Below, piece by piece: positions 1 to 64,000 of a stretch of DNA of 64,000 bases. Under the pieces are notes generated by a model. The model had not been told where the DNA came from. It saw nothing but the letters and a program-made list of their open reading frames with translations, and made no database searches. Source of the stretch: Ascidia mentula. Its lineage: Eukaryota; Chordata; Ascidiacea; Phlebobranchia; Ascidiidae. The stretch is taken from the NCBI GenBank assembly GCA_947561715.1, contig OX387203.1, positions 5,332,001 to 5,396,000 of the forward strand, read 5' to 3'. The translations under genes and the position numbers were made by a program. Position 1 is the first letter of the stretch; each line of letters starts with the position of its first letter.

Positions 1-2605
1 AAAAGGTCAGCAAGGACAAAAATGTATTGCGTAGATTAATTGCTTTCTTACGAATTTAAAATGCGTCTTTACACGATTAGCTCTCATGACATTTAAGCTT
101 AACAACTGAAAAAATATAGATGTTCATGGTTATTTTTGTATTTGTTGAGTTCCATTGTAACAAAACGGAAAGTCGATTAAGTATCAATCTATACCCTCGG
201 TTTCCAACGACTCAATGTCAATCTTGCTTACAATGCAAGACTATTACCGCATTTAGCCGCAGCTGTTAATTTTAATCGAACATGTTTTGGCCTTTGGCGC
301 TTTTGGTTGATCACGTACACGTGTGTTCACTGCAAGCACGTGAATTCGTTGTCCAATCACAAGCGTAGAACAACAGTTTGCCATTAAGCCATAACTTCCC
401 GGAAATTATTTTAAACCGGCGTAACTTGACTCTTATTTTCAGTGCGTTTAAAAGTTTGGTGCAGTTCACTTTCCAATTCGTGATATATGAAGGAAATTGA
501 CCGATCAACTGCGGAGGCCATTTCCTAGATCAGAGAATGCCGGTATTTAAAATACTTTTGGTTTTGCCGAAATAAAGCACTGGCCGACCTTTTTTTATTT
601 TAAACCCGCTTAAATCCTAATCTAAGCGCTGAACGTCAACATTGTCGGTGAATACAAGCAACGCCCGGATGCGATTGATTAGTTTAATTACACAAGAACT
701 ACAGGATGCGACACAGTCGTGACTAATATGTTGGTCGTGGTCTGAACTGTTTTTGTGAGATAACTTTGTACGCCCACGAAGCGGAAAACGACCGGGGCCC
801 AAAATAACAACAACATTCCGGTTGCATCACAACAACGCCTAGGATGCTTCCGCCGTGACGCTGACTTCTTGATCAACTTTATGCGGTCTCAGCGTAAGAG
901 CGCGGCTAACCCATTTTCAAGTGGTGTCAACTATACGTGGGACTCTATCAAGTGGGAAATTTTCCAAATTTCCTTTATGTGACATGCTTAGAGTGCGAAG
1001 TTACGTAAATCTCAGTTTACCTATGAACCAATGACTGGGAATTCTTGACACAAACCACAAACATAATAACACACCATTGCCTAAGGCCTTGACAGTGATA
1101 TCATACCACTTGCACCTTTTGCTCAACAGATAACTACAACATATCAACAAATTCTAAGTCTGTTCTTCTGGGTTGCTAAAACACCCTATGTTTGCTGCCC
1201 ATACTGTGTCCCAACTGGATGAACTCATTCCAATATGATGACTGTGATGCTTGCATTCTGAATGATTGTCCACGTACACAATTCAATTAACCTGTAGTAA
1301 CAACCAATGGGTTGTTGTACTTATATAGACCAGCTGTTTGCCATACGAATCGATGTAACCCATTAGCGTCCTCTAACCTGCTATCACCATTATATCCCCA
1401 CCCTGTATTGTTTAGTTCCAACAAATGTATGGTAATTCCTTGCCCAGTTGGTAAATTGTCTGTTAAATTTCAAACAGAAATATAGGTGTGTCTGTATCCG
1501 ATTTACATATTTAACACCTCTGGCCAAGAGATTTGGTTGGAAATTAGGTGGATTTGTTGTTACGTTTCAGCGGGTAATTTGGTCATTTGAAAAACTCCAA
1601 TCACGCCCTTTGATTGGGTTTTTCCATTTGCAGCTGTAAAATGACGTTTCTGTATGGATTAAACAGCATGGTTAAATGTTAAGTTCAGGATTGTAGCAAG
1701 GACTTGTTTTAAATTCTTTGCATTTGCAGCGTGAATGGGGAAGTGACTTTTTTAGATTTTTCTTGAGTTTTTGCCACCTTAGGAATAAAAAAAACACGCA
1801 AGTTCCGTATTTATTTTATATTTGTTGATACTTGTGGTAAGCAAAGACAATATGCCTTTTGATTAAAAAACTTCTCGTCATCTTCTTGGAGGAAACGCTA
1901 CCGATAAAAGTGGTAACCCGCTAATTGCAGGATGGCGGTGAGCGGTTTATGACGTCATACACTAATCAGCGCGATCTGTTCTTGGAACGTGACATGTTGG
2001 TTTGTAAAGTCTTCAAGAATTTTTGATGAATGTTTTTGAATAATCGCGCGTAATGTGGAGAAAGGGACACAAGACGTAATGTGTTTAAATATGGCTTGTT
2101 GTGTACAAATTAATAAGGCTTTCCTGGAATCGCGGTCTCTTATGTTGTTGACAGTAAATTTAATCAAACAATATTCTTTCGCTGCAAATCAAACGACAGC
2201 GACTTTTGATTTCTGATATTTTTTCGTCACCTCCGTGGTTTCCCTTTGGATGTATCAAGTTTAGAAAAAACTTTTGAACAAAATATTTTTATTGCGAAAA
2301 AATAAATCACAGAAAAAGTTTTCTCCAATTACGTCACGGTTTACGTCATATTCCCGTTGCCTTTGGTAAGTTTCTTGGCTGCCTGTCGTTGTTGGCGAAG
2401 AAATCTACGGATCAATTTCGTTTTCATGTTAGTCATTTTTTATAAAAAGTGGTTTGTCTTTTTTTATGCACATATATTTCGTCTGCTAATAGTCATTATC
2501 AGTACTAAGGGTATCGGCTTTAAGAAAAACCTCAAAGACAAACGGTTTTTATAATGCATAGTTGTTAAAATATTTCATATGAATACCTTTACGTTGGCCA
2601 TAAAG
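1..2605. other. no gene recognised
   Basis: I see no exon with supporting splice sites or protein similarity here. Short open frames occur on both strands but look random. One TGACGTCA palindrome lies at 1950-1957, just after a GATGGCGG (YY1-like) string near 1931. That might mark a promoter, but no start codon can be tied to it. Confidence 0.5.
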
Positions 2606-3610
2606 CTAACAGGGTAATATTTTTGCGCAACTTTCAATTTCGTCATTACCAGTCATGACGTCACACATTTGCTCCCACCTGGCGTCATACGATACGTTCT
2701 CTATTTTGGGTTTTATTGACGTCACTATGAGGTTCACTTGATCAGGATCGTTGCTGACGTAGCGGATGTGACGTAACGAAGGGGAACCGAGTTTTAGAAA
2801 GGCGATCAATGCTTGGTACATCACCTCCGTCGCCATGTGAAAAGGATAACTTTCATCTGTGACGTCATAATATAGATTAGAATTCCAATTGAAGGAATAA
2901 TAAAAAACAAGCGCTTACTTGTTTTTGAGGAACTTGAAATCCCAACAACAGGTAGAGCAATACTTCTTGCTCTTAAGTCCACATTGGCGGTGTTAAAGAT
3001 GTTTTTGTACGAGTTGTACAACTGTTTTCTACATTTCTTTGTGTCGCTTCCGTGCCACGTCGGCGTCACCACGTGGATGATGTGTTGACTCGGTAGACCA
3101 ACGCTAGGTGTCACAATAACCTTGAAACAAATTGCGGTATTTTTGCGCGTTGTTTATTAAGCTGTAATCAACTTGTCTAAATGAAAATTAAATGTTTTGG
3201 ACAATTGTAAGCAAGTGTTACAGTATTGAATTGCATGTTACAAAAATGCCCGAGCAGTGTTCACATCAAAAGCGATTTTACTGATAACTTCGTATATAGA
3301 CAAACATTAGACTAGTAACAAATATCTGTTTGTCCTTTGCTACGCCTAATGCGGATGAACTTGTCCGTCCTATCCGGATTAACCGAGGTCTGTTGTAGCA
3401 ACGTACTTTGCATTCTGGTACCGGACCGTGCATCGAAACGTGAAGTTTTGTGAGTTTTGGGATTTCGAAAGCTCCGTGTTTCGCCACCGCCCACGCCAAC
3501 TCCCCTGTTACGTGTAAGTGACTGTTTGTTTCGTTCACTATGACGTCACAGTCGGTATCGGTGACGTCGCCTTCGTGAATTTCGATGCTTATCCCAGTAG
3601 GGGTGACGGT
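2606..3610 (-). CDS. macro domain module (C-terminal exons)
   Basis: Three minus-strand exons read in phase: 3610-3407, 3120-2919 and 2856-2606 (stop). Together they give a nearly complete macro domain, the fold that binds or hydrolyses ADP-ribose. Seen: the opening strand EIHEGDVTDTDCDVIVNETN, the central strand HIIHVVTPTW, the strand RARSIALPVVGI, and the closing helix YPFHMATEVMYQAL. The Gly-rich loop of active hydrolases (NAAN..GGGG) is replaced by NETNSHLHVTGELAWA, so this is more likely a binder (PARP9/PARP14 style) than an enzyme (inference). The first exon begins at a good acceptor, so coding sequence lies upstream. The phase-0 CAG|GTGACA at 4374 would join in frame, which would make this the 3' end of the gene ending at 4356. 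No in-frame upstream start was found in 3611-4355. The nearest AATAAA (minus strand, 2288-2293) lies about 310 bases past the stop. Confidence 0.72.
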
Positions 3611-4302
3611 CTATTGAGAGGAAAAAAGTGGGTATTTGTTGAAAGGGTACCGGTTTTTACGTGTTTTATTCATTGTGTATATTTTATCATATTTATATTG
3701 CACCATACGTATTTCCCCATGCGTAATTTCTACTTTACAAACAACTGCTTGACGTTCTGAAGTCAGATTTCCTCACCTCAAAGTAAACCTTGTGCATTTG
3801 TTTAAACTGGAAAGGACTTTTGAGCTTCGGAATCACCGACGGTTTCGGGAATTGATTAAATGAACCTCCCCTGAGATTGGGTGATCTCCCGTACGTGTTT
3901 TCCAGGGGCAACTAATGCACAGAAATAGAAAATTGAAACGTGAGCAAAACATTTTGGCCCTTAAATGTATTTTTAAGCTGAAGCACCACAACGTGAGAAC
4001 CATTTCCGGGTTTTCGCCGAAGCCCAGACGAAAGCTTACCTTTTAACCCTATTGGTAACCGGAACTTTTTTGAGGGTTTTTTTTCCCAATAATTAATCTC
4101 AATCATGACAACTTGACATGTAACGTCTGTACTTGGCAACGCGAATATCCTGGAAACTTAATTTTGTTAATTGTTATGACCAGGGCAAACCCCTTTCTTC
4201 TCCCAAAGCCACATCCAAACCGTGATTTGCGAACCTTAATCTAAGCCAGAACGCGAGCTCTCGTTTAATGAAACAAACGACAATTCTGCCAGCGCAAAGC
4301 GT

Positions 4303-4308
4303 TTTATT
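4303..4308 (-). terminator. poly(A) signal AATAAA
   Basis: Minus-strand AATAAA 48 bases downstream of the stop at 4356. It favours a transcript ending here rather than running on into the macro-domain exons, although both isoforms could exist. Confidence 0.5.
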
Positions 4309-4355
4309 TGGACCCAGCTTAAGACTTGAAAATAAAACAATATACAGATCCTATG

Positions 4356-7300
4356 TCAATCTGTCACCTGCAATGGTCCGGTGTTGGGCCTCAAAGGGGG
4401 CGTTTCCACCTTTAACCTCGCGACGTCATCACCTATGACGAAACGAGGGGTTCTGTCCATGGTGGCGTAACCTCCTTCGTTTCTGTACACGCTGTAGTGT
4501 GTCGGCGTTCTCCTTCCAACGTAGGGTGATTCCCCACGAGTTACGTCATATCCGCTGTCGTAAACGGGGTTCGGGGTCCTGAGAGTAGGGGTGCGTCGCA
4601 GGGTGTGCCGCTGACCCGGATGTGTGTACACTAAGGGGTCGAGATGCGCCCCAGGGGGAATAACCGGGGACCGCTTGATAAAGTGATGCTGTTCTTTGTG
4701 GGGGTCTGAAACGTATTATTTGGGGTTTGACCGAAAGCAAAGTCTGGTGGGTTTGACAACAAAACTATAAAGTACGGTATGTTTTGCAAGTTTGTTGGCT
4801 TACAAGCACGATTCTTTCTGCCGTAAGGATTATTTTTACGTCATGGAATTATAGAATTTTCGCTAATACTGATTTTCAAACGATTGCATTTCTTCCTCGA
4901 AAAAATAACTCTGCATGGTTTTGTATACATATGTTCACAACCTGTTTGCGTGTGTGTTTCTGATCACAAAACAGGTGTTGCTTATCTATAATACCATCTC
5001 ATGACTTAGTAATGAAAAACTTTGAACAGTATAGGAGTAAAAGGTTCCAACAAGCTTAGCAGATTCCATGATGGCTCTCTAATGTAACTCTGTATGTTGT
5101 TTCAGGTTGGAGCCAATAGCGTTTGTTAGATATGGCTTTTAACATTACCAAATGCATCACTTAAATGTGTGTTCGTGCCAGTAAAAACGTTTGCATGTAC
5201 CACAGTCTCACGCTATTTCAGAAAATAGGTAAGATAGGATCTTTTCGCTGCTTATATCCTTTAACTCACGTGGTTGATACTGCTTCCTGGGATCTACGTC
5301 ATAAGACCTGTAATACGTTTGTGACGTATCAATGGCACTTCCATATCCAGATGAACTGTTGGTGGAAATTGTTTCATCGCCAGATTCTCGCCTTGGGGAT
5401 GGCACCCTGTGGTGAAAAATATACGGTAGTTTAATTGTTTATATACATTGCTGTAACGAAGCAGGGTGAAACTCTAACCTTGGTTGTGCGTATACCCCAG
5501 AATCATATGACCTTATTCTGGTGTCATAAAACCTGCTTTCATGAGGTATTGCTGCGTCACTGTAGTGTTTGTTGGGGCGATACACTAATGGCGAGTAGCT
5601 TCTTGAACCATGCGACACATCGGGCCAACTGTCTTCCGAATAAAAAGGCTTTTGTCGTTCGGCTTTACTCGGAAGCGTTCGGTAGCTGTTATCGGATTGT
5701 TTCGGATTTTTCCGTCCAGTTGTGTCGGATCGATAAGAATGAAGTGATTTTTCTTTCGGACGTTCTAATGTTCCGCTAGGTATCGCACCGGAGCACAGTG
5801 CGCTGAGAAAGGTTCGTTTTGCATCTGTCACGTCGTCAACACAACAGTAGAGTACGAGGCTTTGTCCTTTGCCCATTTCTACAAGAAAATATCAAACGTA
5901 CAACTAACCTAGTGCTGCTAAGCATCGTAATTTAAAAGAACTGCCTTTTCTGGCAATAAAATTCACGTAGTTTTTGTTTTAACTGACAATGCCCATGGGG
6001 CGAAACATGTTTTCATGAATTTCACCGGGCTTATCTGTGCAAACGTTAAATGTTGTAAAACGTTTGTGCCAATGCGTCTTAACATGATAAGTTACCTTTA
6101 ACCATGACTGTCGGGTGGAACTTTTTCACTTCGAATGTCGCGCGGTGAAACTGGTGAAGCGTGATGTTTGTGACGTGGCGACTTAAAGGTACTGCAACCA
6201 CCCTGGACGTGACGTCATAGTAGAAGTCTAGAAATCGTTGAGCTGCTTGCGTCAGTCGGTCACGATCCGAGCGCTTGGTGGCGCAAAAGACAACACAGTT
6301 GTCCATTCCAGACCAAGATATGGCCACATGGAACAACTGAACATATAACAATGTTTTTAGGTTTTGTATACGTCAGGGCTTTAATACTAGTCAGACATTT
6401 TAATATATGAAGGCATTTAACCATGATTTTTTTTTGACCACACCGTGATTTGAACCCAGGATATCCTGGGCACGAATCCCGTTCAGGTTTTCTTCTTGGT
6501 ATATGGGTCGGGCGCTTGACCAATGCTGCCAATTTAACCATGATCGATGCTGTGATAGCTAAGATCGCATAGTAGGACATGTAGTGCTTGTTTATTTAGA
6601 CATCTTACAACCCCTTTTATGTTTATTAACGGCGTAATTTGATAAAGACAACAGTTTACTGGCCAACACGAAACACCACTTTGCTACAAGAAATGTAGAC
6701 CCCGCCGTAATGATTCCAATCGTTACATGCAGTAAAAAAGTTTCGGTTTCGGCCGAATTTTGCAAAAAATAAAAAACATAACCTTGGTTTCGGCCGAATA
6801 AATTCGGCAAACCGAACTTTCGGTGCATCCCTAATACTTGCTACTTTTACGCAGAACATTTAGCAAGAATGAAAGCGTGACCGCACGCGAGTTTCGAAAA
6901 ACATCATAACTTATTTATTTCCTTGTCTTGTGTTTTTGATACAAACCGTATGTCCGTGTGTTTGTATTGAAAAAGCAATTTTCGTCGAGCGCCAAACGAA
7001 AGTCGTAATTAACTTGACTGTTTGTATACACGAAGCATGAGCATGTGGTTGCTGGTTCGTTGTGCAGATGTTGCGTTGTATGTAAATGGCGTTAAATGTT
7101 CCAGATGGAAATTTGTGGATTATCGTAAGTAACCAAATGAAATATAGCACGTTCAGACATTTCCACCTTTATTTTCCCACTATAAATTTTATATTTTTAC
7201 TCGTTTGATTGTACTTTGTTCAATGGACTATTTTATACAGGTTCATATGAGTTCAGCAATGTAAAGGAATTTCAGGTTTTTGCTTCTTGCCATCGCATTG

Positions 7301-7709
7301 TGTTGTGTTTTATTGCTATGGAAGTTGGAAACGACTTCTACATATTTGAAAAATGTTCTCTATATTACTGGTGAGTGGTGACCAACCGAACTGCCATGTT
7401 GGTAAATTAATGTTGCTTTTTCAAAAAGGGTCGCACAAAGCGTTGAGTTTTATGAGGGAGTTGGTTTTGCCGTGTTTTCCAATGTTACCGAATTTTGCTG
7501 GTTGGACATGACTACATATGTATAATCTTACCTGTTGGATTTCGGCGAATTCTTCGTAATGGCAATACAAGATGTAAGCTATTATATCCGACTCCACCTT
7601 TACCCTCAGCAAGCCGTCCCGAGCCGTTTCTACGACAACTACAGCGGGAGCTTGAAGCTTCTCGCGTTTTATTGGGGGAAGAGGGGGAGGTGGGGGTGGA
7701 AATGGGGGG
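4356..7709 (-). CDS. multi-exon protein linked to macro domain, N-terminus not found
   Basis: Five minus-strand exons join in phase: 7709-7532, 6336-6096, 5878-5479, 5406-5270 and 4705-4356 (stop). The first visible exon starts with a proline run, then KREKLQAPAVVVVE and a probable alpha/beta segment. The next exon plus the start of the third make a small globular domain (MDNCVVFCATKRSDRDRLTQ, then QSLVLYCCVDDVTDAKRTFL) that I cannot name. It could be a KH- or RRM-like unit of the kind found beside macro domains in PARP10/14. The remainder is a low-complexity tail rich in Arg, Pro, Ser and Tyr with repeated RTP, RSYD and YDV motifs. A minus-strand AATAAA lies 48 bases after the stop, which supports an end here. 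Alternatively the CAG|GTGACA at 4374 splices on to the macro-domain exon at 3610. More 5' exons must lie upstream of 7709. Confidence 0.6.
6428..6535 (-). repeat. tRNA-derived SINE
   Basis: On the minus strand it reads A-box-like TTGGTCAAGCGCC, then a B-box-like GGGTTCAAATC, and ends in GGTGTGGTC plus an A run. It aligns closely by eye with 33569-33670. It lies in the intron upstream of the exon at 6096-6336, in the same orientation as the gene. Confidence 0.75.
6734..6833 (-). mobile_element. hAT-type element end
   Basis: Read on the minus strand it starts TAGGGATGCACCGAAAGTTC, followed by internal TTCGGCCGAA palindromes. The TAGGGATGCACCGA terminus is known from hAT-superfamily non-autonomous elements in many animals. 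Only one terminus is obvious, so this is probably a decayed or solo end. It lies in the intron between exons 7532-7709 and 6096-6336. Confidence 0.55.
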
Positions 7710-10700
7710 CTGCTGACGTCACGGCGAGATGAATCTATGGAAACATGTGATGGTATGTTGGAGGTTGACGGTTCGAATCCCGGTGTGGACTTGATTGATT
7801 CAGGGTTACTTACATTCCATTTTGTTGTCCGCCTATTTAGGGATGTGGAAGAAGTTGATTCCAGTTGCGGAGCAATGCCAATAGCTTATTTACAGCAGAC
7901 GACATTTCTATTTTTCTACGCAAAACACTCACGAATCTACAAACAAATCCATACCTGTTTAACTAAATATCAACACGCTCAAGGTGATCAATTTTAGACC
8001 ACAATAATGCGGTTTAAGTATGTGTTTGTAGTTTTACATACAGAACTACTCGGTGACACTGTCGCGTAAACACGAAAAATACCTTCCTTGATTTACTTGT
8101 AAAAACTATGCAATGGTTTATGTTAAAATTGCATTCATTTTAAGCTTCAGGTACATTGCTGATATGTTTCGTATGTGCCAGGATCGCGTTATTATTGTCA
8201 AGATGGTACTATTTTCAAACAATGAACGTCTATGCGTCATAATTGCGGTGTTTAGTGTAATGTTTCGGCAGCTGTGTTCGCGGGGCTTACAGATTTCAGG
8301 CTTATGAATTATTCAATACTCCGTTCCCCAATCCATCAAAATGAACACAGTAGACTTATGTCTGTGTTCTTGCTTTTGTTACGATTAGCTGTCACTCATG
8401 CTAATATCACTTTTTCCACACAATGTTAATAAAGCAATACGTCATTCTAATGCCATATAAGGGACATAGTAATACTTCCTACGATATTGTCTATCACAGT
8501 AATAACACCTAAATGGGTTTGGCAGGTATAGAATCGATTAATAACAGATAAATTTCGAGAATCTATGTCAATTCTTGGTGTTCAACAGACTGTTGACAAA
8601 TCGTCGGACAAAAGTCATTTTGTAAACTGAACATTTGTATCCATGGCTTTCTGTTTTGGCTAAACACGGTGTTTCTTTCTTATACAAGAACGAAACTGAT
8701 TGTCTCAAAACGAATTTTGTTTAACCAGAACAAAAATCAGTCCTGTACATTTTCCATCAATTCCTTGCGATTACGTCATGTGGTTTACAAAACAGAATTT
8801 CCTAAACCAGATTTACCGAAGAATGTCTGGACGTTGCAACGTGAACTAAACAAAACGTTGCCTTCCAATAATAAATTGATATGATACGTATCAGCAGCTG
8901 GGGCTACTTGCTAGAAAATCTTGACTAGGAATATGAAAAAGTCACTACTGCTGTATCTCAATGCAGAGCTTCACCTTATGGTGTTACCGCTCTATTTACT
9001 AACTTTTCTATTCTGTTTCTGATCAACATTTCTAGTACATTTCCACAAATTACTTTGAAATAACAAAAGCCACGAAAGCCTAAGTGATAAAACCGTGCAT
9101 TCCAAGCGATTTTGTTGTATAGTTTTCTGTTCATGGCGTGTTTCTATGCTTCCGAAATCAAGAATCCTCATCGATATTCAGTTTGTTTGCTGTGCAAATA
9201 ACTCTCCTGATCGGTCGATTTTCGTCTGCTTATGATGTTATGTGTGCTAACCTGAATTACTATGACAACTACGTTGTGGTGTTTAATTAAAATGGCCTTT
9301 CAAAAAATTATGAAAAATTCTGTTCTCTCTCTTCATAATCTGGCTGCAGAAAGCTCTTCCAATTAACTGTTAGATCGTATCACGTTCGCCAGCCCATCTC
9401 AGCACGGTGTTTCCTTAGTGTTGTGATGTTTCCACCGATAACCTGTGGCGTTTAAAAACGATAAATAATTAAAACTGAGGTCAGTGTTTTTGCGTGCGCC
9501 TTTTTGTTTCCTGTTCAATCCTTGACCCTTCTGTTTTACCTTTCTGCCTTGTTACACTTACTGGTCCCTTTTTTACATTTTTGCTGGTTTCATAACAAGA
9601 TGTTTTGGACACTTACTATAGCAGTAGGCAATAACAAACGGATAGTAATGGCTGCAGAGTACAATACAAATTGGTGGTTACAAATTGTGCTATAACTTGT
9701 TACATATATTTTAAAGGGCAATATTCCAAAAATGTAACCTGGCCGACTGTAACAATCACCTTCGCTAAGCAACAATGGTCCACAATTGTGGCGTAGCAAT
9801 TTGCCAATTGTTATACGCCATAAATAAACAGAGGCTTGGTTAGAAACGTGCTGGTGACAAGAGGTATTGTTACGTCTGAATTAAAACGCAGGCGATGAAT
9901 TAGATTCGTGGCTGCCATAGAAAGCAATGTAAACAAAACGGTCTTTGTGTTTCGTTGCGTTGATTGATTTCGACGCTTTTCGGCATGATGTTTTGTGGCC
10001 TTTAAAACCGACTTTATCAAAACAACCTCGGTTTTAACTTATGTGTTGACTTTGGTCAAACTTTTTATTTTGTCAGAAGGTAGTTTTGATTCGATTTTGC
10101 CGTGCATGTAAGCTGGGCACATGACCAATGATTTTGAGACATTCCCGTGTTGCTGCAAACTCTCCAGGTCTGAGGTCAGTGTTTTTGAACCGAAGGCCGC
10201 CTCGGAATTTTCAAGTGGGCCAGATAGCTAGGTATAAAATGCGTCTAAATACTGCAAACCTAGTAAGTGAATCCACGCCAACTATAGGTAGTGGGCGGCG
10301 CAACGTCATGTTTTTGCTTCACCGTCATAGGACCGTGTTCTGCAAACTTTGTTTAAGCTTTGTTAAATGATGCAATTTGCTCTATTTTATTTTGTTGTTT
10401 AGTCCATGATATTTTTAAGAACACTATGCTTGCGCGACACCTTGCGAATCGTTACCTTATCTGGCTCCTACGCTAGAGTGTGCTATTGTATTCGGCTATA
10501 TCTCTAGAAAAACGCAATGAAATAATCTTGAACTGGTTAAAAAGCTTTGAACTTGTTGCACGATTTCCATTAGTTGGTTGGGAACGAAGATCTTGTTTGC
10601 TGCGCAGCTAACGTAACTTTATATATGATGACACAAACAGAGTTGTTAACTGGGTTAGGCAAATAAGATGATCAAGCTCTTAAATGTGTGCGCAGTGTTC

Positions 10701-12647
10701 AGAATTTAGGTGAACTTCGAGGGTTTTAAAGTTTTTGGTGCAGCCTCTCAAAGGTATTTAAGTAATTAGGTCTGCAGTCGGATACAAATGGTGCCTGTCT
10801 CTGATACAACGTGCTCTACACTACAGAAAGGTTAAATATATTATTCATCAGGAATTTTGCACAACGCATGCTATTTTGTAAAGCTGGTCGGCTTTGATAA
10901 CTTTGTTGCTATGCGTTTCAATTTTTAGTTTGTGACGTTGTGAAAGTGGCGCTAAGATTTTAATGCTTGACGTTGTAGTAAACCAACCTGTACACTTTCT
11001 TCAGTTTTGTTGCGAAAACACTTTCCCTGGATACCTTAACATGGGCAACGTTGTGATGTTGGCATTGGTTTCGGTTTAAGTCGAACTTGAGGGCATCAAT
11101 GAAAGCCATTCAAATTAATCGTCGTGGCGACGCCAGCGATTGGACGCGCGGTCATCATGTCTCCTCAAAACGGATCGTAAATGCCAATTGCCAACCACTA
11201 TCTTTCGTCCACAGAAAATCCGCAGTAAAGTGGTTGGCTGGTATGTGACCCAGATTTGAAGATAGCCGCATTACTTACGACCAAAGCCCAGAAGGTTTAC
11301 GTCATGCTTCATCAAGCGCTAGTAGTGGGGAACAAATACGGCGGCCTCAATGCAAACTTCAGCGGCGCTTTTCTGCTTCAAGTAGTTTAAATGGTTCATA
11401 GCACCTCGAGAGGAAACGTATAGTTATAACTCAAGTGTTGGTTACTTCACCGAATATGAATAGAGTCTTGACTATACAGAATTCGCAAAAGGTCATTGCA
11501 ACTGCAACTGACTTGCAGGTTCTTTTTTGTGTGATGATTGAGCTATGCCTCGCGGGGCGTTTTGCGTTTGAGGGTTTTAGAGAAGATTTGCAGAAAGCTT
11601 GTCAGATTGCATCAGTTTTCAAGTTGTAGATATCGCTGACTTGTTAAGTGTATCGCAAATAATCGAAGAGGGTACAAAGTCTTAATTAAGTAACTAATTT
11701 ACAATGGCACCACTTGCAACCGGTGTGATTCTGATAACCACACCGTCTAGACAAATATTGAAGTAGTCTTGGGTAAACAATTCGTAATCCCCGCTTTAAC
11801 GATGATGTCGCTTACGTAAGGGCGATTGGATCGGGTGTTCATGGACAGATTGTTTTGTGTTACAACTGAAAGGCGGTGTGACATAGTTGAAGCCGTGTAC
11901 TTCGCTTGTAGGCACGAAGAAGAAGGCGGTATAAGACTGTGGCGATGATAGGAAGTTTTTATTGACAGATTTGCTGTACAAGTCACGTGCAAAACTCGAA
12001 TCATTACGTCATGCATGGCCTGATCGGTTCGTCGGGTATATTTGCTTAGCTTTTACTTTGCCGTTGCCGTCAAATTAGGTTAGTCATGTGTTTTTGCCGG
12101 CGTCTTGATTAGGTCATTATTCTGTGTCTGCCGTTCATTGCAATATGATTTTTGTAGTCACTTGTGACGCCCTGGGAAGGTGGCATGTACAGGCATTATA
12201 ATGCCAAATATATTGCAAGCAGTAGCAAACCCATGTTTTTTGGCAACAATGGTATGTTATAGGTCAGTTGTTACCCACCATACATGAAAAAGTTGGTTAA
12301 ACGTGCCTTTGACAAAAGGTTGTATTACACAAGATAAGGCATTAAATTAGGTATGTAACGATTGATGGAAATGTAAACAAATGGGGTTTGCAGAGAACAT
12401 TGAAGTTTAGCTACAAAAACGTCACTTGATGTTGGCAGAGCTAACAGCTTTACTTGTAGACTGCATGTGTTGTCCGAAGTTAGGCTCAATGATACATAAT
12501 GTTCGTGCTGTTTGGATTCATGTAGGAAATAGCCCACATCATGTAGGAAATCGTAGGCAACTCAAAAGACAAACACCCAAAGACTTACTGCACTTTTTGA
12601 ATAGTTTTTGTTTGTTTACATAGGAATCATAGGAAGTGTAATTCAGC
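7710..12647. other. gene-poor stretch, no exon identified
   Basis: About 4.9 kb without a supportable coding exon. It should contain the missing 5' exons or the promoter of the minus-strand gene that enters at 7709. A region near 11.1-11.35 kb is somewhat richer in CpG but gives no long frame. Around 10176-10225 a CAGTGTTTTTGAACC string followed by AAGGCCGCC resembles a hAT-like repeat end, without a visible partner. Confidence 0.5.
7745..7795 (+). repeat. short tRNA-like (B-box) SINE remnant
   Basis: A B-box-like GGTTCGAATCCCGGTGTGG matches the tail of the SINEs at 6428-6535 and 33569-33670. No convincing A box precedes it, so it is a fragment at best. Confidence 0.4.
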
Positions 12648-15600
12648 ATGGCTGGCTCTGGTTTTGTCCAGTGGTTTTGGAATGAAAGGTTTTGGCTCCC
12701 ACATAATACAACATGGGCAGATCTGCGCAACACAGATGAAGCCACATTTCCACAAGCATCTGACCTGGTCATGATTGCACCGTACTCAATCATCTTATTC
12801 ATGATTCGCATTTTTATTGAAAGGTAAACCTCAGCTCGTAAATGTCTGTGTAAAGTTGACTTGCAAAGCAATGTGCATTGGTACTGAGCCAGAAGATGGC
12901 CAATTTAGTCAATAATTTACCAAAGTAATATGTGGGGAGTGTGCATTGGTTTTCCATTCTAAAGCATGTATATATAATATAGCTGGTTGTATGTTAACCT
13001 TACACTATTTATGTCGTGTAAAAATTTGATTTTCTTTTCTGTTGGGTTTACATTATTACTTGATACCAACTTTGGTACATTGCTAAAGCATAACTAAACA
13101 AACTTACTTAAATTTCAGAGTTTTCGCCAGACCAATCGGAAGAAAACTAAAAATTTCAGATGTACCAAATCGTCCTCCAACTCCAAATGTTTTGTTAGAC
13201 AAAGTATTTGCGACCATAACCAAGAAACCTCAAGGAGAGAGGCTTCAAGGTGGGTGTGATGTTGCATTGTTTAAAGTAAATTGTTGAAGATCCGATAAGT
13301 TTTTAATTGGTGTAAGAAATCCTGTTATTTCAGTGCCCACATATATAATTAATATTTTGTTGCTAACTTTGGTTGTTAAGCTCAATGTCACCCGCTGAAT
13401 AATAAAAAATAAACTACAAAATTATGACAGTTTAATGATTTGATTTGCTGAAATAAACTTACTGACTGACTGGCTGATTACAAATATCTGTGTTGAAAAT
13501 CAAAACATTTAAAGAGTTAATTAAGACTACATAGTTTGTAATGTGTGTCAATTGTATGTTGCACTGTAGGCTTATGCAAGCAATTGGACTGGAGTGAAAG
13601 ACAAGTTCAAAGGTGGTTTCGAAGGAAACGAGATATTGACAGGCCTTCAAAACTTGTCAAGTTTTCAGAAACTGTGTAAGTGCATTTGGAAAAGTCTCAT
13701 TCGGTTGTAAGTTGCCCCTGGCTTTGATTATCTCCCCCAGACAGCTTTTAATGCCTATTTCCTCTTGTGCAATATTAATCAAAACAGTTTAAAGGAACCA
13801 TGTGTCTGTCAAAGTGAAGGACTTTGTTTTGTTTGCAATTAATCCCACTCAATATGTGGGTTAATCTTTAAATGGAAACACCCAAAAGAGTTTGTCTTAT
13901 CTGCATTTCTTGTGGTCATAGAATGTCCAAGAACCACCCCATTTTTTTGTCTAGGTTCATTTTAATTTTTGTCCTAAACCATCTTCTGGGTGTGCTGGTT
14001 ATAATATTTGTTGAGAATTACATATCATAGTCTTAGCACTAATTGCCCATTTGAAAAGAAAAGTTTTTTAAAAACAATGTCAATTATGTTTCAGATGGCG
14101 TTTTATTTTTTATGTTGGAGTTTTTCTGTGCGGTGTTGCTTTGTTTTATGGAACAAATATTCCCTTTCAAACGGAAAAAGGATGGCATGGTTACCCAGAA
14201 AAGCAAACTCTAACACCACTTAAATATTGGTACTATCATGCGGAACTTGCATTTTATACATCCTGTATTGTGTCACAGTTTTTCGACGTCAAGCGAAAAG
14301 TAAGTATAAAAGGTGGTTGTAGCACAATGCACATGTGAGTATCAGGACAGAGGCATTGTCCAAATTATGGTGGAAGTGTTTTGCTCAGTAAAATCTTATG
14401 TACTCCGAGTCATTACATCCTTCCATCCTGTATAAATGATAAATTAACGCTGCCAGTACTATTTTCTTTTTAATACCAGTTTTGTCTGGTTATAGTTTCG
14501 TCCAGAAATTTTGTTTAGAAATCCAATACAGACAAAATATTCTACGCAACATTAACTACCGAGTAGCTCAAAAATATTTGTTATGATTTTCAGGATTTTT
14601 GGCCAATGTGTCTTCATCATTTTGCGACACTTTTCCTCATTGCATTTTCTTATTGCATAAACATGTTGAACATAGGTAGTCTGATCATGGCACTTCATGA
14701 CTTGTCTGATATCTTTTTAGAGGTAAGTCAACAACAGAAATGCAATTGCACTTGTCTGTGTTTTTTGAAAACTAAGTGGAATGTGAAGGAATACAACTAG
14801 TTACACATTTTGCAGGGTTCTAAACTTATGAAATACAGCAAATATGAATCGCTTGGTACTATCGGTCTTATCTTATTTGGTGTTACATTTTCTTTGGTAC
14901 GACTTGTCTATTTCCCATTCTGGTAAGTTCACATGACATCATAATATATTTTTTTACATTTAATAAAAAAAAAATTGTTTATAATTTAGTTCTGTTAATA
15001 TATTAATGAAATTGGGTAATAATTTAACTGGAAATGGATTAAGTTCATAACTGTTTACATTAGGGTTCTGTATTCCGTTTGGTTCGACTGTTGGAGGATA
15101 GTGGGTGCATTTCCTTCCTGGTATATTTTCTCTTTCTGTCTAACTGTCCTTCAAGTTCTGCATGTGTACTGGTTTACATTCATCATAAAGGGGGTCATAA
15201 CCCTAGTTAAGTCTGGCGGAAAGGTAAGAAATGTTGCTGCATAAAGTTTATTTTAACTCATATGTTTTTTGAATAAACTGTTCAAAAAATATCACCATGT
15301 ACTTTCTCTGAAAATGAAAAAAACGGCTGTAAATGTATCAGCAAATCGGAAAATTTAAAATCAGAATAAATTGTAATTGTGTTTTAGACTACTTAAAAAA
15401 ACATAAAGGCTGTAAAAATGCTGCTGATTTACTCCTTAAACAAACCTACATGATTGTAGAAAATTGAACTGTTGTGTTGCGAGGTAGGTTAGCATGATTT
15501 CGCACAAAACAGAGTTATTGTTGCGTGAAAAAAACTTGTTTTTAACCTGCCTGGCAACAAAGTTGTGATGGATTCACGCTTGGTTTATAAGTTTGTGATA

Positions 15601-16169
15601 TTCCTTTTATTTCTTTTTGTTTCATTGATTTTGCCTGTGGTTCCACAAAATAATTTTTGGGAAGTGTGATTTCTTTTTTAACTTTGGGAAGATTGTAATG
15701 CTGACGATGTGGGTTCCTTTGCTTTAAACAGAGTTTATGTTATTAAGAGTAAAGTAATGTACAAGTTCCAAATCTCAACTGTTAAAGACTGTAATACTGT
15801 TTTTCCACTTAAACCTACAATAAGATATTGTATTGGCTTTAATCAAAATCAACTCAATTGCTTAAAAGCAAAACAACAAAATATCACATTCTCCAAAGTA
15901 AGCAAATTATGAAGGATTTATTTTGACAAAAAATAGCTTTTGAATGATAAATTTTGCCCGCTGCAGAATCCCATATTTTGGAAAAACTCCTCCAATTTGC
16001 AAAACAAATGATCTTTTTCTCTTTCCATCAGGTTGACGATGAACGGAGCGAGAGCGAAGCGTCGGAATCTGATGACGAAGTGACAGTATCGCAACGTAAA
16101 ACAGAAGGCCATGGAGATGGTCCAAACAGTAATGGCATAACCCAACGCAAACACAACAAGCAGACCTAA
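12648..16169 (+). CDS. CERS6: ceramide synthase with homeobox domain, CERS5/6 type
   Basis: Eight exons: 12648-12823, 13119-13249, 13570-13675, 14095-14299, 14594-14722, 14816-14922, 15064-15223 and 16032-16169, all in phase, giving 383 aa. Ceramide synthases N-acylate sphingoid bases with acyl-CoA in the ER membrane. The N-terminus ([18 protein letters not shown]) is very close to vertebrate CERS6. A Hox-like segment follows ([20 protein letters not shown], about residues 103-122). The Lag1 motif lies in exon 5: the catalytic HH at 214-215 within [13 protein letters not shown], and HDLSD at 241-245. Several hydrophobic membrane spans are evident. The C-terminus is an acidic Ser/Glu tail ([16 protein letters not shown]), a known phosphorylation region of the family. 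The start Met follows an AG acceptor-like site directly (ATTCAGC-ATG), compatible with tunicate spliced-leader trans-splicing (inference). Assignment to CERS6 rather than CERS5, or to their common ancestor, rests on the N-terminus. Confidence 0.95.
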
Positions 16170-17400
16170 AAATTATCAACAGTAGTCTTTCCACTGTAAA
16201 CTGAGCTTTGGAGCAACATAATTTAATGTTTTGCATCGTCCCTACTGCTTGCTTTTCTTACAAGTAACATTTGGGTCTTTTAATTTTTTGGTAAAAGTCG
16301 TTTGTGCATAGCAGGATAGGATTTTTTTTTAAAAAAGCATATCCCATGTTTTATTTAATTTATAAGCAAATTCGTCAATTAGTGATGAATCTGTTCATGC
16401 CACAAGATATTCTGTACCAAAATAAGATTGTTCAGTGAAACTAAAACACAGCATTCTGTACCTATTTCCCAAAAGTTTTGAACATTGAAATGTGAGGTGC
16501 ATTGTATTGTATGTCCACTAGTGCCTTGAAATTTCTCATCAAGAATTCATCTTTTTTTGTTTGGCTGTCCAAGCATTAAAATTGCCGCACTAGTGTTGGT
16601 TTTTTAGCAACATTGAGAATTCTATCTCTCTCTGTATATATTTATGTAAACTCTGTCGATAAGATTTATACACTGGTTCAGTCAGTCAAGTGACTAACTA
16701 TTCACCTATACGCTTTGTTATGCACTGGTGGACAAATTCAATTCAAAAAGTGATTTGCAATGAACATGCGACTGAACTTTTGTTTATGAATGTACTGCCA
16801 AAAAGATGGTGTGATACAATTATTAATTGACAAATTTATGTCTAACTTGCAAGACATGTTCATCTAAAAGAAACAAACTGTACTGCTAATAATTTGCCTT
16901 TACACCAACTGCCAACCTAGCCGCAATGTTGGTTGTATCTTGAATGGTGTTACTTACTTGCTTGCTGCTTGTAAATATGTTTAGTGTTTTATAATTGTCG
17001 TTTCTTATTGTTTTTCGTTGAACTATTACTGATATTAGAAATAGATAATAATTTATTTTGAGTGTTGTTTACAAACCAGGCTTAGTAAGATCACCACTAC
17101 CACTGTAGTAATAGTACACATTTCATAAGCAATGCACTTTTAGGTCGAAACAGTGGCCATTTGTCTGCAGCTTATACACTGTACACATTCCAGTTTAACC
17201 TTTCCAAAAATGCTAGACTACATCTGATTGATAACTTGCACTGACTGCTTAGTTTTTTCACCATTTGATCACGTAAATTCAATTTTAATGCAAAACAGCA
17301 ACGGATCTACTGCTAACCAAAAACATATGTCCATTTTAACATGGGCAAGAAACTTTAGCTTGTGTAATATCCAATTAATGCACTTTGTTGCACAATAAAA
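16170..17400 (+). other. probable long 3' UTR of the ceramide synthase gene
   Basis: AT-rich and without coding potential. The best AATAAA in gene orientation is at 17394-17399. The convergent transferrin-like gene ends at 17989, so the two 3' ends lie within about 0.6 kb of each other. Confidence 0.45.
17394..17399 (+). terminator. poly(A) signal AATAAA
   Basis: Canonical hexamer about 1.2 kb downstream of the ceramide synthase stop, in gene orientation. Nearer sites are non-canonical, so use of this one is a guess. Confidence 0.4.
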
Positions 17401-17988
17401 TTCAGAAAACAGCCTGGTGTCTTATAAAGACAGTAGGTAACTTATAGGTAAGGGATATATAGGTAAAGAATCACAAAAGCACGAAAAAGTACATTCAATT
17501 TGCAGCAGCAAACAGTGCAATGTGGTGATGATTGTCAAACATTCCAGCTCCATTTAAAACAATGCATAAACACCAATCACAATGTAGCCTATTATGTCAT
17601 ATATGAAATAGACAGGTAAAAAAGTGTATATATATCCTGTATCAAAATTATAGGCAACACAAAAGAAGTGCGAAGCAAGCCAAGGCATGGTTGAACATAC
17701 AAGTACCAACAAAAAAGCACCACATTCTAATTCAACAGCACCAGGAGTATGACACAGATATGATAATATTTAGGTGATGGATATGATTTTAGGATCCTGC
17801 AATTGCAAACAGATCTTAATTACATTGAAGTTCTGTTTCACAAAAATATCTTGCAACATAAAATGATGTTTACAATCTTAAGATGAACTCTTTGTGCTTA
17901 AATGGTGGCAAAGCATATGTTTTGAAGTTCCACATTGATAACAACACGTCAAATGGCTTTTTACCAGGTTCAAACAAAACAAAACAAC

Positions 17989-20900
17989 CTAGGTGGTCAC
18001 AGCATACTGAGGCAAGTAGCATGATTTGCCTGAATGTGGTTGATTTTTGCTGCAAGTCAAAGAATTCTGCAGTTCAATGTAACGATCACCCAAGTATGCC
18101 TGCAAACAAATTAAATTAGTATATTACAAGAGGAGATTCAGCGCACATTCGATCTAATTTTTTACACTTAAACTCACTTCTGCTGTGCAATTAATGAACA
18201 GAGGAATCAACATTTGAGTGGTGTCGGAGAACAGAAGGTTGGGTTTCTTTGCACTTTTGAACATGTTGAAGGAGATCACAGAGTGCCGACCGAAGTACAA
18301 CTGTGATGAACATATCAAAATAATATCATAAATTACTCAAACATCCACAATTTTATGTTCAATTTCAAATATTATCACTAGAGTGTCAGCGTTTCCCGAA
18401 CTGGAGCTCACAGACCTAGGGATGGGGAGTTATGCAATTGGGCAAAAGCACCCTTCTTATTATATTTATGTGTATTTTGTTTCTCACTCTCTTCTCACTT
18501 TTCTGCATTTTCGAACACTACAACTTATTTTACAACAGGAGCTTTACATAAAGTTTATGTAGGGGTCTGCGAATTTGGGGCTTTTGCAAAGGGGATTTGT
18601 AACTACAGGATGGTTGCAAACCACTGGTACATTAGCCTAAAATATAGTGAAATGTAAAAAATAATCATTTTCCCTTAGCATTTCATACCTGTGCCACATG
18701 AAAAACTTCTATAATATCAAATGGAATATCTCTGTCACTCCCAGTTCTAATTTTTTTCGATACCACAATGGCCCTGGAAGGCATTTTACCAAGATGGCAA
18801 TTGGTGAAGTTGTCAATACTTGTCTGTGAGCCATCCTCACAAAGAAGGGCAAAATCCTGTTTAAGTAAAACAAAAAATAAGTTTATGGTCAGGAAAAACA
18901 CATGGCTTATTGTCCTGTGTTTGTATTATCATATTACTGATTTCCAAAAGACCAGATACAGATGTAAGTGTTACCATAAGGCTAACTGTTATCCTTATAC
19001 TTTCAGATAAATAAATCATACTCACATCTTTTGTCAGATTGCCAAGTTCCAGGGGCTTGTCATTAACAAACTTGTTGAAAGCCTGACTTGATGTGAAAGC
19101 AACAGCATTATGTTCAGAATCCAGTAAGCATCTGCAGTAAATATTACTATTACAGTTTCAATTTGTGTCAAGTTCCAGTATGCTACAAATGTTTTGAAAC
19201 ATGAGCAAATTATATTGGAAACTAATTAATATTTTAGCACCTAATATATTAAAAAACACATGGAATCAATCTTCTCTTAAAAAAACTGGTATTTATATTG
19301 GCAAAAGTAGACTCACAAGTTGAAAATAAGCAGAGAAATAAGCATAAAATAGAAACCATAACAATTGACGAGATACACAAACCTTAAAGCACCAGAGAAA
19401 CCTCTATATTTGTCATTTGCACAAGACTTAAAGTTTGGTGGTGATGTGCATCCATGACACATGTCAGGGTGATGTTTATCAACTACACATGTCCCATTCA
19501 TCAGTTTGGTGGTATCCAAAGCTGAATGGCACAATGTCTTGTTGTATATCCTACCTGTAATACAATTATGACTTTTATGAAGCTAACATTTATAATTTAT
19601 GGGGTCCAAGGCCTTGAAGCATATTATGAGGCATTCGGTGATAAAATTGAAAATACGGAGCAAACATAATGGTATCAGTCAACTAAACAATACATTGCTA
19701 TTTACAAATAAAGATTTACTTTTATCTAACAACCTTAATGGTCTAAGATGCCTATACCATTTGTGGTTTTACTATATACTCAATATTGTTGTTCATCTTT
19801 AATAACTTTTTGCATCAAAACACAGCACCTTTTCGATTAAAAATGGGTTGGTCAATACAAGTAGTATACCCACCAGTTTTGTTAGCCAGTAATCCACCCA
19901 CTAAAGGCCAGCTGCCAATGCAAGCTTTCCTGCTTTGTAAACTCTTTGATGTGAGACTTGCAGTGATGTCAGTTTTTTTCACAACAGCCACTAAATATGT
20001 TTCATAACTGCCTGAAAGCAAACATTTAAATTAATATCTAAAACATTACGTTCACTGTGTGATAGCTGATTCAGTGGGATGATCCTGCCTTATCATGCGG
20101 TAGCACGAAACATTTTTGCAATAAACTGTAGAAATACACACAAAAATCTGTAGTGATACAGATGAGGTTACTACAAAAGTCCATTTAAAAAAGCTAGCTT
20201 TATACACTTGCTTCTAAAACACACAAATTATTCTAAAACATACATTAGTTTCAGCATTACTTTTTTTTATAATTATAGACAACAAACCTCACAATAATGA
20301 CTTGATTTTGTTTTCTTACTTACCTCTGTCAATACCAATTTCTGCCATGATTGGCTTCAGTTTATCTTTATACTTGTATAGCAGTGAATGATTCATTGTG
20401 AAAGCATCTGCTTTGTCCTGGTCAATGAGTTCAACACAATCTTCAACAGTCTGGGCCAAAACGCAATCCACTTTTGGCCTTAAGCCCTCCAAAGAGAAAT
20501 ATTTTGACATGTTTGCACATTTTGTATTCTCCTCTTCACCAACACAACACCACTTAATATCTGTTTTCGGAAAAATAGTTGTGTTATCACCAAACTTTTA
20601 AGTTTAGGGAGTATAGGGACCAGTCTAAACTTACTGCGAGGTTTCGGGTGAGACAGAATAGCAATCACAATAACTGTCAAAAGAATGACAGTGGATAATA
20701 CGGCCCATGCCAAGTAATATCCAGTCCTTTTATTTGACTTGTATATAGTCTGTGGAGTGCCCTCCCAATCACGATCAGATTCCACAGGACTCACAGTCAC
20801 CTGGGTTGAAGATGTGCTCGGACCATTCTGTGTCACAATCAAAACCAATAAAAGGGCATTGGGCATAGAATATATTTGCTAAACTCTCAAAGTAGATTAG

Positions 20901-21309
20901 GTTTACAAATCCCTGTTGCATGCATGCTAAAATTTTGTCCATGAACAATTTTAGTTCTACATGACAACCAGCGGTTTAAATTCTTACTGGAACAATTAAA
21001 TTGATGCCATAAATAAACCATTATCTTTTCATATAGGCCTACTATTTCTTAAATAAAGTTACCAAATTAAAGTTTTTCGTAACTATTTGGGACAAACCAG
21101 ATGTTTTACTGGAACAACGTACCGACTACTAATAGCAAAGCACACATAGCCTTTATATAACTGCAAGTTTTTGTTAGTTTAAATCTGGTAATAGCCTACA
21201 TAAATACCATGTCTTTCATTTCCATTACTTCCTCAACTTCTTCATTCATGGGAAGTGGTTTCTCATCATCATGTTCATTTTTGGTCCGTTTGTAGCGAAT
21301 TTTTGACAT
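17989..21309 (-). CDS. membrane-anchored single-lobe transferrin-like protein
   Basis: Nine minus-strand exons: 21309-21208, 20827-20635, 20560-20324, 20011-19874, 19554-19383, 19131-19026, 18856-18689, 18300-18178 and 18099-17989, in phase throughout, 449 aa. Residues 1-70 are hydrophilic with no signal peptide. A single hydrophobic span (about 71-93, LAWAVLSTVILLTVIVIAIL) makes this a type II membrane protein. Residues from about 99 form one transferrin lobe: IKWCCVGEEENTKCANMSKY, DKADAFTMNHSLLYKYKDKL, ETYLVAVVKK, DKYRGFSGALRC, DFALLCEDGS, FGRHSVISFNMF and AYLGDRYIEL. By alignment from memory to human transferrin, the iron ligands look replaced: Asp63 by Asn155, Tyr188 by Phe276, His249 by Arg344, and the YYAVAVVKK pair reads TYLVAVVKK. 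The anion-binding CHTGLGR loop is shortened to CIGSWP. Iron transport is therefore unlikely (inference). Ascidians are known to have monolobal transferrins. The membrane anchor is the unusual part. Confidence 0.88.
18387..18626. mobile_element. possible hAT-like MITE in transferrin-like intron
   Basis: About 240 bp bounded by CAGCGTTTCCCGAAC on the left and GTTGCAAACCACTG on the right. These are imperfect inverted ends of the CAGYG..RAAC kind typical of hAT non-autonomous elements. No clear 8-bp target duplication was seen. Confidence 0.35.
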
Positions 21310-22374
21310 CTTGGTATAAAACTAAATTTTTTGTAGCAAGATTTGTCAAGTAACTTTTTGCTACAACAACTTTCGAAGATTGCTTCTTCAACTTTATTTT
21401 GAAGTCAGACAAAAAATTAAAACCTGTAGGCTACCTGACGAACAAACTACAGATAATTATAAATTATGGATGACTTCCACCAATCGACAAGATTTAGGAT
21501 TGAGGAGAAAGGAAAATAATAAAACTACGGTAAATTGCGAAACAGCTTCCAGCGTTGTTATGATCAACTCCATTTCTCTCCTTTGTCATGTATTTCATTG
21601 TATCTCTGTCCAAAAGGTTTTTCGAAATTGTAACCTTTATTGCCAGACAGAAGGAACTGTTCTACCTTACTCATTTTATCATGAAATAATTTTTCGAAGT
21701 TAAATCTTAACGTTAACGTGAATTGTTGTATTTTCACAAAAATATTTTTCATTTGGGGAATCTGTAATATGGCGGAGTAAGTTGTACTTAAAGTCATTCG
21801 TGCAGAACACAACAACACATGCCTACATCGAGTGTCGCCGTTGGCAATACAGAAACAGTGGAAACGTGCGTATGGTTGTGTTTCATAAAACGATGGCCCT
21901 GCGGACAGTTTCTTGGTAATCAAATTGTGGATATGTCACGAGCAGATGGTTGGCTGTGATTTATAATTGGTTTTGGGTATGAACTACTGGCATAATACAG
22001 TTGTTGCCAGTTGAATGAGGTTAAATGCGACAAATGCTTTTTTTAAACACAGGCATCAAAATAAGTGAGGAAAGATGTAGACTGAAGCAAACCAAGAAGA
22101 AGTTTTGTAAATATTCATCGGTTTATTTCAAAGAGCAAAAATACGTACACAAAATGTACAGAAGCATTTCAAACATAAAAAATACAAAACAGAATTTGGG
22201 AACTTTACAATGCAGTATTGCAAAAACATTTCCATAGTGATATGAAGTTTACATGTTATTTGCATGAGTCAGATACAGGGTAAATTGCAATATTATGCTC
22301 ATGCCCCTAGCTATACACAGTTGTTGAACTATTAGCCTCATAGCAGTTTATTGTTTTCTCAAAGTTTAAGCAAA
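21310..22374. other. intergenic, promoter side of transferrin-like gene
   Basis: Lies between two minus-strand genes: the 5' end of the transferrin-like gene and the 3' end of the adhesion GPCR. The roughly 1.07 kb spacing argues against a tunicate-type operon, where spacers are usually very short. A GGAATCTGTAATATGGCGGA string (YY1-like) lies near 21759. No coding exon is supported. Confidence 0.45.
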
Positions 22375-25187
22375 TCAATTGTATCTCAGTGATTTCTTCA
22401 TGGAGCCAATCCAGACTTTTCTCACATGAGTAGGAATTACACAATTTCCCACAAACATACAAAAACCCTAAAATGCATAAAAACATGCCATATGTGGGCA
22501 ACATATTTATGGCTATAGGTAGAAAATATTGCAAATGCTACGATTTTGTTAAATCATTTAAATTTAGGACAAAATTTAGCAGCTTTTTCATCCCTAATTG
22601 GAAAAATGTCCTATGCAGAGGATATTTGTTTTTGTCAAATGTTTTTTGGTAATCCACAAAAAAAAAATTAACCAATATATTAATAAAGCAGTTGTTAGTC
22701 TTGGCAAATCTGACTTTTAACCAATGACAATCAGGATTTCTTACTTGTAATGATGCGAGAATTGAAAACATCCATGCTGTGACCAGCTTATTTGTAGAAT
22801 TTTGGGAAATTAACATCGCGAACCCAAACACCCAAGTCATACCAGTCATGATTATGAGCATCGTTGCAATCTTAAAATCTCGCCAGGCTGATCTTGGTGG
22901 GTTGGTTGTTGTTGCCTTAAAATGTGCGGTGATGTCATTTTTAGATCAAAAACAAACAATGATTTGAATTGTGATTTTTGGTGCTTGGCTATACTCTGTT
23001 TAAATGTTCACTTTGCACATGGCAGTGGTGATGTACTTAAAATTAAAATCAACGTATACTGGTTGTTACAATCCTTACCATGTTTCTGGTACAAGTAAGG
23101 TCTTGTAGTATGGTGAGAAAAATGTAACAGTTGAAGATGAAAAGAATACCAACAGGAACAAGAAATCCAAGGTGTAAAGAATATTTGTGTAACCAACACA
23201 TGTTGCTGGCTTTGTAGACAGATTCAAAACTACAGTTTTCTGGTAGAATAACAAGTTACATAATACGAAGTTGTAAAGGAAAGTTTACTAGTTACAGTCA
23301 TATTTTAAATCCTAGAAAAAGTAATTGCAGACTTTATTACATTTACAGCAAAGCAAATTGGTTGTTTTGAAACAAATAGGAAATGCCCTTGTCATTGTAT
23401 TTATCCAACCTGGTTTGTTTGAATGAAAGTCAATGAATCCAGCAATAACAACGTTCATTGTAACAATTAGCAGCGGAACAACATAAGCTAAAAAGGCAGA
23501 AATCTTCCACAGATTAGGAGACGGCATCATTATCTACAAAAATATGTAAAATCAAAACGAAAACAGATCAAAATTTCTCAGAAAACGATACAAAAACTCA
23601 TTAGCAACAAACATGTCGTTAACATTACCATGACAAATGCTTGATACATGTTGTATGCATTCATTGACATCCATAACCAGGATGCAAGCAATAAGTAATG
23701 AAGAACTGCAGTTATGCAGTAACACACAACAGTGTTGCTGACTTTGTTAATTCCAAACAAAAATATAATGTCAACAAGAAGCAAGCAGACACAAATGTTC
23801 ATAATATACACTGCAGGTTGTCGACATCTGAGCTCTCTATGATTCAAAAAAACAGTATTTTTGTAGATGGTAGTTTGACCTTCAGCTTTTTATAAAAAAA
23901 ATACACATTTTTAGGCAATATTCTTCATGGTTGTGTAATTGCCCATTTTATTTTGTATTTTTTTTTAATTGTTTTCAAAACACATATAACTGCATGCAAA
24001 CCTGAAGTATGTATGTATAAACAAGGTTGCAGTTGTGCCAAAAATTGAAAAAAAGCAGCCAACTGTTGAAATAACTCCCAGAACAAGTTTGGAATGAGGA
24101 ATGTAGCCCTGTGAAAAAAAATTACCACAGAAATGACTCACAAAGAACACACAAACACTTCATTTAAAATGAAAATATTTTCTCTTGATGCAGGTGATTA
24201 TGGCACATTGTGTAATTTAGACTAATTAGCTAAAAAATAGACATAATTTTGTTCTATCCTTGTATTTTTTAGGCTTACCAGCAAAACAGAATAAGCTACT
24301 ATTCCCAATGCAGAGTTCTGTTTTGCTTCTTTAAGTTTTTGTAAGTTTTTTACCAAATTTAGGCATTGTGTTTTATTCTCAGTTTGGTTGATGTTGGTTA
24401 CTATTTTGCAATCTTCCAGTTTTTGTGGGGAACCACTTAATCGGATTTTAATCTAAAAAAACACATGCGTTACCAATTATAAAACTCTGCAAGAAATATT
24501 TAAGCTATCAACAGATCTATGCTGTGTATACAATTACCACTGTAATGTGTTTGTTTGTATTTCCTTCATTGACCAGAACAAAAGTTGCATTTAATGTCCC
24601 AACCCCTTGTATTGTTGATTGATTCTTTATGAAATCAGTGTACTCCAGTAGCTGCTTGCTTTCAATCTGAGCATTTTCATCAAGCTTGAACATAATTATT
24701 TCTCCTTCATTGAACATGTTGATTTCCAAAACCTTGCGTAAAAGCAGCAAATTCACTTGACATCATTATTTGTTGTGATAGTGATAAACTGGAATATGTA
24801 TGTGAATGGGATTCCTTATTTTATATTAGGGTCCGCATCTGCTGTTCCAACAGCAATTTATATACATAGCAATAGAACAAATATATCACAAATAAGATCA
24901 ATGGAACATACACAAATGTCTTCAGTTTTATCCTCGAAGCACATTTGCAATTCTTGATATTCAGGGCAGGTGTTGTTGCTTGTTTCTTAAAAGTTGAGAA
25001 ATAATGTTTAAAATCAGAAAAAAATAAAAATTTCTTTACCATTTTTTGCGTTGTCAATAGCTTGTGTAAGGTTCTTGCCTGTTTTACAACAGTCTATTCT
25101 GATACACAGTACAGCAATCACAAGAAACAAGGCTTGGACAAACTTGTTCATTCTCTTTCGTAAATTAGCTTCTTCATCAATTGACAT
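22375..25187 (-). CDS. adhesion-type G protein-coupled receptor, short ectodomain
   Basis: Ten minus-strand exons: 25187-25040, 24985-24914, 24755-24538, 24452-24279, 24108-24002, 23836-23629, 23533-23410, 23239-23079, 22915-22745 and 22467-22375, all in phase, 491 aa. A signal-like segment follows Met13 (MNKFVQALFLVIAVLCI). A short cysteine-bearing ectodomain comes next, then seven spans. Family marks seen: RELRCRQPAVYIMNICVCL (TM2), LASWLWMSMNAYNMY (TM3), PNLWKISAFLAYVVPLLIV (TM4), CWL plus a hydrophobic span (TM5), GMTWVFGFAML (TM6, Trp432), and SLQGFCMFVGNCVIPTHVRK (TM7 and helix 8). The juxtamembrane region keeps two Cys (161 and 176) but lacks the usual Trp pair and the HL/T autoproteolysis triplet. 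It ends SALGIVAYSVLL, resembling a tethered-agonist stretch. The receptor is probably not cleaved (inference). The ligand is unknown. The tail after TM7 is very short. Confidence 0.9.
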
Positions 25188-25799
25188 CTAAGTTGAAGTG
25201 TTGTGTTGAGTTTACTGCGTGGAGTTACAAACTTCTGTTCACCGTTTTTTTTTTATATGGCATTGTGGTGTGAAATATGCAAACCTTTTGTGAACTCTGA
25301 TGAATTGGTTTAAACTTTAAAATTTGCATGGCCTTTTTTCAACGTGTTATCAATACAGTCGGAAAGAAAGGTTAACCTTTTGTTGATCTCCATGTTTGAG
25401 CATGTTATTACTTTCCTTATAGATATTACTGTGCTTGCCCACCATTTTATGTTGGAGCAGATTTGTAAATGATTAAAAGTTCCTATATTTCAAAGTCTGC
25501 TTACTTGTTTGGTTATCCATTCTTGCAGATTAAACTTTTGTTTAAATGAGTTATGTGCAAATAAATTTCCATGCATTGTTGTATTGCTAGATGTGTTTGT
25601 TTATAAAATTTATATTTTATTCATGAAATGCAACAATATTATATGTTTTATAAAATGTGTTTAATATGTTTGACAAGATTGGGTTGTCAGCAGGCCAGCG
25701 AACTTTGAACTCACATTATCACAAACACTTAGTTAATAATTAATTTATTGTCCAGGCGCTTTGCTGCAAATGATATGATAAACTTACACTGCTGCAGGT
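25188..25799. promoter_or_regulatory. 612-bp head-to-head spacer, likely divergent promoter
   Basis: Separates the start codons of the minus-strand adhesion GPCR and the plus-strand carnitine octanoyltransferase. It is AT-rich and has no open frame of note. A CTGCTGCAG acceptor-like string sits two bases before the downstream ATG at 25800, consistent with trans-splicing or a 5' UTR intron. No specific operator recognised. Confidence 0.45.
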
Positions 25800-28700
25800 A
25801 TGAAGGCAGTATTTGCTGGGAATGGACATGCCATAAGACTTTTCACTGGCTTACGTAATGTTAAAAATTCACCTTTAATTGTCAAGCGATTTGGTCCCAA
25901 AAGATTTGCAAGCATGTCCAAAGGAACGTTTGGGTATGAGGAGGAGTTACCGAACCTAACAGTTCCTCAATTGGAAAACACCATTGAAAAATACTTGGAT
26001 TCTGTGAAAGCAGGTTTGTTAAACAAAATTGGCACTTTGCTGACAATTAATCTAAGTAAGTTTCCATGAAATAACTAATTTGCAATATTTTTTATTCATA
26101 GTAAAATGTTGTGTTGTAACCTATTGAATTATCCACTGTAAATCATCATTTTTGTTATTCCTTTTTTCAGTGGCCAGTAGCGAAGAGCTTCAAAACACCA
26201 GAAAAGTCTGTGAAGAGTTTTTAAAGAAAGATGCACCAAAGTTGCAAAAACACCTAAAAAAGCGTGAGAGAGGTAACATATACCTTGCATATTATTCATT
26301 GTGTAATTACCAATAAGCCCGAGAAAAATTTTACACGTTGATTGTGTAGGCTTGTTTATATTGTAATGTGGTCATAGCATTACCTGATTACAAAAAGAAT
26401 GCATTTATTATAATTTGTTTGTTGCAGAACATCGTAATTGGGTAAAGCAACTATGGTTGGACAAGGGTTATCTTGAACTGAGATTGCCTCTTCAGTACAT
26501 AAACTTTACAGGATCCCCTTCTTATTCCAAGCAATTCTGGCCACCCCAGGAAGGAACCCAAGTATTCATGCTAATTATTCATATTCTTGATTATTCCTCG
26601 CAGCACTAAAAATAATTTCATATTGGTTACAAAAACATAGTATGTATGTTCTTTGTATAAAATTTACTTCATAGTAATTAAATTTACTTAAAATTTCACT
26701 GAGGTTCTGTTTTTTTGCAAGTACATGCGCATATTTTCCGGCAATTGATGGAAGAGTATGCAAATTCAATTTGTCAAAGCAGTAGTGTGACTAATTCAAA
26801 GCATTTTTAATTTTTCTGGACTACAATATGTTTAGATTTACTTAGCGTTATATCATTATAGTAAATTCAAAAAACAAAAATATTCTAGCAAAATAAATTA
26901 TCTCACAATCATTTCATGTGATTGTAGTTGGAAAGGATGGCACACAGTATGAACAATCTCGCACAATTTTATTGGTTACTTCACACTGAAAAGGTACAAG
27001 TTGATAAGGGTAGCGGGGGAAACGTCTTTTCCATGGACCAATGCAGGTTTGACTCAACTCAAAATCTTTTACAAACCGCAAAATTTTACACTGTGATACC
27101 AGTACATTTTCTCGTTGAAATAGAACCACTTTCAACACTTGCCAAATACCTCACAAAGGGAAAGATGAATTTGAATGCCATTTCAAATCGTCAAGAGAAG
27201 GAAAAACAGCAAAACATGTGATAGTAATATGCAAGGGTTTTCTGTTCAAGGTACATCTCTTCAGTCAAAGAACTGGTATGCAAGTGTTTTTCTTTTTCGA
27301 TTTCTTTTCGATTATAAACTTTGTCACATTTGCATTTATTTTTGCTTGCTATTACCAAGTTTGTACACATGCAAAAAATTGTATCAATAAATTACCTAAA
27401 CTATTTTTTTTTACTTCTGCTTTTAGGAAAACCCCATACCCAACCCCAGTTGAAAAAAGTGCTTGAATCAATTGTTGATGAATGTAACAGTAGAAATCAT
27501 ACAGCTCCGGGAGTGGCAGCTTTAACTGGACTTGATCGTGACACTTGGGCTGATGTTCATGACCACTTACTACAGCTAAGCGATGCCAATAAACAGAATC
27601 TTGAAGACATTGTGACGTCCATTGGTGTTTTAAGCATTGATGAAGTTAGCGCAGATGTAAGTAATATTTTTTTGTTTCATTGTCTCCAAAAGCAGCAATT
27701 CACAAAAGTTTTGTGCAAGTTTTCAATGTGCTATTGTTGGCATTTTGGAATTTTACCACAAGGTGCATTTTTTGTTGATAACTGTAAATCTAGTAGTTTT
27801 TGCCAAGTCAATTAGTGGACATATTTTTATGTTGTATAGTAGGCCCATCATACAAAGTTTTTTGGCCTGATACATATAAAAGTTTATTCACTGGTTTTCT
27901 GTTTATGTTGATCTGTTTTTTTTTGCTTTGTGTCACAGACCAAAACTGACACCATGTATAATGTGATTTGTGGTGACCCCACACAGAGGTGGCGCGACAA
28001 GTCTTACAATGAAGTGTGGTCTAGAAATGGAACTATGGCATGCTGTTGTAACCATACTGCCATTGATGGTATGGTGATGGTTATGTACATAGAGTTTGCA
28101 ACCATGTTACTTAAGATGTGCGATGGGAAATGGAGTGGATCTATGGATGTTGGTAAGAGTGAAGTCACAACTATTGACATAAATTTAAAAACATTATTGT
28201 TGTAGCTTTTCAATTCAAAGTCCAAATTAAATCATTTGTATTTTGCGCAAAAAATGCCATGCAGTGATAAACACAAGAAACAAAATGTTACGAGCACTGA
28301 TAAAACCATCAAGGCCATAATGGTAGTTGAGCCAGGCGCCATCATTCTTAATCATTGCTCTTCAGCAATTTGTTGCCTTATTCCTTGTAGTAGTTTAGCA
28401 AATATTGCGGAACTCTAATTTAGTAAAGGTTGTTGCACAGAAGAACAACATATATTTTCCAGTAACACGAATGTTGTTAAATTGCTGAATACTGCCCTTC
28501 TGGCAAACTTGTTAATGTTGTGACTTTAAAGTCCTGAACACGGACAACATTGTAGTAACATTTATGGTTTGCAACTGTGGTTTTAGATGACATCAGCACA
28601 ATAAAAGAATTGACTTTTGACCTCAGTGACAAAGTTACTTCGGCAATTAATAAAGCGAAGCAGATTTCTGTGAAATTCAATGATGATTTGTGGTTAAAAA

Positions 28701-30267
28701 ACATTGAATACCAAAGTGTTAACAAGGATATGTTAAAAAAGTTGAAGGTATGGAGTTCACCTTTCCTATTGTACAGATAATTGTGGTCCAAACTGTGGCC
28801 CTTCATGTAATTTCTTGTGGCCCTCACAGTGCATCAAAATATGTCTAATTCTCCAGCATTTCAAATATAATACTAGTTTTTTTACAATTTTAAACTCATT
28901 GATAGGTAGTGTATGTTGGTTTTGCAGACCACCATTGATCACAGTTAGTTTGGTAAGCCTAATTTTTATACCTATGGCCACTAGCTTTTGCTGAAGCAAT
29001 ATTGTGGCCCAGAATGTCAACAGCCTGATATAGGTTGTAAATTGCAATAGCTAATTTTCATCAAATCTGATTTTATTCTTTCTGTAGTTTCATAAGGTAC
29101 ATTTAAAAGTTTTTCATTGTATGTCACAGTTTTGGGTTTTGTGCAGATATATCCTGATGCATTAGTTCAGATAAGCATACAGTTGGCATATATGAGGCTT
29201 CATGGAAAACCTGCAGCTACTTATGAAACTGCTACAACTAGACAGTAAGTCATAGATGAAATTTATCATTGCAATGACATGAAAACAAAATGTCTATGGA
29301 TAGATCACAAATTTAAAAATTATTAGCCATGAAGCCCTACTAGCAACATCTCATTGCATAATTTTTCAGATGAACAAAATTACTCTGCAAATTGCTTTTA
29401 GATTTTATCATGGACGTACAGAGACTTGCAGGACATGCACACCTGAGGTTATAGCATTCTGCAAGGCGGCTATTGAAAGTGGCAACAACACTGATCCCAA
29501 CATCTGGTTACTGTTAAAAGCTGCTCATGAAAAGTTCATATTCTTAATGAATGAGTGCAAAAACAACAGAGGTTGTGACCGACATTTGTTTGGACTTGCA
29601 GTTGCTGCCAATGTAAGATAACATTTTCATATTGGTCATAAACTGAGTGTATATTTTTTTTTATCATTAATGCCTTGGTGGTCAAATACAGATTAATCTT
29701 CCATAATGGGTCGGCGGAACAAAAATGTTGCAAACTTGTGGTTTAATGCTAAAAATGTTAATAAACACTGTATTATACAAGTATTTGGTAAATGATTTAA
29801 CATGCAACGAAGTTGTCAGTAATAACATGCTATGTGTTTACTTATAGCTGTTTTGCATTTGTAGGAGTTGGGTCTTCCTCTTCCAGACCTATACAATGAT
29901 CCAATGTACAGTAAAACTGGAGGTGGTGGCAACTTCGTGCTTTCCACAAGTTTTGTTGGATTCTTCAATGTATGTGATAAAAAGACAATTTAATAATTTA
30001 ACCAGTTTTGTGTTAAATTACTGGCCTTAATGTTAGTAGCAAAATGCATGTCCAGATAAATGTTTTTAGTCCTGTGGAGTTGTGGCACCGATGCTTGAAA
30101 ATGGATATGGATGCTTTTATCGCATTACAAATGATGGTGTTATATGCACAATGACGTCATGGAGATACTCCAAAGAAGCAAACATCGGTCAATTTTCTAC
30201 GTACTTGGATAAAGCCCTTTGCGACGTTTTTGAGATGTTTCAAAATATGTACGGGTCCAAACTGTGA
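25800..30267 (+). CDS. CROT: carnitine O-octanoyltransferase
   Basis: Twelve in-phase exons: 25800-26013, 26171-26272, 26428-26561, 26928-27046, 27124-27275, 27427-27656, 27939-28152, 28587-28747, 29147-29244, 29402-29612, 29865-29969 and 30070-30267, 645 aa. It transfers medium-chain acyl groups between CoA and carnitine, which exports shortened acyl chains from peroxisomes. CROT-specific signatures: FWPPQEGTQLER, HVIVICKGFLFKV, GDPTQRWRDKSYN, RQFYHGRTET and GGGGNFVLSTSFVG. The catalytic His is in NHTAIDG (His356) and the substrate STS motif is at 572-574. The C-terminus GSKL* is a perfect PTS1. From Met39 (25914) the protein would be 607 aa, the usual CROT length. Residues 1-38 are an extra basic, Arg/Lys-rich, acid-free segment (RLFTGLRNVKNSPLIVKRFG) like a mitochondrial presequence. 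Intron 7 carries a repeat fragment and intron 8 probable repeat remnants. Confidence 0.96.
28295..28342 (+). repeat. fragment of repeat shared with 49530 region
   Basis: The string CACTGATAAAACCATCAAGG and, slightly later, GAGCCAGGCGCC match 49530-49568 (CACCGATAAAACCATAAAGG, then GAGTCAGGCGCC). Two dispersed copies suggest a mobile repeat family. It lies in intron 7 of the CROT gene. Confidence 0.5.
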
Positions 30268-31296
30268 TTTAAGGAAAGACGCAGTTAGTAAAAATAAGTT
30301 AAAAAGTTTTTCTTGCTTAACATGTGTTTTATTGTCTAATTTTCGTGATTTGAATTGGTGTGAAAGCAGGTTTTTAATTTATCTAACAAACCTGCATGAC
30401 CATTTCTTTCAGGTAATTTGTCATTTTATGCTTAATTTTTTCTAGCGTTTTGATTTTTTATGTTGAAGGTGTTTGAATTTATAATTTGTAACCAGGTTTT
30501 GTGTGTATTTGTGCAATATGTTATATCAGCTGTTCCCAAACAGGCGTAATTAACTATACCTCAAAAAACAAACAATCCGTACATTTTATAAAGTGCATAA
30601 GCAGTAATCACTGCAGTGATCTGATCATAACTGGAGTGGTTTCGTAAGCTTTACAATACGTACACTTTACAATTAGCGTTTTTCAAAAAATAAAGAAAAT
30701 CTTACAATTACTGCTAAAGTCTTCTTTAATTCCTTTGTGCAAAAAGTTTGTATTAGTTTTTTCATGGGAATAAACCTTAAGATAAGAAGCTTTCTGTACA
30801 GATCTGCGCAGTGATAAAAGGACTCGTGACCAGAGACGACGAGCCATCAGTGGCATTGTTTTAACATTTTTTCTTAGCATCGTCTGGATAAAGAATAAAG
30901 GCAATGCCTTTAATGCATTCAATCTGTCTTTTTGTGTTTTTTGTTTGATGTACAAATTGATCGTTCGAAAGGAATGTTTGAAAGAAATCCTTTTTTCCAA
31001 TCGATAAGATGCTATTCTGTACAGTGTTGAAATGTTTGGTTGAATTTTGTCTTTTCAACTAGCCAAGCAGTTGTTTTACGATATCGTCGTGCAGTTTTTT
31101 ATTGAAGGAAACGGAAAAACGCCACGGCAACAAATATAATTTTATTTCTATAGCTATGATAACCCTTGACCCGCGTGACGTAGCGGTAAATTTAAATGCT
31201 TTCATTTGCTAGTCGTGAATCGTGATTACAGGATTTACTAAATCTTTTGCAAATAAACGAAAGTGCTTAAATCTGGTCAAAAGAAGTTTCAAAATC
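30268..31296. other. CROT 3' UTR and PRR11 promoter region
   Basis: A canonical AATAAA at 30689-30694 probably ends the CROT transcript. The remaining 600 bases precede the PRR11 start and contain a CpG-containing patch near 31165-31180 (GACCCGCGTGACGTAGCGG), plausibly its promoter. A minus-strand frame of 105 codons (31000-30683) has no recognisable homology and is not called. Confidence 0.5.
30689..30694 (+). terminator. poly(A) signal AATAAA
   Basis: First canonical hexamer in sense orientation after the CROT stop, about 420 bases downstream. Confidence 0.5.
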
Positions 31297-32887
31297 ATGA
31301 AAAAGCGGCGCATTAAGTCTAAACTTACTGGAAAAAGTGGCATACAATCAAGGTAAGTGAAGGTTTGTCTGAACAAAAATATAGTCTGTTATTTTGTTTT
31401 TATGCTGCAAACCATTAGACGGGCAAGTTATTTAAAAATAAATGGCAAGTTAGACGGTAAGTTATTTTAACATCTCAAAAATTGAAATATTTGCATTAAA
31501 CCGTTTTCTATAACATGTTTGTTGTTTGGTTCTGCTGCTAAGTTTTAATATTTTTAATAGTTGGTGTTGTCGCATTCCAGATCCAGCACTACAAAAGATT
31601 TGCATCACAAAAGAAGACAACTTACACAAGAAGATCACACCACTGCCAAACCATCTTTAATCATGAGGTTTTTCATGTGGATCTTATCGTTTTTCATCTC
31701 TTCTCCACAAGCTAAAAATCACAGTGAAGAAATAAAGCACCTTAAGGAGCAAATCATCACTCTTGAAACTTCCATAAGCAAACTTACCAAAACTGTCAAT
31801 AAAATCCAGAAGCGGTCAAGTTCTACATCTGCTTCTACCAATTCAGTCAATTTAGCTTCTACTGTAAGTTACATCCCACCCCCACCACCTTTAAACATTC
31901 CTCCACCCCCACCACCACCACCAGTTCTTAAACCTGTCCAGTCGAACAAAGTTTCGTCTTCAGTCCCAGATACAAAAGCCAAGGTGAGTAAACCACCTGC
32001 AAAATATATGTGTTTTCAACAAATTAAGTTCGAATTTATGTTTTACGTTAACCCTTAATTATGTTTTTAAGATATTGAATGTTTGCAGATTGCAAAGCAG
32101 GGCATATCTCTTCTTGATCTCAAAGGTGTTAAACTAAAACGAAGAAATGCTGATACGGAAAATCAACGTCAATCTGTAAGTTCAGCAAAAACTCTGGCCA
32201 GTGTAACATATATATCAATTATATACACCCAATCTAACAAGCTACAATTTTTACAGCTGCAGAAACCAATCAAAGCAGCACAGCTGGTAACCTTAAAAGA
32301 TTTGCAAAATGTCAAGCTCAAGAAGAGAAACCATCAGTGTGAGAAAAATAAAGACTTCCAATCTCCAAAATCGGCTCCGAACAAAATTAAGGTGTTGATA
32401 TTTAAACTGTTGATTGTTATGACAACACAGTAATATTACATGCAATGAAATGATAGGCAGGATCGCCCCACTGCTATGACAATGTATAAAATTAAACGTT
32501 CTGCATTTAGACACTTAGAAGAACCAATATAATCCGAAGTCCTGGAGGAACACCCTTAGTTGCAAGAAATAATGAAGATACAACAGGAGATGGATTAACT
32601 CCTGCATTCACAAAAGCGCTAAGAAGGAAATTTGAGGTAAAAATTTTGAGCCCTTAAGGTAATGTTGGTGTGTTCTGTATAGTGAAAAGATTTTTGTTGT
32701 CATAATTATATTACCTGCGTCTGGGCTTTAAATTTAAATATGACTATTTTAGTAGCCAGAAATTTTGAATGGAAACACTGCTTTGATGTAGTTTAGTTAC
32801 CACCTGACAAATTAATTAATGCATTTAAATTTTCAGTCAATTCGAATATCACCGATGGAGAAAAGTCCAACACAGTGGAGATGTTGA
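31297..32887 (+). CDS. PRR11: PRR11-like proline-rich cell-cycle protein
   Basis: Six in-phase exons: 31297-31352, 31581-31983, 32089-32175, 32257-32391, 32511-32636 and 32837-32887, 285 aa (human PRR11 is about 360). PRR11 is a nuclear protein needed for S/G2-M progression and chromatin condensation; no enzymatic activity is known. Seen in order: a basic start ([10 protein letters not shown]); a hydrophobic patch ([13 protein letters not shown]); a heptad-like helix ([20 protein letters not shown]); two polyproline runs; a duplicated motif ([13 protein letters not shown] and [13 protein letters not shown]); and the diagnostic C-terminal block [12 protein letters not shown] then [16 protein letters not shown]. 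The exon 2 acceptor was set at 31581 because the alternative at 31561 breaks phase with exon 1. It starts about 1.0 kb after CROT on the same strand. Confidence 0.9.
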
Positions 32888-33568
32888 CAAAAGAAAACCT
32901 GTTTCATAAACTTTTGCTATTTCATTTCTTTCCAGCATGTGTTATGTAAGTTACCACTACAGTGATATGCACAGTAAGAGTTAAGCTTTTTACGCTTAAT
33001 TCCTGTTGGATTTATTTATCACAAAAACTCTTGTGCAAACTTATTTCATAGATTCTAAGCTTCCACTGGTATTTGTGTTATTTCGGTTCATTTTGTCTTT
33101 TTAAACAGCTACAAGTGAAGCATTTTTTGAAAAGAATTTTTAGAAAAATGAATTTTATTTAGCGATATGAGTGCAGTGTTCTCAGCACTTACAACTGCTT
33201 TTATATCTGCCATTGCTTTTCAATTTCTTTTGCTGAATAATGAGTTTGTTTTTGACTTTTGGGTGACTTATCCGTCCACTAATAACTCACCATTCTTTTG
33301 CTTGTTTGCTTGCAATACTCTTGTCACATCCTTCTTGCTGTTAAACTAACATCATAGTGAATACATTCACCTGTGACTAATTTCCGTGTGTATTTGGTTT
33401 GTATTGTCACATTACAATTCGAACACGGGATGTCATGGCCACCAACCTTCACTGATGTCACCAAATCCTCGCTCACATAGCGTACTTTTATTGTACAAAT
33501 CCCACAATTATGCACCGGCAAAAGAGATTAGTCCTAACATATTAGGTGAGGTGTGCTCAAGTCTGTTG

Positions 33569-33670
33569 TTTTTTTACCACACCGGGATTCGAACCCACGT
33601 TATTATAGCTACGAATCCCGATCAGGTTTTTTTGGTATATGTGTCGGGCGCATTGACCGATGTTGCCAAT
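33569..33670 (-). repeat. tRNA-derived SINE
   Basis: On the minus strand: ATTGGCAACATCGGTCAATG (A-box side), a middle CGGGATTCGTAGC, the B box GGGTTCGAATCCC, GGTGTGGT, then an A run. Same family and layout as 6428-6535. Confidence 0.75.
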
Positions 33671-35364
33671 CGCCAGTGCATGCCTAGTGGTATGTATAGA
33701 TTCACGCCATCTAGCGGTTTTAAATTTAGGGGTTTTCGATCGATGCAAGATTCGTTTCGTTGAAGTCGTACATGAGATTATTTCCAAACTTAGGCGTTTA
33801 AATAACGCAATGTTCAATATCTGATTCGTTCTTATACAAACTTCCAATACAATTACTTACAATCGTTTATCAGCCCACCCTTAGGGTTAAGGTTATACAA
33901 ATCCCATCAAAATCTTCCCCATTGCAACAAATACAGTTATTTAAGTTTTGAAAAATCCGTTGTGGACGAAAATAAAGCAGCAAATTGTACGCTCAGCACA
34001 ACAAAAAACAGATTTAACAAGGCCTAAATGTTTTCAATATTTTTCTACCGATCGCCTGCTACGAACAATCGAGTTCCAGGTTTTTTCGCCGAGCAAAAAT
34101 CAGTGTCATTGACCGACTTGGAATGACCGACCGATGGTGACCTTTCGCATATAATGACATGCACGTCCGTTCGTTAATCAAAAAACACATCTCATGCATA
34201 ATTGAACCGACAAGAGCTCAACCATCATCAATGTAGGCCAACACAGGCTCCTCATCAAATATTGATGAAATTGTAATGATGGTTTTGTCAACAATGCATG
34301 TTACTTTGTAATTTTTGCCCTTGTGATAATGGAAGTCTTGTTTCGTGGTTGGTACCACATGTTCTAAAAGTGCTGTTTTTGATACTTTTTACGTCTGGTG
34401 TTTTCTTTGACAAAAAGCAACAGCTACATACATATTCAATATTTTTTATTTGTAGAAGCGGTCAAGTGGAGGACTCTGTAACACATATGTTTCAAACCTT
34501 TTTTTGCAACTTACCCTGGCAGCTTTTGAAGATTAAATTTATTCCCATGTGTTAACATACTAATTTTGCAAAATAGTTTTAAAATGCCCGAACGAAATCG
34601 AATCAAACTTAAAAACACTGCGGCGAAGCAAAGCAATAATGTAAAAATAAATAACAGTTTTGCCAAAACATAACTGTCCAAAAACTATATGGTGTACAAT
34701 AAAAAGTTTGCAAATTTCTTGCTTATAAAATTCATCCCCAAGGGCAAATTTACTTCCGGCTGGGAACCGTTGCTGTAACACAAAATGCTTGTTGATCCCG
34801 AAATGACATAACATCTATTCAATGGCATGTTAAAGTTGATTATATAAGTTCCAGTTAAAAAAAGGATAAAATTTTATATTCCTGATCGAGATGAAATGTT
34901 TTGGTCCAAATTACGTTAACAAACTAAAAACATAGTTGTTTTTGCTATTGTTGTAATCCTTTCACAATCTTCCGCATTTCGTTTCCCAATCTTTTGCTAA
35001 ATGTGGAATCCTAACAAATTAGTGTTTGTTATATTAGGTTGAAATTTAAAACAATGAAATGGTCACATCTTGTCTGAAACAATTTCTTATTTCTTGTGGC
35101 TTGACGTTTCAAAATTTTACAAACACGCGGCGCAGTTTCATCGATCGGAAGATATACCCTGGGGGCAATGACGTCATCATTATTTTCCTGAAAGATTCGT
35201 TAAATTTTAATATCTCACTTGCAGTCGGAACGCACAGTGGACGTTTTATTGCAGTGGCCACTACTAAAATGCACGCAGTCGGTTATAGCAATACGACATA
35301 TCTGTGCAAGCGATTTGTCAGGTTATACAAGTTGCAATAATTTGTCAGGTTACAAGTGTTATTG

Positions 35365-35656
35365 ACTCGATTGTAAGCCGCGGCTTATAAACTTTTTAAA
35401 CCTTCCGTTTCTGCGGCTTATATTCGAGGGCGGCTTACATTATTTAATGTCACACCGATATTTGGCTACGCTCTGTGTTTTAATGAAATTTACCGACAAC
35501 TCGCCCCATCGTACCAATACGTTTCATCGCCCAAGGTTTTCACCGTATCTGGTAATATTAAACGACAGTTTTGTTGACAATTATTGTTGTAGGACACCTA
35601 AGTTTGCCTTTAACAGTTACATACGGCTTACATTCGAGGGCGGCTTACAATCGAGT
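35365..35656. mobile_element. MITE-like element with 17-bp perfect TIRs
   Basis: Ends are exact inverted copies: ACTCGATTGTAAGCCGC at 35365-35381 and its reverse complement at 35640-35656. Inside, a related block (ATTCGAGGGCGGCTTACA) occurs near both ends (about 35421 and 35633). Total length is about 292 bp with no coding frame. No clear target-site duplication, so the superfamily is not assigned. Confidence 0.65.
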
Positions 35657-36071
35657 AAATACGGTATGGTCGGATTATTTTTCAGAAAGGGAAATACTTT
35701 GTGCGTTTAAAACTAAATTTTATCCACATATGGTTTTGCTGCAGGTTTGGGGGTCCACAAGCCTTTACCGAAGCTAATGCTTTGGCGTGAAGTTTTAAAA
35801 ATCTTCAAAATATCCACAGGTGATAATTGTCACGGGCAGAGTGAAAAGGATAGGCCAGGGGATCCAAGGGAACAAATGGGTGGAAAAATCTGATCTGAAC
35901 AGCCGCGTATTCACGTAATTTAAAAACTATTCTGTGCATGTGAATTTTACAAAACTAATCAAAAGAAAGCATTCGGTCAGTTCTAAGTCAGTGTTATTTC
36001 TTTATTTAAAAAGCAGGTGATTTTAGGTCGTACCCGATCAGGTGCGCTGATTACAAACAAATATACAAAAT

Positions 36072-39000
36072 ATGGAGGATAATGTAGAAAATCCAACTCC
36101 GAAGCCACGAACCACGCTAATCAGGTATACTTTTAGGGATACGTTGTCAAGGTTTGACGGACTGTCTTGGCAGTTGATCTTTAACCAATACAACTACGCA
36201 ACTAACTGTAAAAATATGTGTGATATTTTTGGGCGATTGTTAACGTTAGTGAAGATTTTCAGGGCGGGGGGGGGGGGGGGGGGCGTGGATTTAAATCCTA
36301 TAGTGGTATTAAAGTTGTGATCGCGCGTAAAGTCTGTTGGCAAAGTGATTTTGTTTTGTTCACGACAGAATCATTTTTTCTCATTTACAGGCAAAAACTT
36401 GTTCAATCGGATGAGAAGTCGCCACTTATCGGAAACGAGGTTCGTGAACTGAAACACGAAGATGAAGTAAATGGACCCGACGGACAAACAGACGAAAACT
36501 CGGGTATTTTGGGCTGAAGTTTACTTTAATGGCTGTGGCTACAAAATGTGTCGATTAAAAATCACAGTTCCTATGTTTTAAGGGCTGTATATTGACCTCG
36601 CCAAACTAACAAAATCAGCACCCAAACAAACTTTTTGTTGGATTTTTTAGAAACGGCGAAAGAAGACACCCCGGATAAACGACGTCATCGAAAACCCCAG
36701 CGAATCACAACCGCGGACGGAAGGACGCTTGTCACGCTTCACCGCGGATTGCTCCACAAGCAGTCGACCTCGACATCTGTCACCAACGGCGATTCCTTCG
36801 AAAATCCGATTTCATTCGACGTCCCGACCGAGTCACCACCCGCCGAGCGCGAGAAAGGGGAAGGGGAACCCCCTGAACGCATGCGTGACGTCACAAAGGG
36901 CATATTGTTGGCGTTATTCGGGGCTGGGTGCATGTACGGCATGACGGGGGTGTTTGTGCGTTTGGCGGGAGAGAACAACGTTGGATCAGCTGAAACTTTG
37001 TTTGTTCGGAGTGCTGTGCAGGTGAAAGTGAAGTTAAAAATGCGCAAACTCCACTGGCGAAATGTTGAATTTGTTTCAACATCTTTGAAGTCATGAATTT
37101 ATCGTTGAATCTTTTTCGTTGAACTTGTTTCAACCATGAAAAAGAAACGTTTTTTCAAACGTTTTTCCCTTTTTTAGATTGTACAGTATTTAAATTCTGC
37201 TATCTAAACTATCAAACGATTTCCTGTTCGTTTCAAAAATTTCATTGTGTTGTAGAGTATTCTTTTTGGATCTCTTGCGGCGTACAAGAAGATTCCTTTC
37301 CGTCCGCCAGAGGGCAGAGTTAAGCTGTGTATTATGATTGCTGTTGTTTACAGTATTGCCACCGTGACTTCGATTGAAGCTTTTAAGTAAGTCGCCTTTT
37401 TTATAAAATGATAGGCTGCATGCTCTTTTACGAAAGGATCTGTCATGTCGTTTTTTTAAGTAATCCGGAATAACGAAACCGACATATAACAATGTATACA
37501 TTGGAGTCGTCTGTACGCTATTATACGCATATATTTATACCTGTAAAGGCCCTCACAGTAGTGAGATTTTTTTAGTCATGTTATGCAGAAAAAATGCATT
37601 GTTTCCTGCGTTTACAAGTGTACTTAAGCCGGGTCCACACTTCGCTTTGCGCCGGCGGATTCTTTGTTTGTTTTATTATACGCCGGCGTGCGGGCGTACG
37701 CTCGGGACAATGAAACAAACAAAGAATCCGCCGGCGCAAAGCTTGAGTGTGGACCCGGCCTTACATTAGAAAAAACGTACTATTATTATTAACTATTGAA
37801 CACCACCTAGTGTCATCCCTCCGGGCAACGCAATAGCCACTAGAGGCGCATCGCGTACGGTGTTTGCAGTTCTTCTGGCCTTTCTGATCAGCAAGGACAA
37901 AACTTCTCCTCGCGATCTAGGAACTGTGGTTATTTGCATTGCGGGAATTGCAATGATTATCGGTTGGTAGATTTAACCGTTATATAAGAAGCAGTCTTCA
38001 TATAATAATTTTGATTTTATTGATGCAAATTAACATCAATACAATTTAATTGATAAAAGAAATTTAAAAATTAAAAGTTTATGTCCATGGAGAGATCACC
38101 TAATGGCTAATATTGTTGTTTCTAGCCTCAAGCCTCACATCCAATGAGAGGGAATATATTGTTCCTGTGGGCATGAAGGACAACAAACTGGCAGTTAATA
38201 TATACGGATACACACTGATTGTAATTGCCGGTCTCGCTAGGAGTCTTGGAATGGTCGGAGTGAGAAAAGCAAAAGGTTCGTAAATGTATTTTGTCAGCCA
38301 TTTTTTTAACACAAGTATCAGAATTACCAACATTCGTGGGCAACAAATGGGTTTATTCCTTATGTACCTCGTTGTCAATTTAAAAGCATTTATTTTGATC
38401 AACATTTGTCTGGAGCGTCCACACTCACGCTTTGCGCCGGCGGATTCTTTGTTTGTTTCATTATACGCCGGCGTGCGGGCGAACGCTTGGGACATTGAAA
38501 CAAACAAAGAGTCCGCCGGCGCAAATCGTGAGTGTGGACCCGGCCTTAGGCGGAACGAAATTGGATTTTATGATATAATACATGCTGAGATATAATTTGG
38601 ACAAATTTTCTATTTTAGACGAACTCCACTCATTTTCGGTGGTTTTCTATCACTCCACTGTGACCTTTTTTGCCGCTATAATCTTCTTGCTCATCCGACC
38701 TTCCCCCTGGCCACCGACCGCTGCTGGTATTGGTTACACTCTTGCTGTTTGTTTCATGTCATCGATGGCAACCTGGTCGTCTAATTAGTGAGTGCAACTT
38801 GTTACCTCAATATCTAAGTGACAGAGAAATATGGACAAAAACACAGAGTTTGGCTTAATTTCTGTCCTTGTTTGCAATAGACATCGCAGATGTTTCGCGA
38901 AATTAACGAAGGTATTTTATTCTTAAAAAAATTTCATGGTGAAAACAAACTCAAATGATATTGACTCATTTTTGACGGATCAAACTAAGTTGTCTTTACC

Positions 39001-39200
39001 GCAGTGCCGTTCAACTGGTGCACCCAGCTCTTGTGTCGCTGGCCCAAAACGCCGATCTTGTCGTGAGCATTATCCTTGAACACACAATTCTACATCTTGT
39101 TCCACAAGCATTGGAACTGGTTGGAGCCGGTTTGATCCTCATCGGAGTATCCGGTTTGTCGTGGCTGAAGTGGAAAGAAAGCAAAGAAGTGAAAGAATGA
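36072..39200 (+). CDS. DMT/EamA family transporter, SLC35G-like
   Basis: Eight in-phase exons: 36072-36124, 36391-36503, 36651-37021, 37256-37386, 37811-37962, 38126-38275, 38619-38787 and 39005-39200, 444 aa. A hydrophilic N-terminal region of about 145 residues (Pro, Glu and Arg rich) precedes roughly ten hydrophobic spans. The spans include KGILLALFGAGCMYGMTGVF, VKLCIMIAVVYSIATVTS, LGTVVICIAGIAMIIASS, VVFYHSTVTFFAAIIFLLI and ELVGAGLILIGVSGLSWLKW. The paired EamA layout, with NAIATRGASRTVFAVLLAFL in the first half and ALVSLAQNADLVVSIILEH in the second, fits drug/metabolite transporters of the SLC35G group. The substrate cannot be read from sequence. The C-terminus is a short charged tail (KESKEVKE). 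Introns 4 and 6 each carry a copy of the same fold-back MITE, and intron 1 a long G run. Confidence 0.87.
36266..36283 (+). repeat. homopolymer run of 18 G
   Basis: An uninterrupted G tract in intron 1 of the EamA transporter gene, near 120 bases before the next exon. Its length may be inexact in any assembly. It could form a G-quadruplex. Confidence 0.9.
37625..37763. mobile_element. fold-back MITE, copy 1
   Basis: About 139 bp, nearly a full palindrome. It starts TTAAGCCGGGTCCACACT and ends AGTGTGGACCCGGCCTTA, with inner arms GCGCCGGCGGATTCTTTG and its reverse complement. The loop contains CGCCGGCGTGCGGGCG. It lies in intron 4 of the transporter gene and is closely similar to 38413-38548. 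Confidence 0.8.
38413..38548. mobile_element. fold-back MITE, copy 2
   Basis: Same organisation and nearly the same sequence as 37625-37763, in the same orientation, in intron 6 of the same gene. The left terminus is less well preserved than the right (GTGTGGACCCGGCCTTA). Confidence 0.8.
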
Positions 39201-39223
39201 TCTGCACACCGATTGTTTTCCAA

Positions 39224-39229
39224 AATAAA
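39224..39229 (+). terminator. poly(A) signal AATAAA
   Basis: Canonical hexamer 24 bases after the transporter stop codon and followed by a T-rich stretch. A close fit to a short tunicate 3' UTR. Confidence 0.65.
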
Positions 39230-40210
39230 ATTTTGTTTGGTTTTTGAAACGTTGGTTCGCCGTGCTTTTTGTAAAAACTAGACAAGCGTAGGCTACTTTT
39301 GACCATTCAAAAAACACTGTTTTTGTCCCCTCTAGCAGATAATCCGTGTTCTTTTAAATCATCTAACAAACGTTATTCAATTTAACCATTGAAAATTGTT
39401 CTCTGTGATTTGGTTATCGTTGACCTCATAACCGCTATGGGTTTATTTGTGCATTTGCCATTTCGTTTGTTTATTAATTTATTGTTCTTCTGCCTATGAT
39501 TGCACTCACGTAAAATACATGCGAAGTGATGTATTGTGATCCAAGTAATTTAATCAACTTCTTTACATGCCGAAATTAGCTTATGTGTGTAAAATTTAGC
39601 TTAAAAATGCAATGTTTACTGGACAATTAGTTATTGCGTTTGTTGCAACAAGGTAAACTTTAGTTCTTAAATATTTATAGTACAGGACAGAGTTTATTCG
39701 GAGGCGAAAAATCTCTGGAGTCGATTAGAAATTTCTGTTTTTAGACGAATAAAAAAGTTTGAAAAGATCTAAGCTCTGTAAGGATAATACAATAGACATG
39801 GCAAGTCTGTCAATCATCAGCAATGACAATCAATAATGTTATCTTATCGTGTAGGCTACCATCCCTACATATTGTTATCTTTTCTCAGCGCGTATGTAAA
39901 ATCAATATTTGTTAAATTTGGGGATAAAAAATGAACTTGTTATTGATATTATAGAATACTAAAACATCATCTGATTCTTTTTTTAGTACAATATAAAGTT
40001 GTCTGGTTCTTCATTTAGAAGTAGCCTCTCAAGGCTGCGTAAAAGTAACCGTGAAATGTGCAGAAGCGAACAGAAAACAGCTGATTCAATATCGCTTTGT
40101 TTGGTTCGGAACGTTGGTGAAAGGGTTTCGCCCCCTTTACTGAAACAGTTTTATCATTTTACTTCCTCGAACCACTTATTATTCAGTCGGGCATGATCAC
40201 GTAAGCAGTA
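39230..40210. other. intergenic, 5' region of the Kelch-like gene
   Basis: No exon supported. The last 200 bases contain an open frame (39999-40196) that ends just before the Kelch-like ATG. The annotated ATG has an in-frame TAA nine bases upstream, so this frame is 5' UTR or an upstream ORF, not an N-terminal extension. Confidence 0.5.
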
Positions 40211-43200
40211 ATGGACCCATCTGACGCATTTGTATGGATCGATCATGCCAAAACGACAATGAAAAAGATCCACGAGCATCTACATAACTCGCAGCTTTGC
40301 GATGTTACAATTATCGGTAAGAGTAACAAATAAGAAATATTGTGCATGTACAATATTATAAATTTACTGTGTAAGACTTACTGTGGGAAATGCATGAACT
40401 TAATTACTTTTTCTTGCAGTTGGAAGCAAGCGCTTGTCTGCACATCGCCTTGTTTTGTCGTCAGTGTCAGAATATTTTCGGGCGATGTTTAACAGTCATG
40501 TGCTAGAAGCTGTGCAAGAGGAGATTACTTTAACAGACATTGACGAAGATGCCTTTGCTAATCTCCTCGACTATATGTACACAGGTAAAGAATAAACATT
40601 CTCTACGCTAGTTATGAAATTTTCAATCTAATATCCTAAGTTCTAATAGTGTAAAGACTCGCAGATAATGCTTAACTTGAGATTAACTTTATTTTCACAA
40701 TTGCTTTTGTTTAAATTTATTCTAAAACTTTGTTGACATCCTTCGAGGTGGAATATTTAAATATGGTCACCACATAGTAGATTGACATTTTTCATTGACA
40801 TACATTCAGCATATTAAAAAAAAATATAAGGACATGTAAATTCAAACAGACAACTACAAAATATAGGACAAAATCTACTAATAAACCATCTCCAGTGTAT
40901 TATAAAACCTTGTTATTTTGCTTCTTAGGCAAACTTGAAATTAGGGAGGACAATGTAGAAAGGATGGTTGCTACGGCGAACATGCTACGATTGGAGGATG
41001 TGGTCGATGCGGGTTGTAATTTTCTCATGAAACAGCTGCACCCTTCTAACTGTCTTGGCATCAGAGCATTTGCTGACACCCAAAGCTGCCACAAATTACT
41101 GAAAGCTGCTAACTTCTACACTATGGTAACTTATTGCAACAGACTTAAACTGTTGAATGTAAAATATGTTGTATTTATTTGAAAATTGTGGGTTACTCTA
41201 CTGGCATGTATTATGAGATCCGTATTTAAAACTTTTTCATGGGATAATTTTTAATATAAATATTCAGGATCACTTCACAGAAGTGACACAGAACAAGGAA
41301 TTCCTTATGCTGCCTCTTGATCAGGTAAAGATCACATAAACTACATGGTTAAATTACTAATGTTTTGTAATACTTCAAGACCCGCTTTTTGTTTTCCAAT
41401 TTATTGCAAAAAAAAAATATTACAATGCGTAAAAAAATACCTATAGTTTTAAATGAATCTGCAGGTTTGTGAGTTGCTAGCCAGTGATGATGTAAATGTA
41501 CCCACTGAGTGTACCATGTTTGAGGCCCTTCTGCGATGGGTAATCCATTCTAATGAGGAAAGGAAAGTGTTTATGTCTGATCTACTATCTCACATCAGGC
41601 TCACATACATAGACAAAGAGGTATATATTATCCGTGTATGCCAACGTTTTGTGTGCGCACCATGTATGTGCACATATAGTAGTTCATAAGAAAATTAAAT
41701 ATGGTTTATTTGTCAAGTGGGCATTGTCCTTCCGACAGCACCATGGCAATCAATAGGTAAAGTGTTTGGATATAGCAAACAAATGAATCATGTTTTTGAC
41801 AAAACAGAAATATTTATGTAAGGCACATGTTTTTAAAGCAGAATTGTTTTCAAGTAACAGTTGCATGCACAGCAAACTTCCTGTTGCAATAAATAATAAA
41901 TGAGTTTCATTGATTTTTTCTTCTTGGAACGGTGCCTTTGTGAACCTCACCATGAATATTTATTGCTGTTTCAATGGTTTATCCCAAGAGTATTGTTATA
42001 CCTTGGCCAATATTTAAATCAGTCACAGAGTAATGGAGTGTCACAGAGAAAAAGAATCAAATATTTACATAAATAAATTTCGGCCTACAAAAGCAGAGGA
42101 AAATCCTATTTACAAAACAAGGGCAAACTATTTTTGGTTATTGGCATTTGGTTTTATGTTTTATCACTTCTTCATAAATGTAATGTTTACATAGAAGTGT
42201 TACATACCTTGACTGCGATACCGGCGAACCCTATATTTACACGGCATATTTTGTTTCAATAAAAGTTTGTCAATCAAAACTTTACAAAGAAATTCCATTA
42301 ACATTTTGTGTTTAGTATGTGGCTGATGTGGTCCAAACCAACCCACTGGTGTGCCAAGATCTTGCTTGCGAACACCAGGTTATCGAGGCCCTCACGCACC
42401 ACATGCTACCTGAACGCCGCCCTTGTCTTCAGCAACCTCGAAAATCCACCACTGGATATCTGTATGCTATTGGTGGCATGGACACTTCGAAAGGTTGGTT
42501 TCTTCCTTATCTTGTTATAAGATTGATCTCTCTGGTAGTGCTAAAACACTTTCTGTAGGCAGGCTTTATTCTTAAAAACATTTTTACTACAATGATTAAG
42601 CAGTGTCAGAAAATGTTGTTGTTTTTTCATTGATAAAACCTACCCTCTGTATGCAAACAGAATGTGTCAATCAGTGTAGGCAACTTGTGTGCTATAGCAA
42701 CTTTTGCTGGTGATTTGTTTGGCTGTCAGCTAACTGCTATGCAATTTTAATGACTGGTAATATTTACTGTTGTAATAAACAAAGCAAACTTATTAAAAGG
42801 AAACCTATTAATTTATGTTGTTCAGGCTGGTGAACTTTCTGTTTTATGTGTACTTTACTTCATGATCTTAATGCTTTCTTTATGCTTTTTTGCTTCTTCT
42901 TTGTCGAAACACAAGTTGGTTTTACATGTAAGTATCCTCACAGCCTTGGTAAATGTCACAATTTGGTTGACCTAAAAGTGTGTTTGTGTTTGCTTGCCTG
43001 TTAATTGTAGACATACCAGCAGCTGTTGTGATCGTGTAATGCCATAATTCAAACACACCATGGAGTCACTGCTGGAAACACATAAGCATGCAACACAAAC
43101 TGTGCCAAGTATACTACGGACAACGCACAACAATTTTTTGGGTGATGCCTGAAATTCCAAACATGTACATTGGCATGCGAGATTGTGAAAAAGATGTAAA

Positions 43201-46200
43201 TGAAAACAAACGGCAACTATTTAGCACTCCAATATAAATGAAACCTCGGTAAATCACAAAATACTGACGTGACTGCAGTTTGGAAGTCCTACTGTATGCA
43301 ATGAAATGTTTGTCTGATATGGTTTTATGTGTTTACAATCAGTGTTACTGTTCCATTTTCTTTAAAATCGGTTTAAATTTTGTGACCTTGAACTTGCAAA
43401 GTGAATTGATTCGGTGTATCTTCTACTCGGGCATGTGTATGGCATGTTGTAACAGAAAATTTACACAAAATTATAGCAGTCTAATGGCAAAAATCATGAC
43501 ATTTAAAAAAATCTGTGTTTGTAAGAAATGTTGTAACACGTTTCTGTATATATCTAACACCCATTGAGTAGTAATAAAACAATTTCTCAACTGGATCTAT
43601 TCAAAAAGAAAAGAGTATTATGTTTTACTAACAACCAATCATGGTATCTGTGTTAAGCATTGTAAGAATAACCATATACTTTATTATACAGGTGCAACCA
43701 GCATAGAACAATACAACGCAAGAACAAATCAATGGAAACAGATTGCTCACATGACTGGGCGTCGCCTGCAATTTGGTGTTGCTGTCCTCGACGACAAACT
43801 TTATGTCGTTGGTGGCCGAGATGGCCTGAAAACAGTTAACACGGTTGAGTGTTTTAACTCACGAACCAAAACATGGAGTGTGATGCCCCCGGTGGGGACA
43901 CATCGCCATGGTCTTGGTAAGACTTGTATAACTTATTGGTGAATGTAGTCTCAATGAGACAATGATGTAATAAGGAATAAACCAAGTCTTCCTAAAAAGT
44001 TTAAGGCCTGCCGTTACGTTTTATATTCTGTTTTGCCACAATTTTCATTGTGATTTTGCAATACTTTGTTATGTTTTTCATAACATTCCAATGAAAAACA
44101 TGCTAAATATATTGGCAGAACGAAAATAACAATGGGTTATTTTTACAACCGAAATGTCCTTACCTCATTTAATCCAACACCCTTATCTTGTTTAAGCTGT
44201 GGCAGTCTTGAATGGTCCAATGTATGCTGTGGGCGGTCATGATGGTTGGAGCTACCTCAATACAGTGGAACGATGGGACCCGCAGGCCCGGGCTTGGAAT
44301 TACGTCGCTCCCATGTCTGTCTCACGCAGTACTGTCGGCGTTGCTGTTCTAATGGGAAAGTAAGTGAACACGGCGATTGTTAATGTACGATATCAGTAAT
44401 ATTGACCGTAGGCCTTCAAGTTAAAATGCTTGGTGTAGACCGATTAATCTGTCAATGACGTAGTTGAAGTGCAGCAAGAGGTATTTCTGTATTTGTAAAC
44501 AAAAATCATCCTGAAGCTGATCGTTTGCCGCTCTCTTTGAGTTTATCTCGTTAATATTGATTATATACACACACTTAACCATAATTGTGCATACAAATTG
44601 TTTTCCTCGTGGTACGTGGTGTACGTTTTCTTGGTGTTGGTTGTGTGCTGTACCAGTATCATTACCCTGGGGAAGCCTTGTTGGATATCAGGCGAAACGT
44701 CGGTCAATAAAGTTACGTTTTTATAGTGCCAGAAGAACAGACTATTAAATAACAATATTCCTGACAGCAACAGTTACATTATATTTGTTTTCCTTGTGTT
44801 AACGCTTAAATCGTTTACCATAATACATGTATAAAGTAAATGACGCCTACGTAGTTGTTAGTTTTGTCTGTAGTTTCTTCCGAAACGCCATAGAACTGAA
44901 CACCGTTAAATATAGGTAATTGTTATCCCAGTATGCTATACACCAACCAACCTATATGTTGTAACTAGGCTTTACGCCGTTGGAGGCCGTGATGGCAGCT
45001 CCTGCCTTCGCTCAGTTGAATGCTTCGACCCACATACAAACAAGTGGACAAACTGTGCCCCGATGTCAAAGAGAAGGGGTGGGGTCGGTGTTGGTGTTTG
45101 CAAAGGTCACCTCTACGCCATCGGAGGTCACGATGCCCCAGCCAGCAATCAGATGTCGAAGCTTTCCGAGACTGTTGAAAGGTATGTGGTCGTTTTGTTG
45201 TATAGGGAATATTTTTAAATTAAATAATTATGGACTCTCTCGACTTAAAAAAGTTGTAGCGTTGTGACGTTCGTCGTCAACTTTGGATTTGTTTTATCCG
45301 ACGAAATTAGCTATTGGTGTAATGTTCCCGTTTTATCGCCTAAATCACGAATTTAGGTGAGCATTATTCCCTTAAACGTTGCTTTTTACAGACTCTAACG
45401 ATGGTTCTTAGCGAAATACATTTGTCAATAAAAGCCAATAGATTTCAACTTTAGAAATACATGTATCCATAAAAATGTTAACTTTTGGTAGAGTTATTTT
45501 CCAATCAGTTTTCGGGTTAAATAATATCGTGTTATGGTTTGATACGTATTTTTGTATTTAGATATGACCCCAAGATAGACCAGTGGATGACAGTTGCATC
45601 CATGAGCGTTCCGAGAGACGCTGTGGGAGTCTGCATGCTCGGTGGACGGCTCTACGCTTGCGGGGGATACGATGGTACGACTCAAACCTACATCAAGTTA
45701 TACAAAGCTATTTAATATAGGCTGGTGTATAACAAAATACTGTAGCGGGACAATTTTTTTGCCAGTGGCTAAAAAACCTTTACAGATGCACATATAGGTC
45801 TATGCAACATAGAAATCTGAGCGAATGTTAGAGGTATAATTTGCAGTAGTACTTTAATGTCAATATATTACCAAAAAATAACAGTTGGTTGCCTTGTTCA
45901 CACCTGACTGTTAACATTTACATTTATTTCTATGTTACATGGACTTATACGTATGTATTCTGGTGACTGTTCTTTAGAATCAACTATATTACCATCCAAG
46001 TTTGGCTGTAGGTATTATTGTAACTTTCTATTTAAAACCCTTTCTATTAAGATCATTGTTAAATTAAAGTCGAATATTTTCCCACAGGCCAATCCTACTT
46101 GTCCACGTGCGAGTCGTACGACCCCCAAACCAACGAATGGACGACTGTGTCTTCTCTTATCACTGGCCGTGCAGGCACCGTACTTGTTCATATCCACGGG

Positions 46201-46209
46201 CTAAAATAG
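40211..46209 (+). CDS. KLHL5: Kelch-like BTB-BACK protein, KLHL4/5 type
   Basis: Eleven in-phase exons: 40211-40316, 40420-40584, 40929-41125, 41268-41324, 41465-41620, 42316-42493, 43692-43916, 44197-44359, 44969-45181, 45562-45674 and 46088-46209, 564 aa. Proteins of this family are substrate adaptors of CUL3 ubiquitin ligases, and KLHL1/4/5 also associate with actin. BTB spans about residues 15-125 ([36 protein letters not shown]). BACK follows to about 235 ([24 protein letters not shown]). Six kelch blades start near residue 274, with [82 protein letters not shown] and [20 protein letters not shown]. These blades are almost identical to human KLHL5/KLHL4. Compared with KLHL5 the long N-terminal extension is missing. 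It could be an undivided ancestor of KLHL1/4/5. Confidence 0.95.
44640..44735 (+). repeat. retroelement-like tail fragment
   Basis: The string GGCGAAACGTCGGTCAATAA followed by AGTTACGTTTTTA resembles 3' tails carried by dispersed retroelements in many invertebrates (from memory; family not assigned). It lies in intron 8 of the Kelch-like gene. Confidence 0.35.
45788..45952. repeat. imperfect inverted-repeat element in intron 10
   Basis: Left arm near 45789-45815 (CATATAGGTCTATGCAACAT) and right arm near 45926-45950 (TTTCTATGTTACATGGACTT) are imperfect reverse complements. The motif CTATGTAACATAGAAA recurs near 49470-49486, so the elements are probably related. Confidence 0.45.
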
Positions 46210-47235
46210 TGCCACCTTGTGGCCATTTCTGGAACAATGTAGCGCCCCTAGGTGGGAGCAAACGCCAGGCGTACAAGGCGAAAAATGCTGCTTTGAACAG
46301 ATTCATTGATACTTTGTGCTCAATTTCAATTCTTTTCAATTATTCTGACTTAAAATATGTATTCTTTAGACAGGGGTAATACAGACCATTTTTTTAATTC
46401 CTCCGTTGCTGCATTTAGCGTTTTTATGGCGTTTTCATATATAGTGTCATATTATACTCGCCCACTGACCACATTTTGTCTTGCTTGTTATAACTTAGTA
46501 TTCATCCTTGACTTGTGTACGTTTTAACACATGAGCGATTGCTTCGGAAACACTAACTTGCTGCACTTCATGGTTAATATAATTATGTATAAAAAATAAC
46601 AACAAATCGATTCTATCACTAAATTTTCATTGTGTGCCATTTTGGATTCTTCACTAATTAAAACCAAGTATCCCAATAGTACCTGAATATTGCTATTGCA
46701 AAACCTCATTAAATGAATATGTACATACTTACCTTTCTTCCGAACTCTGTTGCAAACACTTCTTGTATAATGCCTTGCTGCAATGTATTCCGGTTAATGT
46801 GACCGAAACCATCGCCTGACTCATCCTCTGCATGTTATATGCACTGACTTCTTACTCTTGTTTTCACATTTTGCACTGTGGCAATTTTTTCACTTTCGCC
46901 AATGTTTGAAAATACAAGACAGACCTGAAAGCAATTCTTTCCGCTTCAAACACATAATGTTCGATGAACAACAACTGTTTAATGTTGGAATTTTACAAGT
47001 TACGGAAGTCGTAGAGATGTCAGTGCTCGATTGGAGGTGCCGAAAAAAACCCATATTCCGTTTTGTTACGGCAATAAATAGAAAAAAAAGGTCAGTCGCC
47101 GTGGTTCTAACCCCTGACCTCCGAGTCACTGCCTACCTCCCCGCAATGTCAACAGATCACAGAAGTAAAAGGCATTGACATCAAGTTACAGATAGGTAGT
47201 TTTGAGAAATTTATAAACATATGCTGTTGACTGAA
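46210..47235. other. Kelch-like 3' flank, no gene
   Basis: No canonical poly(A) site was chosen with confidence. The stretch 46858-47178 is open for 106 codons but overlaps a weakly tRNA-like minus-strand segment (GGGGTTAGAACCACGG near 47100) and has no domain. I see no gene. Confidence 0.45.
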
Positions 47236-47310
47236 ACCGGTCGTGCCGGTAAGTAGTTTAGTGGTGAAGTTTCCGTCTTCAAAACTCTTCCCCTCTTGGA
47301 TCGAACCCCG
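47236..47310 (+). repeat. tRNA-like SINE head
   Basis: A-box-like TAGTTTAGTGGTGAAG and B-box-like GGATCGAACCCCGG at tRNA-like spacing. The halves do not form a clean acceptor stem, so this is a SINE or tRNA relic rather than a tRNA gene. Confidence 0.55.
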
Positions 47311-47417
47311 GAGGATGAGGAGAGGCAGATTCAACCTAAACATACAAGGGTGGCTTACCTTTTTAAGTGAAACATTTGGACAACCTTTGTAAATGTACAA
47401 GTACCTCAACTTAACAT

Positions 47418-47490
47418 CACCAGCTGTGGTGTAGAGGTTAACGTTCCGTACTCCCGACCTTCAGCTCCAAGGTTCGAACCCCGGTAAAGA
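47418..47490 (+). repeat. tRNA-like SINE head, GTGGTGTAGAGG family
   Basis: CACCAGCTGTGGTGTAGAGG, then GGTTCGAACCCCGGTAAAGA. Same family as 47583-47655 and the inverted copy at 48741-48811. Confidence 0.65.
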
Positions 47491-47582
47491 CCTTGCAACT
47501 GGAGGCTCTCTCTCCTAATTATTTTTAGGTAAAAACTTCGCATGAAGAAAGCTAAAAGGGCAATAAGTTCTTCAAACTACCG

Positions 47583-47655
47583 TCACCAGCCGTGGTGTAG
47601 AGGTTACCGCCCCCCTCTATTGATGCTCTGCACCACAGTTCGAACCCCGGTAAAG
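47583..47655 (+). repeat. tRNA-like SINE head, GTGGTGTAGAGG family
   Basis: CACCAGCCGTGGTGTAGAGG, then AGTTCGAACCCCGGTAAAG. The spacing matches internal Pol III A and B boxes. Confidence 0.65.
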
Positions 47656-47871
47656 TTAATACTTCTTTCCCGGTAACCGTTAATTCACTTCGGGTTCGGA
47701 CTTATCCCACTCTAACTAAATTCTTCCCGCTGGTGTCACCTCTCCGTGTGTGTGCCTGTCACGGATGGGTAAAAGTAATTCGGTAATTATCTCTCCCACC
47801 CCCGTTAACTCACTGAAATCAGGCTAAGGATCGCGGCCAGGTAGCCCTGCGTTTAGTCAGGCTAAGAAGTC

Positions 47872-47991
47872 CCCGCTTCTGAGTTGGCCACCGAGATCCG
47901 AAAACACACCTTATGCTCCATCAGGGAGCGCCCCACCAGGGGGCAAGTGTCCCATCAGGGGGCATAGGCAGGTGGCCAACTCAGAAGCGGG
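47872..47991. repeat. perfect 21-bp inverted repeat (hairpin)
   Basis: Arms 47872-47892 and 47971-47991 are exact reverse complements (core TTCTGAGTTGGCCACC) with a 78-base loop. The loop repeats CATCAGGG(G)G twice and has CCTTATGC, complementary to GCATAAGG just outside the right arm. Function unknown; probably a fold-back repeat. Confidence 0.8.
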
Positions 47992-48175
47992 TGCATAAGG
48001 AGATTAGTCAGCTAATGATTTTACAAAATTTAAGAAAAATTTGTGTATGTCCCCCTGTTTTTTCTGGATATTTTGTTTAGGTTGAGCCGCGGATGTGTTC
48101 GCCGATGATAATGCCGGGACACGTGCATGGTTACGAATTAAGATAGGATGTTATCAATCTACTGGGACATTAACT

Positions 48176-48612
48176 GGGTTATACCCGGGACATATACATT
48201 ACATACGGGAACTTATTATATCTCGCTCATGGGTTATACCCGGGACATATTCATTACATATGGGGACTTATTATCTCATATCTCGCTTATGGGTTATTCC
48301 CGGGACTTATACATTTTACACATGGGGACTTATTATATCATATCTCGCTTACAGGTTATTCCCGGGGACATATACATTACATATCGGGACTTATTACATC
48401 ACATCTCGCTTATGGGTTATTCCCGGGACTTATACATATGGGGACTTATTATATCTCGCTTATGGATTATTGCAAGGACATATTCATTACATATGGAGAC
48501 TTATTATATCATATCTTGCTTCTGGGTTATTCCCGGGACATATAGGGTCTGATTATATCATATCTTGCTTATGAGTAACTCCAGGGACATATAGGCCTAC
48601 ATATGAAATCTC
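48176..48612 (+). repeat. tandem repeat, 48-62 bp unit, about 7.5 copies
   Basis: Units begin GGGTTAT(T/A)CCCGGGAC and contain CATTACATATGGGGACTTAT and ATATCTCGCTTAT. Starts are near 48176, 48231, 48291, 48353, 48414, 48464, 48524 and 48572. Long frames through it on the plus strand come from the absence of stops in the unit, and the translated repeats are not conserved in one frame. It is a minisatellite, not a gene. Confidence 0.85.
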
Positions 48613-48740
48613 GCTTCTAATTTAAGATTTATTTATCGAGTCAGACCTCCGCATTAAGGAGGATCGCCAGTTCAAGTTTATCTGAGAGGGGATAGTTCGA
48701 ACCCAACGTGACTTATCGGTTATGGTTGAAAGATGTTACC

Positions 48741-48811
48741 TTTACCGGGGTTCGAACTCGGGTGCAGAGCATTACATGATAATGACTTTAACCTCTACAC
48801 CACGACTGGCG
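48741..48811 (-). repeat. tRNA-like SINE head, inverted copy
   Basis: Minus strand: CGCCAGTCGTGGTGTAGAGG, then GAGTTCGAACCCCGGTAAA. Same family as 47418 and 47583. Confidence 0.65.
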
Positions 48812-48901
48812 ACGATACGGCTGTGCTGTAGTTGTCTATGTATTTTCTTGCCTACTTTGCCTTCTCAATGAGGAAAACAAACAAAAGGTAATTCTTTCAT
48901 T

Positions 48902-48962
48902 AGCGTGATTCGAACCGGTAACCCATAGTTCACGAGTCGAGCATCCTACCATCGACCCACCC
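48902..48962 (-). repeat. tRNA-like sequence
   Basis: Minus strand: GGTGGGTCGATGGTAGGATG, then GGTTACCGGTTCGAATCAC. A different sequence class from the neighbouring heads. It has tRNA-like spacing but no convincing full cloverleaf. Confidence 0.5.
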
Positions 48963-49060
48963 AACTTCGGGTTCACATGGGATTACAAGGGGGTATTGAC
49001 CATAAGTTACCGTGTAGTTTTAAAAAGGCAATAAACGCAACTTTGTGACTCCATCCCGAC

Positions 49061-49125
49061 GTGTTGAGTGGTCTAATGGTGAAGTTACCGACATCGTAAA
49101 TCGTTGGTTGAAATTCAAACTGGTT
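49061..49125 (+). repeat. tRNA-like SINE head, diverged
   Basis: GTTGAGTGGTCTAATGGTGA (A-box-like), then GGTTGAAATTCAAAC (altered B box). Confidence 0.45.
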
Positions 49126-49204
49126 CATTATACTGGAATATAGTTCAACGTACATCGCAATGGAGTTCAGTTAAATTGGTAAATGAATATTACTGCCTTA
49201 AACC

Positions 49205-49275
49205 TTATTAACCAGGGGTGGGGGTAACGCTCCGCTCTTATTATGTTCAACGTCACAGTTCGAATCCCGGTCAAT
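49205..49275 (+). repeat. tRNA-like SINE head, diverged
   Basis: AGGGGTGGGGGTAACGCTCC, then CAGTTCGAATCCCGGTCAA. The B box is good and the A box weak. Confidence 0.45.
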
Positions 49276-49385
49276 TGAAACTTTTCCCAATCCACAACCC
49301 AATTATTTAAACTCAGATTATAACTTCCCGACTGTCTATGCATGTGAGCTCAATCATCCATCCAACCAACCGACACCGATTGCTT

Positions 49386-49800
49386 CTATGTGGAAGATAC
49401 TTTTTCACCGGATCACGAAGTTTTTTCCAAACTTGATCCACATATAAGCCTATGTAACGTAGAAAGCCTATGTAACATAGAAAAAGCAACTACGCAAAGA
49501 ACAATATAAAAGGAAATGAAATGGCATGGGCACCGATAAAACCATAAAGGTTATCGAGTCAGGCGCCCATGAAAAGGTGATTTCCTCACGGAGAATCACC
49601 GTCTGTCGTAGGATCGCAGCCAGTCGCATTGGGAGGTGAACAAAAATAAACAAAATAACAGCCAGTGGCCCTTTTCACGACTAATCATTAAAATTCAGAC
49701 TGATTTCTGTTTTACACATGCTTATTTGTGGATCAAATTTGGAAAAAAAACTTTGTGACCCGGTGTAGCAGTATTTTCCCTTCTATGTTGCAATATTGTA
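49386..49800. mobile_element. fold-back element with ~70-bp imperfect terminal inverted repeats
   Basis: Left arm (49392-49460, includes TTTTTTCCAAACTTGATCCA) and right arm (about 49715-49795, includes TGGATCAAATTTGGAAAAAA) are reverse complements with some mismatches. The interior holds the repeat fragment shared with 28295-28342. No coding capacity. Confidence 0.6.
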
Positions 49801-51493
49801 ACATAAAGGGGAATTCCCACCCGTGAAACCTGAATGGAAATCCAAATATGCGGTTCTTATTACTACTGGCCATAATTTACACTATAATATAGAGGGAGAA
49901 ACTTGATGTCTGTCCTTTTGTCCATCATTGCTTGGAATTGCAACACCATTATAAAATAGTCCTTACTTTCATCTAGTTTTAACTATCATACCGACTCCAT
50001 CGTATTCATGCCTTGGAATGTTCTCCAAATCACATGGAAATGATCACACAAACGTTTATAAATGACATCATAAATTCGTTTAATGAGCAAAATATAATAA
50101 ACATATTTGATGCAAATGGGTGCATACAAAGTAATTTTAATTCTTAGGAATTGCAACATCATGTTACTCTTGAAAGTGCTTGAGGACGCATATTGGTATT
50201 TCTATGAAAATTAGTTTTGGTGCTGGGAAATGCCCACCGTGTAGACCTGTGTCACAATGCAAAGTCATGCATCACCAAGCAAAGCAGTGACGCAATTAAG
50301 TTAAATTTACGGTTGAATGGGCGCACATGTGCGTGCTGTTGTCATGGCGAATTTTAAGGTGTTTGGGGCAGTTTTAGTGTGGTTTTGAGCTATTCCAATT
50401 AGGTAGTAACTTGCTGGTGGGTGCTGCTGAAATTTATGTTGAAAATGGAGCAAAAAAATCAGGCTGTGTTTGTGGCAAAATGAATCGTTTAAGTGTCCAA
50501 TCATTTGTGATTTTATGAAAGATCCATTTCATATCTACAAATTTTGATCAAAATTAGTCTCCGAAAAAATGGTTTAGCCACCCCCCTAGGGCCATTTGCC
50601 CCCCTGGTTACTCAATATTTTGGTTAAAAGAGCAACCAAAAATGGAACTGGATTTTGCAGAAAAATGAATCGTTCAACTACCCACTCATTTGCATTTTTT
50701 TGTAAGTTCCAACTCTTCTCTATGCGATGGCATCAAATTTAGTTGCTGAAAAAGTGTCAATGCCCTCCCCCAAGGGCTGGGTATACCCCCCTGTTGGTCA
50801 TATGATCTTCCAGGAGGCCCAAAAAGTCCTTGCTCTGTACAGTCTCATCCAGGAGCAATTTTTTTTTTTCAACTTTGTAGAATTCCAGGTCCCTATGTAA
50901 GTCACAAGACCCATCAACGGTCATTGGGAAACAAGCGGAACAGTCGCTAGATGCATTACAGCCGAGGGCCTTGAACACAGGATTTCTCCTATCTAATACC
51001 CATATAGGTCCTTGAGTATTCTGGGTTGAAAATTTCCAAGATGATTGTAAGAGAAAACGACCAGGATTTTTACATGAACTTGTTGAAGTTGATCAAACAC
51101 AAGTACACAGGTGGTTGATACCACACACACACATCAAAGGCCCATACATTTTTCAAAAAATGATTCTTTTTAAAGGTATTGCTCATCATAAGTTAGTCAA
51201 GAAATAGATAAACAAACAGAACATCTACACATGTAATTTGAATAGCATGCATGCTGTTAATTTTTAACCAACTGTCTTATTTAACAGCATATACCAATGT
51301 AAATGTTCATATTCCAACAACAAACTGGTCCAATCCCAGCTTCCATGTAACAAATGGATTACAATGCAACAATAACTATGCACTGTTACATCACAATGCA
51401 ACGTGACACTTGGTTGCAAATTTTGCTGTAAATTTTTATTTCTAACTTGTTGAACAAAATAAGTTAAGGAAGATTGAAAATAAAATTGGGATT
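49801..51493. other. intergenic, probable old repeats
   Basis: GGAATTGCAACA(C/T)CAT occurs twice (about 49932 and 50148), and two similar strings with CCCCCCTAGGGCC- and CCTCCCCCAAGGGC-type cores lie near 50582 and 50762, suggesting duplicated repeat pieces. A minus-strand frame at 50978-50757 has a Cys pattern (CNASSDCSACF) but no splice context. Unassigned. Confidence 0.4.
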
Positions 51494-53752
51494 ATGTGTG
51501 ATTGCTGCAGTGATACCACTGACCCACAAGCACACTCAACTCTTGCATCAAAATCTAGATTTGCAAAGGTTCACAAAAGGCTAGGGGTAAGTTGTTACCT
51601 TAGCACAAAAACAACTGTATTATTTGGCTATTACCAAAAAACTACAAGATTATACAGTGGCATCTAAACAATACTGGAAACAAATAAGAACATGGATAAA
51701 TTGAAACAGAAATTTATTTTTGAATTTCTCTTCATTTGTTTATTTTAGAAATACTCTTCATTTAAAACAAACAACAAATAATATAATGTTTTCAGATCAC
51801 CCAAGTCACACTTGGAAGTTTGGCTGTTGTATTTGGCATTATTTTACACATTCTTGTTGATATTTTTGGGGATTTTTCATATATATTTGTGTATGTTTCT
51901 ATTGGAATTTGGGGAGGCTGCTTTGTAAGCATTTTGAAAAGAAGTATATTAATACATGTTTGACTTTTCCAATTGAATTCTATTGTAGATGATAGTGAGT
52001 GGGGCTCTTGGCATTAAAACTGGATCTAAGCTTAATCCATGTTTGGTAAGTTAAAAGACTATTCAATTTTTCTCTCTTTGCATTGGCAAGTGCAATTTTG
52101 TGAAAGTTTCTCAAAACATTTGTGAAATAAGAGCTGCAGACAGGGTGTATGCAGAGCACAGCTCTCATTGATTATTATGGCTCTTTCGTGCATATAATTT
52201 GTGAAATAGTTTTGTTTCAAACAAAACAAGAATTTTAACAAACAAGCTATATTTTTTAAAGTATGCCTTTTTAATTTTTTTTTCTATTTGCTGAAACAAC
52301 AGTAAGGGCAAATAACTCCCGCTCCAAAAACTAAATAAACACACACAGTGTAAAAGTCAAAATGTACACTTGAAACACCTGTACCATTTTATCCAAAGAC
52401 AAGAAGGATTTTTGAGAAGCAATAGTATTTCCGAAAAAAATGAAAGCAATTGCTGACATTAGGCAGAAAACAACAGAAAATGAAATATTTTATACTTTAG
52501 ATAACAGCATTGATGGTAATGAGCATATTTTCTGCCTTGGTATCTGCCATAATGTTTGGTATGGAAATACCTGCAGCTATTATTGCCGATTCAAATTTAA
52601 GCTATTATTATGGATATTCTTACTACAATGATGTTGTGAGTCTTCAGTATCTCATGTATTATACCAGATCAAATAAGGCAAGTAAATTTTAGTTTAAATT
52701 AGTATCCAGGGGGTTCATTTCAGAAAAAAAATTACAATTTTAGAGGAATATATTTTGTAACAGTTGATGTGACTAATGTATCAAGAACATTTGGTGCAAA
52801 TCAAACTGGGTACAGTAAAGGGATGATCTTTAAAAACATACCAATAGGGTCTGTTAAGTAGAGTGCCACATTTTGTGCCTAATTGGTTTTTGTGTCACTA
52901 CAGACAGCACAAGTCTGCTTTCACTGTTTTCTGGTTATACTCGCATTGACAGAATTGATAATTTCGATCATACAAGCATCATACTGCTGTGCGGACTTAT
53001 GCTGCAAACACCGATACCCCATGGTATAACTTAAATACATATATTTTGAGTTATCACAATAATCAATTTAATTTTGCAGAATCATGTTCAGGTTACGGCT
53101 GCCGACCAGTCCACTGCACCTGGTAAAATCAACTTCTTCCTGAGATATACTCACTTCCACCATTTACTCAAGAGTTTAATGCAGTGGAGAAGATATTTAC
53201 ATGCAATAGAACCAATAATGTTTCGGGGGCTGCATGATTTCAATATATAAAGTCACATCATTGCAGCTTTGTGATGATCTGGAAAAGACAGGAAAAGATA
53301 GTGCTTGAATTGTTCATTGTAAAAAAAGCCCACAAAATTAGGATTTTTGAAATACCTTTCTTGTATTGTTGGTAACTTTTCTTGCATGTACAAAACTGGT
53401 ACCATTTCAGGGGAAAATCACTATTCTTACATGGAGCATGGGCAACTGAAACAAACACAACCATTGCAACCAAGTCCAAGTCCAACTCCAAACACAGTGA
53501 GTGTTAAAAAAGGTACAACATGTTTTTATTAATTCTTTTGAATAGGTCCAGTACACTGAACAACAAAGCATGCAGCATTACTCCTACCAACACCCACCAC
53601 AATATACAGTAAGTTAGAAATACAGAGCAGTTTAAAACTGTGAAAAACTGTAAAAAAGTGAAATATTTTAATGAGTGTAGAATACAGAAAATTATATACA
53701 AAAATTGGATTATTGAAAAGTACTTTATTATATTTTGCAGGAAAAACGTTGA
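51494..53752 (+). CDS. MS4A/CD20-like four-span protein, divergent member
   Basis: Nine exons: 51494-51586, 51796-51924, 51989-52045, 52501-52635, 52904-53023, 53080-53122, 53411-53496, 53546-53608 and 53741-53752, 245 aa. MS4A-type proteins are small tetraspan membrane proteins linked to signalling and calcium entry (family knowledge). Seen: a short Cys-bearing N-terminus (MCDCCSDTT); spans 1 and 2 in exons 2-3 (ITQVTLGSLAVVFGIILHIL, IGIWGGCFMIVSGALGI); span 3 in exon 4 (ITALMVMSIFSALVSAIMF); span 4 in exon 5 (CFLVILALTELIISIIQASY), followed by CCADLCC; and a Pro/Gln-rich tail with PPQY. The exon structure matches the two paralogues downstream. Exon 4 may end at the GTGAGT site (52635), or 42 bases later at a GC donor (AAG|GCAAGT, 52677); both keep phase and give 245 or 259 aa. 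Confidence 0.8.
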
Positions 53753-55610
53753 AAAACATTTGGTGGCCATTTCAGAAAACCTTATTTCAATAAAATTGCA
53801 ATTAAACAAGGATCTTGCATTTGTTTATTTGGTTCATCAGAAAACTTTGGAAAATAGGAAATTAAAGAATTTACATATTATCACCATTTTAACATATTAT
53901 TTCAAAGTACATACAATGTCGAGCTTTACTGATGAAAAAAATCAATTACAAATTTATTTTCCTGAAATATTTTGAAGCCTTCGAAAGTATTTTACCAAAT
54001 TTCTCACACAATTAAATATGTGTTAAGTTATTACTAATAATAGTCTGTAGGGTTGTTACCAATAATTATCAACATTGCTTTTTTTATTCTGCCCCAATAT
54101 CTGCATGAGATTAAAAATTAAAAATTGTACTACTATATGCTACCTGTTATTGTGTATGTTAAAAGGGTACTGCAAACAAATGACATGGACATATTGCAGT
54201 GTTGACAATTAACAACAAAAACATAGGTAAACGAAAATTAATATGAATCATTACTGATGCTCTTGGCATATTATCAAGACAAAAAAGCTTTTCTGGCAAT
54301 AGTATTTGTGAATATCAACGTTTTGGTTGCCATGGGCAACGCCAGTGACCAGGTAAAAAGTAGTGCAATGACAGAATAGTTGTGTTGCATGATCAGCAAA
54401 TTTGGTCGGCTTTTCTCTGCGGTCTTTGTCAGCACCTGTCCCAGTAACTGTTTTACAATTACGCAACTATATAAGAGATAATAGTAGCAAAACTATATTA
54501 ACGACTAAACTTCAAAGACGTCACGCAACACGCAACACCTGTAACACTCATTATTTTGATTACAGTCGTCTTTGCAATATGATTATGACGTCATATTTCG
54601 TTGTGTGGTCAGTTTGCAGTATTTTGAATACTGCTGAAACAGCGTTTTGTCACATAAATAATGAGCTAATTATCAAATTAAATTTCTAAAACACGCCCAA
54701 AGCGCAAGGTGCAACAAAAAAGCGCAAACACCCAAGACAACACGCCCAATTGAGCGTAAAAAGCGCCCAACTGGCAACAACAATAATCTCGTTTTCGCAC
54801 GATTTCGTTCTCAACGGTAAAAATGGAACTTTGATCGACTAGATCTCAGAAACCAGTCGCCGTATCAAGCTCCTTTTTTTAGCCAAAAATGTTTGAAAGT
54901 TATGACCATCTCTTAGTTTAATTATTAATATGATTTTTTTCTGTGTCACATGCATTTATACCTAAAATTGTTTCCTGAATTAAATACATTGAGAAATTAT
55001 GCAGTGGTTGCTTAGTTTAAAACAAAACAAAATTCTGGGATTAATTATACCAAGCTAGAAATCATTAAAAAGTGCAAAACACATGTCAGGATCATAGACT
55101 AAACAATAAATATCAATTCTCTGCAATTATATTTACCACACAAATTTTGATTTAACTGCCTTGTGGCAGGTTATTTGAGTAGTTAGTGTACAACGGACTT
55201 CTTTGTCAACAGACAAGAATAGAACAAAGATCAAGCTTGGTCAGACACAATGCTCAGTTTTTTAAAGGCAAACGCCCTGCACCATGGCATCACTGATTAA
55301 TTAGACTTATTTAGAATTACATGGTTCATATAATATTGTTTTTGTTGCACAGTTAGTGAGGAAGAGTGCCGACCGAAGTCAAGCATAGAAACATTTGATC
55401 AGCCTCGCTCCCAATTGCAAAAAACAGTGTTTAGGAGTTATTATGAAAAGAAAGACCTGAAATTACAAATTTTTTTTTATTCCCAAGCATTTAATTTGGC
55501 CCAACTGGCATACAAGTTATCAATTTTAAAAATTAAAATTTCTTGCCAGCGCTGGGAAAAAGCAACCAAATTAACTGGAAAAGCATACGGATAATAAAGA
55601 AAAGAAAACT
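53753..55610. other. spacer upstream of duplicated MS4A-like unit
   Basis: No gene recognised. From about 54950 onward it is similar to 60270-61020 and 63420-64000, so it is the 5' flank of the duplicated unit. A TGACGTCA lies at 54596-54603. The plus-strand frame 53640-53975 only crosses the last intron and 3' flank of the preceding gene. Confidence 0.55.
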
Positions 55611-58600
55611 ATGTCTTCCAATAGTTGCTGTTCTGGCTGTTGCTGTGGACCACAGGTGGAACAACCAGGTCAACATGGTGAACACCCAGGTACAAAATAT
55701 GAAAAGGCTTTCAAAACTTTGGGGGTAAGTCAAAAAAACATTTATTTATTACATTAAAAAATTTAAGTTTCACAACCAACATGCTGACCTACATATATAA
55801 AAGCAGCATGTATTGCATGAAAAGTTTTGCTCATATATTCTTACTAGTATGTATATTGTCAAAGAAATAAATAAATCTGTGGATAATGTGTCTCAAGACA
55901 TGTTGCTTTTGACAATAAATATACAATGTCTGCTACCACATGCATTTAAACAACACTGTAGTTTTAAAAAGAAAAGTGTACAAGCATTGTTAAAAAAAAC
56001 ATCAATTATGTAACGAAACATGTCATCATTTCAAGAGCCAATTGTGATGATTGATCATATGTCATTGTTTGTTTGTCCACTTATTCTGTTTTTAGATATC
56101 ACAGATAATGCTTGGTATATGTTCAATTGTGTCAGCTGTAATTCTATTCGTTTTGGCTGGAGTGAGCATGGATTTTTCATATGGTTTAATATGGACAGCT
56201 CCAGGAATTTGGTGTGGAGCATTTGTAAGTAATTGCAAAATTTTCTATTTTTAAGATTTGTGTTAGTTATTATCACACATTTATTTATATGGCATCTTTA
56301 ATAGTTTCTAGCAGCGGGAATTCTAGGAACCAAGTCGGCAACATACCCATCTCAATGCATGGTGAGCCTTAAGTTTATAATACAAATAGTGTTGTGTTTT
56401 TTGTATTCGTTCGAATCATTGCAAAACCGTGGAATGAAAAAAAGGCGAGCACACACGGATTTATAGGAAAGTAAATTGCATTTAAAATACCACGCACACA
56501 AACAAGAATCACGCAGAATGGACCCTCTCATCAGGTTTAATAGTGAAACCGCTCTGGAGGTTTGCGCGATCGCTTGCCGATTTGTGGATTGCTGGAACCG
56601 AACGCAGAAGTGCTGGGATTGGTTGGAACGTCTATTTCTGGAGACGGGGACTGCAGAAATCTTCCTTCCTCCACAGGTTCAAAATCTTGGTAAGAAACGT
56701 TTCGAACGGGTAACTGGTCAATGTGACGTCGCCACATTGGACCTCGGGAAAACACTTCAACATGAAACCAGGAACCCAGCGACCATCCTTGCTGTGTCTC
56801 GTCTGGCCCATGTATAAAGCATAACATGGATCTCCGGCTTTAAAAGAAATTGTATCTTCGGATGTTTGTGTCGACGTTACTTGATTACCTTTCATTACGT
56901 GCGCTGGTGAAGGTAACAGGGTATCAATTTTTGCTCGGATTTGTCTGCCGTTGAGGAGTTCGCTTGGTGAGAATCCACTAGCGTTGGGAGTACGCCTTTA
57001 CTACAGTAGAAACTCCTGCAATGCCTCTTTAGGGGGTTTGGTTTGGTCCATGTTGAACTTTTGCCTCAAACGCCCCCACAATCGGAACAACATGTTCTGT
57101 CGCCGAGTTAAAACGCCGATTTGACTTCTTCAAAAACGGTTTGTCAACTTTCCTCCATGTCTGGACAAAAATAAAGTTTTCGTTTGTTGCGGTGTCCATC
57201 TCCAATAGACATGCTTTGCCGTTAATGGTAACGGTTACCTCCAACTTCGTATTTGAAGTGACTTTGGGCTTGATCGAAAACAACAAATTGACATTGTCGT
57301 TAGATGCCCGCTTCTTTCTGTAAGCTGATGCTTCCAAATGTTTTATATCTGCAATTGGGTGCAATATGATCTGCTTTTCCGCAGCGGTAGCAAGAATTCT
57401 TTTTCTTGAACTGATCTTGGACGACCGTAGTTGGTGACGTAACAGCAGTTTTCTTTGCATCCCGAACTTTATGCACCGATCCCAGTGTTCCATAAACGGT
57501 TTCCTTTGCAACCTTTGCAGCGTCTTCAGTTTGCATGGCAACTTCAATAGCGCGCGTAAATGTCAGCTTATCAGCGTTGATTTTAAAAATTGCATTCAGC
57601 ACTGCTTCATTTTTTATGGAGCAAATAAACCTTATGCGCAGCGCTTCGTCCAGTGGGTTTCCAATCGAGGGAAAATCACACGTGCCTGCGTCGTGGCGAA
57701 TGCGTGTAGCCAATTTTTGCACCGTTTCCACTGGCTTGCGTTGCATGTTGCTCGAAAACTTGAAACGTTCCCGAATAACAAATCGCTTTGGATCGAACTG
57801 TTCCTTCATAAAGGCTTGGATGTCTGTAAGAGAAAGATCGTTGACGGTCTTTGCAGGAGAGCTTTGTCCAGCCAGATAGGATAAAAGCTTGTGCGCTGTG
57901 GTAGTTTGGTTGGTCAAAAAAAACCTGCGACACTCTCGTAACCTCGACAAGTAGTCGTCCCACGACTCCGATGTTGCGTCAAATGACGAAAAGCTTTGCG
58001 TAGCAACGGAAGGTGAAGCGTTTCCACTTATACCAGCCTTTTCAACCAGGGCAAGAACCAACTTCAATTGTTCTTTGTGACACTTACGTTGTTCTTCACA
58101 ACAACTTAGTTGTTCTTCTCGCTGTTCATCGTGACGTTTTTGCTGCTGTTGCAACAGTTCTTAAATGAGCTTTGCAACTTTTTCTATCTTCGGGCGAACT
58201 AAAATATATTCAAATATCAAACTGCGCATACCTCGTTCAGTCGGTTGATCCTATCCTCGTCACCAATAACCCTGTTGTGTTTCTTTGTATTCGTTCGAAT
58301 CATTGCAAAACCATAGAATGAAAAACAAGACAAGCACACACGGATTTATAGGGAAGTAAATTGCATTTAAAATACCACGCACACGAACAAGAATCACGCA
58401 GAATGGACTGCGGCACATTGTGGCTTGCAAGCGCACTGCTGCTGCCTGTGTACGTAATGAGGCATGACTGCAACAAATAGGATGCCAACAATTGTAGGTC
58501 TTCATATATTTACTCCGTTCAAACCTAAATTTATTAAATTTGAAACTGGTTTGGTGCATTAGAGCAAGGACCATCTCAATCTCTTTTGCATCAAACATCA

Positions 58601-60125
58601 AGGGCATTGCTAAAATATCCACACAGCACAGAACTTACAGTGCAAAACATCAATGTTGGTGATATTACAGATAACTGCAGCGATGGTGGTCACCATATTT
58701 GCTGCACTGTTTTCCACGACCCTGATGTCCCTTGGAATTACTGGTGCTTGTATTGCTGCTGATTATTACAACCATTATTATCCCTATCCCAGTTACAATC
58801 CTCATCCTGGATATAATGTAACTCTTCGGGTAAGAAATTTCATAATTCCTCTCTGAAGTTCATTATTGTTTTTTCTATTTATGAAAATACTGGCAATATT
58901 TGTTATTGGTTTAATTTGGTATTAGCATTTTCTGAAAACACGGCTAACAAACACAAAATATCATGTAAGAATTATAAATCTGGTGACATATTTTCCCACA
59001 AAAACAGTTAAATTGACATGGGTACATATTTACAATTTCAGGATGTACAAATTGCTTTTCAAAGTGTGCTGGCTGTTATCGGTTTTATTGAACTGATCAT
59101 CTCCATCACACATTCGTCGTATTGCTGTGCAGCCAACTGCTGCAGGGCTTTGCCACCAACAACATCCAGTGTGAGTAATTCGACAATGCAGTCATACCTT
59201 GTTAGTCTAAACACCAAAAACTTCTGGAAACCTCACTATTTGCACGAAAATTTCTTTCAAGTGTATTGTACCACTAATTTTTTGGTTTGATTCATCCTAA
59301 AACCCATAATTGAAGCGGTGATGAAACAAGTAATCCGGATTAAGAAAGTCTGACCATGCATACCAAATTGAAGCATTTTACATAAACTTCACCATAGCAT
59401 ATTATCAACCATTAAAAGTTGAGTTGCCTGTTTAAATATTACTGCCATCAACTCATAAAATTTTAATTATGTTACAATTGTGATTTCAGCAAACCTATTT
59501 CACCCCAATCCTAGCACAAGGCCCAGTTCTCACAGCTCAAAATCAATATGGTAAGTGCAAATATTCACATAATTTTTGAAAGTTAAGTGAAACTCAACCA
59601 AGACAATGCCACGGTGTAAAATAAAACAAAATCACTTTTCCTTAATGAAAGAGTCAAGAATGCAAACATTTTTAGGTGTGCCAGAGTACAGGTATCTTAT
59701 TCAAGGACATGCCAATCCTGGATACAATCCAGGTGTTGGTGGACCTCCAATGCCAATTCAGGTATATTAATTTAACCCACTGATTAAAACAAAACATTCT
59801 TTGAAAAATTCAATACTCATACAAAGTTGTTGTGTATGAAACCGATGTGTAAAACCATATGTGCTAAATGTGTGCTTATGTATACATATAAATGTGTGTA
59901 TGCCAATTAAAAGAACACTGCCCAACAAAGTATTCCTACTTTTTGCCAGCATGCACCAGTGAACCAGATAAATCCACAAGATAATCAAAGATCAGCTCAA
60001 AACCAAACACCCCCACCACAGTATACAGTAAGTTTGCAAATATTACTGCCAGTTTACAACTAATAACTGACTTACATCAATAAATTCCATTTGTTTTACA
60101 GGACAAGTCGGTCATTCACGCCTAA
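55611..60125 (+). CDS. MS4A/CD20-like four-span protein, paralogue 1 of tandem pair
   Basis: Nine in-phase exons: 55611-55724, 56096-56224, 56305-56361, 58671-58829, 59042-59170, 59490-59550, 59676-59761, 59950-60027 and 60102-60125, 278 aa. The N-terminus has a cysteine cluster (SNSCCSGCCCGP), a likely palmitoylation site. Spans: QIMLGICSIVSAVILFVLAG, GIWCGAFFLAAGILG, ITAAMVVTIFAALFSTTLMS and AFQSVLAVIGFIELIISITH. The loop between spans 3 and 4 is Tyr/Pro rich (ADYYNHYYPYP). After span 4 come SSYCCAANCCRALPP and a long Pro/Gln/Asn-rich cytoplasmic tail with PPPQYT (PPxY) near the end, finishing DKSVIHA. Intron 3 is about 2.3 kb because an LTR element sits in it; the same intron is 194 bases in the next copy. 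Expression and function unknown. Confidence 0.87.
56390..58475 (-). mobile_element. Ty3/Gypsy-type LTR retrotransposon relic
   Basis: A fossil copy lying on the minus strand inside intron 3 of the MS4A-like gene. The ends read TGTTG...CAACA and are flanked by a 5-bp target duplication AATAG (56385-56389 and 58476-58480). The terminal repeats share about 134 bases of recognisable similarity, the right-hand one being about 203 bp. Interior parts seen: a gag-like region (about 57300-58154) with a CCHC zinc knuckle, an aspartic-protease-like region and an integrase-tail-like region. It is broken, much shorter than a full element and carries several breaks. The repeats differ at roughly 6% of positions by eye, so it is not a fresh insertion. 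Confidence 0.85.
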
Positions 60126-61022
60126 AATGTGTTCTGCATTTTATTTTTTAGTGGAATATTGAGTGATTTCAGCAAAAACATTTATTTAAACAATTTAAAC
60201 TCTAAAGGTTATGTTTATCACTAAAAGGAAAGTGTACAAATAAAATTTGAAATATAATGAGTGACAAATTAAACCTAAAATTTTTTCCTGTATTAAACAC
60301 ATTGAGAAATTATCCAGTGGTTGTTTAATTTCTAACCAAGCAAAATTCTGGGATGTATATATACCTAGTTAGAAACCATAAAAAGGTTCAAAGTACGTTT
60401 TAGGATCATTAACCAAATATTGAATATCAATTTCCTGTAATTATATTTACCTGTTACACTTGTATTTACCATCGGTCAAAAATGGTACACGTCAATGAAT
60501 ATTTCTTAAGTGAAAGTGAATTTGAATCCTTGGTAATTGTGTTTGTAATAAATGTTCAATACTATGTACATATTATGTTGGGTGCACAGAGAGGAGAAAA
60601 TAAAACTGGATACACAAATTTTGATGTAACTACCTCGTAACTGGTCATTTGGATAGTTATTGTACAACGGACGTTGTCAAAAAATAAGAATAGAAAAAAG
60701 ACCAAGCTTTGCCAGACACAATGTTACGTTTTTTAAGTAAATGCCCTGCGCCATTGCATCACTGATTAATTAGTCTTATTCAGAATTATGTGGTTCATGT
60801 AATATTGTTTTTGTTGCACAGTTAGTGAGGAAGAGTGCCAAACAAAGTTAAGCATAGAAACATTTGATCAGTTTTGCACCCAGTTTACAAAAAACTACAT
60901 TTAGGATTTATAATGAAAAGAAAGACCTGAAATTACGAACATTTTTTGTCACCAGCCAGCGCAGGAAAAAAAGCAACCAACTTAACTGAAATAGGATACA
61001 GATAATAAAGTAAAAAAAAACT
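60126..61022. other. spacer between MS4A-like paralogues (duplicated)
   Basis: No gene. It is nearly the same as 63270-64000 at an offset of about 3146 bases, and similar to the region upstream of 55611. It must contain the promoter of the next copy. AATAAA at about 60239 (GTACAAATAAAATTTG) can serve as the poly(A) signal of the preceding gene. Confidence 0.65.
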
Positions 61023-63269
61023 ATGTCTTCAAATGGTTGCTGTTCTAGCTGTTGCTGTGAACCACAAGTGGAACAACCAGGTCAACAGGGTGAACACCCA
61101 GGTAGAAAATATGGAAAGACTTTCAAAACTTTGGGGGTGAGTCAAAAAACATTTATTTATTACATTAAAAAATTTAAGTTTCACAACCAACATGCTGACC
61201 TACATAGATAAAAGCAGCATGTATTGCATGAAAACTTTTGCTTCTATACTATTACTAGTATGTATATAGTTAAAGGCACGATTCATTATTTCAAGAGCAA
61301 ATTGTGATGGTTGATAAAATGTCATTATTGGTTTGTCCACTTGTGTTGTTTTTTAGATATCACAGATAATGCTTGGTATATGTTCAATTGTATCAGCTGT
61401 ACTTCTATTCATTTTTGCTGGAATCACCATAGATTTTTCATATGGTTTTATATGGACAGCTCCAGGAATTTGGTGTGGAGCATTTGTAAGTAATTGCAAA
61501 ATTTTATATTTTAAGATTTGTGTTAGTTATTATCACACATTTATTTATGTTGTATCTTTGATAGTTTCTAGCAGCAGGAATTCTAGGAACCAAGTCGGCA
61601 ACACATCCATCTCAATGCATGGTAAGCCTTTAGTTTCTAATACAAATAGGATGCCAACAATTGTAGGTCTTCATATATTTACTCCATTCAAACCTAAATT
61701 TATTAAATTTGAAACTGGTTTGGTGCATTAGAGCAAGGACCATCTCAATCTCTTTTGCATCAAACATCATCCATACAACATAGAACGGATAACTTTAATA
61801 TTGGTGATATTACAGATAACTGCAGCTATGGTGGTCACCATATTTGCTGCACTGTTCTCGGTGACCCTGATGTCGCTTGGAATTACTGGTGCTTGTATTG
61901 CTGCTGATTATTACAACCATTATTATCCCTATCCCGGTCCCACTACTCATCCTGAATATAATTTACCTATGCGGGTAAGAAACTCTTTCATTTCACTCTA
62001 AATTTCATCATTGGTATTTCTATGTGTGAAAATACTGGCCATAATTGTTAACACCAAATACATTTGGTTTAATTTGGTATTAGAATTTCTAACAAAAACC
62101 TTTAACAAACACAAAAAATCATGTAAGAATTATAAATCTGGTGACACATACAAAAACAGTTAAGTGACATCTGTACATATAAAATTTTACATGTTTTAAA
62201 ACTCTATTTACAATTTCAGGATGCACAAGTTGCTTTTCAAAGCGTGCTGGCTGTTATCGGTTTCATTGAACTGATCATCTCCATCACACATTCGTCGTAT
62301 TGCTGTGCAGCCAACTGCTGCAGGGCTTTGCCACCAACAACAACCACTGTGAGTAATTTGACAATGCAGTCATACCTTGTTAATCTGAACACCAAAAACT
62401 TCTGGAAACACACCAAAAACTTCTTTTGGTTTGATTCATTTTAAATCCCCTAATTCAAGCGGTGATGACACAAAGTAATCCGAATCAACAAAGTCTGACC
62501 ATGCATACCAAATTGAAGCATTTTATATAAACTTCTCCATAGCATTTTATCAACCATTACAAGTCATGAGTTACTTGTTTAAATATTACTGCCGTCAACT
62601 CAAAACTTTAATTATGTTACGATTGTGATTTCAGCAAACGTATTTCACATCAATCCCAGCACAAGGCCCAGTTCTCACAGCTCCAAATCAATATGGTAAG
62701 TGCAAATATTCACATACTGTTTGAAAGTGAAGTGAAACTAAAGACCAAGACAAATACCAGGCTGTAATATTGAAAAAAATAATTTTCCTTTTCAAAAGAG
62801 TAGAGAGTACAAACATTTTCAGGTGTGCCAGAGTACAGGTATGTTGTTCAAGGATATCCTAATCCTGGATACAGCCAAGGTGTTGGTGGACCTCCTATGC
62901 CAATTCAGGTATTTCAATTTAACCCACTGATTAAACATAAAATTCTTTGAACATTCAATACTCATACAAAAGTGGCGTGTATGAAACCTATGTGTAAAAT
63001 CACATATGCTAAATGTGTGCTTATACATATATATAAATGTGTGTATACCAATTAAAAGACCACTAGCTAACAAAGAATTCCTACTGTTTGCCAGCATGTG
63101 CGCATAAACCAGATAAATCCACAAGATAATCAAAGTCCAGCTCAAAACCAAACACCCCCACCACAGTATACAGTAAGTTTGTAAATTTTACTGCCAGTTT
63201 ACAACTAATAACTGACTTACATCAATGAATTCTTTTTTTTTACAGGACAAGTCGGTCATTCACGCCTAA
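61023..63269 (+). CDS. MS4A/CD20-like four-span protein, paralogue 2 of tandem pair
   Basis: Nine in-phase exons: 61023-61136, 61357-61485, 61565-61621, 61816-61974, 62220-62348, 62635-62695, 62823-62908, 63095-63172 and 63246-63269, 278 aa, exon lengths identical to paralogue 1. N-terminus SNGCCSSCCCEP; spans QIMLGICSIVSAVLLFIFAG, GIWCGAFFLAAGILG, ITAAMVVTIFAALFSVTLMS and AFQSVLAVIGFIELIISITH; tail with PPPQYT and DKSVIHA. Differences from paralogue 1 concentrate in the N-terminus, the extracellular loops (ITIDFSYGF for VSMDFSYGL; PGPTTHPEYN for PSYNPHPGYN) and the tail. The fourth span and the last exon are unchanged. No LTR insertion in intron 3. Confidence 0.88.
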
Positions 63270-64000
63270 AATGTGTTTTGCATTTTTATTTTTTTGTGGA
63301 ATATTGAGTGATTTCAGCAAAAACATTTAATTTTAACAATTTAAATTTAAAAGGTTATGTTTATAACTAAAAGGAAAGTGTACAAATAAAATTTGAAATA
63401 TTATAAGTAACAAATTAAATGTAAAATTTTTTCCTGAATTAAACACATTGAGAAATTATCAAGTGGTTGTTTAATTTGTAACCATGCAAAATTCTGCGAT
63501 GTATATATACCTAATTAGAAATCATTAAAAGGTTTAAAGTACGTTTTAGGATCATCGACCAAATATTGAATATCAATTCCCTGTAATTATATTTACCTGT
63601 TACACTTATATTTACCATCGGTCAAAAATAGTATACGTCAATGAATATTTCTTAAGTGAAAGTGAATTTGAATCCTTGGTAATTGTGTTTGTAATAAATG
63701 TTCAATACTATGTACATATTATGTTGGGTGCACAGAGAGGAGAAAATAAAACTGGATACACAAATTTTGATGTAACTACCTCGTAACTGGTCATTTGGAT
63801 AGTTATTGTACAATGGACGTTGTCAAAAAATAAGAATAGAAAAAAGACCAAGCTTTGCCAGACACAATGTTGCGTTTTTTAAGTAAATGCCCTGCGCCAT
63901 GGCATCACTGATTAATTAGTCTTATTCAGAATTATGTGGTTCATATAATATTGTTTTTGTTGTACAGTTAGTGAGGAAGAGTGCCAAACAAAGTTAAGCA
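63270..64000 (+). other. 5' flank of a further MS4A-like unit, cut by window end
   Basis: Follows 60126-60854 almost base for base. With the ~3146-base offset, the next start codon would fall near 64169, just outside the window. No coding exon is present here. Confidence 0.65.

Follow-up and report, generated by a model that had tools for sequence, protein, structure and literature searches.

A minus-strand gene of the sea squirt Ascidia mentula, at 17989..21309 of the window (the whole 64,000-nucleotide stretch of DNA that was analysed), probably is intact and encodes a type II membrane protein, the outer part of which would be a single transferrin lobe without the ability to bind iron. The single membrane span would act as an uncleaved signal anchor, such that the N-terminal tail would be cytoplasmic and the lobe would be held on the outer side, with some seven residues between it and the bilayer. 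The lobe would carry several N-glycans. With less certainty, the lobe may have been retained for its stable, glycosylated surface, to which a protein or another non-iron partner would bind, and not as an iron carrier; this role is proposed by analogy with other ligand-stripped transferrins. The protein might then serve as a scaffold, receptor or inhibitor.

The gene model has nine exons and eight introns, all of which are GT-AG with phases that close, and 1350 nt encode 449 residues. The spliced frame of 449 codons has no internal stop, and its stop codon ends at 17989. Exon 1 (21208..21309) contains the start codon and encodes residues 1-34, the first part of the predicted cytoplasmic tail; it is an open frame in phase with exon 2, with a weak donor (GTATTT). 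Exon 1, which has no homology support, appears to be the least certain part of the model. The membrane span is independent of exon 1. Exon 2 (20635..20827) encodes residues 35-98, comprising the remainder of the tail and the span (about residues 72-92), and has an AG acceptor, a GTAAGT donor and an intron of 74 nt (20561-20634) between it and exon 3. The lobe begins in exon 3 (20324..20560), which contains a sequon at N115 and, at the position of Asp63, Asn155 in the sequon N-H-S. Exon 4 (19874..20011) encodes Thr182-Tyr183 in the region of Tyr95 and a shortened carbonate loop, C208-I-G-S-W, and exon 5 (19383..19554) encodes a cysteine-rich part with Phe276 at the position of Tyr188. The DNA of this cysteine-rich part also includes a repeat of a 28-bp unit (19440-19493; 1.9 copies, 80% matches). 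The lobe continues in exon 6 (19026..19131), for which the phmmer match of 2.7e-19 is a self-match, and in exon 7 (18689..18856), which places Arg344 at the position of His249, and it ends in exon 8 (18178..18300). Exon 9 (17989..18099) encodes the final residues and the stop codon, without a hydrophobic tail of the GPI type.

Membership of the transferrin fold is clear. The Pfam family PF00405 (Transferrin) matches residues 100-425 with 157.2 bits (E 7.9e-46), well above the curated cut-off of 20.3 bits, and the match covers positions 1-324 of the 328 in the profile. No other Pfam family matches the 449-residue protein at E up to 1. A search of the PDB found 94 distinct matching sequences at E up to 0.001, and the top match among those listed is human melanotransferrin (6xr0, E 8.1e-66), whose N-lobe scores 125.1 bits against the window protein and whose C-lobe scores 99.6 bits. 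The lobe retains all 12 cysteines that do not vary among five iron-binding reference lobes. A tree of eight sequences joins the window lobe to the C-lobes with support of 0.344, which does not fix its placement. When phmmer was run on the six-frame segments of the window, only the gene's own exons rose above the inclusion threshold and no further transferrin exon was found, which argues for one lobe and for no paralogue within the window. Searches for relatives gave 13 pattern matches in viral contigs, none of them confirmed, and 66 in prokaryote genome contigs, of which the one confirmed is an archaeal binding protein rather than an orthologue. That euryarchaeal protein (DAHR01000010.1, L001:4692-5672, plus strand) scores 95.5 bits with Phosphonate-bd and 79.2 bits with Transferrin and adjoins ABC ATPase-like and permease-like frames. 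By alignment its Asp, Tyr, Tyr and His ligands are intact and so is the carbonate Thr, and Lys replaces Arg124; the protein may be related to the transferrins and bind iron.

The metal and carbonate site was compared with that of six reference lobes, five of them taken as iron-binding, by a multiple alignment and by six pairwise alignments. The first-pass annotation had claimed that Asp63, Tyr188 and His249 are replaced by Asn155, Phe276 and Arg344, and these replacements recur in the multiple alignment and in all six pairwise alignments. It had also described the Tyr pair as TY. T182-Y183 is indeed present, but which of the two residues sits at the position of Tyr95 is ambiguous: the multiple alignment places Thr182 there, and the pairwise alignments place Thr182 (one of six), a gap (two) or Tyr183 (three). 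The annotation was right that the anion loop is shortened, to CIGSW as compared to CHTGLGRSAGW in many transferrins, with the loss of Thr120 and Arg124. The multiple alignment has a gap at both positions, and so do five of the six pairwise alignments at either one (the exceptions are A207 and S211), such that neither is ever Thr or Arg. Intact ligands elsewhere in the lobe, which the annotation had raised as a challenge to its own reading, were not found in the alignments, save for the ambiguous Tyr95. Judged from the alignments, at most one of the four metal ligands is left, and that one may be Tyr183; at least five of the six metal and carbonate positions are changed or gone.

The loss is concentrated at the site. 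There are 88 columns that are invariant in the five iron-binding lobes, and the window lobe keeps 53 of the 82 that lie off the site and none of the six at the site (Fisher p 0.003); therefore, the loss of the site exceeds chance. The inactive C-lobe of melanotransferrin keeps 78 of the 88, and the portion of PMC7804310 available puts the inactivity of that lobe down to three changes, at the Asp, Thr and Arg positions. The N-lobe of cod melanotransferrin likewise has Arg instead of the ligand His, according to PMC3125230. Canonical iron binding by the window lobe is very unlikely.

The cleft might instead have been remodelled for another small ligand or ion, as in the binding of saxitoxin by saxiphilin, such that the anchor would make the protein a surface receptor or sink. 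The shortened carbonate loop and Arg344 do alter the cleft while the cysteines of the fold stay, but a conserved new pocket cannot be read from one sequence and the sequon at Asn155 would leave little room in the cleft, and this alternative is judged unlikely. If Asn155 is glycosylated, a sugar would stand at the place of the metal and the cleft would be held open. A bolder proposal is that the gene encodes a receptor or co-receptor of a new kind at the cell surface, in which a transferrin lobe was placed behind a type II anchor exon and the cleft is now gated by sugar or binds protein; it is rather doubtful.

The preferred reading, that of an anchored lobe outside the cell, depends on the topology. 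The first-pass annotation had claimed a single transferrin lobe C-terminal to a hydrophobic span, in a signal-anchor layout. The first part is borne out by the extent of the PF00405 match, and the second is supported by one strong span after a tail of about 70 residues. In Kyte-Doolittle windows of 19 residues, hydropathy reaches a maximum of 2.75 at windows that start at residues 73 and 74, and the best window elsewhere reaches 1.11. On an insertion scale, the span scores -3.33, as compared to +8.37 for the best window elsewhere. Given that it begins about 70 residues in, the span is consistent with a signal anchor rather than with a signal peptide that is cleaved, and the lobe starts about seven residues past it. 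All 17 cysteines are C-terminal to the span, as expected if the lobe side meets the oxidising lumen. Eight N-glycosylation sequons follow the span, as compared to a mean of 2.9 in 10000 shuffles (P 0.0038) and to one to three in each of the six reference lobes; the first 70 residues have neither a sequon nor a cysteine. The sequon at N115 aligns with N38 of melanotransferrin, at which a glycan is visible in the crystal structure, as reported in the part of PMC7804310 available. Three Lys or Arg residues lie within 15 residues of the span on each side, and this equality means that flanking charge does not decide the topology. Residues 1-71 were scanned for YxxPhi, dileucine, NPxY, acidic cluster, RxxS and ITAM/ITIM motifs, and none of the six is present. 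A GPI anchor was rejected, since the last 30 residues are not hydrophobic.

An anchored product could be avoided by alternative splicing or by another start. Transcripts that skip the membrane exon had been put forward in the first-pass annotation as a threat to the anchor, and this case was rejected: when exon 2 (20635-20827) is skipped, exon 1 joins exon 3 out of frame and meets a stop after 60 residues. The region 20561-26500 was also scanned for hydrophobic starts with a donor that fits the phase of exon 3. The scan yielded 11 candidates, nested at five places, as compared to a mean of 0.4 in 20 shuffles, and two of the five places lie in or beside exons of a secretin-type receptor, at 23.3-23.9 kb. 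A read-through start at 20866, in intron 1, is in frame, keeps the span and adds a short hydrophobic stretch before it. Signal-like starts at 25187 and 25151 (exon 25187 to 25040) have donors in phase with exon 3, as do weak candidates at 22504 and 22486, and the true product could thus be secreted from an upstream signal-peptide exon joined to exon 3, with the span of exon 2 absent or confined to a minor form. However, the starts at 25187 and 25151 lie beyond the receptor exons that encode 7tm_2 (match at 23578-23889) and most likely belong to that receptor gene, which makes a secreted form of the transferrin unlikely. The good splice sites of exon 2 and its 74-nt intron to exon 3 speak against secretion as well, and the chance that the secreted form is the true product is put as low.

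Several known transferrins have features in common with the anchored protein. Saxiphilin and the inhibitor of carbonic anhydrase, both among the PDB matches of the window protein, are two-lobed and secreted transferrin folds in non-iron roles, and the ascidian monolobal nicaTf is likewise secreted. Saxiphilin carries thyroglobulin domains; in the window protein, no Pfam match to thyroglobulin type-1 insertions was found at E up to 1. The fish otolith matrix protein (OMP-1) is a closer parallel than either saxiphilin or the inhibitor, given that it is both single-lobed and ligand-stripped. Like the window protein, OMP-1 has one lobe and has lost the iron and carbonate site, and the available text of PMC3125230 describes the cod protein as single-lobed and as having lost every key residue for iron and carbonate but one Tyr. 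Unlike the window protein, OMP-1 is described there as a secreted, otolith-expressed matrix protein, and that text describes no membrane span. The monolobal nicaTf cited in the same text resembles the window protein in that it is a single lobe from sea squirts and differs in that it keeps the iron-binding residues, according to the portion of PMC3125230 available. Melanotransferrin (6xr0), as described in the available part of PMC7804310, is similar in that it can be membrane-bound, has an inactive lobe and shares the sequon at N38. It differs in its two lobes, its C-terminal GPI anchor and, in the human protein, an N-lobe that binds iron; the window protein stops after one lobe.

The likeness to OMP-1 suggests that the protein could be a membrane-held matrix or mineral protein that acts in the manner of the otolith protein. 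The anatomy of the lobe is alike, single and with the site residues lost, but the available text of PMC3125230 gives the otolith protein a signal peptide and reports no membrane span, and the span of the window protein speaks against secretion. A matrix role is judged improbable. The least probable reading is that the gene is a relict, a redundant transferrin copy that drifts after loss of function. In its favour, 29 of the 82 non-site columns that are invariant in iron-binding lobes have also changed. Against it, 449 codons run over nine exons uninterrupted by a stop, the splice sites are intact, none of the 12 invariant cysteines is lost and the losses concentrate on the site (p 0.003).

In a single lobe that has lost its ligands, a type II anchor would amount to a distinct path out of iron transport for the transferrin fold, and it would offer a one-lobe system in which to ask what the fold does without metal. 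The tunicate lineage also has iron-binding single-lobe transferrins. The membrane-held transferrins known to date are, to our knowledge, attached by a GPI anchor at the C-terminus, and those that have lost their ligands are secreted. A single ligand-stripped lobe is already known from the otolith matrix protein, as far as the available text of PMC3125230 describes it, and the type II anchor looks new. No type II membrane-anchored transferrin was found in the open-licence literature searched, a scope that mostly leaves out subscription papers.

Other features of the window were also noted. Exons of the secretin-type seven-span receptor lie on the minus strand at 22500-25190, with 7tm_2 at 23581-23889 (40.5 bits), and the likely signal-peptide start of that receptor is at 25187 or 25151. 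Carnitine acyltransferase exons lie on the plus strand at 25782-28205 (PF00755, E 7.2e-16 and 9.3e-10, in two frames), and a BTB-BACK-Kelch gene lies on the same strand at 40799-45218, in three frames (BTB 5.6e-4, BACK 1.4e-13, Kelch_1 2.2e-21). A scan for tRNA genes found none. The sequence at 48175-48595 is a tandem array whose periods are about 49-55 and 110-123 bp. On the minus strand at 57300-58160 is a Gag-like frame, perhaps from a retroelement, in which a zinc-knuckle scores 18.3 bits, as compared to a curated cut-off of 20.8. The frame at 58614-58853, the only first-copy frame scanned of two near-repeated hydrophobic sets, has no Pfam match. The two sets, at 58614-59290 and 61732-62444 on the plus strand, resemble tandem copies of a gene for a multi-span membrane protein.
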